From NCBI GenBank assembly GCA_001798075.1, contig MGRG01000002.1:1-46630 (forward strand): a stretch of 46,630 nt of DNA, read 5' to 3'. The notes under the pieces are model-generated. The model was not told the DNA's origin. It made no database searches and was given only the letters and a program-made list of their open reading frames with translations. Position 1 is the stretch's first letter; every line of letters begins with the position of its first letter. Positions 1 to 46,630 of this stretch are shown here, piece after piece. A program made the position numbers and the translations under genes. The DNA comes from Deltaproteobacteria bacterium RIFCSPHIGHO2_01_FULL_43_49 (lineage in GTDB: Bacteria; UBA10199; SPLOWO2-01-44-7).

Positions 1-64
1 TCATGCCTTCCTCCTTGACCACCCTTTTAGGCGATCATTTTGGAAGTTTCAACCTCTCCAGTTT

Positions 65-1345
65 TTGGGGCCAAGACCGGGACAATATGCAGCGACGTGT
101 AGTCTCACTGGGGCATCACCGTATGATTCTTTACCCAATTCTGGATATGCGAAGTATGATTTGAGCACAAACTCAAACGATACAGACGATAGTTTAGCAA
201 GTGATGGAGCTACTTGCAGCACAGGCAGAAATGGAGAGACGTGTAACTCTGGGTTTTGTGGGTCTGCTGGTGTGTGCATATCAGCTGTCCCAACTAATTT
301 TACTTCAAGCAATTCGAATGCAACCGTTTTTGCAGGACCTGCGGATGGCGACCAGAGCGGAGGAAGTACCAATGGGACAGGAAATGATGCGCGGTTTCAG
401 GATCCCGAGGGAGTCTGTTTTACCCCCGATGGGCTGACCTTTTTTGTTCCAGACAGTAATAATCATATTGTTCGCCAAATAACCGTCGCTACTGCCAATG
501 TGACAACGCTTGCGGGAACTGCTGGTTCTTCGGGAACTACGGATGATACCGGCTCCGACGCGCGCTTTACGCAACCAGAGGGTTGCGTAGTGGATCCTAC
601 AGGGACGGATCTTTATGTCGCCGACACTCAAAATTATACAATCCGAAAAATTGTCATTGCAACTGGGGTGGTCACCACCCTTGCAGGGTCTGCGGGAACG
701 AGCGGGGCCGTGGACGACACAGGGACCGCTGCACTTTTTGATTTTCCAAGGGATCTTGCCATTGATAGCACAGCGACCAATCTTTACATCTCGGATCACG
801 GCAACCGTGCCATCCGAAAAATGGTGATTAACACACAAGTCGTTTCAACCTTTGCGGGGAGTTTGGATAATTCGGGCTATGTGGATGGGATAGGAACGGC
901 GGCCAGGTTCTTTAATCCATTTGGATTGGCAATCGATTCTACGGACACTTATCTTTATGTCGGTGATTCTGCAACGAGTCACCGAGTCCGAAGAATTACC
1001 ATTGCGACCCAGGAGGTAACGACCGTTGCTGGAACGGGAACAGCCGGTGGGACCGATGGAGTGGGTACCGCGGCCTCTTTTAATCAACCATTTGGGATTG
1101 TTATTGATCCGACAGATACTCATCTCTATGTGACCGAATTTGCGGGTCACCGGATCCGCAGGATCGAAATCGCAACAGGAACGGTGACAACGCTGGCGGG
1201 ATCCGGGAGTGCGGGTGATGTCAGTGGTATCGGAACTGCCGGTTCGTTTAACGTGCCACAATATATTGATATCAATCCAACCGGAACGATTCTTTATTTC
1301 ACCGAAGGGGCTAATAGTAAGATCCGCCGTCTCCAAATACCTTAG
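65..1345 (+). CDS. NHL-repeat beta-propeller protein, 5' incomplete or frameshifted
   Basis: About six NHL-type blades of 55-60 residues are visible, each of the form TTLAG..DG.GT.A.F..P.G..idp.gt.LYV.D..n..IRki. They follow a Cys-rich linker (CSTGRNGETCNSGFCG). The closest relative is the next gene, which has the same linker and propeller. The TTG at 65 is only the first permitted start; the frame is open to the window edge, but the residues before about 100 do not match the paralogue. In frame 1, codons 73-99 read AKTGTICSDV, and skipping one T at position 100 joins them smoothly to SLTGASPYDSLPNSG, which aligns with the paralogue. A 1-nt insertion is therefore likely, and frame 1 also carries stops at 16 and 28. 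The gene is probably a decaying copy of a secreted propeller. The ligand is unknown. Confidence 0.7.
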   Translation: MGPRPGQYAATCSLTGASPYDSLPNSGYAKYDLSTNSNDTDDSLASDGATCSTGRNGETCNSGFCGSAGVCISAVPTNFTSSNSNATVFAGPADGDQSGGSTNGTGNDARFQDPEGVCFTPDGLTFFVPDSNNHIVRQITVATANVTTLAGTAGSSGTTDDTGSDARFTQPEGCVVDPTGTDLYVADTQNYTIRKIVIATGVVTTLAGSAGTSGAVDDTGTAALFDFPRDLAIDSTATNLYISDHGNRAIRKMVINTQVVSTFAGSLDNSGYVDGIGTAARFFNPFGLAIDSTDTYLYVGDSATSHRVRRITIATQEVTTVAGTGTAGGTDGVGTAASFNQPFGIVIDPTDTHLYVTEFAGHRIRRIEIATGTVTTLAGSGSAGDVSGIGTAGSFNVPQYIDINPTGTILYFTEGANSKIRRLQIP

Positions 1346-1347
1346 GG

Positions 1348-1453
1348 ATGGTACGGGAACAAATTTATAAGTTACAGAGCTTACCGGAGAATCATATGGA
1401 ACGGTTGCTTACATTTCTGATCTGACTAACAACAAAATCCGCCAGATTCAGTG
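1348..1453 (+). pseudogene. Remnant of an NHL propeller C-terminus
   Basis: Reading from 1348 gives DGTGTNL, a stop (TAA at 1369-1371), then VTELTGES and finally YISDLTNNKIRQIQ with a stop at 1451-1453. In intact blades the motif is TGTNLYVTE, so the stop looks like a TAT-to-TAA change at the conserved Tyr. The ending NNKIRQIQ parallels NHKIRLLQ at the end of the next gene. This is the tail of a further paralogue left by recombination or decay. The remaining bases to 1557 show only an AG-rich ribosome-binding region. Confidence 0.6.
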
Positions 1454-1557
1454 ATCATAAAAGATAATCATTTCAATCAGTTATACAAAATTAGGTCGAA
1501 TTGGGGATCTTTTTAAAGTACAATTAAAAGAGGGGAAGGGAGGGGTGGTGGGATTTT

Positions 1558-3726
1558 ATGATGAAACAAAAGCTTGTACCCCTGTCGACTCTTTTTTTGT
1601 TGTCATTACTTGCCCTTCTTTCTGCCAGCCGTTGCGGGAACATGAACGATCTTTCTGTTGCCGGCACTTCAGTCTCGGTTGAACTGATCGTCACCAATCC
1701 GGATCCCAATGCCTCCGGTTCAGCTAAGGCTGTTTCCTCCTCGGATGTTTCTGTTGTGAAAGATACGAACCAGGCTTCTTTAAGCAGTTGCACTTTAACC
1801 ATTACAGCCGCTGACATGGATACCGTAACCTCCACTTCAACGGTGAACGCGGATGCTTCTACGGTCACTTTTAGCAATATCAGTGTTGCTGCCGGTTCCA
1901 ATCGCACTTTTGCTGTTGAATGTGTCGATTCATCCGAAACGACGAATGGAATCAATATCGGTTATCGTGGTAGTGCCACAACCGACTTGGATGGTTCCGG
2001 AACCAATACCGTTTCTATTTCGGCCAAGTTTCTCAATTTGTTGGCTGATGGAACGAGTGGCAGCGATCCTGATGTATCGTATGTAAGGTGTAACCAGCCG
2101 ACATCGACCACCACAACCTGTGACATGGCTTTTGGAACAAGCATGGATGATGCGCTCAAGGCAAGCATTATAGGGTACATTGAATTCAATGGGGCGCAAC
2201 TGGCAGGATCGGATGGGGTTGTGGATGCTAATAGGACAGATGCTGGAAGCTGTGGGTTAAAGAAGGATATCTATCTCCGAATTTCCGGCGGAGTGAGCAA
2301 GCCCACCTGTGAACTTTTTGATTCCAATGACACCTCCTTGATGAGAGCGACAGGAGAATGGACCACCAGCTCCGGGGGAAATATTTTAGCTCGTTGTACT
2401 TTCAGTATTACAAATATGCAGGACAAGGTGGATAGCAATCAAAAAGGGGGGTGGTGTTCGGTGGTGGTTGATACGACCAGTGGAAACACCGACGCGATCC
2501 CCAATAGCGGCTTTGGGGAATATGATTTTAGCAGTCATACGAATGTGGTGGTAGCTAATTTAGCCAGCAATAGCGGCTCTTGTTCTGCGGATGTTGATTG
2601 TGACTCGGGGTTTTGTGGTACCGGTAGCACTTGTATTGTTTCTTCGGCGCCGACTTTAGCAGGGAGCGTGACCACTTATTTGGGCCCTGCAGCAGGCTGT
2701 TATAATACTTGCTCTTCCGGTGCCGGCAATATCAATGCAGGGGGGGATTCCACTTCGGCTTCCTTCAACCAGCCCTCGGATGCTTGTTTTACCAAAGATG
2801 GGACCAAGATGTACATTGCGGACACCACGAACCGTCTTATTAGAAGTGTGAACGTTTCTACGTTACAAATGAATACGGTGGCCGGTCAAACAGGAGTGAG
2901 CGGCTCAGCCAATGGAGTGGGAAGCGATGCCAGCTTTAGTTCACCGCAGGGTTGCGCGGTTGATCCCAACGACTCTACAATTCTCTATGTCACTGAAGTG
3001 GGGAATCATCGCATTCGGAAAATTGTTGTGGATACCTCCAATGACGATTTGGGAACGGTGACGACTTTTGCCGGGAATGGTACAGGCACGGACTTAGACG
3101 GCACCGGTACGGCGGCTCAATTTGATACTCCTGTTGGCATTGTTTTTGATCCGGAAGGGGAGAATCTCTATGTCGCCGATTTGGGCGGAGCCACCATACG
3201 TAAAGTAGTTGTGGACACAGCGGTGGTAACCACTTTTGCCGGAACAGCCGATACGACGGGGACAACGAATGGAGTTGGAAGCGCTGCCCGTTTTAATCGA
3301 CCTCATTTTATTGCCATGGATCCGACAGGAACCAACATTTATGTTACGGATGATACAAACAATACAGTTAGACAAATTAATTTGGCCACTCAAAGTGTAA
3401 CCACCCTTTCGGGAGATGGAACGGGGACCGATGCCACTACCGACGGCACCGGCACGGCGGCTTCTTTTAGTGATCCCACCGGCATTACGATTGATCCTTG
3501 GGGAACCTACCTTTATGTGGCAGAGCGGGCGGGCAATACCATTCGGAAGATTAAAATCAGCACGCAAGTGGTGGAAACCATCGCAGGTTCTTCGACGGCG
3601 GGAGATGCCAATGGAACCGGCACGGCGGCCCAGTTTTGGGGACCTCGGGCGATCAAGATGGACCCGACTGGTACAAAGATCTACATTATCGGTCAGCGCA
3701 ATCACAAGATCCGCTTACTGCAATAA
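1558..3726 (+). CDS. NHL-repeat beta-propeller lipoprotein or secreted protein
   Basis: The product has 722 residues. Residues 1-25 form a signal peptide with a hydrophobic core ending LLSASRC; Cys26-like placement suggests a lipoprotein, but Arg at -1 makes the lipobox atypical. Residues about 30-350 are Ser/Thr-rich beta domains with scattered Cys. Then comes a CSADVDCDSGFCG linker and six NHL blades (about 375-722) of the type TTFAGNGTGT..DGTGTAAQFDTPVGI. NHL propellers usually mediate protein or polymer binding at the cell surface. The start is ATG-ATG at 1558/1561 after a strong AGGGGAAGGGAGGGG stretch. It is tandem with the decayed paralogue upstream. Its TAA stop directly abuts the convergent serS stop with no intergenic base. 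Specific function is unknown. Confidence 0.85.
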   Translation: MMKQKLVPLSTLFLLSLLALLSASRCGNMNDLSVAGTSVSVELIVTNPDPNASGSAKAVSSSDVSVVKDTNQASLSSCTLTITAADMDTVTSTSTVNADASTVTFSNISVAAGSNRTFAVECVDSSETTNGINIGYRGSATTDLDGSGTNTVSISAKFLNLLADGTSGSDPDVSYVRCNQPTSTTTTCDMAFGTSMDDALKASIIGYIEFNGAQLAGSDGVVDANRTDAGSCGLKKDIYLRISGGVSKPTCELFDSNDTSLMRATGEWTTSSGGNILARCTFSITNMQDKVDSNQKGGWCSVVVDTTSGNTDAIPNSGFGEYDFSSHTNVVVANLASNSGSCSADVDCDSGFCGTGSTCIVSSAPTLAGSVTTYLGPAAGCYNTCSSGAGNINAGGDSTSASFNQPSDACFTKDGTKMYIADTTNRLIRSVNVSTLQMNTVAGQTGVSGSANGVGSDASFSSPQGCAVDPNDSTILYVTEVGNHRIRKIVVDTSNDDLGTVTTFAGNGTGTDLDGTGTAAQFDTPVGIVFDPEGENLYVADLGGATIRKVVVDTAVVTTFAGTADTTGTTNGVGSAARFNRPHFIAMDPTGTNIYVTDDTNNTVRQINLATQSVTTLSGDGTGTDATTDGTGTAASFSDPTGITIDPWGTYLYVAERAGNTIRKIKISTQVVETIAGSSTAGDANGTGTAAQFWGPRAIKMDPTGTKIYIIGQRNHKIRLLQ

Positions 3727-5909
<2,183 letters not shown>

Positions 5910-5924
5910 GATTCCCCCTGTTCA

Positions 5925-7337
5925 TTAAATATCGTAATACAAACTAAATTCGTAAGGAACGGGGCGCAACCGGATTGGGTTGACCTCGTTTTCTATTTTA
6001 TATTCTACCCAGGTTTCAATCACATCTCGTGTGAAAACCTCTCCGGCCAGCAAGAACTCATAGTCTTGCTGCAAGCATTTGATGGCCTGATCGAGAGAGC
6101 CTGGAACGGTCGGGACATTTTTGGCCTCTTCCACCGAGAGTTCATAGGTATTTTTTTCCAACGGCTCACCCGGTTCCATCTTGTTTTTGATACCATCAAC
6201 GCCCGCCATCAACATTGCTGCAAAAGCCATGTAGGGATTGCAAGAAGAATCGGGCGTTCTGAATTCAATACGCTTAGATTTGGGGTTGTTGGAATACATT
6301 GGGATGCGAATCGCGGCCGAGCGATTTCTGCAAGAGTAGGCCAAATTTACTGGGGCCTCAAAGCCCGGCACCAATCTTCGGTAAGAGTTGGTTGTTGGGT
6401 TGCAAAAAGCAAGCAGGGCCGGTGCGTGTTTCAAGACACCGCCAATGAAATGAAGTCCCGTTTTAGAAATTCCACCATAACCATCTCCGGCAAAAAGGTT
6501 CGTGTTATTTTTCCAGATACTCATGTGGGTGTGCATGCCGGAGCCGTTGTCGTTGAAGAGTGGCTTGGGCATGAAGGTCGCTGTTTTGTTGTGTTTCTTG
6601 GCGACGTTTTTGACGATGTATTTAAACCACATTAGTTTATCGGCCATTTTTGTGAGTGAATCAAAACGCATATCAATTTCTGCCTGGCCGGCGGTGGCCA
6701 CTTCGTGATGCTGGCATTCGACATGGATCCCGATTTTTTCCATCGTCAAAACCATTTCGGTGCGGATGTCTTGCTGAGAATCGAGTGGTGGCACAGGAAA
6801 GTAACCTTCCTTGTAGCGAGGCTTGTATCCCAAATTTGGGCCTTCGTCGGTTCCGGAATTCCAGCGTCCCTCTTTGGAATCGATATAATAATACGCCTGA
6901 TTTTCTTTTTGATCAAATTGGATGTTATCAAAAATAAAAAATTCCGCTTCGGGCCCAAAATAGGAGGTATCCCCAATGCCGCACTCTCTTACATATTTTT
7001 CTGCCTTGTTAGCGATGTAGCGAGGGTCTTTGGTATAGCGCTCTTTTGTGATCGGATCATAAATATCGCAAATAAGACTCAAAGTCGGTTCTTGTAAAAA
7101 AGGATCCATAGCGGCGGTTGTTGGATCGGGTTTGATCAACATATCGGAGGCGTTAATCGGCATCCAACCTCTCAAAGAAGAACCGTCAAACCCGAATCCT
7201 TCTTCAAACGAACCTTCCGTCAGCTCGACAAGCGGTACTGAAAAGTGATGCCAGATTCCAACAAAATCGATAAATTTAAAATCAACCATTTTGGCCTTGT
7301 GTTCTTTGGCCATGCTCAAGACAGACTGGGGTGACAT
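5925..7337 (-). CDS. glnA: Glutamine synthetase, type I
   Basis: Makes glutamine from glutamate, ammonia and ATP. The 470-aa length fits GSI. Signatures are [11 protein letters not shown] near the N-terminus, [28 protein letters not shown], and the active-site segment [15 protein letters not shown]. The loop [13 protein letters not shown] keeps the tyrosine that is adenylylated in the GSI-beta class, so control by GlnE-type adenylylation is possible. The ATG at 7337 is chosen because AGAAGGAGGAG lies just upstream and the product then starts [12 protein letters not shown]; an open frame continues upstream without homology. The upstream gap to the epimerase is T-rich and shows no clear sigma54 site. 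Confidence 0.97.
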
Positions 7338-7410
7338 ACGAGGCTCCTCCTTCTGATTAAAAGTTTTAAAAAGCTTAAAAAAAACGATTTTAGCAAGATG
7401 GGTGAGTCTC

Positions 7411-8337
7411 CTAGCATGCGCTGCGCTGCCAAGCAACGGTATTTTCGAGCCCCTTTTGCAAGGAAACTTCCGCATTCCAATGGAAAACATTTTTGGCCAA
7501 CCCCACATCCAAAACGCTCCTAAAAATCTCGCCCCCCCTTTTCGGTTTGAACTGTGGCTTGCCTTTAAAATTTAAGACTTCGCCCAAAATTTGGAAGAGC
7601 TTGTTAACACTGGTTGTTTTGCCCGTTCCCAAATTGATTGTCATTTTATCCCCAGAAGAGAGTGCCATTAAGTTGGCCTTCGCAATATCTTCTACATAGA
7701 CATAATCTCTTAGCTGTTCACCGTCGCCATAGATCATTGGGTTTTTCCCATCCAACATGGCATGGATGAAAATAGCAATAACCCCCGCTTCTCCCAGTGG
7801 ATTTTGCCGAGGGCCATAAACGTTTGCATAACGCAATATTGTGAAGTTGATATTGTAGAGTCTTGAGCAAAGATCTATATAATGTTCCAGACAGTATTTT
7901 GAGACACCATAATGGCTGATGGGATTAATGGGGGAGTTTTCTTGTGAGGGGCCTTGTGAGGCTTCGCCATAAAGCGCTCCGCCTGTAGCGGCGTAGATGA
8001 ATTTTTTGACACCCTGTTTTTTTGATAATTCTAAAAGATTGATACCTCCTACTATATTAATGGTTGCATCTTTTTGGGGATTTTCAAGCGATTCCCTGAC
8101 ATCAATTTGGGCAGCGTGGTGGTTAACGACATCCAATTTTTCTTCTTTGAAAATCGTCTCGAGGGTTTTTAGATCAGAAATATCAGCCTTATAAAATTTC
8201 GCCCCCTTGGGGATGTTATCTTCCCTCCCCGTTGATAAATTATCAATGATAACAACTTGATGGCCCTGGTTCAGATAACGTTGAGAAACATGGGAACCAA
8301 TAAAACCAGCACCGCCTGTAACGAGAGTTTTGGCCAT
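7411..8337 (-). CDS. NAD-dependent sugar-nucleotide epimerase (GalE-like)
   Basis: An extended short-chain dehydrogenase of 308 aa. It has the Rossmann motif TGGAGFIGS at 7-15, VIIDNLSTG for NAD ribose binding, the catalytic YGVSK (YxxxK) near 150, and [11 protein letters not shown] and [10 protein letters not shown] typical of UDP-glucose 4-epimerases and related UDP-sugar epimerases. It probably supplies a sugar nucleotide for surface polysaccharide. Substrate cannot be read from sequence, and no glycosyltransferase cluster surrounds it. It lies 73 bp upstream of glnA on the same strand. Confidence 0.92.
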
Positions 8338-8406
8338 CAGAGGGCTCTTAACTGAGTTGCTTGAGATTAGTAAAGAGGTAAGTTATAATTTAAGTGCTAT
8401 GGAAAT

Positions 8407-8453
8407 GGTGAGAAAGTGAGGGGTGACGGGGCAGGACCCGTCACTTTCTCACC
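8407..8453. repeat. REP-like compound hairpin before the kinase gene
   Basis: The outer arms GGTGAGAAA (8407-8415) and TTTCTCACC (8445-8453) pair perfectly. An inner stem GTGACGGG (8423-8430) pairs with CCCGTCAC (8437-8444) around a GCAGGA loop, and seven bases bulge on the 5' side. The hairpin ends 9 nt before the ATG at 8463, so it could control translation or simply be a REP element. The rest of 8338-8462 holds nothing else recognised. Confidence 0.7.
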
Positions 8454-8462
8454 CTCCTTATT

Positions 8463-9458
8463 ATGAAAGAAGAATTTCAAGACACATACCGCTTTAAACT
8501 GGCAAGGCTGATTGCAGAAGGGGGTATGGGTAACATCTACGAGGCCATCCTTTTTGGGGCGGAAGGTTTTGAGAAAAGGGTTGCCCTTAAACTGGTCCGC
8601 GAAGAATATTCAAATGCCAAAGATTTCGTAAATCTCTTTATTGGAGAAGCCAAACTGGTGGCTGATCTTGTTCATCAAAACATTGTTCAAATCTATAAAT
8701 TGGGAAAAGTCGATACTAACTTCTACATCGCCATGGAATATGTGCATGGGGTCAATTTGCGTGATTTGATGATCAAACATGAAGAGCTAAAGACCAAAAT
8801 TCCTGTTGAGTTGGGGGCGTTCATTATTAGCAGGGTGTGTAGAGGGCTGGAATACGCACATGCCAAGTGCGATCCCAATGGCAGGCCGTTGCATGTGGTG
8901 CACCGAGACATCAATCCCAACAACTTGATGATTTCTTCTGAAGGGGAGGTCAAGATCACAGACTTTGGTGTGGCCAAGGCGCGCTACCTCATGGAAGATC
9001 GTGAAGGGGCAGTGATTATGGGAAAGGTTCCTTATATGTCTCCCGAACAGGCAAAGGGAAAAATGACCGATCAGCGCTCCGATTTATTTTCTCTGGGTAT
9101 TGTTATGTATGAGTTGCTCACCGGCGAAAGTCTGTTCAGCCACGGTGAAGATGCCAAAAAGGTAATGGAAAATGTTTGCCAAGCCCCCGTTCCTCCACCC
9201 AGGGAACTCAACCCTGAAATTCCAGAGGCCCTTGAAAAAATTATATTCAAAGCTTTGGAGCGTGAAGTGACAAAGCGCTATCCCGATGCCGGCAAGATGG
9301 GCTATGACTTGGAATATTACATGTATCACAAAGGTTATGGCCCAACGATTCTAACCTTGGAAAAACATTTACGACTCTTGTTCCCTCAGCTCTACGCAAA
9401 AGCGCCTGTCGATAAGAAAAAAGAATCAACGATAGAAATTTCCGCTAAGTGGCTGTAA
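8463..9458 (+). CDS. Hanks-type serine/threonine protein kinase
   Basis: A 331-aa soluble kinase domain without a membrane segment. The glycine loop is AEGGMGNIY (18-26), the ATP lysine K43 (VALKLV), the helix-C Glu about E62, the catalytic loop HRDINPNN (147-154), DFG at 167-169 and the APE-equivalent SPE at 193-195. All catalytic residues are present, so activity is expected. The C-terminal 60 residues are helical and basic with no sensor domain. It is flanked by an upstream hairpin, and its 3' end overlaps the convergent membrane-protein gene by 14 bp. Target unknown. Confidence 0.93.
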   Translation: MKEEFQDTYRFKLARLIAEGGMGNIYEAILFGAEGFEKRVALKLVREEYSNAKDFVNLFIGEAKLVADLVHQNIVQIYKLGKVDTNFYIAMEYVHGVNLRDLMIKHEELKTKIPVELGAFIISRVCRGLEYAHAKCDPNGRPLHVVHRDINPNNLMISSEGEVKITDFGVAKARYLMEDREGAVIMGKVPYMSPEQAKGKMTDQRSDLFSLGIVMYELLTGESLFSHGEDAKKVMENVCQAPVPPPRELNPEIPEALEKIIFKALEREVTKRYPDAGKMGYDLEYYMYHKGYGPTILTLEKHLRLLFPQLYAKAPVDKKKESTIEISAKWL

Positions 9459-10071
9459 GAAAGCTTTCTAACTTTCGATAGACGTGCGCCGTTGCCATCA
9501 TCGTAATGGGTATTGTGAGAGAAAGCCCCACAATAAGAGCCAACATTCCCAGAAAGTTTAGTAAAATGCACATGAGACTAAATAAACAGAGTTTCCATTT
9601 GTGGCCTTTTGTTAGTGTGGAGCTTTTTTTCAAAGCATCGATGCAGCCCAGATTTTTGTCGACGATGGCATAGGAAAAAAACTGGAATTGAATCGCCCAA
9701 ATAATGCCAGGGATGATCAGTAAGAACATCCCACCCAAAACGATTAAAGCAAATAAAAGAGATGCCAGAAAATAAGACAAAAAGTTGGAAAAATAGAAGA
9801 GGTCACTAAAACGAGGCTGAGCCTCGGAGCAAAATTTTAAAGTGATGTTGATCATCCCCATCTGAAAGGCAACTTGCAAAACCCAACTCCCCAGGTTGAA
9901 AATAATCGATAAAAAGGGGAGCCTTTCCTGAATCAAGACTGCAAGGATGGCGGGTGCCATCATGATTGCGAAGACCGCTATGAAAAGACCAATAAAAAAC
10001 CAGAAATTTCTTTTGGTGATTTGCCAGCCAAACTGAATCGCTTCGCTAATAGAAAAAGTTTGTGTCGACAC
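9445..10071 (-). CDS. Multi-pass membrane protein (DUF975/YciC-like)
   Basis: The product has 208 aa with five to six hydrophobic helices. The central segment GGMFLLIIPGIIWAIQFQFF followed by AIVDKNLGCIDALKKSS resembles the PGI...A...S pattern of DUF975/YciC and glycerophosphodiesterase membrane-domain proteins. The GTG at 10071 (VSTQTFSISEAIQFGW) is chosen because the longer frame runs backward through a pseudo-tRNA and into tRNA-Pro, which cannot be coding. No good ribosome-binding site is seen. Function unknown. Confidence 0.75.
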   Translation of the reverse strand: MSTQTFSISEAIQFGWQITKRNFWFFIGLFIAVFAIMMAPAILAVLIQERLPFLSIIFNLGSWVLQVAFQMGMINITLKFCSEAQPRFSDLFYFSNFLSYFLASLLFALIVLGGMFLLIIPGIIWAIQFQFFSYAIVDKNLGCIDALKKSSTLTKGHKWKLCLFSLMCILLNFLGMLALIVGLSLTIPITMMATAHVYRKLESFLTAT

Positions 10072-10072
10072 T

Positions 10073-10146
10073 GTCGGGGTGGGCGGATTCGAACCCGGGA
10101 CCTCCCCGCCCTTTCTAGAAAGGGCGGGGCGCGCTACTCCCGATTT
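10073..10146 (-). pseudogene. tRNA-like remnant carrying a 26-bp palindrome
   Basis: On the minus strand, CGGGAGTAGCGCG resembles the 5' acceptor and D-arm of the adjacent tRNA-Pro, and AGGTCCCGGGTTCGAATCC resembles its variable and T region. The T stem cannot close (CCGGG against CCGCC), and the D/anticodon part is replaced by a perfect 26-bp palindrome at 10104-10129 centred on TCTAGA (half-site CCCCGCCCTTTCT). It is not a functional tRNA. It may be a decayed duplicate of tRNA-Pro invaded by a palindromic repeat. Confidence 0.55.
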
Positions 10147-10313
10147 GACATGCGATTTTGTTGTCATGTGTTCCCATATGCTGAGGTCGGGGCGCCGGGA
10201 TTTGAACCCGGGACCTCTTAGTCCCGAACCAAGCGCGCTACCAGGCTGCGCTACGCCCCGACCCCAAGACACGTATCATCGGGCCACAACAAAATCGCAT
10301 GTCAAATCGGGAG
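10137..10313. repeat. Perfect 28-bp inverted repeat flanking tRNA-Pro
   Basis: Positions 10137-10164 are the exact reverse complement of 10286-10313; the shared core is AAAATCGCATGTCAAATCGG. The arms enclose the whole tRNA-Pro gene. A diverged third relative, GCCGATTTGGCATGTGATTT, lies at 16129-16148, so this is a dispersed repeat and not only a local palindrome. The arms may mark a duplicated or mobile tRNA segment. Confidence 0.8.
10187..10260 (-). tRNA. tRNA-Pro (anticodon CGG)
   Basis: The acceptor stem CGGGGCG pairs with CGCCCCG. The D-arm is GCGC..GCGC, and the anticodon arm CTTGG-TTCGGGA-CTAAG gives CGG at 34-36 with one G.T pair. The T-arm is CCGGG-TTCAAAT-CCCGG and the discriminator is A at 10187. 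The next bases are CCT, so CCA is not encoded and must be added enzymatically. Confidence 0.95.
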
Positions 10314-10358
10314 CTGAGCCACACCCCGCAAAAAATAAAAATTCTGATGACTTTAATG

Positions 10359-11057
10359 TTACTTAACTGAGCGTTTCCACAACATGCTACCAAAAAAGAT
10401 TGCAGCCATCACTAACCAAAATAAAGCAGGTGGCATCAAGTGTGGAAAATCATGGATGGTTTGTTCCGCTGTTTCTATCGCCAATTTAATGCCAATCCAT
10501 CCCACCAAGGCATAGGCTCCTTCTTCCAATCCGGGAAATCGGTCGATCAATTTTAAAAATCCTCCAGCGACAAAGCGCATCGCAATAATTCCCAAAACAC
10601 CGCCAAGATAAATAATCCAGATTTTGGGCGACATGGCAACAGCTGCCAATATAGAGTCTACAGAAAATACGATATCGGTCAGCTCCACTGCAACAACTGT
10701 TTTCCAAAAACTCAAACCCTTGGCCATCTTGGCCTCTTTTTTATGTTCATCCTTTGTTAAAAGGTGTTTGAGAGAAATAAAAATCAAATAAGCAGCACCA
10801 ACTGCTTTGAATGGCCAAGCATTAAGCAACCAGGTGGCAATCAGAATACAAATGATTCGAAAAACAAAAGCCCCCCAAATTCCATAGCGAAGAGCCTTTT
10901 TTCGATCCTTGTCAGGGAGATGTTTGACCAAAACGGCAAGTACCAAGGCATTGTCTGCAGAGAGCAAACCTTCCAAAATAGCTAGCGTTCCAATGGTAGC
11001 AATATCGTGCCAGATCATAAATGTTAAAAAAGTCGCGGGTGGCCCTGTCCGTAACAT
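10359..11057 (-). CDS. TerC-family integral membrane protein
   Basis: The product has 232 aa and about seven membrane helices. TerC signatures are LEGLLSADNALVLAVLV near residue 30 and VELTDIVFSVDSILAAVAMS near 130; their acidic residues within helices are the family hallmark and are thought to handle metal ions (Mn, or tellurite resistance). The ATG at 11057 has AAGGAT 8-12 nt upstream. A longer TTG frame to 11114 would overlap the divergent gene and lacks that site. The start leaves about 49 bp between the divergent starts. Confidence 0.88.
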   Translation of the reverse strand: MLRTGPPATFLTFMIWHDIATIGTLAILEGLLSADNALVLAVLVKHLPDKDRKKALRYGIWGAFVFRIICILIATWLLNAWPFKAVGAAYLIFISLKHLLTKDEHKKEAKMAKGLSFWKTVVAVELTDIVFSVDSILAAVAMSPKIWIIYLGGVLGIIAMRFVAGGFLKLIDRFPGLEEGAYALVGWIGIKLAIETAEQTIHDFPHLMPPALFWLVMAAIFFGSMLWKRSVK

Positions 11058-11106
11058 CTTTGCGTATCCTTGCCAAACCCAATCTTTTTTGGGATTCTCT
11101 CTCGCA

Positions 11107-12048
11107 ATGACCAAAAAGGCTTTTACAGAACTTTCCCATTCTTTAAAAGAGCTTTATTCCATTTGGCCAAAGCCTATTCCAAAAAAGGTTGGGCATCTTT
11201 TTGAAAAAGCTCAAAAAAATCTCACTGAGTTGAAAAAAAATGGGATTGGGCACTTAAGCCACTCCAAAAAAGATAAATCTTTTGATTTTGTGGATCTTAT
11301 TAACCAACTTTTGAAAACGCATGATTTTTTATTCCTAAGCAGAAAGCTTTCCTATCACGTTGTCACGACAACAGACCTGCCGCGCGCCTTTGGCTCTCAA
11401 GATGAAGGCATGGCTGTGTTGACAGAACTCCTGGCTTTTTCGGCAAAACATGCCGATTTTAATTCCAGGTTGGAGATTCAAATAAAAAGCGTACAATTAC
11501 GAGCAGGCCCCGCCATAGAAATTAAATTTATCTATCAAGGGAAGACACTAACAGAATTGGACCACCAAAAAATTTTAGAAAAGTTTTATGGAAAAGAAAC
11601 GGGAGGGATATCCCTTGCAAGGATGTCGCTGAGGAAATTTGGAGGTCAGTTTTGGCTGGAGTTTCCAAAACAAAATCATGTTGCCTTGACCTTCAACTGG
11701 CCTGCCTTTGACATGGCCCAAGATAAGGCAAAGAGAAGTTACAGCACCTATCAATATGATATTTTGATCACCGATTATAGCAAAATTCGCCAGCGTTTTG
11801 GAATTGTGAGGGCTCGAAAAATGTTGGGGATGGTAGAAAACTTTGTGAAAACGTTGGTGAGACATCCCGTCGATATGGTGATGGCCTTTCCGGAGCGGGG
11901 AATGGTTACAGCCATTTACGAATCACAAGAGGGGACCGCCTCTTCTGTCTCGACAAGAATTTCGCAAAAACTCAAAAAAGAAACCTTTCGGCTGGGCCGA
12001 AAAAATGTCTCCCCTCAATTTCGCTATCAACTCTCTTTTCTCGCCTGA
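11107..12048 (+). CDS. Unknown; degenerate HATPase-like plus GGDEF-like protein
   Basis: The product has 313 aa, no signal peptide and no membrane helix. Residues about 60-200 follow the histidine-kinase ATPase fold: VLTELLAFSAKH in place of the N box (L..NLL.NA.KH), a strand pair, ILEKFYGKETGGISLARMSL like the G2 region, and FGGQFWLEF like HGG.i.ves. The DxGxG of the G1 box is absent. Residues about 215-300 (YDILITDYSKIRQRFG..., DMVMAFPERGMVTAIYE) have the layout of a GGDEF domain without the GGDEF motif. Both assignments are inference from pattern only. The start is ATG 11107 in frame; the frame upstream overlaps terC. Its stop overlaps the acyltransferase start (TGATG), so the two are probably cotranslated. 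Confidence 0.6.
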   Translation: MTKKAFTELSHSLKELYSIWPKPIPKKVGHLFEKAQKNLTELKKNGIGHLSHSKKDKSFDFVDLINQLLKTHDFLFLSRKLSYHVVTTTDLPRAFGSQDEGMAVLTELLAFSAKHADFNSRLEIQIKSVQLRAGPAIEIKFIYQGKTLTELDHQKILEKFYGKETGGISLARMSLRKFGGQFWLEFPKQNHVALTFNWPAFDMAQDKAKRSYSTYQYDILITDYSKIRQRFGIVRARKMLGMVENFVKTLVRHPVDMVMAFPERGMVTAIYESQEGTASSVSTRISQKLKKETFRLGRKNVSPQFRYQLSFLA

Positions 12049-13673
12049 TGCCTATTCCTCTTCCAGAATTTTTACTTTACGCCATCAGCTTGAGTTATGC
12101 GCCTGTCATCACACGTCTGGTTTTTTATTTTGCTAACGACAATGTTCCAATTTTGCGAAGACTCAACGGTTTTGCAGGAAGACTAGAGCTCTCCTTGGGA
12201 TGGGTCCGCGACTATTTCATGATTCCTTTGTCTCTTTATGTTTTGGGACTACGGATTTACGGATGGATTGAGGTCAGTGGCTATGCCTTTCCACTGGAGT
12301 TTTTCCCTTTTGGATTATCTTTGTATGCGCGCTGGTGGCGTTGGCATGGTTTGGCTATTTTGCATGAGTTCGCAAGACTCAATCCAAAGGTGCATCCATC
12401 CGAGTTCATGGAGCATCTCTATGCAAGACTTGGATTTTTGCCGCACCCTGTTCCGAAAAGGGGAACAAAATTTATTGACCCCAACCATCTTGACTTTCGC
12501 AAGAACAAACCACCGAGAAAAAGTTTCTTGATTTTATTGCATGGGCTTTACGACTCCTTTTTATTTACAACACTGGCTTATAAAGCCTCTCGGTGGGGGG
12601 GTGCTGATTATATTAAAACAGCCGGGAGTGGGCTTTCACTGATTTGGGCCACCAGGCTTGCGCAAGTGGCAAGGATGGAGGTGATTGTTGAAAAATCACC
12701 TGAGGCAAAGACTGTAAAGGGTGGTAAACAGATTTTTGCCATCACCCATAAAAGTTTTTCTGATTTTTGTTTGGCTCCCCTTGTTTATTTCAAGGAAAAT
12801 GCCGACGGATCTGCGGCGAGTTTCATGCCTCGGATCATGGTGGCCAAAGATCATTTCAAAGACAACTTATTTTTGCATCGGATTGTCGGTTTTGGGCGAA
12901 TGCTTGAATCGTGGGGGATGGTGTTTGTCGATAGAAAGTCGAAGGCTCTCAACAAGGCAAAGAGTGCGGTGAATCAAACCGTTCAGAAAATTTTATCTTC
13001 CGACATGACTTTTTCCATTTATCCTCAAGGAACAAGATCATGGGGTCAGTTCGAGCGGGATGGTTCCAGATGGGATGCCGGCTATTTTTGTGTTGGCAAG
13101 AAAGCGCGCTTGAAAAAAGAGGGAGGCCATTTCAAAATGGGTGTCGCCTACATTGCGGTGGAGACCGCCTTGGGTTTGTTAAGACACAAATTTGGCAACC
13201 TTGTTTGGATTATCCCCATTGGAATGGATGGCCCGGGAACAGCTTGCCCCAAAGGATCTTCGAAGATACAGACAGAAACGAAAATTGTGATCAAGGTGGG
13301 AGTTCCCATTGTTATCAATACAGAAGAGGTTAAAAAATTAGAGGGCTCTCAATATCAAGAGTTAGTCAATAATGTTGCCAGAAAAATAGACAAAGCGCTG
13401 CAGCAGCTTTTGGAGACACAGGCCAGGCTGGAGAGGCGGTTTTTCACCGATTTGCGAGAGATTGTGAATCAGAGGGATATGGATGAAGTAGCCGTTGCTC
13501 TAAAAGAGTGGAGAATGGAAGGGGAGGCAGTTTATGCCATTCTTGATTGTATTTACGCCTTGAAACAAAAGCACTGGAGGCCTTTTTTAACGGAACTTGC
13601 CAATCTCTTGCGTCATGAATGTTCTAAGGAAGAGCTCTTAGGTTTGCGCACCAAAATCGCCGATTGCTTCTAA
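12048..13673 (+). CDS. PlsC-domain acyltransferase (GPAT/AGPAT superfamily)
   Basis: A 541-aa protein. The N-terminal 200 residues include hydrophobic helices likely to anchor it to the inner membrane. The acyltransferase core follows: motif I HKSFSD (H234...D239), and motif III YPQGTRS near 325-331, where the usual E of EGTRS is Q. Then WIIPIGMDGPG and a helical C-terminal region of about 120 residues. It likely acylates glycerol-3-phosphate or a lysophospholipid. It is longer than AGPAT and shorter than E. coli PlsB. It overlaps the upstream gene by 1 nt. Confidence 0.88.
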   Translation: MPIPLPEFLLYAISLSYAPVITRLVFYFANDNVPILRRLNGFAGRLELSLGWVRDYFMIPLSLYVLGLRIYGWIEVSGYAFPLEFFPFGLSLYARWWRWHGLAILHEFARLNPKVHPSEFMEHLYARLGFLPHPVPKRGTKFIDPNHLDFRKNKPPRKSFLILLHGLYDSFLFTTLAYKASRWGGADYIKTAGSGLSLIWATRLAQVARMEVIVEKSPEAKTVKGGKQIFAITHKSFSDFCLAPLVYFKENADGSAASFMPRIMVAKDHFKDNLFLHRIVGFGRMLESWGMVFVDRKSKALNKAKSAVNQTVQKILSSDMTFSIYPQGTRSWGQFERDGSRWDAGYFCVGKKARLKKEGGHFKMGVAYIAVETALGLLRHKFGNLVWIIPIGMDGPGTACPKGSSKIQTETKIVIKVGVPIVINTEEVKKLEGSQYQELVNNVARKIDKALQQLLETQARLERRFFTDLREIVNQRDMDEVAVALKEWRMEGEAVYAILDCIYALKQKHWRPFLTELANLLRHECSKEELLGLRTKIADCF

Positions 13674-13683
13674 TTTACCACCA

Positions 13684-13701
13684 GGTGCCTGTTACTATAT
13701 G
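13684..13701 (-). repeat. REP element copy 1 of the RAYT island
   Basis: On the plus strand GGTGCCTGTTACTATATG, in the opposite orientation to the copies at 13813 and 14493. It matches copy 4 at 16483-16500 (GGTACCTGTTACTATATG) with one mismatch. It lies 10 bp after the acyltransferase stop and opens the RAYT island. The rest of 13702-13812 shows no gene. Confidence 0.8.
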
Positions 13702-13812
13702 GTCAAAATCGGTCATCAGTTGTCTTAAAATCGTCAGTTAGAACTATCCTCTTTAAGCCAACCTACTAATATTACTTGCTTTTTGATTGGCATGTTTTTC
13801 GCATTACCACAG

Positions 13813-13830
13813 GGTAACAGGTACTATATG
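13813..13830 (+). repeat. REP element copy 2, overlapping the RAYT start codon
   Basis: GGTAACAGGTACTATATG; its last three bases are the ATG used to start the transposase. It differs from copy 4 at only three of 18 positions. The overlap of element and start codon suggests the transposase gene travels with its own REP. Confidence 0.8.
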
Positions 13831-14493
13831 GCAACTTTACCGCGAATTATAGGCGATGACATTCATTATCACATCATTTTGCGGTGTAATAATAAGGAGC
13901 ACCTATTGAAAGGTGAGAGCGATTTTAATCGGCTTTATCTAATGTTGGGAGAAGGAAAAATAAAGTTTGGTTTCAAACTATATAACTATGAGTTTCTTAA
14001 CTCTCATGCACATCTTATGTTATCAACCCACCAAGGCAATTTTATTGATCAGATTATGCATGATATTTGTCTAAAATATGCAAAAGATTATAATCAGAGG
14101 CATCAACGCTCAGGGCATTTTTGGGCGCATCGCTATCGGAGCCGGATTATTTTGAATGATCAGCACGGCATTGCATGCTTGCGCTACCAACACCGTAATG
14201 TTTTGTCGGCCGGCATTGTTTCCAAGCCCGAAGATTGGCCATGGAGTGGATATTGCTATTATGCTTTTGGAGTTGAAGACAGCTTATTAGAGCCACATCC
14301 ATCCTATTTGAGTTTGTCAGAGGACTTAATACAACGACGCAGAATGTATAGAGATCTCGTCAATACAACCATTCCCTCCGACAAAGTTCCCAATATTTTG
14401 GAAAAGGGAAATGGTGAGATGACGTGTCGTTTTATTAGAATGGTCAGACAAGTTGAGTGTTTACGGAGGCAATCGCTAAAAAGTTACACATAG
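13828..14493 (+). CDS. REP-associated tyrosine transposase (RAYT, Y1_Tnp family)
   Basis: A single-domain HUH nuclease of 221 aa related to IS200/IS605 TnpA. The metal-binding HUH is HAH at 60-62 (NSHAHLMLSTH). The tyrosine helix holds Y84 and Y88 (KYAKDYNQRH), followed by RSGHFWAHRYRSRII, which is typical of RAYTs. RAYTs cut and move the small REP palindromes near them. The start at 13828 gives MATLPRIIG, the family-like beginning; the longer frame runs back through REP sequence. The gene starts in REP copy 2 and its TAG stop lies in REP copy 3. Confidence 0.92.
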   Translation: MATLPRIIGDDIHYHIILRCNNKEHLLKGESDFNRLYLMLGEGKIKFGFKLYNYEFLNSHAHLMLSTHQGNFIDQIMHDICLKYAKDYNQRHQRSGHFWAHRYRSRIILNDQHGIACLRYQHRNVLSAGIVSKPEDWPWSGYCYYAFGVEDSLLEPHPSYLSLSEDLIQRRRMYRDLVNTTIPSDKVPNILEKGNGEMTCRFIRMVRQVECLRRQSLKSYT

Positions 14494-14509
14494 TAACAGG
14501 TACTATATG
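14482..14509 (+). repeat. REP element copy 3 at the RAYT stop codon
   Basis: GTTAC and GTAAC can pair as a small hairpin around ACATA, followed by AGGTACTATATG. The transposase stop codon TAG (14491-14493) is inside it. The sequence AAAAGTTACACATAGTAA matches copy 4 on the other strand except for one base, so copies 3 and 4 form an inverted pair around the transglutaminase-like gene. Confidence 0.8.
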
Positions 14510-14587
14510 TCTTTAAGAAAATCTTGGAATGCTTCGATGGGTCCCCCTTTTTTACTCTTAACGCGCGATGAATTGTTCTGCTCTTTG

Positions 14588-16039
14588 TTACGGCATTGGA
14601 ATTTCTATCCCCCATTCTGATGCCTTCTCTTGCATAGCTTGTCGAAAGATATCCTGAAGATCTGGAGATAGCTCCGACATAAGTTCTTCGGCCATCTCTC
14701 GTCTCAAATGCAGATTCGCTTTTTTCCACATCTCCTCGAGGACTGTGCTGTATATGATTTCACGTAAAAAATAGCTCCTGAAATTCACTTGCATATACAC
14801 ATTACGATCACCGGCTGCAAACAATATCCTCCTCCGATGCCCATATTTCACATCTATCGCCTCGGCATATTTTAAATTGACCTCAGCAAGTTCGCCACGC
14901 CATGGCGTGACATCATCGTCAGGCCAAAAGACTTGTTCCCATATATAACGTTCGCGGGATGGCAACATCAGGTCATCTGCATGCACAAGATGCCTTTGTA
15001 CGATAGGCATAAAAACCCCATGATGCCCCTGAATGTCATCTTTGTCTGGCAACACATATATTTTAACCTGCGCAGGGATATTGAGTCTCCTCAACATTCC
15101 CGCCCACAAGAATGAGGTTGTCGTACAACCTGTGGTAAATCGGTTATCAGACATATAATTTGTTGTTAAAAGCATTGTTCGATCATCGCCCCCAGAGGCA
15201 TGTCGTAAACGACTATACCATGGGGCCAATTTACAAATGGCATCGAGTTGAGTTCTGGTATTTCCTATCACATTTATGGCGATTTCAAAATTGAGCTGAG
15301 GTTCAATATCAAGATAAAATCCAAGATAATTCCCATTTGCTGTCTCGCTAAAAGAATAGGAATTCTCTCCAATTTGATAAAAAATATGAGAGCTATCCAT
15401 GATCAGTGAAACATCCTGGTCAGAAAAAGAAGAAAGTTTCCAGGGAACTTTGTCGTTGGCGTCCACCCAAAGCGACATGGCAACGTGTGATGCGTAAATA
15501 AACCGTGCTGTTTCTGCATCATAGATGCGTTGTATTTCCGGAACGGGAAGACGATATCCTTTTTCGAGATAGTGTAGACAAAGAAACAGACTGGCTTTGA
15601 GCTCGGGTTTCCACTTGTCAAAACCGAGGGCCATTTCTAGTCCAGACATTTGGTCCCGCCAGATCATAGCGTTCTTCACATTTTCATGTTGGCGAAGGTA
15701 TCGACTATACTTGGTCTTTGTCGCTAAAAATGCGGGATCGGTTGGCGATTTTTCGTCACCCTGGAATATTGGTAATACTTGAATAAGATGAGCATGATAA
15801 TCATTCATTTCCAGAGCAACGGTACAATTTGGGCGTCTGCTGATGATACTGCGTGGACAAAAGACCGGTTCGTCTAATGGGTGAGACACACTTGAGATAT
15901 TATCAAATCCATCAACTAACCAGCGATAGGCACCATTGGGTTCAGGAATAACTCTTTCAGTTTCGGTGCCTGTTGTTTTTTCAGATTGAATTTGATCCGA
16001 ACCACCATTATTTATTCTAACCATTTCTAAATACGCCAT
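14588..16039 (-). CDS. Transglutaminase-like superfamily protein of unknown function
   Basis: The product has 483 aa. The C-terminal half has the Cys-His-Asp layout of transglutaminase-like proteases: TTGCTTTSFLWAGMLRRLNI with Cys305 before a helix and a strand (NIPAQVKIYVLP), then GHHGVFMP with His339/340, then HADDLML with Asp355/356. These fit catalytic C, H and D, but no family is certain. The N-terminal 300 residues are unrecognised, mixed alpha/beta, with no signal peptide. The ATG at 16039 is chosen because AAAAGGAAAAAGC lies directly before it; an ATG at 16084 adds 15 residues. It lies alone between inverted REP copies 3 and 4, so it is probably RAYT-island cargo. Confidence 0.6.
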   Translation of the reverse strand: MAYLEMVRINNGGSDQIQSEKTTGTETERVIPEPNGAYRWLVDGFDNISSVSHPLDEPVFCPRSIISRRPNCTVALEMNDYHAHLIQVLPIFQGDEKSPTDPAFLATKTKYSRYLRQHENVKNAMIWRDQMSGLEMALGFDKWKPELKASLFLCLHYLEKGYRLPVPEIQRIYDAETARFIYASHVAMSLWVDANDKVPWKLSSFSDQDVSLIMDSSHIFYQIGENSYSFSETANGNYLGFYLDIEPQLNFEIAINVIGNTRTQLDAICKLAPWYSRLRHASGGDDRTMLLTTNYMSDNRFTTGCTTTSFLWAGMLRRLNIPAQVKIYVLPDKDDIQGHHGVFMPIVQRHLVHADDLMLPSRERYIWEQVFWPDDDVTPWRGELAEVNLKYAEAIDVKYGHRRRILFAAGDRNVYMQVNFRSYFLREIIYSTVLEEMWKKANLHLRREMAEELMSELSPDLQDIFRQAMQEKASEWGIEIPMP

Positions 16040-16128
16040 ATGCTTTTTCCTTTTGCCAAAGATCCTATAATCTATTATCGTCATTTGACCTTATTTGTTG
16101 CTTAAAAAAATGCCTAAATCCGTCACTA

Positions 16129-16148
16129 GCCGATTTGGCATGTGATTT
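16129..16148. repeat. Diverged copy of the tRNA-Pro flanking repeat
   Basis: GCCGATTTGGCATGTGATTT matches the repeat at 10137-10164 with a few transitions. This is the third copy in the window and again lies next to mobile or REP-rich DNA. Confidence 0.55.
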
Positions 16149-16162
16149 CAATGGGTTTTGGT

Positions 16163-16480
16163 TTAGAATATTTTTCGCTTTTTTGTGTTTTTTCCATTTT
16201 TGAGGATTCTTTTTATGAAAAACTGCTTTTCGATCCCTCCAATCGGTGGCTGAATGGTACCTTCAAATAAAGGGACCCCTTGGCCCTTTTTGGGGCCGAT
16301 TTCTGTTTTGCAAAACGTTTTTTTCAGTCGGCAAAGGCGGTCAATCGCCACCTGGCCTGTTGGTATATTGGGAGGATAGGGTGTCCCCTCGCCAGTTGTA
16401 AAAAGGTTTGCCTCGCATGGCTGATAATCCTTCCTGCAATAAAAAAGAGTCGAAATCTTAGCCTCTTCATCCTTGTACAT
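16163..16480 (-). pseudogene. Possible MreC-like fragment
   Basis: A 105-codon frame contains NLFTTGEGTPYPPNIPTGQV, which resembles the MreC motif of the form TSG.GG.YP.GIPVG.V. The sequence before and after is unlike MreC, and the rest of the cell-shape operon is absent. It may be a relic or a chance frame. The wider stretch 16040-16482 otherwise contains only the dispersed repeat at 16129-16148. Confidence 0.25.
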
Positions 16481-16509
16481 ATGGTACCTGTTACTATATG
16501 TAACTTTTC
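16480..16509 (-). repeat. REP element copy 4, overlapping the rpe stop codon
   Basis: On the minus strand AAAAGTTACATATAGTAACA, then GGTACC and ATATGT. It is nearly identical to copy 3 and inverted relative to it. It contributes the last codons of rpe (Ser-Tyr-Ile) and its stop TAG at 16494-16496. Confidence 0.8.
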
Positions 16510-17144
16510 ATTTGGGCGATGGTGGCAACATAATCCTTGGTGTGGAAGATGCCGGAGCCGGAGACGAAGATTTCTGCGCCGGCGTGGGCAAATTCGGCTA
16601 TGTTTTCGACTTTTACACCGCCGTCGACTTGAATTGGGATATGCAGATGATGTTCCTTCAGATATTTTTTTAGTTCGGCAATTTTTTCAGTCGATCCGTC
16701 CACCTTTTTTTGTCCGCCAAAACCGGGATGAACGGTCATAATCAAAATGTAGTCTGCCAATTTACAAAAGGGGTAGAGGGTCTCAACAGTTGTGTTGGGA
16801 TTGATCACGGCGCCCGCTTTGCACCCCAATTTTTTGATTGCGGGCAGGACTTTGGCCAAATCACAAGTCTCTGCATGGACACTGATCCAGTCGGCACCCG
16901 CTTCTTTGAAAGCCTCGATAAAGCGTTCCGGATATTCGATCATCAGATGACAATCCAGGGGAAGTTTTGTGATTTTTCGGATCGATTTTACAACCGGAGT
17001 CCCGATCGTTAAATTAGGAACGAAATGGCCATCCATGATGTCGATATGAATTAGATCGGCACCCGCTTTTTCCACGGCATGAATTTCTTCGCCCAATTTT
17101 GAAAAATCGGCCGACAAAATGGATGGTGCAATTAGTTTTTTCAT
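16494..17144 (-). CDS. rpe: Ribulose-phosphate 3-epimerase
   Basis: Interconverts ribulose-5-phosphate and xylulose-5-phosphate in the pentose phosphate pathway. The 216-aa TIM barrel shows SILSADFSKLGEE, IHIDIMDGHFVPNLTIG (metal-binding His and Asp), DCHLMIEYP, MTVHPGFGGQ and IQVDGGV. The last residues, MKSYI-stop, are read from REP copy 4, so the C-terminus has probably been altered slightly. The ATG overlaps the fmt stop by 4 bp (ATGA). It is the last gene of the MBL-priA-def-fmt-rpe unit. Confidence 0.96.
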   Translation of the reverse strand: MKKLIAPSILSADFSKLGEEIHAVEKAGADLIHIDIMDGHFVPNLTIGTPVVKSIRKITKLPLDCHLMIEYPERFIEAFKEAGADWISVHAETCDLAKVLPAIKKLGCKAGAVINPNTTVETLYPFCKLADYILIMTVHPGFGGQKKVDGSTEKIAELKKYLKEHHLHIPIQVDGGVKVENIAEFAHAGAEIFVSGSGIFHTKDYVATIAQMKSYI

Positions 17145-18064
17145 GTTAGCAAAACTCCTGCTTCGATCGGATGGCCCTTCAAAAAATCAGAAACTTTCAT
17201 CCTCTTTTTCCCTTCCAGCTGCACTTCTAACAAGGAGAGGGCATCCTGTCCACAAGCAACCGTGATCCCATTTTCTGCATTGATAATTGTTCCTGGTTTG
17301 GCGGGGGTTTCGTTTTTCACGATATTGACCTGAAAGATTTTTAAAATTTTATTATTGAAGCGACAAAAAGTTCCGGGCCAGGGCTCCATGGCCCTTATTT
17401 TGTTGTAAAGGGTTTTGGCCGGTTCTTGCCAATTAAGATGCCCATTTTCTTTTGTAAGTTTAGGCGCCAAAATAACTTTTTTAGAATCTTGCGGTTTTGC
17501 TTTCAAACTCCCTTTTTCCAATTCATCCAACGTTTTCAGCAAGAGATTGGCACCCATTTCACTTAACCGTCTACTTAACTCATCCGCATTTTCTTTTTCT
17601 GAAATTTCTATTTCTTCTTGAAGATAAAGATCACCGGCATCCATTTCCTCAGAAACAGTCATGGTGGTGACGCCGGTTTTTTTGTCACCATTCAGAATTG
17701 CCCATTGGATGGGGGCCGCCCCTCGGTATTTTGGCAAAAGAGAAGGGTGGAGATTGACCGCTTTGAAAGGAGTCATGTTGATCAGTTTTTTGGGTAAAAA
17801 TTTTCCATAAGCCACCACCACCAAGCAATCGGGCTTGAGTGCAAGCAGTTGTTGTGTCGCCTCCTCATTTTGGAGTTTGATAGGTTGAATTAGTTTTAAT
17901 CCCAACTCTTTGGCAATGGTTGCAGCGGGGCACGATTTTACTTTTTGCCCGCGACCGGCCGGTTTGTCTGGCTGTGTAATAACACCGACAATGGTGTGCG
18001 AGGCATGAAGCGTCTTTAAAGAGGGGATAGCGAAATCATCAGAGCCGAAGAAGAGTATTTTCAT
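17141..18064 (-). CDS. fmt: Methionyl-tRNA formyltransferase
   Basis: Formylates initiator Met-tRNA with 10-formyl-THF. The product has 307 aa. The N-terminal Rossmann domain starts MKILFFGSDDFAIPSL and has QPDKPAGRG. The active-site segment NLHPSLLPKYRGAAPIQ is followed by EEMDAGD. The C-terminal tRNA-binding domain has ENGHLNW and RAMEPWPG. It overlaps def by 26 bp and rpe by 4 bp, and the pairing with peptide deformylase is the classic arrangement. Confidence 0.97.
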   Translation of the reverse strand: MKILFFGSDDFAIPSLKTLHASHTIVGVITQPDKPAGRGQKVKSCPAATIAKELGLKLIQPIKLQNEEATQQLLALKPDCLVVVAYGKFLPKKLINMTPFKAVNLHPSLLPKYRGAAPIQWAILNGDKKTGVTTMTVSEEMDAGDLYLQEEIEISEKENADELSRRLSEMGANLLLKTLDELEKGSLKAKPQDSKKVILAPKLTKENGHLNWQEPAKTLYNKIRAMEPWPGTFCRFNNKILKIFQVNIVKNETPAKPGTIINAENGITVACGQDALSLLEVQLEGKKRMKVSDFLKGHPIEAGVLLT

Positions 18065-18560
18065 TCTTTTTGACTTTATCCGTGTAGAGTTTTCGCTTCA
18101 AGCGGCTAGCCTTGTCAATGATCAGTTTTCCATCCAGGTGATCGATTTCATGTTGCAAGCAAACCGCCAGCAGATCTTCACCCTCCACTACGATCAGTTT
18201 TCCTTGTTTGTTGAGAGCCTCCACCTTGACTTTTTGAGAGCGTTTCATGGTTTGCAAAAAGTCCAGGATACTGAGGCAGCCTTCTTCCCACTCAATTTCG
18301 CCGGAGCGTTCGATAATCTTGGGGTTGACCAATTGATAAAGCTCTTTTTTGCCCCCTTCTTTGCTCCAGCTCACATCCAGAACAATAACACGCTTAAGCT
18401 CTCCCACTTGGGGCGCCGCAAGTCCCACGCCGGGTGCGGCATACATGGTCTCTGTCATGTCCTCTAAAAGTTGTTGAATCTCTTTGGTAACCTTGGCAAC
18501 CGGTGGGCAAACCTTTTTCAAGATTGGGTCGGGGTATTTGATGATGGATAATAAGTTCAT
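18039..18560 (-). CDS. def: Peptide deformylase
   Basis: Removes the N-terminal formyl group from new proteins. All three metal motifs are present: GVGLAAPQVG, EEGCLS (Cys ligand) and HEIDHLDG (His ligands, catalytic Glu). The product has 173 aa from the ATG at 18560 (MNLLSIIKYPDPILKKV), which matches the family start; a GTG at 18578 would add six residues. Its 3' end overlaps fmt by 26 bp. The highly charged C-terminus (KRKLYTDKVKKNEN) is encoded in the overlap. Confidence 0.96.
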   Translation of the reverse strand: MNLLSIIKYPDPILKKVCPPVAKVTKEIQQLLEDMTETMYAAPGVGLAAPQVGELKRVIVLDVSWSKEGGKKELYQLVNPKIIERSGEIEWEEGCLSILDFLQTMKRSQKVKVEALNKQGKLIVVEGEDLLAVCLQHEIDHLDGKLIIDKASRLKRKLYTDKVKKNENTLLRL

Positions 18561-18585
18561 AAGCCAGTTTGGGAGCACATTTGTT

Positions 18586-20586
18586 CTACATCATATTCAG
18601 ACAGTCAACATCAATTTGAAGTTGGACTTGGGATGGGAGGTGTTTTTTGACGAATTCTTGGGTCTGTTTGAGGTGATGTTTGAGCAGGTTCACATTTTGA
18701 GCCTTGATCAAAAGCTGCCAACGATATTTGCCGCGTACTTTGGAAATGGGGGCTTGCGCAGGACCCAGTATCATAGGGATGTTGTTTCCCATATATTTGG
18801 TCAGATATTTTTTGAGGCTGTAGGCCGCCTCTTCAACTTTATTTTCATGGCTTGATTGCAGTTTGATCTGTGCCAATCTTGAAAAAGGCGGATAGCTAAG
18901 CTCTTCACGCGTTTTGAGCTCTTGTTCACTAAAAGTCTCAAAGTTATGTGTGGAAGCACACACAAGGCTGAAATGCTCCGGATGAAAAGTCTGAATCAAA
19001 ACTTTGCCAGGTTTTTCAGCTCTGCCCGATCTTCCCGCCACTTGGGTCAATATTTGAAAAGTCCTCTCAGCAGCCCGGAAATCAGGGAGATGCAGCGCCG
19101 TATCAGCCAAAATCACTCCGACCAATGTTACGTTGGGAAAATCGTGCCCTTTGGCAACAATTTGGGTGCCTAAAAGAATATCAACCTTACCTTTTTTCAT
19201 GTCATGAAGGACTTTGTGACGGTGCTCTCTTTTGGTGGACGTGTCGCGATCGAGTCGGACTACTTTTGCCTCTGGGAAAAATTTTTGAAGTTCTTCTTCG
19301 AGTGCTTCAGTTCCTTGACCGAGTGGTTTCAAGGCAGTGCTTTGACATTTCGTGCAAAGCCCAGGAATACCGATGCGATAATCACAATAGTGACAAAGAA
19401 GTGAGACCGGATTTTTGTGGTAGGTCAGAGAGATCGCGCAGTTGGGGCAGGAAAAAACCTCTCCACAATCTTGACAGATCAAAAAATTAGCAAAGCCTCT
19501 TCGATTTAAAAACAAAAGGGTTTGTTCACCACGATACAAATTTTCAGAGATCGCCTCTTTAAGTGTTGTTGAGAGGGTCTGCGATCCTTCTATAAATTTT
19601 TCCTTTCGTAGATCGATGAGCGAAATTTCAGGAAGGCTGGCCCCTGTCGCCCTCTCTGATAAATATATATAATGATACTTTCCCTTCTTGGCATTGTGAA
19701 AACTCTCCAACGAAGGGGTGGCAGAGCCTAAAACAACGGCAATTTTTTCTAATTTAGCACGAACAATGGCGGCGTCTCTGGCGTGATAGTGAAAAGTCCC
19801 TTCCCCTTGTTTATAAGAAGAGTCATGCTCTTCATCGACAATGATTGCACCCAAATTGGGGAAAGGGGCAAAGAGTGCCGAGCGGGTTCCCACCGCGACT
19901 TTCAATTCCCCTTTTCGCATTTTTTCCCAGTAGAGGTGTCGCCATGATTCACTCAAACCACTGTGATAAATTGCTATTTTTTGGTTGAGCCTACTTTCGA
20001 CTCTTCCAATCAGTTGGGGGGTAAGACTAATTTCCGGAACGAGCAAGATGGCTTGTTTGTTTTCTTTCAAGATTTCTAAAATAAATTGCAAATAAATTTC
20101 GGTTTTTCCAGAACCAGTCACACCATGCAAGAGGGCGGGTTTAGAAATAGTTTTTAGTTTTTCAATGGCTTCCAGTTGTTGGTTGGTGAGTTTGAGGCTA
20201 GCTTGATGAAAAGAGGAATGTTCTTCTTCTTTGAGCCTTGGCTTTGCGACATTGCCTGCTTTGATTTGTAACAACCTTGCAGGAAGGGCAGAACGACAGA
20301 CTTCGCCGATAGGTGCAGCATAATAATCAGCCAGCCATTCAATAAGCCTTAACATTTTTTCAGAAAAAATCGGTTCTGTATCTTTAAGCTCAGTAATTTC
20401 TTTAAGGTCTTTTTCCGAAAATCCTGAAGGGAGTTGGGCGGTGAGTGCCATACAAAAACCGATCAGTTTTTTTTTCCGAAAAGGGACAATGAGTCGCATG
20501 CCAGGCTTTACAAAAGGTGACGAGGGGATCCGATAAGTAAATAATTGATGGACGAGTGTTGGGATGGCTACTTGTGCATACGGCAT
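18586..20586 (-). CDS. priA: Primosomal protein N' (replication restart helicase)
   Basis: The product has 666 aa. The N-terminal DNA-binding domain starts MPYAQVAIPTLVHQLFTYRI. Walker A is GVTGSGKTEIY and the DEEH box is seen as VDEEHDSSYKQGEG. The zinc region has eight Cys in CQDCGEVFSCPNC, CHYCDYR and CTKCQ. Helicase motifs V and VI include GTQIVAKGHDFPNVTLVG and QVAGRSGRAEKPG. It reloads the replisome at stalled forks. It lies one base from the MBL gene and 25 bp before def's start. Confidence 0.97.
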   Translation of the reverse strand: MPYAQVAIPTLVHQLFTYRIPSSPFVKPGMRLIVPFRKKKLIGFCMALTAQLPSGFSEKDLKEITELKDTEPIFSEKMLRLIEWLADYYAAPIGEVCRSALPARLLQIKAGNVAKPRLKEEEHSSFHQASLKLTNQQLEAIEKLKTISKPALLHGVTGSGKTEIYLQFILEILKENKQAILLVPEISLTPQLIGRVESRLNQKIAIYHSGLSESWRHLYWEKMRKGELKVAVGTRSALFAPFPNLGAIIVDEEHDSSYKQGEGTFHYHARDAAIVRAKLEKIAVVLGSATPSLESFHNAKKGKYHYIYLSERATGASLPEISLIDLRKEKFIEGSQTLSTTLKEAISENLYRGEQTLLFLNRRGFANFLICQDCGEVFSCPNCAISLTYHKNPVSLLCHYCDYRIGIPGLCTKCQSTALKPLGQGTEALEEELQKFFPEAKVVRLDRDTSTKREHRHKVLHDMKKGKVDILLGTQIVAKGHDFPNVTLVGVILADTALHLPDFRAAERTFQILTQVAGRSGRAEKPGKVLIQTFHPEHFSLVCASTHNFETFSEQELKTREELSYPPFSRLAQIKLQSSHENKVEEAAYSLKKYLTKYMGNNIPMILGPAQAPISKVRGKYRWQLLIKAQNVNLLKHHLKQTQEFVKKHLPSQVQLQIDVDCLNMM

Positions 20587-20587
20587 A

Positions 20588-21295
20588 TTATACGTTCTTT
20601 GTTTCGCCAGGTTTGATATCGATCAATTTTGTCGTACTGCCGGCCAACAATTCTTTCAAAGCGGCTGGGGTTCCAGTCAAAATAGGAAACGTTCCATGAT
20701 GCATCGGAGCGACTTGTCCCACTTTTAACAATTTGCAAGCGTGGGCCGCTTCCTTGGGAGACATTGTAAATAAATCGCCGATGGGTAAAAATGCCGTATC
20801 CGGCTTGTAGAGTTCCTGAATCAAAGCCATGTCGCTAAAACAAGCCGTGTCGCCTGCATGATAAAAAATGCGCCCATTTGAAAATTGAATGACGTAACCA
20901 CAAGCCTCGCCTCCATAAATAATTTTGTCGCCATCTTGAATGCCACAACTGTGAACGGCGTGGGTCATCGTAATTTTTACACCACAAGCACTTTGTGTGC
21001 CCCCTTTATTCATTGGTGACGTATTCTCAACGCCTTTGGAGCCAAGCCACAAACAGATTTCATAAATACCGATTATTTTTGGTTTGAATTGTTTAGCGAT
21101 AGAAATTGCATCGCCGATATGATCTCCATGTCCGTGTGTAATCAGTATCAAATCGACTTGTTGCAAATTTTTTGAATCACGAGGGCAAGCAGGGTTTCCC
21201 TGTACCCAAGGATCAATCAAAATTTTTTTCCCTTCCGGTGTGGTCAGCAAAAACGCGGAATGTCCTAGCCAGGTAACAGAAATTGTTTGCGCCAT
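20588..21295 (-). CDS. Metallo-beta-lactamase-fold metal-dependent hydrolase (UPF0173)
   Basis: The product has 235 aa. The metal motif is THGHGDHIGD (HxHxDH), with further ligands in HAGDTACFSDM and a terminal HHGTFP. It starts WLGHSAFLLTTPEGKKILIDPW, which is typical of the UPF0173/YtkL group. Physiological substrate is unknown in the family. It is the promoter-proximal gene of the priA operon, starting at ATG 21295, 61 bp from the divergent gene at 21357. Confidence 0.92.
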   Translation of the reverse strand: MAQTISVTWLGHSAFLLTTPEGKKILIDPWVQGNPACPRDSKNLQQVDLILITHGHGDHIGDAISIAKQFKPKIIGIYEICLWLGSKGVENTSPMNKGGTQSACGVKITMTHAVHSCGIQDGDKIIYGGEACGYVIQFSNGRIFYHAGDTACFSDMALIQELYKPDTAFLPIGDLFTMSPKEAAHACKLLKVGQVAPMHHGTFPILTGTPAALKELLAGSTTKLIDIKPGETKNV

Positions 21296-21318
21296 GCGTC
21301 AATCGCTACAATTATTTT

Positions 21319-21347
21319 TTGACTTTATCAAGAAATTTACTTAAAGA
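21319..21347 (+). promoter_or_regulatory. Candidate sigma70 promoter, ATG 9 nt after -10
   Basis: TTGACT (21319-21324), a 17-nt spacer, then TAAAGA (21342-21347). The ATG at 21357 follows after only 9 nt, leaving almost no 5' UTR. The -10 match is moderate. Confidence 0.35.
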
Positions 21348-21356
21348 AATTCCCTA

Positions 21357-22505
21357 ATGACGGTTGCTCCTCCCCCCGGTAGTTTCTTGACCACTTTAGC
21401 AGCTTCTCCTCTTTATGCTGCGGTGGGTCTCGCAGGGACAAAAGCCTCTCCAGAAGAAATTGACAGCCTGGTTCGACGGCTGGCAGAACAAGATGATCAG
21501 ACAATCCCTCCTTATGAAGCTCTCCAGTTGCTTAGCCGAATTGGTGTCGGCAGAAACGGTGCTTCTGCAAGGGCAGAAGGCCAATTGCTTAAATCCCTAG
21601 GAGATCAGCTCGATCATTCTCCTTCCAATGTTCGGATGGCTGTAAGAATTGCCGCAGCAACGACATTGATACGCAGCGTTCACCCTGCAAGGCCAACAGA
21701 TAAGCCATCTATTCTCGGAATTGGAGGAAAAAATGGAGAAAATATTGATGCTATCTTAAAAAGATCGGGCGTTGGTTCTCTGAGAAATGGTGAGATTACT
21801 ACGAATTTGACCGAAGCTAGGAGGGCTGAGCCGCATCCGTCTCAGCCCCTTCCAAGATTATTAAGACCCATCGCTTCTTGGCATTGGGCTTTGGGAAATG
21901 TTGGTCGTGCTAATGGGGGATTGTTTCAACGAGAAAGAGAATTTTTTATAGCGGGTGAATTTTATAAGAAAGCAGCCGTACATTGGGCTAAGGCCAATGA
22001 ATTTTGGTTAGCAGGCGATCTTTTTTTGTCGGCGGAAGAATGTTTTGCCAGATTTGTAGCTGCAAAGCAAAACAGCGATGGCAAGTTTGGGCATCTTGCC
22101 CAAGGTGCTTTTGATCAGGCTGTTTTTTGTTTTACAGCGGGTGAATTGTTTGCCCACCTTGCATATGCTCACTATTGCCACAGACAATTTGGAGCGGCGG
22201 CACTTGCGGCCGAAAGGGCCATTTTTGAAAAAAGAAATGCAAGACTGAACCCGGAGGTTGCACGCTCTTTGGCCAGCATGGCTATTGAATCACGGGAAAA
22301 AGATGTTTCCCCTCTTGAATTGTTGTCATTAATGCAATCCTCTTATGCCTCTACATTGCTGGCAACGGAGCATTCTTTTCTTGCAGCCCTTCATCTGCTG
22401 GATGCGGCAGCCAATGCCAACTCTATTGGGGAGATGAGGCGGGCTGGTCTAGCATTGAAAGGTGTTCTAGAAATTGCAGAACATAAATTAGGAATTCGTT
22501 TTTAA
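21357..22505 (+). CDS. Hypothetical helical protein
   Basis: The product has 382 aa and no recognised family. It starts MTVAPPPGSFLTTLAASPLYAA. From about 170 onward it is almost all helical, with repeated Ala/aromatic pairs (EFYKKAAVHWAKANEFWLAGDLF, quoted in part: EFYKKAAVHWAKANEFWL) that suggest a TPR-like solenoid binding another protein. No signal peptide or membrane helix is seen. It is followed 14 bp later by rlmH on the same strand. Confidence 0.7.
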   Translation: MTVAPPPGSFLTTLAASPLYAAVGLAGTKASPEEIDSLVRRLAEQDDQTIPPYEALQLLSRIGVGRNGASARAEGQLLKSLGDQLDHSPSNVRMAVRIAAATTLIRSVHPARPTDKPSILGIGGKNGENIDAILKRSGVGSLRNGEITTNLTEARRAEPHPSQPLPRLLRPIASWHWALGNVGRANGGLFQREREFFIAGEFYKKAAVHWAKANEFWLAGDLFLSAEECFARFVAAKQNSDGKFGHLAQGAFDQAVFCFTAGELFAHLAYAHYCHRQFGAAALAAERAIFEKRNARLNPEVARSLASMAIESREKDVSPLELLSLMQSSYASTLLATEHSFLAALHLLDAAANANSIGEMRRAGLALKGVLEIAEHKLGIRF

Positions 22506-22519
22506 AGCCCATTCCGTCA

Positions 22520-22942
22520 ATGAAACTCAAAGTATTTACGGTTGGAAAGTTATCGCTGAAGCCGGTTGGTGCTTTATCAGAGGAATATCTCGGACGCATT
22601 CAACATTATCTGCCTATTGAAATTACAAATTTAAAATCGAGTGAAGATTTTTTCTCAAAATTAGCCGCGCAAGATTATCTGATCGCGCTGGATGAAAGGG
22701 GTAAAACCTTTAGCTCGACGGAGTTCGCAAAGTGGCTGGAGGATCAAAAACTCCGTTCGGTTAAAAATTTGGTATTTTTTGTGGGGCCGGCGGGAGGTGT
22801 GCCAGAAGAAATTAAAAAACGGGCGAATCTCCTTTTGAGCCTATCCACAATGACCTTGCAACATGAACTTGCCCTTGTGGTTTTATTAGAACAGATTTAC
22901 AGAGCCTGTACGATTCTTAAGGGGGAGCCGTATCACAAATGA
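22520..22942 (+). CDS. rlmH: 23S rRNA (pseudouridine1915-N3)-methyltransferase
   Basis: A SPOUT-class methyltransferase of 140 aa, slightly shorter than the usual 155. The SAM-binding knot is seen in NLVFFVGPAGGVPEEI and SLSTMTLQHELALVVLLEQI, and the terminal YRACTILKGEPYHK is the RlmH signature. It methylates pseudouridine 1915 of 23S rRNA. It overlaps the next gene by 4 bp (ATGA). Confidence 0.95.
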   Translation: MKLKVFTVGKLSLKPVGALSEEYLGRIQHYLPIEITNLKSSEDFFSKLAAQDYLIALDERGKTFSSTEFAKWLEDQKLRSVKNLVFFVGPAGGVPEEIKKRANLLLSLSTMTLQHELALVVLLEQIYRACTILKGEPYHK

Positions 22943-23481
22943 ATTTATTTTCGCGAACTTCTATTTTCCTATTAGCAATCTTGTTGATTCATTTGAATGC
23001 TTTTGCGCAATCCAATGAAAAGGCCATTTCTATTATTCGAGAACGTTATGCAACTATCAATAAAGAACTAAAGTCTTACAAAAGGATAGAAAAGAACCTC
23101 TTAGGATTTTCTGCGCAAGGAGGAAGTTTTGAGGCTTTTTTGACTAAAGATGGCCAACTGCGAAAAATCAACGTGATTCATTATGGCGAGATGGGAAAAG
23201 CCAAGAGCGATTATTACTATTGGGATAACAGTTTATTTTTTGTCTTGGAGAGCTTGTCATCTTATGATCAGCCGTTTGGAAAAGTTACGCAAGTTGAAGA
23301 GAATCGCTATTATTTAAATAACGGAAAACTGATTCGTTGGATTGATCCGAAGGGTGTTCAACAATCTTTAAGCAATCCCGAATTTTTGGAAGTTCAAAAA
23401 CGCCTTTTAAAACAAGAGAAATTAAACCAAAAAATCTTGTCCTCTCCAGGAAACGAAGTCAATGCAGAAAAAACTTACTAA
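22939..23481 (+). CDS. Hypothetical periplasmic protein
   Basis: The product has 180 aa. A Sec signal peptide (MNLFSRTSIFLLAILLIHLN, then AFA cleaving before QSNEK) is clear. The mature part is alpha then beta, with FEAFLTKDGQLRKINVIHYG and NRYYLNNGKLIRWID, a pattern of small periplasmic proteins with no assigned role. It sits between rlmH (4-bp overlap) and polX (20-bp overlap), so cotranscription is near certain. Confidence 0.8.
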   Translation: MNLFSRTSIFLLAILLIHLNAFAQSNEKAISIIRERYATINKELKSYKRIEKNLLGFSAQGGSFEAFLTKDGQLRKINVIHYGEMGKAKSDYYYWDNSLFFVLESLSSYDQPFGKVTQVEENRYYLNNGKLIRWIDPKGVQQSLSNPEFLEVQKRLLKQEKLNQKILSSPGNEVNAEKTY

Positions 23482-25189
23482 GCAAGAAATAGCGGAAGTT
23501 TTGGAGGAAATCGGATCGATTTTGGAAATCAAGGGTGAAAATCCGTTCAAAGTGCGTGCATATTATAATGCGGCACGGATTGTGAGTGGGCTGACAGAGG
23601 ATTTGGATGATCTGATCAAGAAAAATGAACTCATTGAGATCAAAGGGATTGGGAAAAATCTGGCAGAGCATATCAAGGAACTCCACGGGACCGGCAAACT
23701 TAAAGAATATGAAAAAATAATGAAGGCTGTTCCCGAAGGGATTTTGGAAATGCTCAAAATTCCGGGTGTTGGGCCTAAAAAAGTCAAGGTTCTTTGGGAA
23801 AAACTCCATGTGACAAGTATTGCAACGCTGGAACATGTCTGCCATCAGGGCAAAATTGCCCACCTCGAGGGTTTTGGTGAAAAAACTCAGCAAAAAATTT
23901 TGGAAGGGATTGCTCAGGTCAAAAAACATTCTGGGCAATTTTTATATCCGGTAGCGAAAGAAGCAGCCGAGACAATTTTTAAAAAGATAAAAAATCATTC
24001 AAAAGTTAAAAGGGCAGAGATTGGAGGGAGTTTGCGCAGATGCAAAGAGGTCGTCAAAGACATCGATATTGTTGCGGCAACAAGCGACCCCAAATCGGTG
24101 ATGGAGGTTTTTGTAAAACTTCCTCAAGTTGAAAGGGTGATTGCGCATGGCGAAACTAAATCGGCCGTTCTTTTGAAATCAGGGATTCAAGCAGACCTTC
24201 GCTGTGTGAGTGAGGCTGAGTTTCCCTTTGCCCTGATTTATTTCACCGGCTCCAAGGAGCACAACGTTGCTATGCGGGGCTTAGCTCAAGACAAAGGGAT
24301 GAAGCTCAATGAATATGGTTTGTTTGCGAAGGGTGAAAAACGAATTCCTTGCAAAGATGAAGCCGATATTTTTGCAAAATTTGGGTTGGCTTATATTCCC
24401 CCAGAAATTCGCGAAGGAACAAAAGAAATTGAATTGGCGAAGAAAAATCAGCTCCCTAAATTGGTTGAAGAAAAAGATATCCGTGGTGTTTTTCATTGCC
24501 ATTCCACTTACAGTGACGGAACAGCCTCCATTGAGCAGATGGTACTCGGTGCCAAAGCGTTAGGCTTTGAATATTTTGGGACGGCTGATCATAGCCAGGC
24601 GGCGCAGTATGCAGGGGGTTTGAGTCCAGAGCGAGTCAAAAAGCAATTTCAAGAAATTGATGGCTTAAACAAAAAATTAAAAGGGATTCATATTTTCAAA
24701 GGAATCGAAGCTGATATTTTGGCCGATGGTGAAGTTGATATGGGAGATAAAGTTTTGAGTTCTTTTGACTATGTGGTCGCCTCTGTCCATTCTAAATTCA
24801 ATATGCCTGAAGCGGAGATGACCAAACGAGTCATCAAAGCGATCAAAAATAAATATGTGAGGATTTTGGGGCACATGACTGGAAGATTATTATTGGCCAG
24901 AGAGAGTTATCCTTTGAATGTGCAAGAGGTGATTGATGCTTGTGCTGATTATGGCGTGGCCATCGAGATTAATTCCAACCCGATGCGCCTAGACATTGAT
25001 TGGAGAAATATTCCATATGCTAGAGAAAAAAAAGTGATGTTTGTCATTAACCCTGATGCCCATAGTGTCGATGGGATTTCTCACTATAAATATGGTGTCG
25101 GCATCGCCCGCAAAGGCTGGCTCACCGCCAAAGAGGTGTTGAATACCAGGTCTCTCATGGAGCTGGACAAGTGGCTCAAAAGTAATTAA
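23462..25189 (+). CDS. polX: DNA polymerase X with PHP exonuclease domain
   Basis: The product has 575 aa. The helix-hairpin-helix segments are IKGIGKNLAEHI and IPGVGPKKVKVL in the N-terminal 8-kDa-like region. The palm motif GGSLRRCKEVVKDIDIV carries the polymerase metal Asp pair. The C-terminal PHP domain has FHCHSTYSDGTAS, GTADHS, GIEADILADG and VINPDAHS, supplying 3'-5' exonuclease and AP-endonuclease activity. It acts in base excision repair gap filling. It overlaps the secreted unknown by 20 bp. Confidence 0.95.
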   Translation: MQKKLTKQEIAEVLEEIGSILEIKGENPFKVRAYYNAARIVSGLTEDLDDLIKKNELIEIKGIGKNLAEHIKELHGTGKLKEYEKIMKAVPEGILEMLKIPGVGPKKVKVLWEKLHVTSIATLEHVCHQGKIAHLEGFGEKTQQKILEGIAQVKKHSGQFLYPVAKEAAETIFKKIKNHSKVKRAEIGGSLRRCKEVVKDIDIVAATSDPKSVMEVFVKLPQVERVIAHGETKSAVLLKSGIQADLRCVSEAEFPFALIYFTGSKEHNVAMRGLAQDKGMKLNEYGLFAKGEKRIPCKDEADIFAKFGLAYIPPEIREGTKEIELAKKNQLPKLVEEKDIRGVFHCHSTYSDGTASIEQMVLGAKALGFEYFGTADHSQAAQYAGGLSPERVKKQFQEIDGLNKKLKGIHIFKGIEADILADGEVDMGDKVLSSFDYVVASVHSKFNMPEAEMTKRVIKAIKNKYVRILGHMTGRLLLARESYPLNVQEVIDACADYGVAIEINSNPMRLDIDWRNIPYAREKKVMFVINPDAHSVDGISHYKYGVGIARKGWLTAKEVLNTRSLMELDKWLKSN

Positions 25190-25198
25190 GAGGCCCCT

Positions 25199-26257
25199 AT
25201 GTCATTATACGTCCAGTCAATCGTCACAGGGGCCCAGCTTGCAGCAGAAATACAAGCAGGATCTCATATCATTCAATCTGGTTTGGTGGCCGTTGAAGGT
25301 GGGACTTATGAAATGGGAGCTACCAAAGGAAGTGAAACCCTTCGGAATTCCAGACCTGCTCATCTTGTGACTGTTGATAGTTTTTCGATGGGTAAAACAC
25401 GTGTTGGTCCGAAAGAATATGAAAAATGGGTGTCAAGGCTTGGTAGCTCATTCAAGTTTAATACTTTTCTTTTGAAGTTTGATCCCGCAACAGGTTACCC
25501 ATCTGTTGTTGCTCGATTTCGCGTCGATTGGGATGAACGTACTGATTATCGTATGAGACAGGTGGAGTATGCTGATAGAATGGTCACAGAGGGGATACTA
25601 AGAGAATTTAATCTTGATGGGGATATAGACGAAGGCGATACAAAACATTTTCAAGTTGTTAAAATATCAGACACACTCCCTGGTTCTCAAAGTAGTGATG
25701 ATAGAATAACAAGAGGCGCCTACTATTTGGGGAAACCTTTTGAGGAGCCACAACTTCAAGTCAATTGGTATGCCTCTGTCGTTTATGCTTTGATGCACGG
25801 AGCAAGGTTGGCTACGGAAGGAGAGTGGGAATTCGCAGTAACGGAACGTGGACAAATGAAAGAAGCCGTTAGAGCGGAGAAATTTATCGAAAGGAAAGAA
25901 GATAGAATCTATCGAATACAGAAAGGTGCTGGATGGCCGGTGTCATTGAAGGAAGTAGATGAGTCAGGTTATCCTAAATTGGGTATTGAGGGTATGTTGA
26001 ACGGAAGAAGTGGGGAGTGGGTAATGGATCGGTATGGACCTTATTCCAAAGAATCACAAACGAATCCTTTGGGACCTGTTTTAGGAGACGAGCGCGTTGT
26101 GCGTGGCAACGGCGGTAACCTTTTTGCGGCGCATCTTCCTAAATTTCAGCAGGTTGAATGCCGCTATGGTTTCTCTCCAGAATACTTTTCCGAATACAAG
26201 AATCACTCTTTAGGTTTTCGCCTAGTTGTCCCTCAGAACTCCAAAAAAGATGACTGA
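25199..26257 (+). CDS. SUMF1/FGE-sulfatase-domain protein
   Basis: The product has 352 aa. FGE-like landmarks are VAVEGGTYEMGATKGSE, HLVTVDSFSMGKTRV, ARLATEGEWEFAV, GEWVMDRYGPY, ERVVRGNGG and SLGFRLVV. The Cys pair of true formylglycine-generating enzymes is missing: only one Cys (VECRYGF) remains in the relevant region, so sulfatase activation is unlikely. An insert of about 90 residues separates the motifs. No signal peptide is apparent. AGAGG precedes the ATG. It may be a structural or lectin-like SUMF1 relative. Confidence 0.82.
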   Translation: MSLYVQSIVTGAQLAAEIQAGSHIIQSGLVAVEGGTYEMGATKGSETLRNSRPAHLVTVDSFSMGKTRVGPKEYEKWVSRLGSSFKFNTFLLKFDPATGYPSVVARFRVDWDERTDYRMRQVEYADRMVTEGILREFNLDGDIDEGDTKHFQVVKISDTLPGSQSSDDRITRGAYYLGKPFEEPQLQVNWYASVVYALMHGARLATEGEWEFAVTERGQMKEAVRAEKFIERKEDRIYRIQKGAGWPVSLKEVDESGYPKLGIEGMLNGRSGEWVMDRYGPYSKESQTNPLGPVLGDERVVRGNGGNLFAAHLPKFQQVECRYGFSPEYFSEYKNHSLGFRLVVPQNSKKDD

Positions 26258-26285
26258 GAAATTGGTAGAAATAATCAGGAGATTT

Positions 26286-26669
26286 TCATTTTACAGAAAT
26301 AATCTGCTTTTCTGGATCCACACACCACTTAAATTGTTTAAGAAAACTCATTCCAATTAAACCTTCGACCCCTTGCTCTTTTAAATCATGACACCGAACT
26401 TCTATGGACCCTGTCTTTTGTCCCAGCGATTCAATGCTTTCAATTTGAAGGCGATACCCCTTTTCCTTGCCAACAGCAGAACGGACCGTTGAAAATCCAA
26501 TTCCATCTTTGGCGGAGTAGCCTAGATCGGAAGCAATTTCGTGGTCGATAATGATGGCGGAGGAACCCGTATCCAAAACAAATTTTCCGTTGTAGGAACC
26601 CAATTTGCCTCGAAGTTTAACAGAAATAATGATGAGTTCGCCGTCTAATCGGTATGGGTGATCTGCCAT
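26286..26669 (-). CDS. Retropepsin-like aspartic protease domain protein
   Basis: A single domain of 127 aa with FVLDTGSSAIIID, the DTGS catalytic motif of gag-pol-type aspartic proteases, and GLIGMSFLKQF, the typical second half. One domain carries one catalytic Asp, so a homodimer would be needed. No membrane anchor is seen. Its start lies inside the upstream 84-aa gene (25-bp overlap), showing the two are coupled. Substrate unknown. Confidence 0.85.
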   Translation of the reverse strand: MADHPYRLDGELIIISVKLRGKLGSYNGKFVLDTGSSAIIIDHEIASDLGYSAKDGIGFSTVRSAVGKEKGYRLQIESIESLGQKTGSIEVRCHDLKEQGVEGLIGMSFLKQFKWCVDPEKQIISVK

Positions 26670-26899
26670 AAGAGGGGAATTTCAGGATTTTTGATCAACT
26701 GTCCCGTATATCGCACAGCAACATCACGGTATTGAGGCATGAGTTCTCTAACCTTTTCATGGAATGTCTTTTTGTTGGGATTATGAGCAATGACCGTTCC
26801 TATTATTTCAACAGCGCCTTTTTCTTCATAATTTGCCAGGGCGATCCACTCATCGGGATAGGTTTTGACCATCACTTCCCAATTCATTTTTTGATCCAT
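26645..26899 (-). CDS. Small DUF5678-like protein
   Basis: An 84-aa protein with the layout W..M...YPDEWIALANYE...V..IG..IAHN, then a helix (HEKVRELMPQYR) and a beta tail. This resembles DUF5678 proteins, which often sit beside retropepsin-like genes as here. The role is unknown; an adaptor or substrate of the protease is a guess. The divergent nth gene begins 90 bp away. Confidence 0.65.
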   Translation of the reverse strand: MDQKMNWEVMVKTYPDEWIALANYEEKGAVEIIGTVIAHNPNKKTFHEKVRELMPQYRDVAVRYTGQLIKNPEIPLLWQITHTD

Positions 26900-26950
26900 A
26901 ACCCCTCCATTTGAATCACATTAAACCATATTACCGTTTTGGAATCAAGC

Positions 26951-26979
26951 TTGACGTTTATTCTTTCCAGCCCTATTGC
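26951..26979 (+). promoter_or_regulatory. Candidate promoter of nth with very short leader
   Basis: TTGACG (26951-26956), a 17-nt spacer, then TATTGC (26974-26979), nine nt before the ATG at 26989. The -35 is strong and the -10 weak. No ribosome-binding site precedes the ATG, consistent with a leaderless transcript. Confidence 0.35.
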
Positions 26980-26988
26980 TCATGCCCC

Positions 26989-27627
26989 ATGCATGATGAT
27001 TTAGCTCCGCGTGCCAAAAAAATAATTCAAGTCTTGCGCAAAACCTATCCCGATAACGAGTGTGCGCTTCACCACAAAAATCCCTTTCAATTACTGGTGG
27101 CAACAATTCTTTCGGCACAATGCACAGATAAAAGGGTCAACATGGTGACGCCGGGACTTTTTAAAAAATATCCCAACGCCAAGGCATTTGCTCAAGCCCC
27201 CATCAAAGATATCGAACAGGCAATCCGATCGACAGGATTTTATAAAAACAAAGCCAAGTCGATTCAAGGTTGTTGTCAAATCCTCGATACCAGGTACCAT
27301 GGTAAGGTGCCGAAAACATTGGAGGAACTGGTCAAACTTCCAGGCATTGGCCGCAAGACGGCCAATGTTGTTCTAGGAGTGGCCTGGGATATTCCGGGAG
27401 TTGTAGTCGATACTCATGTCAAACGTTTGACTTATCGAATGGGACTCACTAAACAGACCGACCCCGAAAAAATCGAGTTTGAAATGATGAAAATTATCCC
27501 CAAAAAAGATTGGATCGATTTTGGCCTTCTCTTAATCGCTCATGGTCGCGCCATTTGTGATGCCAGAAAACCCAAATGTGAAGTTTGCCCGATTAGTCCA
27601 CTGTGTCCGAAGAAAGAAGTTGGGTAA
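26989..27627 (+). CDS. nth: Endonuclease III
   Basis: DNA glycosylase/AP lyase removing oxidised pyrimidines. The product has 212 aa from ATG 26989. The helix-hairpin-helix is LVKLPGIGRKTANVVLG with the catalytic Lys, and the catalytic Asp is in VVDTHVKRL. The four-Cys [4Fe-4S] loop is CDARKPKCEVCPISPLCPKK. An open frame upstream to 26911 adds residues unlike the family. The 3' end overlaps the convergent AbiEii gene by 35 bp. Confidence 0.95.
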   Translation: MHDDLAPRAKKIIQVLRKTYPDNECALHHKNPFQLLVATILSAQCTDKRVNMVTPGLFKKYPNAKAFAQAPIKDIEQAIRSTGFYKNKAKSIQGCCQILDTRYHGKVPKTLEELVKLPGIGRKTANVVLGVAWDIPGVVVDTHVKRLTYRMGLTKQTDPEKIEFEMMKIIPKKDWIDFGLLLIAHGRAICDARKPKCEVCPISPLCPKKEVG

Positions 27628-28402
27628 AAGTTTCTTTTGTGAGGAGGCGCAGTTCCTCTGGGTGTTCTAGAAAAGGGGCTACATCTTTTCGCAACAAGTT
27701 CCAGTCGACATTTTCCATTTTTTCTAGAAGATGATTTTTCCAATTATGTGCTTTCCAAGGGATTTTTTCAGTTTGATCAACTGCTGCCTGCAATAACCCA
27801 AGATTGGGTTCTACCGGTGGCCTTTTAGCTCCGTACCAAAGAAAGTCATACCAATCTCTTCCTTTAAGATATTGACGGCAACCCAAGGCATGAATTTTAC
27901 CGGCCATGAGTGAGGAAAGATCATAATGCCTAAAGGCAACCAAAAAATGGAGATTGACTACCGTCGTTTTAAAATCAGCCCCCTTGGGTGGATTTTGATC
28001 AATTTCGATTTTGATCGATAATTTTTGTTGCTTGTGTCCTGAAAGCCCCACTTCATGCAGTAACTCTGAAACATCAACCCAACCCACAAAGACCGTTTTC
28101 TTCGTGTTGGAACGAACCTTTGCATCGAATCCGGCAAAGGAAAGATCCCTGTTTAATTTGGCTAACCATTTTTCAGGTTCATAGTCTTTTTTTGCCTCCA
28201 GACTAAAATCCAGATCCTCGGAAAAACGTGGGAGTTGAAAAAGGAAACGCAAGGCGGTTCCACCGACAAAGGCAAGATTGGCAAAGGCTTCACTTTCGTG
28301 GAAAGAATGGAGTATGAAAGTCTGAAGATATTCTCTAAGTCGATTTAGTTTTTCACCCGGGTTATTAAATTGTTTCGCAATCATCAAGGCTTGTTCTTTC
28401 AT
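27593..28402 (-). CDS. AbiEii-type nucleotidyltransferase toxin
   Basis: The product has 269 aa. The nucleotidyltransferase motifs are FVGGTALRFL and RFSEDLDFSL, with KIHALGCRQYLKGRDWYDFLW characteristic of AbiEii/AbiGii toxins of type IV (AbiE) toxin-antitoxin systems. Such toxins modify tRNA or another acceptor and limit phage growth by abortive infection; activity here is inferred. It follows the AbiEi-like gene by 4 bp. Its 3' end overlaps nth on the other strand. Confidence 0.9.
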   Translation of the reverse strand: MKEQALMIAKQFNNPGEKLNRLREYLQTFILHSFHESEAFANLAFVGGTALRFLFQLPRFSEDLDFSLEAKKDYEPEKWLAKLNRDLSFAGFDAKVRSNTKKTVFVGWVDVSELLHEVGLSGHKQQKLSIKIEIDQNPPKGADFKTTVVNLHFLVAFRHYDLSSLMAGKIHALGCRQYLKGRDWYDFLWYGAKRPPVEPNLGLLQAAVDQTEKIPWKAHNWKNHLLEKMENVDWNLLRKDVAPFLEHPEELRLLTKETFTQLLSSDTVD

Positions 28403-28406
28403 TATT

Positions 28407-29021
28407 TTAATCTCCTAGTTTTAAAAACAAATCCATCGTTAGGTTTAAATTTTTTGATCCCCATTTTTTGACAAAATTCTTTAACTTTTTCTTATTAAAA
28501 ATTTCGAGGTTTTGAAAGCGCATCTCCTCCATTCTTGCTTGTGTCCATAGTCCTTTTGAAAGATAAAAAAAGTCAAAAAGGGCCTTTTCAGGTTCAGCAA
28601 TCCAAACAAGAGTTTCATCCATTTTTCTTTGAGAAAATCCCCAAAACAATTCTTTTTTAACTGTAGAATAAGAAAAGGTCCCAAAAGCATTTTGGAAGGT
28701 TCGTGTTGGTCTTGTTGTGACGCTGGTAAAGGTAACCACTCTTTCCGGAATAACATCATAGAAATAAAGAACCCAAAGGAGACTTAAATAGGAAGGCTTA
28801 TAAATTTCGTTGGCGATTTTTAGGTGGGATAGGAGGGCTTTCCTGTAAAATTCAGACAAAGTATACATTCCCCGTTTTAATGGAATGATTTTTCCTTGTT
28901 TGACCCATTGATGAAGCTGCACAAGGACTACTTCTCTCTTTTGACCAAAAACTTGCGTTAAAAGGGCAATATCAAACCAGGGAAGGGGACGGAGTTGTTC
29001 TACTGCCTGATCGAATCTCAT
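28407..29021 (-). CDS. AbiEi-like antitoxin/transcriptional regulator
   Basis: The product has 204 aa. The N-terminal winged helix is DIALLTQVFGQKREVVLVQL then LKRGMYTLS, the wHTH-plus-wing pattern of AbiEi family antitoxins. YKPSYLSLLWVLYFYDVIPE and VTFTSVTTRPTRTF are shared C-terminal features. These proteins repress their own promoter and neutralise the partner toxin. The ATG at 29021 touches a 36-bp inverted repeat that is a likely operator. Confidence 0.85.
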   Translation of the reverse strand: MRFDQAVEQLRPLPWFDIALLTQVFGQKREVVLVQLHQWVKQGKIIPLKRGMYTLSEFYRKALLSHLKIANEIYKPSYLSLLWVLYFYDVIPERVVTFTSVTTRPTRTFQNAFGTFSYSTVKKELFWGFSQRKMDETLVWIAEPEKALFDFFYLSKGLWTQARMEEMRFQNLEIFNKKKLKNFVKKWGSKNLNLTMDLFLKLGD

Positions 29022-29056
29022 TTACGTTAATTATCATATTTTATAATTATTGTAAA
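29021..29056. promoter_or_regulatory. Predicted AbiEi operator
   Basis: Arms TTTACGTTAATTAT (29021-29034) and ATAATTATTGTAAA (29043-29056) are inverted copies with two mismatches around an 8-bp spacer. They overlap the AbiEi start codon and the AT-rich promoter region. AbiEi antitoxins are known to bind inverted repeats upstream of their own gene. Confidence 0.6.
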
Positions 29057-29066
29057 TGAATTAAAT

Positions 29067-30476
29067 TTAGTCCAGTGTGTCCGCAGAGGGGTGTGTAAAC
29101 GCCTTTTCAGCCTCTTCAACATCTCTTTTCATAGCCTCTACTTTTCCTTGGGCAATGGCGACTTCTTTCGCCAAATTAGGGAGTCTGGCTTGACGGGATG
29201 AATCTTTCGAAGCCATCTCATAAGCCGCTTGTTTTCTGATCAAAAGTGCCTCTTTTGCTTTCAATAACCCCTCAAGCTTTTCGAGTCTGACTTTTGCAAT
29301 TTGAAGTCCTCTTTCTCTTTTTTGTTTTTGCGCGATTCGCCAGGGGAGATGATTTTGCAAATCTCTTCGCATCATCTCCAAAAGGATTGAAGCATTGGTT
29401 TTTGCCACACCCATCAACGCTGCATCTCCTTTTTGTTGCAAACCACCCAGGCCATTATGTTCTCCATCATCAACATGAACAGGAATACCGGTTCGTTGGC
29501 TCCAAGCACCCCACATTTTAATATATGGAAATTTGCAATAGTTATCGTCGTGTTTTCCAAGTCTGACAAAAATTTGGGTCGCCCGTGGCAGACGAAAATC
29601 ATTCCAAAAACTCAAATGGAGATCGTGATTAAACAGCATTTCTTCGGAAAACGGAACGGGGACATGATCGGGAGCTATTGGATTAGCCAATCTTCTAGCC
29701 CTTTCTCTTTCGGCAATGGCTTTGCCTTGTGCCTCTTGTGTGTTGGGTGGATAGGGTGAATCAGCGAAAAGAGAATGAATGAGCCCAGGTCTTCTTACTG
29801 CCAGTTCCAACCCGATGACAGCACCAGTGCTTCGACCATAAAGCGCAATTTTTGCATTGGGATAGGTTTGTTGTAATTTTTCTACTATTTTAGCAACCCA
29901 ACCAACATAAAAATCGAGATTATTGACAAAGCGAGGATCATTTGGCCCCAACCCATGCAAAGGAAGATCGGGGATGACCGTTAAGACCCCCATTCCCATT
30001 TTTTTAGCCTGCTGTTTGAGGATTCCAAGAGGGTTTAGAAGGCTTGCCCCAATCGATTTTGTTCGGTGTGTTGCTCCGTGGAGTCCAATAAGAATGGTGT
30101 CAACTTCTTTGGGTTTTTGTAAAAAAGGATGACCGCCATTGTTCACATTGGCTACATTGAAAACGGTTCCAAGGTCTTTATCAAAAATTCTTCCACCCTT
30201 TCCTGCAAATTGGGGGGCATAATGAGGATCGAGAGGGAAAATGGCTCCATCTTTTTGGCCATGCAATTGAGGATGGACTAGCAATCCCGGAGGAGGGGCA
30301 AAACGCTCTACACGTGCCAGAGGGGATCTAGCAAGAACCAAATGTCCAAAACTTCCATCATGAGGTTCAAAGTTGTCGGCGCTTTTGTCAGCGACAGGCT
30401 CTGCCGTTAAACCGGCTGTCAGTCCTTCTGTTAGCCCTATGGCTCTACTTGATGTGAGTGCGCTAATCGTGCTCAT
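29067..30476 (-). CDS. Alpha/beta-hydrolase-fold protein with C-terminal coiled coil
   Basis: The product has 469 aa. The nucleophile elbow is LYGRSTGAVIGLEL (GxSxG). Preceding strands are TILIGLHGATH (oxyanion region) and LTVIPDLPLHGLG; a candidate catalytic His is in VDDGEHNGLGG. Residues about 375-460 are charged and heptad-like (KVRLEKLEGLLKAKEALLI), a coiled coil. The N-terminal 60 residues are low-complexity with no signal peptide. It is likely an esterase or lipase; substrate unknown. It is downstream of argR on the same strand, 6 bp away. Confidence 0.75.
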   Translation of the reverse strand: MSTISALTSSRAIGLTEGLTAGLTAEPVADKSADNFEPHDGSFGHLVLARSPLARVERFAPPPGLLVHPQLHGQKDGAIFPLDPHYAPQFAGKGGRIFDKDLGTVFNVANVNNGGHPFLQKPKEVDTILIGLHGATHRTKSIGASLLNPLGILKQQAKKMGMGVLTVIPDLPLHGLGPNDPRFVNNLDFYVGWVAKIVEKLQQTYPNAKIALYGRSTGAVIGLELAVRRPGLIHSLFADSPYPPNTQEAQGKAIAERERARRLANPIAPDHVPVPFSEEMLFNHDLHLSFWNDFRLPRATQIFVRLGKHDDNYCKFPYIKMWGAWSQRTGIPVHVDDGEHNGLGGLQQKGDAALMGVAKTNASILLEMMRRDLQNHLPWRIAQKQKRERGLQIAKVRLEKLEGLLKAKEALLIRKQAAYEMASKDSSRQARLPNLAKEVAIAQGKVEAMKRDVEEAEKAFTHPSADTLD

Positions 30477-30482
30477 TTTCGA

Positions 30483-30959
30483 TTAGTTGATAATTTGGCG
30501 GGCATCGTTGGTTGCTTTTCGATTGTGACCGACCGACGACTGGTTGAACAATTTTAAAATCGACTGTTTTATTTCTTTCAAACTCTGATCGGCCTTGGTG
30601 GCGACCATGATGGTGTCATCGCCCGCCACCGTCCCCGCCACCCCTTTGAGTTTGGCCCCATCGATTTGATAGGCAGTCGATTGGGCTAGCCCTGGAGGGG
30701 TTTGCAAAATCAAAAGATTGGGGGGAGAAAGGGTTACTCCCAAGATGCGTTGAGCAGGAAGTTGGGGAGTACCACTAGAGCCGTCATAATACATCCCACC
30801 TTTTTTGATGAGGGGGATTTCTGCAATGTCGCGGGAAAGAGTTGCTTGGGTCACTTCAAAACTCGCCTTTTCTAAAAGGTGCCCCAGTTCCTCTTGCGTG
30901 TGCACTTTGTGGCTATGAACAATCTCTTTAATTTTTGTCTGTCTTTCGTGTTTTTTCAC
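30483..30959 (-). CDS. argR: Arginine repressor ArgR
   Basis: The product has 158 aa from GTG 30959 (VKKHERQTKIKEIVHSH). The N-terminal winged helix has HTQEELGHLLEKASFEVTQA then TLSRDIAEI, the SR.DI motif of ArgR. The C-terminal domain has GVAGTVAGDDTIMVA, the arginine-binding GT.AGDDT motif. It represses arginine biosynthesis with arginine as corepressor. The longer frame to 31013 would run through its own promoter. An ARG-box-like palindrome overlaps the promoter. Confidence 0.93.
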   Translation of the reverse strand: MKKHERQTKIKEIVHSHKVHTQEELGHLLEKASFEVTQATLSRDIAEIPLIKKGGMYYDGSSGTPQLPAQRILGVTLSPPNLLILQTPPGLAQSTAYQIDGAKLKGVAGTVAGDDTIMVATKADQSLKEIKQSILKLFNQSSVGHNRKATNDARQIIN

Positions 30960-30971
30960 TTGTGTATAAAT

Positions 30972-31013
30972 TATGTATAATTGCATATATATACATTGCC
31001 CAAATCGTGTCAA
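30972..31013 (-). promoter_or_regulatory. argR promoter with ARG-box-like operator
   Basis: On the minus strand TTGACA (31013-31008), a 16-nt spacer, then TATATA (30991-30986). Just downstream TATGTATAATTGCATA (30972-30987) is an imperfect palindrome of the ARG box type, overlapping the -10. This predicts arginine-dependent autorepression. Confidence 0.6.
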
Positions 31014-31062
31014 TACTTATTTTTCATTTTTTTAAAAAAAACTTATCCACAGGAGGGCTGGC

Positions 31063-31090
31063 TTGACAAATTGGTTTGTTTGAATAAGGT
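31063..31090 (+). promoter_or_regulatory. Ferredoxin promoter, possible leaderless start
   Basis: Consensus TTGACA at 31063-31068, a 16-nt spacer, then TAAGGT at 31085-31090; the ATG at 31102 follows after 11 nt. No ribosome-binding site is seen before the ATG. Confidence 0.45.
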
Positions 31091-31101
31091 GCCCTCTTGC
31101 T

Positions 31102-31332
31102 ATGGCAAACAAAGACGACAAAGTAGCAGAAAATGTTCCGGGAAAATTCTACGTCGATCACCAATGTATCGATTGTAATTTGTGTCGGGATACCGCCCCT
31201 AACAACTTCAAACAGCATCCGGATGGGGGCTACTCCTTCGTCTACAAGCAGCCAGAGACTCCTGAAGAAGAAGCCCAGTCCAAAGAAGCCAAAGAATCTT
31301 GCCCCGTTGAAGCCATCGGCGACGACGCCTAA
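31102..31332 (+). CDS. Single-cluster [4Fe-4S] ferredoxin
   Basis: The product has 76 aa. Cluster ligands are in HQCIDCNLCRDTAPNNF (CxxCxxC) and SCPVEAIG (fourth Cys-Pro). It resembles the short ferredoxins that serve single-electron transfer in the cytoplasm; partner unknown. The acidic segment PETPEEEAQSKEAKE is an insertion between the clusters' ligands. It is divergent from argR and isolated from other redox genes. Confidence 0.9.
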   Translation: MANKDDKVAENVPGKFYVDHQCIDCNLCRDTAPNNFKQHPDGGYSFVYKQPETPEEEAQSKEAKESCPVEAIGDDA

Positions 31333-31336
31333 ATCC

Positions 31337-31507
31337 TTCTCCGACCTTTGTGAAAAATGCTTTAACTTGATGTGTTGGGGCTTCGGGGTCCTGTCCCTCC
31401 GTGTTTTTGTGGGGGCCCCTAACTAAACCCCACAACAAACACTCCGGGCCACCCCTTCGCTCCAATCATTTGTTTAAGCATTTTTCGCAGGGGCGCTCCG
31501 AACTATA
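31337..31507. repeat. Dispersed 170-bp structured element, copy 1
   Basis: It shares TTCTCCG..CCTTT..GAAAAA.GCTTT, CTTCGGGGTCCTGTCCCTCC, CTCCGGGCCACCCCTTCGCT and a terminal AACTATA with copy 2 at 43407-43576. CCTTTGTGAAAAATGC (31345-31360) pairs with GCATTTTTCGCAGGGG (31478-31493). The variable centre keeps a hairpin, TTGTGGGG/CCCCACAA. No protein family is evident in any frame. Confidence 0.8.
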
Positions 31508-31530
31508 GCTGTAGTTTGGAGTGCTTGTGC

Positions 31531-31737
31531 ATTGGGTTTGTTTTCGACTGGCGTGACGAAAGCGCGAGCGAGTTGGGTTCGAAGGGCCTCTCGGACCCCG
31601 CCAACTCTTTGTGGGGGTTATTCATATTTTGGCGGGGGAGAGCGGAGTGGGTGGTTTGGGGGTTCTCCTCAAACCAACCCACGTCCCTGAGAACCCAATG
31701 AGTGGAAGCTTTCGTTACTTAAGAAAACAAACCCAAT
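31531..31737. repeat. 207-bp nested inverted-repeat element
   Basis: Outer arms ATTGGGTTTGTTTTC (31531-31545) and 31723-31737 are perfect inverted copies. Further inward, ACGAAAGC (31556-31563) pairs with 31708-31715 and TTGGGTTC (31573-31580) pairs with 31691-31698. Inside lie CCCCGCCAA/TTGGCGGGG (31596-31604/31629-31637) and GTGGGTGGTTTG pairing with 31670-31682. No coding content is convincing. It begins 24 bp after element copy 1. Confidence 0.75.
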
Positions 31738-31758
31738 CGTATAGGTCAGAGAAAGATT

Positions 31759-32487
31759 TTAAGGATTGGCCGAAATTTCGAAATCGTCGTAGTCGCAGGC
31801 GGCGGGTGTGTGGGTGGCATTGCCATCTGTTAAAATAGCGATGCCGGTTGGCGTTTTTTTCATGGGGTGTTTTAGGAGTGTTGTATAAACCTCAGGGATA
31901 TTGATCGATTGTTGACGCCATTTGTTTATGTTTTTAGCGCCGCTTTCAACGGCTTTAATCACCATCTCGCCTGGCCTTTTTTCAAAAACAGTTCCAACAG
32001 GGAGTGTTGTCGACCAGGTAAATTTCAAAGCGGTTCCCGATGTTTTTCCAAAGACGACATAAATACCACAGGCACTATCGTTGGTTGCTCCATTATTTTC
32101 CGCCCCCCCTTTGGGTAAAGTGCGAGCTCTCCAGCGCCATTTCAAATAAGGAAAGCTCTCAACCTTCCAATCAAACTCTCTAAAAATCTGTTCGGAGAGG
32201 TCTTTATCGTCAAAAGCGCTCAGGTATTTATTGGCGTTTTCTTCTTTGACTCTGTAGACTTGCTTGGCATCGCCTCTTTGAAAGGGCCAGGTTTTGAAAA
32301 AGGTGGGAAACTCGTCACCATTATACTTATCGAAACGCTCGACACTTCTAGAAGTGATTTGTCCAGGATCGGCAAGAGCTGTCATTGCGAGGAGCGCAAG
32401 CGACGAAGCAATCCATGGGAGATTGCTTCGCCCCTTTGGGGCTCGCAACGACTTTTTAACCCATGTTTGTAACAATATTTTCTCCAA
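31759..32487 (-). CDS. DUF3047 protein with repeat-derived signal peptide
   Basis: The product has up to 242 aa. The mature part matches DUF3047: [42 protein letters not shown] and [20 protein letters not shown]. The function of DUF3047 is unknown. The N-terminus ([20 protein letters not shown] then [11 protein letters not shown]) is an excellent signal peptide but is read from the dispersed repeat at 32381-32452. The first start in frame is TTG 32487, which overlaps the icd 3' end by 32 bp; a later TTG in frame is possible. Probably periplasmic. Confidence 0.8.
32381..32452. repeat. Dispersed palindromic repeat (TCATTGCGAG type)
   Basis: Outer arms GTCATTGCGAG (32381-32391) and CTCGCAACGAC (32442-32452) and inner arms GAAGCAATC/GATTGCTTC (32405-32413/32421-32429) make a long hairpin. 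This sequence type is widespread as an interspersed element in bacterial genomes. Here it lies 3 bp downstream of the icd stop codon and inside the DUF3047 coding frame. Confidence 0.85.
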
Positions 32488-33646
32488 ATTCTGAAGAGCC
32501 TACCTTTTTCGCACCAGACATTTGGCGTTCCAAATCGTAAGTCACCGTTTTTTGTTCGATCGTTCGTTCTATTCCTTGAACAACAAGCTTGGCCGCCTCC
32601 TCCCAACCTAAATGCTCTAACATCATAGCTCCTGATAAAATGAGGGAGGTGGGATTTGCTTCATCTTTGCCTGCGTGCGACGGGGCGGTACCGTGAGTTG
32701 CTTCAAAAAGGGCTGCTTCATCCCCGATGTTGGCACCGGGTGCCATACCCAAACCTCCAACTTGTGCCGCACAGGCATCCGATAAATAGTCTCCATCTAA
32801 ATTGGGGGTTACAATCACGCTGTATTCCTCAGGCCTTAATAAAACCATTTGGAACATGGCATCGGCAATCCGGTCGTTAACCAAAATTTTCCCTGGTGGG
32901 ACTTTTCCCCCAAGATCTTTTAAAGCGCTTTCTAAAACGGTTGCGTCGCCGAATTCTTCGGTGGCGACTTCATAAGCCCACTGGCGGAAGGCCCCTTCGG
33001 TAAATTTCATGATATTGCCTTTATGAACGAATGTAACCACCTTTCGGCCATGAGTTTTTGTATATTGAAAAGCCATTCGAACGAGGCGTTTGCTTGCAAA
33101 TGGGCTCATTGGTTTTATCCCAATGCCGGAACCCTGCCGGATTTTGGCTTTCATTTCATTCACTAAAAAGTTACGAACCTTTTCTGCCTCTGGTGAACCC
33201 GAGGCCCATTCAATACCTGCGTAAACATCTTCTGTGTTTTCTCTAAAGATCATGACATTGAGCTTTTGCGGTTCTTTCAGAGGAGATGGGACACCTCCAA
33301 AATAACGAATAGGGCGAATGCAGGCATACAAATCAAGGACTTGCCGTAGTGTTACATTAATAGAACGTATGCCACCACCAATAGGTGTGGTGAGAGGGCC
33401 CTTGATAGCAATCTCATGGCGGCGAATTTCATCCAAGGTTTCTTCAGGCAACCAATTTCCGGTTTGCTTAAATGCTTTTTCCCCGGCTAAAATTTCCTTC
33501 CAGATAATTTTTTTGGTTCCTTGATAGGCTTTTTTGACTGCTTGATCCAAAACATGTTGTGCCGGTTTCCATATGTCTGGGCCAATGCCATCTCCTTCTA
33601 TGAAAGGAATAATAGGCTCCAGAATCGATTTGTTATGACTTTTCAT
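32456..33646 (-). CDS. icd: Isocitrate dehydrogenase
   Basis: Decarboxylates isocitrate to 2-oxoglutarate. The product has 396 aa. Substrate-binding [10 protein letters not shown] keeps the Ser phosphorylated by AceK in E. coli; [42 protein letters not shown] and [19 protein letters not shown] follow. In the coenzyme loop [17 protein letters not shown] the Lys-Tyr used for NADP in E. coli is Ser-His, whereas Y and R of VTYDLER are kept, so coenzyme use is unclear. With aceA downstream in the window, this is the isocitrate branch point. Confidence 0.95.
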
Positions 33647-33655
33647 AAATTAAAA

Positions 33656-33709
33656 GGAGAAATTGTCTTCTCCCATGAGGCTAAAAATTTTACAAGAGTG
33701 AAAATTTTT
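33656..33709. promoter_or_regulatory. Inverted repeats in the icd/amtB divergent region
   Basis: GGAGAA-ATTGTC-TTCTCC (33656-33673) and AAAAATTTT...AAAATTTTT (33683-33691/33701-33709) are perfect inverted repeats. Two AGAGTG copies sit beside them. They may be regulator sites for the divergent genes; no known consensus is assigned. Confidence 0.4.
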
Positions 33710-33720
33710 CAAAAGAGTGC

Positions 33721-33749
33721 TTGCAAGATTTTTGGAATTTTGTTTACTA
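33721..33749 (+). promoter_or_regulatory. Candidate amtB promoter with short leader
   Basis: TTGCAA (33721-33726), a 17-nt spacer, then TTACTA (33744-33749), seven nt before the ATG at 33757. No ribosome-binding site lies between. Confidence 0.35.
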
Positions 33750-33756
33750 GGCCGGC

Positions 33757-34983
33757 ATGACAATTCAAGCCGGTGACACCGCGTGGGTCTTAATGTCCAC
33801 AGCCCTTGTAATGCTAATGACCCCCGGCTTGGCTCTCTTCTACGGCGGCCTCGTCCAAAGCAGAAATGTCTTATCTACATTAATGCAAAGCATGGTTTTG
33901 TTGTGCTTGGTAACCATTCAGTGGGTTGTTTTGGGTTATACCTTAGCCTTTGGTCCCGATGTTCACGGTTTGATCGGAAATTTGGATTGGATTTTTCTCA
34001 ATGGTGTAGGATTGGATCCAAATCCTGATTACGCCGCCACCATTCCTCATCAAGGCTTCATGATTTTTCAGTGTATGTTTGCTGTGATTACCCCTGCTTT
34101 AATCACCGGGGCCTTTGCAGAGCGAATCAAATTCAAATCATTTATATTGTTTACCCTTTTGTGGACGACCTTTGTATATGATCCGGTTGCTCATTGGGTC
34201 TGGGGGGTGAATGGTTGGATTCGTCAGTTAGGAGCGCTCGATTTTGCCGGTGGAACCGTTGTTCATATTTTATCGGGAATTTCTGCTTTGGTTGCAGCCA
34301 TTATGTTGGGCAAACGTAAAAGCTTTTTACTCGATTTGTCGCAACCTCATAATTTACCGATGACCGTTTTGGGGGCTGGTTTGTTGTGGTTTGGCTGGTT
34401 TGGTTTTAATGGTGGCTCTAGCTTGGCAGCAAATGGTTTGGCGGTGCATGCATTGGTGCTAACCCATGTTGCAGCAGCTTGTGGTGCGCTAAGCTGGATG
34501 GTTGCCGATTGGGTTCAAAAAGGAAAACCGAGTACACTTGGAAAGGTCAGCGGTGCCTTGGCGGGATTGGTTGCTATCACTCCAGCTGCAGGTTTTGTTG
34601 ACATCAAGGCAGCCATTATCATTGGTCTTGTGGCGGGGCTGCTTTGCCAGTGGGCGGTCCGTCTCAAAATCACGTTTAGCTATGACGATTCACTGGATGT
34701 TTTTGGAATTCACGGTGTCGGGGGGATTTGGGGTTCTCTGGCTACCGGTTTGTTTGCCAGCACCGCAGTGAATCCAGCCGGTGCCAATGGCCTCTTTTTT
34801 GGCAACGCCAAGTTGCTAGGGATTCAATTCATTGCTGTGTTGGGGTCTGTTGTTTATGCCGCTGTAGTGACCTTTGCTTTGATTAAAATTGTTGATTTGA
34901 TAATGGGTTTTAGGGTAGATGACGAGACAGAATCGGCGGGGCTCGATTTGACGCAGCATCAGGAAAGTGCCTACCAATTTTAG
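33757..34983 (+). CDS. amtB: Ammonium transporter
   Basis: The product has 408 aa and 11 predicted helices. Landmarks are GLALFYGGLVQSRNVLST, FAERIKFKSFI, the pore His in DFAGGTVVHILSGISALVAA, and FGIHGVGGIWGSLATG with the second pore His; the Asp of DPVAHWVWG is kept. It imports ammonium as ammonia for GlnA. There is no signal peptide extension, unlike some Amt proteins, and no adjacent glnK, so PII control would need a distant gene. Confidence 0.96.
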   Translation: MTIQAGDTAWVLMSTALVMLMTPGLALFYGGLVQSRNVLSTLMQSMVLLCLVTIQWVVLGYTLAFGPDVHGLIGNLDWIFLNGVGLDPNPDYAATIPHQGFMIFQCMFAVITPALITGAFAERIKFKSFILFTLLWTTFVYDPVAHWVWGVNGWIRQLGALDFAGGTVVHILSGISALVAAIMLGKRKSFLLDLSQPHNLPMTVLGAGLLWFGWFGFNGGSSLAANGLAVHALVLTHVAAACGALSWMVADWVQKGKPSTLGKVSGALAGLVAITPAAGFVDIKAAIIIGLVAGLLCQWAVRLKITFSYDDSLDVFGIHGVGGIWGSLATGLFASTAVNPAGANGLFFGNAKLLGIQFIAVLGSVVYAAVVTFALIKIVDLIMGFRVDDETESAGLDLTQHQESAYQF

Positions 34984-35056
34984 GGTCCTAAAACAGTTGA
35001 AATTCCTAAGCAACTTTTTGAAATGATTGCCGAAAACATATATTGAGGGCGTTTTT

Positions 35057-37570
35057 ATGTCTGATGTTAAAAAGATAGATAGCGGGGTAGGGCCGGCTTA
35101 TAAAGGCTTTTTAGAGGCCTTAGAGCAGGGTTCTATCCCCAATACCTTGGAGCTAGAAGAGGTCAAAAAGGTCCTCTATCCTCTACTTCAAGATGGCGCT
35201 CTTTCTCCAGAGGAAACAGACGACATCAATCATTTTTTGGATGATCTTGTTTCTAAAAAAATGGATGGGGTCCGATTTGATGAAGCCGTTTTTAAGCTTT
35301 TTCGCGCTCCAGCCCTGTCACGTCTGATTGGCAAAGAGGTTGAAGAAAATGCAGCACGCATGAATCGATTAGAAACTCTACAGCGTTTAAGAGAAGCCCA
35401 GCAAAAAAACCCGGCACTACCGCCACAGGCCATTCGAGAAGCCCTAGCCCCATTTTGTGCGAATGACACTTTTCAACCAGGTACCGAACAAGGCATTAAA
35501 GATTTCAAAGAATTATGGGCCTCTTCTGCTGGTTTTTTGGAATTTGGAGATAGCTTTGCATGGTATTTCAAAGACCCAGAAAAAAAAGCGGCTATAGTCT
35601 GTAACAATGCAAAAGATTTATTTTACCAAGCAGAACAGGAGGCCTTTGAAAAAAAGCTTTCAGGTTTTCCCAAACTGCTTCGCGATATTATTTCTGTCGG
35701 TACCATTCATCCTTCCGCGCAAGACAAATTGTTAGCTTGGGTAGAAGAAGTGGGAGTAAATCATCCCTTAGACCTTTCATTGAAAAAACTACCCCAAAGT
35801 TACCGCATCCCTATCTATGCCAGTTCAGGGCGCGAACGGAGGGTTTGGTATGATGCGATTGATTCCACACTCAAGTATCGCGATATTTTAGAACAGGCCC
35901 AAGCCCGTTTCAAAACAATTGCCGATTTGAAATCAGAAGGGATCCACGCGGAAGAACTAAAACCATTCGAAAAATATGAATTGGAAATTTCAAAAACAAT
36001 GGAAGCCCTCAAAAAACAGGTGGGGGATTCCATTGCCAGCGTTCCGAAAACTCATGAAAAATTGTTGATAAGGGCCAAGCTACGTTTCTTAAGGCAGCCA
36101 GAGTTTGAGGATACTCATGAAATGGCAAAGGCCTATTTGAAGGCGAGGGGAGTGAATTTTGATCCCGAAGATTCTACTTTTATTAATAATAAAGTGAACG
36201 AATTTTTTGAGGCGGTAATACACAAGGTCACCAAAGTTTTGGCAGATGGAACTAAAAGGACATTCGCTTTGACACCGGCGACAGTTCCTTTCGATATCAA
36301 AATCGGCTCAGCACTTGTCTTTTTGGGGCCTGTTGATGAAAAAAAACAATGCGATTCAAAAACATTTGATTATAATAAAGATGAGTCACCTGACACGGTT
36401 CAACTATGTGTCAATAGAGTGCAGGTACCCACAGACACTCTCGCAACAAAAATCACCTATACTGACGGCGCTACAAACATCCCTGAGGTTGTTTATAGCA
36501 ACAATCACGATAACCCTTTTTGCATAGAAGGATGCCAATTAACGGTAACAGATACCGATGGCGATCATATCCCTGATATCATTTTTGATAGGGGCAAACT
36601 TCCCGGCGGAAAGAGAGAGGCGCTTGTTTTTCCGGGGCTTGGAAAAAAATGGACCGATGCAGCAAGACTTATGGTTGAGTTTTCTTTGCAACCCTCAGGA
36701 GAAAAACGGTTCAGACCTACTTGGAAAGCCCCTTTCAAACTTATCAGCGGGGCTGACCTTACAAGCCTGCAAACCAGTCTGGATAAAACCCTGTCGGTCA
36801 TTGATTTGAGGGCCAGATCTCTCCAAGATGCCATTGGTGAGCCTTTCAATGAAACAGTCGATGGCGCGATTCCCTTTTTTGCCACAGGGGGGGATGGTTT
36901 CGCTTTCAAATTGCACTTGCTCGATTTTCACGATTTCAAACCCGATGACTTTCCTCTTTTAGTGGAGTTGGGTGCGGCACTGACTTTGAACCTTCAGCCT
37001 CATTACTTTCCCTCTTTGGGATTTGGTCAGCAAATTGTTGTTGTTAATCCAGAAAGAACGACTCAAACTTTAATTGACGAAGATGATGGGGATGATAGGA
37101 AGGAATTTACAAGAGAGACCCAAGAAGTGGTTGGCTATTCTTTTCCTGTGAATGAGCTCCCACTTTTGCAAGCCGATCTTGCGATAACACCCGATTTTAG
37201 TATTCCGCAGTTTCGCTATGTTTCTCTCATGACAGAATTTGGGGTACACGTTTTTGCTAACACGGTTGCAACAGCTAAAATAACAGCTGAGTTAGATCAT
37301 CAAGAAGGAAAATTTAAAAACTTTAGGATTATTGATACACAGGTGAATACACTAAACACTTCAGTAAACATCTATGCAGGTGTAGGTCTTCACTTTGATT
37401 TCCCTTTGGCAATCGTTCATCAAAATGCATCTTTGTGGCGGATCAATGCGAGCGCCATTTGTTATATCCATAGCCCTTCTTTTGGATCCGATTATCTGAC
37501 CATCGATAGCTACACAAACCTGTGTGTGATCAACGCAGGTATCGGCTACTCTTTTGGAGACCCTTTTTAA
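35057..37570 (+). CDS. Large protein of unknown function, helical N-part and beta-rich C-part
   Basis: The product has 837 aa from the ATG at 35057, which has GAGGGCG upstream; a TTG at 35027 lacks one. Residues 1-375 are helical and charged (EEVKKVLYPLLQDGALSPEE, QRLREAQQKNPALPPQ). The middle has a thrombospondin-3-like Ca site, DTDGDHIPDII. The last 250 residues alternate polar and hydrophobic (VELGAALTLNLQPHYFPSL, NIYAGVGLHFDFPLAIV) and end GIGYSFGDPF with a terminal Phe, as in outer-membrane barrels. No signal peptide is visible, which conflicts with export by Sec. One base separates it from the next gene. Confidence 0.75.
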   Translation: MSDVKKIDSGVGPAYKGFLEALEQGSIPNTLELEEVKKVLYPLLQDGALSPEETDDINHFLDDLVSKKMDGVRFDEAVFKLFRAPALSRLIGKEVEENAARMNRLETLQRLREAQQKNPALPPQAIREALAPFCANDTFQPGTEQGIKDFKELWASSAGFLEFGDSFAWYFKDPEKKAAIVCNNAKDLFYQAEQEAFEKKLSGFPKLLRDIISVGTIHPSAQDKLLAWVEEVGVNHPLDLSLKKLPQSYRIPIYASSGRERRVWYDAIDSTLKYRDILEQAQARFKTIADLKSEGIHAEELKPFEKYELEISKTMEALKKQVGDSIASVPKTHEKLLIRAKLRFLRQPEFEDTHEMAKAYLKARGVNFDPEDSTFINNKVNEFFEAVIHKVTKVLADGTKRTFALTPATVPFDIKIGSALVFLGPVDEKKQCDSKTFDYNKDESPDTVQLCVNRVQVPTDTLATKITYTDGATNIPEVVYSNNHDNPFCIEGCQLTVTDTDGDHIPDIIFDRGKLPGGKREALVFPGLGKKWTDAARLMVEFSLQPSGEKRFRPTWKAPFKLISGADLTSLQTSLDKTLSVIDLRARSLQDAIGEPFNETVDGAIPFFATGGDGFAFKLHLLDFHDFKPDDFPLLVELGAALTLNLQPHYFPSLGFGQQIVVVNPERTTQTLIDEDDGDDRKEFTRETQEVVGYSFPVNELPLLQADLAITPDFSIPQFRYVSLMTEFGVHVFANTVATAKITAELDHQEGKFKNFRIIDTQVNTLNTSVNIYAGVGLHFDFPLAIVHQNASLWRINASAICYIHSPSFGSDYLTIDSYTNLCVINAGIGYSFGDPF

Positions 37571-37571
37571 T

Positions 37572-38843
37572 ATGAGTGCGATGGAAAAACCGATTAAATT
37601 TTGTCCAAACTCTGAGCGGAGTTTGCCTGAATATGTTTTTGCTTTGGTGGGGCAAATCGATGGGCAACCTTGCACCACTTTCAAAGAGGTTCAAGACTCT
37701 TTTGATCAAGTCGTTTTTGAAAATGTGGGGCCTCTTGAAGTGGAAGAAGGTCACTGGCCTTTTTTGGTCAATCAATTTTCTAGAAACACCTCCAATTTTA
37801 GTCCTTTTCCAGATTTAGAAAAGTCGACGTTCAGCATGATGAACAACTATCTCGTCAGATGGAAAATCTTAGATAAGGGTGGAAATTTTCAAGAAGAGGG
37901 TTTGAAATCTTTAGAAAGTATTGTCAGAAACTTAAGAGGATCTCCTTTAGCATCTGTTAAGGGGGATTTAGATCTGTTGGCCAGTCGGCATCGAATGGCC
38001 ACCCTGATGGATCGCGCTGTTCTTTATCCCGCCATTGAGCGTCGTTTAGAAATAGCAACGGGGGGTTGTAAAATTCCTTTGACTCCTCAGTCGGTGCGAG
38101 AAGAAAGGGATTTTCTTGTGAAGTTTATGGAGTCGGGTGAATTTTCTCCTATCTGTCTCAAGCCAGAGCAAAGTGAAGGCCAAAGTGAAACTAAAGAGGG
38201 CGAGGCTATCCCTAAGGCGCTGACCCTTTTTGATTTTCGAAGTCGGTTTTTCAAAAGAAAACCGGTGAGTCCCATTGCACAACCAGAGGTAAAACCGGCG
38301 AAACCGGAAAAACGATACGGGGAGGTTGTTCTTGAACCTTTTAGCTCTTCGTTTAATATGCCCACCTCAGAAATGGGGCGAAAAGTTGCAGAGATGGATA
38401 TGTTTTTACCTCATGATTCTGGTTATGTGCAAATTTTTGGGGTTCGCTGGCTTGCTCGTTTCTACATTCCTGATACAGGCATTTTTACCGAAGCGGCGTT
38501 ATCTCTGGGGGGGCGTCACGGTGTCCAACACCTGGGGAGTAATGATCTGAAAAGTGAATGGTTTTATGAGGTGGGTTTGTTTGGGGCGGTGGGTTATACT
38601 TTTTTACAAACCTCTTGGCATGATCAGCCTTTTTCTCTTTTTTCCAGATTTGATATCAAACTTGCTGTTCAAGCAGCTTATAGTACAGGGTATTTGAGGA
38701 GTACGGTCCCGCCCGCTTTGTCGCTTGAAGGACGATTACTAAAACTTGGGCCGTTGCTTTTACAAGGCAGCGTCGAACAATATCTGGATGAACTGAGACA
38801 ACCAAGAAATTCCGCCACGATAAAATTACAACTCGGTTTATAG
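37572..38843 (+). CDS. Unknown protein, beta-rich C-terminus, partner of the preceding gene
   Basis: The product has 423 aa from ATG 37572; ATG 37581 is also possible. Residues 1-190 are helical with a few Cys. A Pro/Lys linker (SPIAQPEVKPAKPEKRYG) leads to a C-terminal half of alternating strands (FTEAALSLGGRHGVQHLG, WFYEVGLFGAVGYTFLQTS) ending IKLQLGL. It has the same two-part plan as its neighbour, with no signal peptide. The close spacing implies an operon of two secreted or surface-linked proteins, but nothing recognised confirms this. Its stop is 2 bp from the convergent aceA stop. Confidence 0.75.
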   Translation: MSAMEKPIKFCPNSERSLPEYVFALVGQIDGQPCTTFKEVQDSFDQVVFENVGPLEVEEGHWPFLVNQFSRNTSNFSPFPDLEKSTFSMMNNYLVRWKILDKGGNFQEEGLKSLESIVRNLRGSPLASVKGDLDLLASRHRMATLMDRAVLYPAIERRLEIATGGCKIPLTPQSVREERDFLVKFMESGEFSPICLKPEQSEGQSETKEGEAIPKALTLFDFRSRFFKRKPVSPIAQPEVKPAKPEKRYGEVVLEPFSSSFNMPTSEMGRKVAEMDMFLPHDSGYVQIFGVRWLARFYIPDTGIFTEAALSLGGRHGVQHLGSNDLKSEWFYEVGLFGAVGYTFLQTSWHDQPFSLFSRFDIKLAVQAAYSTGYLRSTVPPALSLEGRLLKLGPLLLQGSVEQYLDELRQPRNSATIKLQLGL

Positions 38844-38845
38844 CT

Positions 38846-40135
38846 CTAACTAACCACCTTTTTATTTTTAAACTGCTCCTTTTCCGTTGAACCCCCCATG
38901 GCGGTTGTAGAGCAAAGCCCGTGAGAAATCACTTGCACCACCTGATCAAAATAACCGGTTCCCACCTCTCGCTGATGTTTGGTTGCCGTGTAACCCGTTT
39001 TTTCCGTGGCGAACTCCTTTTCTTGGAGTTTTACGTAAGCAGGCATCCCCTCTTTTTTGAAATCAAGTGCCAATTCAAACATCGAATAGTTGAGGGCATG
39101 AAAACCGGCCAACGTGATAAACTGAAATTTATAGCCATAGGCCGCTAGTTCCCGTTGAAAACGTTTGATCGTTGCATCATCCAGATTTTTCTTCCAGTTG
39201 AAGGATGGTGAACAGTTATAGGCCAGCAATTTTCCAGGAAATTCATTCTGAACGGCTTCCGCAAATTTTTTGGCTTCATTGAGATCAGGGTGAGCTGTTT
39301 CACACCAGACCATGTCGGCATAGGGCGCATAAGCAATACCTCTTGCAATGGCGGCATCTAGGCCACCTTTGATTCTGAAAAAACCCTCCGGCGTTCGCTC
39401 GCCCGTTAAGAATTTTTTGTCTCTAGGATCAGTGTCGCTCGTAATCAGAAAAGCCCCATTCGCATCGGTTCTTGCAATGAGAACTGTTGGAACTCCCATC
39501 ACATCAGCGGCCAGTCTTGCCGCAGTAAGAGTGCGGATAAATTGACTAGTAGGCAGCAAAACTTTTCCGCCCATATGCCCGCATTTTTTCTCTGAGGAGA
39601 GCTGATCTTCAAAATGGACAGCAGCTGTGCCAGCCTCAATCATCGCCTTCATCAATTCAAAAGCATTCAGAGGGCCACCAAAACCGGCCTCGGCGTCGGC
39701 AACAATTGGTGCAAACCAATAAACATCATCGTCGTTTCCTTCGGCATGATGAATTTGATCGGCCCTTTGAAGAGTCTGGTTAATTTTTCGAACGACATTG
39801 GGGACACTGTTGGCAGGATATAAACTTTGGTCTGGATACATTTGGCCGGCAAGATTCGCGTCGGCTGCAACTTGCCAACCACTCAAGTAGATTGCCTTCA
39901 GTCCTGCCTTGACCATCTGCATGGCTTGATTGCCCGTTAAAGCGCCCAAGGCTGAGACAAACGATTCGGTATTAAGAAGATTCCAAAGTCTTTCGGCACC
40001 TAGCTTGGCCAGTGTGTATTCAATGTGAACACTCCCCTTTAGTTTTACCACATCTTCAGCACTGTAGGGTCTTGTGATTCCCTCCCATCTTTTCTCTTTG
40101 CTCCAGCTTTTTTCTAAGCGGTGTGCATCGAGCAT
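38846..40135 (-). CDS. aceA: Isocitrate lyase
   Basis: Splits isocitrate into succinate and glyoxylate. The product has 429 aa. The catalytic [17 protein letters not shown] contains the KKCGH motif. [20 protein letters not shown] binds Mg, and [14 protein letters not shown] completes the site. [14 protein letters not shown] is also conserved. It follows aceB by 18 bp with a purine-rich site upstream, forming an aceBA operon. Confidence 0.97.
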
Positions 40136-40153
40136 GATTTCCCCCTTTTGTGT

Positions 40154-41716
40154 TTAATTTTCCAGGTAGTCGTAAGCCACTAGAGTTAAAAAATCAGAAA
40201 ACTGATCGCTGGTCATCATTTGATCAAATAATTCGCTGGCGAGTGCCACTTTTCCATTCGTTTTAAATTTTACCATCTCTTCTTTGATGGTCTGGCGAAC
40301 AAGTTCCTTGGTTACTTTTCTGCCATCGGTCATTTTGGTTCCATGTTTTGTCCATTGCCAGACTTGGGCCCTTGAAATTTCCGCCGTGGCCGCATCTTCC
40401 ATCAAATTGTAGAGTGGTACACAACCAGAGCCTCTCAACCAAGCCTCCAAATAAAGAATCCCAACATTAATATTGGTTCTTAGACCTTTTTCCGTGATCT
40501 CTCCTAAGGGAACTTTCAATAAATCGTTAGCCGTCACTTTTACCTCTTCTCTTGAAATGGAAAGTTGATTTGGCCCCTTCATCTCTTCATCAAAAATTTT
40601 TGTCGCGATAGGGACCAAACCAGGGTGTGCGACCCAAGTGCCGTCATGACCGGCGGCCACCTCTCTTTTTTTGTCGGCGATCACTTTGTTGATGGCCTCT
40701 TCATTTGCTTGTGGGTCGTTTTTGATGGGAATTTGAGCCGCCATTCCCCCCATCGCGTGAGCCCCACGTTTGTGGCAAGTTTGAACGAGTAAATCGACAT
40801 AGGCCTTTAGAAATGCCTTATCCATTGTGACTTGAGCGCGATCCGGCAAAACAAATTGAGGATTATTCTTAAATTTTTTGATGAAGCTAAAAATATAGTC
40901 CCAACGGCCGCAATTTAAACCAACAATGTGATCCTTGAGTTCATAAAGAATCTCATCCATCTCAAAAGCCGCAAGAATGGTTTCAATGAGGACGGTAACT
41001 TTGATCGTTCCATTGGGGATACCCAATTCTTTTTGAGCAAAGATAAAAACATCATTCCAAAGTCTGGTTTCCAAATGGCTTTCCAATTTTGGAAGATAAA
41101 AATAGGGGCCAGTTCCTTTTTCAAGAAGTGTTTTGGCGTTGTGAAAAAAGTAGAGTCCAAAGTCAAAAAGCGATCCGGAAATTGGCTTGCCATCCAGCTT
41201 CACATGTTTTTCGACAAGATGCCAACCACGGGGACGCACCAATAATGTGGCGATTGTGTCATTGAGCTTATATTCTTTCCCTTCTGGACTGACATATGTA
41301 ATGGTTTTGTTGACCGCATCGCGCAAATTGATTTGACCTTGGATATTATTGTTCCAGGTTGGGGAGTTGGAGTCTTCAAAATCGGCCATAAAAACCTTGG
41401 CGCCGGAGTTCAAGGCATTGATAATCATTTTGCGGTCCACCGGGCCAGTAATTTCGACACGGCGATCTTGAAGGTCTTTGGGGGTGGGCGCTATTTTCCA
41501 ATCACTTTTGCGAATTTTTTCGGTCTCTTTTAAAAAATCGGGAAGCCAACCCGAATCGATTTTTTTTTGGATTTCACTTCTTTTTTCAAGGAGTTGAAGA
41601 CGTCTTGGTTCGAACTGGTGGCTTAAATTTTCAACGAAATGAAGAGCCTCTCGAGTTAGGATTGTTTTAAACTCGGCGGTGACTGGGGCCAAAACCTCAA
41701 TCCCGTTTCGTTGCAT
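40154..41716 (-). CDS. aceB: Malate synthase A
   Basis: Condenses glyoxylate with acetyl-CoA. The product has 520 aa from ATG 41716; a GTG at 41734 adds six residues. Signatures are VFMADFEDSNSPTWNN, LLVRPRGWHLVEKHV, VGLNCGRWDYIFS, HAMGGMAAQIPIK and GHDGTWVAHPGLVP, plus CVPLYNLMEDAATAEISRAQ. A TTGACA at 41749-41754 could begin its own promoter, but no good -10 is visible. The intron-containing tRNA-Lys lies 37-55 bp upstream on the same strand, so readthrough is also possible. Confidence 0.97.
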   Translation of the reverse strand: MQRNGIEVLAPVTAEFKTILTREALHFVENLSHQFEPRRLQLLEKRSEIQKKIDSGWLPDFLKETEKIRKSDWKIAPTPKDLQDRRVEITGPVDRKMIINALNSGAKVFMADFEDSNSPTWNNNIQGQINLRDAVNKTITYVSPEGKEYKLNDTIATLLVRPRGWHLVEKHVKLDGKPISGSLFDFGLYFFHNAKTLLEKGTGPYFYLPKLESHLETRLWNDVFIFAQKELGIPNGTIKVTVLIETILAAFEMDEILYELKDHIVGLNCGRWDYIFSFIKKFKNNPQFVLPDRAQVTMDKAFLKAYVDLLVQTCHKRGAHAMGGMAAQIPIKNDPQANEEAINKVIADKKREVAAGHDGTWVAHPGLVPIATKIFDEEMKGPNQLSISREEVKVTANDLLKVPLGEITEKGLRTNINVGILYLEAWLRGSGCVPLYNLMEDAATAEISRAQVWQWTKHGTKMTDGRKVTKELVRQTIKEEMVKFKTNGKVALASELFDQMMTSDQFSDFLTLVAYDYLEN

Positions 41717-41770
41717 GCGGGCGGAGAAAACCACAAATTGGGGGTTGATGTCAACTTTAAGATCATATTG

Positions 41771-42093
41771 TGGGTCGCCGGGGGATCGAACCCCGGACCC
41801 TCTGATTAAGCAACAGTTGTCTCCAAATTTCTCTGGAGTGTCGGACTATCTCATCTCGCCAAAGTTTGAACGGCGAGCCGGGCGCTTATGAGGGTTTATT
41901 GGTTGCCATCCTCACCCTCTAGTCTCTGCACCTTCCGAATTACTTGAATGGCTTCATTCGGCTTGGCTCAGGATTGGCATATCTGCTTTTAGGCGATTTA
42001 GCGTCTCCTGAATTCACCCGGTTTGCATATCCATCTCACGATGAATAGGACCCTTAATTGAGTCAGATGCTCTACCAACTGAGCTAGCGACCC
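41771..42093 (-). tRNA. tRNA-Lys (anticodon CTT), interrupted by a group I intron
   Basis: Exon 1 (42093-42061) gives acceptor GGGTCGC, D-arm GCTC..GAGC and anticodon stem TCTGA then CT. Exon 2 (41810-41771) gives CTTAA, stem TCAGA, T-arm CGGGG-TTCGATC-CCCCG, acceptor GCGACCC and discriminator A. Joined, the 73-nt tRNA is canonical, with loop CTCTTAA. The break follows U33. CCA is not encoded (CAA follows). Confidence 0.95.
41811..42060 (-). ncRNA. Group I self-splicing intron in tRNA-Lys(CTT)
   Basis: The intron has 250 nt, from C 42060 to the terminal G 41811. P1: exon GACT plus intron C pairs with the guide GGGTC (42053-42049), with U.G at the splice site. P10: guide ATTAAG pairs with exon CTTAAT. 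P2 is CATC-GTGA-GATG. P3 CCGGGT pairs with GCCCGG, P4 TCAGGA with TCCTGA (42006-42011/41968-41973). Q is AATCCTGAGCC; R is GTGCAGAGACTAGA (41918-41931); P7 GACTA pairs with TAGTC in S (41843-41850). P8 is TCGCC/GGCGA and P9 CTCCA/TGGAG. An extra hairpin GAGGGT/ACCCTC between P7 and P3' suggests the IA type. No homing endonuclease is present. Confidence 0.93.
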
Positions 42094-42117
42094 ATAACTA
42101 CTAAAAAACAAGATTCG

Positions 42118-42292
42118 AAATCCTAATATCTAAATCCTAAACAAATTCCAAATACTAAATTCAAATAACTAAATAGGTAGAATTGTTTGGAATTCGCAAT
42201 TTTGGTCATTGGGATTTGTCCTTCGACTTTGCTCAGGATGGTGAACTTGTCGAACCATTTAGAATTTAGGATTTAGTGCTTAGAATTTTTGA
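42118..42292. repeat. AT-rich nested inverted repeat enclosing a palindromic element
   Basis: CTAAATCCTAAA (42130-42141) pairs with TTTAGGATTTAG (42265-42276), and AATTCCAAA (42144-42152) with TTTGGAATT (42186-42194). Inside lies CCTTCGACTTTGCTCAGG (42220-42237), which matches the element in serS, followed by GTGAACTTGTCGAACC. No gene is present in 42094-42294. Confidence 0.7.
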
Positions 42293-42294
42293 GT

Positions 42295-43380
42295 TTATCT
42301 CGTATGGAAATCCTGCCTGTAGATTCGAAGAGTTGCAAGCAAGACGGCAACCAAAGTGGGGCCGGCTAAGATGCCGATGGGGCCCCAAAGTTTTAATCCG
42401 CCAAAGATCGCCAGAAAAAGCAAAACAGGGTGGATGTTCGTTTTACCCTGAATCAAAATCGGTTTCAAAACGTTATCAATCCCTGAGATCACAAAAAATC
42501 CGTAGATAAAAAGAAAGGTCGCCATTCCCCATTGCCCAGAAATCAGTAGATAGATGAATACCGGAACCCACACCGAACCGGTCCCCACAATCGGAACAAA
42601 CGCCATAATAAATGTCGCCAATCCTAAAAGAAGGGCGATATCGATTCCTGCAATCCAAAAACCGATGCCGGCCAATATCCCTTGCACCAGCGCCGTTAAA
42701 ATATAGCCATAGATGCACGCTCTGAGTGTAAGTCTAATTTCTTTAGCTAATGTTTTTTCATAAGTATTTTTGAGGGGGGAGAGGTCTAAAATTTCGTGAT
42801 AGAGTCTTGGACCGTCAACCAAAAGAAAATAGGTCAATATGACTGTGAATAATCCTCCCAAAAAGAAAGTTGCCGTTTTGGAAACAACCTTTGGCGAAAA
42901 TTGGTAGAGATATTGAGCGCTGTTTTGCGCCGCTTCCTTTAGCAGAGAGATGATATCAATTTCAAAACCAAGCGATTGCCGCCATGCTTCCAACTGCGGT
43001 GGTAGCCACCCCACTAGCAAATTTTGAAAGGTGTGATTGTGTATGTGTCCTGAAAAACCATGCGCTACTTTCAAAACCTGATCGGTAATGAGTGAAACAA
43101 GGACACCGGAGGGAAGAGCCAAAAAGATAGCAAACAAAACAAGGCAGAGGAAAGCGGCGGGGTGTCTTCTTCCCCTAAAAAGTTTGAGGAGACCTTGAAA
43201 AAGGGGTTCACAAGCTAAAGCGAGAACTAAAGAAAGAAGAATAATTCCGTAAAAAGGTTTTAAGAGCCAAAAAAATCCGATGAGAAGCGCAAATAAAACC
43301 ACCCAAAAAGCAACCTTTTCTAGATTTTGAATTCTGGAGTCCACCAACCGCAAGATATGCGGTTGGTGAGTATAACTCAA
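42295..43380 (-). CDS. AI-2E family transporter (PF01594)
   Basis: The product has about 361 aa with eight helices. The family landmarks are the paired N-terminal helices (FWVVLFALLIGFFWLLKPFY), a long central soluble segment, GIGFWIAGIDIALLLGLATF, IMAFVPIVGTGSVWVP and the C-terminal IDNVLKPILIQGKTNIHP. Members export AI-2, ions or unknown solutes; the function here is unknown. The start is uncertain: TTG 43380 is first, but the coding frame then runs through a strong hairpin (43342-43368). GTG 43344 just after it is an alternative. Confidence 0.88.
   Translation of the reverse strand: MSYTHQPHILRLVDSRIQNLEKVAFWVVLFALLIGFFWLLKPFYGIILLSLVLALACEPLFQGLLKLFRGRRHPAAFLCLVLFAIFLALPSGVLVSLITDQVLKVAHGFSGHIHNHTFQNLLVGWLPPQLEAWRQSLGFEIDIISLLKEAAQNSAQYLYQFSPKVVSKTATFFLGGLFTVILTYFLLVDGPRLYHEILDLSPLKNTYEKTLAKEIRLTLRACIYGYILTALVQGILAGIGFWIAGIDIALLLGLATFIMAFVPIVGTGSVWVPVFIYLLISGQWGMATFLFIYGFFVISGIDNVLKPILIQGKTNIHPVLLFLAIFGGLKLWGPIGILAGPTLVAVLLATLRIYRQDFHTR
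43342..43368. repeat. 11-bp-stem hairpin at the AI-2E permease start
   Basis: CACCAACCGCA (43342-43352) and TGCGGTTGGTG (43358-43368) pair perfectly around a 5-nt loop. It lies within the first codons of the TTG-started frame or in the 5' leader if translation begins later. Confidence 0.65.
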
Positions 43381-43384
43381 TTAT

Positions 43385-43403
43385 AAAAAGTTAGGCTCCT
43401 AAC
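43385..43403 (-). terminator. Rho-independent terminator
   Basis: On the minus strand GTTAGG-AG-CCTAAC is followed by TTTTT. It follows the lipoprotein genes and precedes the permease, so it would stop readthrough from 43582-44853. The stem is only 6 bp, so strength is moderate. Confidence 0.55.
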
Positions 43404-43406
43404 ATC

Positions 43407-43576
43407 TTCTCCGGCCTTTCCGAAAAACGCTTTCATAAATAAGATGGAGCTTCGGGGTCCTGTCCCTCCGGGATTGCACGCCCTCCCGACAGATCGGGCT
43501 GACAACCCTCCGGGCCACCCCTTCGCTCCGATCACACTACACTGAAGCGTTTTTCGCAAGGGTGCTCCAAACTATA
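43407..43576. repeat. Dispersed 170-bp structured element, copy 2
   Basis: Same plan as copy 1 at 31337-31507. CCTTTCCGAAAAACGC (43415-43430) pairs with GCGTTTTTCGCAAGGG (43547-43562). The centre keeps a hairpin, CCCGA-CAGA-TCGGG. Direct copies of TATAAAAAGTTA flank it at 43382-43393 and 43573-43584, the second overlapping the lipoprotein stop codon. Confidence 0.8.
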
Positions 43577-43581
43577 AAAAG

Positions 43582-44163
43582 TTAAGGGCCTATAACATCC
43601 GATGTGGAAGCCGATTCCAGAACCAGCATTGCTTTGAAGCTAGTGTCACCCCTTTTTGACTCGGCACCTGGTCTTGTCGGTTCGTCCGCAACGCCGATAG
43701 AAATTGTATATTGCCCTTGGCTAATAATGTCTGCAGGGGCAAAACCAAATGTGCATTTATCTGATTCTTCACATTTGCCGATCATGGGGTAAAAACTTAG
43801 CTGCATGGCTTCGGGGTCTATTGCTGGTTCCGTTGAAAGAATTGTTACAACTTTTTGAATTGGATCTCCATCTGGATCGACTGCGCGCACTTCAAAACCA
43901 TCTACCGTTTTTCCAATCACAAGTGATAATCCGATATTTAGGTCTATCGGTTGACCGTTCATGAAAATAGAAACCACAGGAGGTTGATTGGCAATTGCTC
44001 CAGTTCCACTCCCGCCCCCTTCTCCGCCGGAAATGTTCTCAGCACCTCCTTGTGGCGCTGGTAAATTGACCGACCCTTGCTGGTCTTGGTTCTCTTGAAC
44101 TTTGCTAAGGTCCCTGCAACCAAAAAAAAGAATGATCAACAAAAACAAAAATTTTATTTTCAT
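43582..44163 (-). CDS. Lipoprotein, paralogue of the next gene upstream
   Basis: The product has 193 aa. The signal MKIKFLFLLIILFFGCRD gives lipidated Cys16 (LFFGC). A Gly/Pro-rich linker (GGAENISGGEGGGSGTG) leads to a beta domain with PPVVSIFMNGQPIDLN, RAVDPDGDPI and C..SDKCTF. The C-terminus is TSDVIGP. GAGGATAAA precedes the ATG. Probably an outer-membrane-anchored protein; function unknown. It shares layout with 44197-44853. Confidence 0.8.
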   Translation of the reverse strand: MKIKFLFLLIILFFGCRDLSKVQENQDQQGSVNLPAPQGGAENISGGEGGGSGTGAIANQPPVVSIFMNGQPIDLNIGLSLVIGKTVDGFEVRAVDPDGDPIQKVVTILSTEPAIDPEAMQLSFYPMIGKCEESDKCTFGFAPADIISQGQYTISIGVADEPTRPGAESKRGDTSFKAMLVLESASTSDVIGP

Positions 44164-44196
44164 TTTATCCTCATCATTTAAAAATCAAAACCATGT

Positions 44197-44853
44197 TTAT
44201 TGCTGAAGCAGATCAACGATTAAAGTGCCAGTTCCCTCCATCGGTAGTACTTTTCTTTCAACACTTGGTTTGTCGAAGGCTTTTATTGTTATTTCAAAAA
44301 TGCCGGTCCAACCTGGAGCAGGGATGGTATCTTCGAAGTAGATACTATAAAAGCATTGATAGGTGCTAGGACAGGAAATCCGTTTAAATCCAATGGCTGA
44401 CGGATTAGCATTTAGATCAATATTAGAATTTGGATCGTTCTGCTTTATCACTTGGATTACTTCCAGTCCCTTTTGCTGATCGATGGGGTCTTGGTCGGGG
44501 TCTGAAACATCGATTTCCAAATCTTGAATAGATCCTGGCATGAGAAATGCTTCACCGTTGGAATCTTTCAAAGGAGGCTCGGTATAGTGTATGCCTAGAT
44601 ATGGAAATCGAATCTCTGGTCCTTTATTTTGTGGGGCTGGAATACCAACACCTGAATCAGTTATTACCGCTTCGTCGTCGGGCGCAACATCAGGCGCAAC
44701 ACTAACTCCTCCACTTACAGGAGGAGGGGGTGTTACTTGATCTCCACCAGGTTGTTGAGGTCCTGAGCTTTGGCCGGGACCGCCTCTTGGATCACAGGCT
44801 ATGAATAGCTGGATTGATATGGCCATGACTAAAGCGTATTTAAGTAATTTCAT
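44197..44853 (-). CDS. Lipoprotein with Ig-like beta domain
   Basis: The product has 218 aa from ATG 44853, with GGGAGGTATT upstream. The lipobox is LFIAC (Cys20 of the precursor, then DPRGG). A Pro/Gly linker (GGPGQSSGPQQPGGDQV) precedes a beta region with IDVSDPDQDPID, RISCPSTYQCFYS and IFEITIKAFDKPSVERK. The DPD.DPI, Cys...Cys and I.I.A.D.PS elements match the neighbour, so the two genes arose by tandem duplication. Function unknown. Confidence 0.8.
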   Translation of the reverse strand: MKLLKYALVMAISIQLFIACDPRGGPGQSSGPQQPGGDQVTPPPPVSGGVSVAPDVAPDDEAVITDSGVGIPAPQNKGPEIRFPYLGIHYTEPPLKDSNGEAFLMPGSIQDLEIDVSDPDQDPIDQQKGLEVIQVIKQNDPNSNIDLNANPSAIGFKRISCPSTYQCFYSIYFEDTIPAPGWTGIFEITIKAFDKPSVERKVLPMEGTGTLIVDLLQQ

Positions 44854-44926
44854 AATACCTCCCATGTATGAACCACACCGTTAATTGTGCAATTTCTGTG
44901 CCATTTGAGGGGACGTTTCCACGGAT

Positions 44927-44975
44927 TTTTGACACCTGTCAAAATTTTGACGTCTTAAATAATCGTTGTCTTAAT
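44927..44975 (+). promoter_or_regulatory. nuo promoter with TTTTGACA inverted repeat
   Basis: TTTTGACA-CC-TGTCAAAA (44927-44944) is a perfect 8-bp-arm inverted repeat, followed by a third half-site TTTTGAC. TTGACG (44947-44952), a 17-nt spacer and CTTAAT (44970-44975) form a promoter about 30 bp before nuoA. The repeat overlaps or abuts -35, so regulator binding would affect it. Confidence 0.5.
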
Positions 44976-45005
44976 GCTAGCGAGGCGGTAATAACCTCAA
45001 CAGTT

Positions 45006-45374
45006 ATGGATTCTTATATTCCCTTACTCATGCTTTTTGCCATTGGGATTGGCCTTTCGGGCGGGTTTGTTCTTTTGTCTCATTTTATCGGCACCAAAAA
45101 GCCGACCCCTGAAAAAATGGGGCCCTATGAATGCGGACTAGACCCCATTGGTACACCCAGACAGCGTTTTTCGGTGAAGTTCTACCTGGTCGCTATGCTT
45201 TTTATTTTGTTCGATATCGAAGTGGTCTTTTTATACCCTTGGGCGCAACTTTTTAGAGAGTTTAAATTGGTTGGCCTAGGCCCATTACTTTTCACAGAAA
45301 TGGTGGTGTTCTTGGGCGTGTTGGGTTTAGGCCTTGTTTATGTTTGGAAACGAGGCGCATTGGAGTGGGAATAA
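45006..45374 (+). CDS. nuoA: NADH-quinone oxidoreductase subunit A
   Basis: Membrane subunit of complex I. The product has 122 aa from ATG 45006 ([17 protein letters not shown]). It has three helices and the conserved loop [32 protein letters not shown] (quoted in part: [17 protein letters not shown]) with Cys between helices 1 and 2, then [11 protein letters not shown]. The open frame upstream to 44868 is not part of the family. One base separates its stop from nuoB. Confidence 0.95.
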
Positions 45375-45375
45375 T

Positions 45376-45840
45376 ATGCGTTTTGGAGATATCATCACAA
45401 CAAGGATTGATGAAGTAGTGAAATGGGGGAGAAAGTTCAGCCTCTGGCCCATGCCTTTCGGGACTGCTTGCTGTGCGATTGAATTCATGGGGGTTGTCTC
45501 CAGCCATTTTGACATTTCCAGATTCGGTGCCGAGCTTGTTCGCTTTTCCCCCAGACAATCCGATTTGATGTTGGTCATGGGAACGGTTAATTATAAACAA
45601 GCCCCAATTTTAAAAAGAATTTATGAGCAAATGTGTGAGCCCAAATGGGTCATCTCCATGGGGGCCTGTGCCTCTTCGGGTGGTTTTTACGATAATTATT
45701 CGGTACTGCAGGGAATCGATGAAGTAATTCCTGTCGATGTCTATGTTCCGGGTTGTCCTCCAAGGCCCGAGCAGCTGCTGGATGCGATTATAAAACTCCA
45801 AGAAAGTTTGCAAGGGATCAAGGAGAAAAAATCGGCATGA
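45376..45840 (+). CDS. nuoB: NADH-quinone oxidoreductase subunit B
   Basis: Holds cluster N2, which reduces quinone. The product has 154 aa. Cluster ligands are the adjacent Cys pair in [14 protein letters not shown], a Cys in [17 protein letters not shown] and one in [31 protein letters not shown] is also conserved. It overlaps the following gene by 4 bp (ATGA). Confidence 0.97.
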
Positions 45841-46556
45841 AATTTTTGTGGATTGCTTTCTCGCTAGCATTTCTCTCAATGACAGTTGTTGCTGCTGACG
45901 ATGAAGCCAAAGCCCTTTTCGAAAAAGCTAAACAATTAGAAAAACTCTCCGACTCGTTGACCGAAAAAGCAGAAAAGGCTTGTTACTGGGGCAAAGGTGG
46001 TGGCTCGCATGCTTGCATGGAAGGTTTTGTTAAAAAATATAATGCGGAACATGGTGCGGGGTCTTTTGAATTACTCCCCCAACTCAACGTGATTCGTTAT
46101 ACCGGCGTTCATTTCAAACAATTGATGGAAAAATTTCCAGATAGTTCTTATGCCGGTGAGGCTGATTATCATTTACTGACTAAAAATTTGGTGGGAAGTC
46201 CCGACGAAGTTTTCCCAAAGGTTAAAGAATTTTTGAAACGCCACCCTAGTGGCGAGTGGAACTGCAAAGGCCAAATGTTGTTGGGCAGACTCAATCAAGA
46301 TATCTGGTGGATTCACAAAAAATGGAGTTGGGTTTTGTATAACTGGAAAATGACTGAAGAAGATTTGATTGTGAAGGCCGAACCCTACCGCCAAGAGGGG
46401 ATACGAATTTTTGAAAAAGTGAGCAAAGATTGCAAAGGTGAGATCAAAGAAGTCGCTCAGGCAGAGGCCAAACTCCTCAAAGCCCACAAAGACGACGGCA
46501 AATTCTACGGAATCGTTAATGAAACAATGGTTAGCGAAACCAAGTCGACTCCTTAA
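45837..46556 (+). CDS. Hypothetical periplasmic helical protein in the nuo operon
   Basis: The product has 239 aa. A signal peptide ([20 protein letters not shown]) cleaves before DDEAK. The mature part is helical and TPR-like ([20 protein letters not shown]), with Cys in [16 protein letters not shown] and CKG. It overlaps nuoB and stands where nuoC is usually found. Perhaps it assists complex I assembly or is simply inserted; function unknown. Confidence 0.8.
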
Positions 46557-46604
46557 CTTTAAAGTCCTTGATTTCTTAAGTCAATTTGGTACCTAACGCG
46601 CGCG

Positions 46605-46630
46605 ATGCAAGAGGCAATCGACCATCTCAA
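46605..46630 (+). CDS. Possible start of next gene (truncated by window edge)
   Basis: ATGCAAGAGGCAATCGACCA continues to the window end as MQEAIDHL. It could begin nuoC, the next expected gene, but only eight codons are seen and no ribosome-binding site is clear. Confidence 0.25.

Follow-up and report, generated by a model that had tools for sequence, protein, structure and literature searches.

The window, a stretch of 46,630 nucleotides from Deltaproteobacteria bacterium RIFCSPHIGHO2_01_FULL_43_49 (genome G000), contains a complete tRNA-Lys(CUU) gene on its minus strand (42093-41771), in which U33 is followed by a group I intron of 250 nt. The insertion is almost certainly a ribozyme lodged between U33 and C34 that is spliced out to leave a seamless tRNA.

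Boundaries and structure of the intron

Exon 1 (42061-42093) comprises positions 1-33 and ends in U33; in the acceptor and anticodon stems it pairs with exon 2 (41771-41810), which runs from C34 to A73. The 3′ CCA is not encoded. The intervening intron (41811-42060) begins with C, ends with G and carries no ORF. Its boundaries were set by the U33.G pair, the terminal G, a 7-nt anticodon loop and the intact orthologues; under the rules of U before the intron, G as its last base and a 7-nt loop, 42060-41811 is the single solution. Joining the exons, GGGTCGCTAGCTCAGTTGGTAGAGCATCTGACT followed by CTTAATCAGAGGGTCCGGGGTTCGATCCCCCGGCGACCCA, produces a perfect standard 73-nt cloverleaf of tRNA-Lys(CUU) with the anticodon loop CUCUUAA, and the junction matches the sequence found in relatives whose tRNA-Lys(CUU) is uninterrupted. 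The group I model RF00028 (gathering score, 50 bits) covers the intron over its full length, model positions 1-253 of 253, at 76 bits and E=1.2e-17. The original prediction of a 250-nt group I intron splitting tRNA-Lys(CTT) directly after U33 is thereby confirmed, in its host and its splice site as well as in the kind of intron.

The gene is poorly visible to tRNA searches. The tRNA model RF00005 scores just 13.4 bits at the locus, and a default ARAGORN run calls no tRNA at 42093-41771. When introns were allowed in the source genome, ARAGORN named the host Leu(caa), an artefact of junction placement that was rejected because the U and G rules and the 7-nt loop give Lys. Neither a sigma-70 promoter-like nor a terminator-like site was found above chance at the locus.

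All helices from P1 to P10, including the P3/P7 pseudoknot and P7.1, can be drawn in the intron. P1 (42049-42064) pairs GACU (42064-42061) with GGUC (42052-42049), placing a U33.G wobble at the splice site, and is identical in all seven known Lys introns, each of which has a G in P1 opposite the U at -1 and a terminal G; at 4 bp, P1 alone is not significant in any single sequence. The adjoining guide strand UUAAG (42053-42057) forms P10 with CUUAA of exon 2 (41810-41806), a pairing whose length varies between 2 and 8 bp in the seven introns. P2 (42028-42047) consists of 8 bp closed by a GUGA tetraloop. The 5′ strand of P3 (42015-42021) pairs with 41884-41878, and P4 (42012-42007 with 41972-41967) is followed by P5 within 41967-42012 and by P6 and P6a (41931-41966). 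The guanosine site lies in P7, formed by GACUA (41920-41924) and UAGUC (41848-41844). Between the 5′ strand of P7 and the 3′ strand of P3 stands a P7.1 hairpin (41890-41919), which is an insertion relative to RF00028, and P8 (41855-41877) and a P9 with a GAAA tetraloop (41821-41838) complete the fold.

Comparative support was drawn from two alignments, one of the seven Lys introns and one of 14 related Lys, Leu and Asn introns. Paired cells make up 95.5% of the drawn structure in the first and 88.8% in the second, falling to 30-47% in every slid control, although the structure was drawn on the source intron's own sequence, which favours it over slid versions in this measure. Changes on both sides of a pair are stronger evidence than paired cells; they affect 23 of 64 pairs among the Lys introns and 35 of 64 in the larger set, the latter count exceeding all shuffles and slid controls, and the observed covariation scores were unmatched in 500 of 500 shuffles. 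Within the Lys introns, seven of the eight P2 pairs changed on both sides and P9 is 93.9% paired. Across the 14 sequences, P3 and P5 are 100% paired and P4 98.8%, with two P3 pairs changed on both sides, while both-side changes reach 6/6 pairs in P6a, 6/6 in P8 and 4/6 in P7.1. P7 is invariant in 14/14 sequences and is conserved rather than covarying, since it never varies. The predicted fold of the entire precursor lies 3.8 sd below those of shuffled sequences. The U.G wobble, the P10 pairing, helices P2, P3, P4, P7, P8 and P9 and the P7.1-like hairpin had each been anticipated, and all of them hold up; the outcome against which the prediction had been staked, the lack of an RF00028 match with a conserved P7, did not occur. 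As P7.1 covaries, assignment to subgroup IA is plausible, the extra helix between P7 and P3 that marks this subgroup being present. Subgroup IC3 is defined by having no helix in that place, and the presence of a covarying P7.1 sets the intron outside it.

Distribution and competing explanations

A homologous intron occurs in the same tRNA and at the same position in seven of the 46 genomes of the class (G000, G003, G004, G019, G029, G034 and G039; that of G029 was placed by alignment). An intact tRNA-Lys(CUU) gene, identified by an exact anticodon-arm pattern, is present in 25 genomes and never together with the intron; the other 14 have neither the intron nor an intact gene under this strict pattern. 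When the exons of G004 are joined at the junction, they are identical over 76 nt to the intact tRNA-Lys(CUU) of G005, a genome placed in one genus with the intron-bearing G003. The intact G005 gene is flanked by AI-2E transporter and malate synthase genes, as in the source window, and is therefore an orthologous empty site. A pattern scan of about 85,000 species genomes returned four real loci, all in the source lineage, and no true case beyond it, with a pattern built partly on the local sequence of P3, which a divergent intron would escape. Matches in Bacteroidales, Nocardioides, Planctomycetales and Barnesiella, as well as in three viral contigs, lacked an RF00028 match and were dismissed as chance.

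The tRNA census of the source genome, taken from RF00005 matches, contains an intact tRNA-Lys(UUU) but no intact tRNA-Lys(CUU), tRNA-Asn(GUU) or initiator tRNA. A second, intact tRNA-Lys(CTT), which the prediction had named as a possible objection, was thus looked for and not found. The tRNA-Asn(GUU) and tRNA-fMet genes were found only as intron-bearing copies; at an assembly completeness of 98%, an intact copy that escaped detection is improbable, though possible. The sole tRNA-fMet (L072, minus strand, G000:C8:384000-385400) has a 639-nt group I intron after U33, whose ORF matches PDDEXK_5 (E=6e-47), and the sole tRNA-Asn(GUU) (L073, minus strand, G000:C6:128600-129300) has one of 260 nt after U35. 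Since no other copies of these interrupted genes were found, the genome must be capable of such splicing. tRNA-Ser(GCU) was also not found in the census, owing either to an assembly gap or to an interrupted gene that was missed. A further oddity is a tRNA (L059, minus strand, G000:C11:181899-181988) with a long variable arm like those of Leu and Ser tRNAs and the anticodon UGG, for Pro codons.

The standard two-step guanosine reaction would fit the features of the Lys intron. In the precursor, the internal guide would pair with exon 1 in P1, including U33.G, and a guanosine bound in P7 would attack after U33. The freed 3′-OH of U33 would then attack after the terminal G while P10 holds exon 2, giving a seamless tRNA-Lys(CUU) and a free intron. 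Splicing itself and its GTP-dependent autocatalysis are predictions from sequence, and that of splicing is strengthened because the cell could not live without splicing of the essential sister genes. Two points weigh against this reading: the intact tRNA-Lys(UUU) could read AAG by wobble, so that poor splicing of tRNA-Lys(CUU) might be tolerated, and no promoter-like site rises above chance.

That same tRNA-Lys(UUU) leaves room for a dead tRNA-Lys(CUU) gene whose intron has decayed, with all lysine decoding left to tRNA-Lys(UUU), and splicing of the Lys intron is a prediction. However, the exons join into a perfect cloverleaf, every core helix is intact, and P3, P4 and P7 are conserved in seven genomes in which other pairs change in compensation, which makes decay very improbable. 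The position of the intron in the anticodon loop would also suit removal by a tRNA splicing endonuclease of the archaeal bulge-helix-bulge type, but the insertion lies at 33/34 rather than at the canonical 37/38, its 250 nt hold a complete group I core that includes the P3/P7 pseudoknot, and the tRNA introns of bacteria have been described as group I introns that splice themselves (PMC4033280). Such an enzymatic route has next to no likelihood. Equally negligible is an assembly or binning artefact in which foreign sequence came to lie between the halves of a tRNA: the relatives with names are MAGs, yet the arrangement recurs in seven genomes, with groundwater and (by name) lake records among them, its strands covary, and G005 retains a syntenic empty site. 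The recurrence already refutes an artefact.

Interrupted translation RNAs in the source class

Group I introns were surveyed with RF00028 over the genomes of the class, and host tRNAs were resolved by exon joining. Besides the Lys(CUU) introns, which follow U33 in seven genomes, the survey identified introns after U35 of Asn(GUU) in 13 genomes, after U33 of fMet in four (all about 640-667 nt), after U33 of Leu(UAA) in two and after U34 of Arg(UCU) in one. The last of these introns (L118, G016:C10) measures 243 nt and is very divergent in its core; its branch is very long and its placement in the tree unsure. Three of the tRNA-Asn introns (L093, L087 and L092) span 536-552 nt, enough for an ORF. 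Several Asn genes were called Thr by ARAGORN with introns, again an artefact of junction placement that the U and G rules and the 7-nt loop resolve to Asn. In some of them a Thr reading also satisfies the boundary rules; it was rejected on two grounds, the pairing of the guide GCAG with CUGU and acceptor stems shared with the other Asn genes.

A tree of intron cores clusters the introns by host: the Lys introns form one clade (91/89), the Leu introns adjoin it (Lys+Leu, 87/92), and the Asn introns fall into two sets. The internal guide is GGUC in the Lys and Leu introns and GCAG in most Asn introns; the P1 pairing of the fMet introns is ambiguous in this comparison. The Lys intron belongs to a tRNA-intron family of the class whose guides vary from one host tRNA to another. 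Given the grouping by host, intron gain seems to have happened once or twice per tRNA, the guide being fitted to its host. We infer that introns have moved between tRNAs, and likewise infer the route by which one reached tRNA-Lys(CUU).

Interruptions in the source genome extend beyond its tRNAs. The tmRNA gene (L075, minus strand, 2634 to about 1665, G000:C12) contains a T-loop group I intron with a LAGLIDADG_3 ORF, and two group I matches lie inside 23S rRNA (G000:C14:51943-52224 and 52815-53213). tmRNA matches adjoin intron matches at L119 and L106 as well, and group I matches occur in the 23S rRNA of several other genomes of the class. A weak match of 29.8 bits is located in the 16S-23S spacer (G000:C14:49104-49325).

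The interrupted tRNA genes across the class suggest that protein synthesis depends on RNA self-splicing. A class-wide spread of small group I introns among tRNA genes through guide change (Lys, Asn, Leu and perhaps Arg) is likely though not secure, a reading in which initiation, asparagine decoding, ribosome rescue by tmRNA and the large ribosomal subunit of one cell would all depend on self-splicing RNA. With the only initiator and asparagine tRNAs, tmRNA and 23S rRNA interrupted, translation would rely on ribozymes and possibly on guanosine and Mg2+ levels. Because standard tRNA finders miss or misname interrupted genes, such genomes seem to be without essential tRNAs.

Relation to known introns

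The list of tRNAs known to host introns in bacteria is short. From a lineage that has received little study, the present survey adds tRNA-Lys(CUU), tRNA-Asn(GUU) and tRNA-Arg(UCU), and with them intron families that are specific to a site and vary in guide with their host. A search of the open-licence literature returned no description of group I introns hosted by tRNA-Lys(CUU) or tRNA-Asn, in keeping with the original suggestion that the Lys site may be new; an earlier report elsewhere is possible. For bacteria, a 2014 account names cyanobacteria, alpha- and beta-proteobacteria as carriers of tRNA introns (PMC4033280). A 'tRNA-Lys group I intron' has been claimed in the tRNA-Lys anticodon loop of Gloeocapsa PCC 73106, in a paper whose cyanobacterial introns measure 22-49 nt (PMC5733544); at that length it is too short for a group I core and was set aside as a precedent.

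The IC3 tRNA introns of the Anabaena type share with the Lys intron a place in the anticodon loop, a U.G splice site, a length below 300 nt and, usually, the lack of an ORF. They are inserted after U34 and have no P7.1, whereas the Lys intron occupies another tRNA, follows U33, as do the Leu(UAA) introns of its own class, and possesses P7.1. The covariation of this hairpin sets the Lys intron apart from the tRNA introns of subgroup IC3 in Anabaena and Azoarcus. Anticodon-loop group I introns are also found in tRNA-Ile(CAU) of Azoarcus, which lacks P7.1, and in tRNA-Arg(CCU) of Agrobacterium. Together with the tRNA-Ile2 introns of Acidovorax and Burkholderia (PMC8450103), these occupy the same type of site in other hosts.

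Another anticodon-loop group I intron is that of cyanobacterial tRNA-fMet, with its PD-(D/E)XK homing enzyme of the I-Ssp6803I type. Its parallel in the source genome is the tRNA-fMet intron encoding a PDDEXK_5 protein; the Lys intron differs from it in its host and in carrying no ORF and no homing gene. Group I introns in the T-loop of tmRNA are already known (PMC11915505), and resemble the Lys intron in having a structural RNA as host, a P7.1 region and the U and G boundary rules, while differing in host and site.
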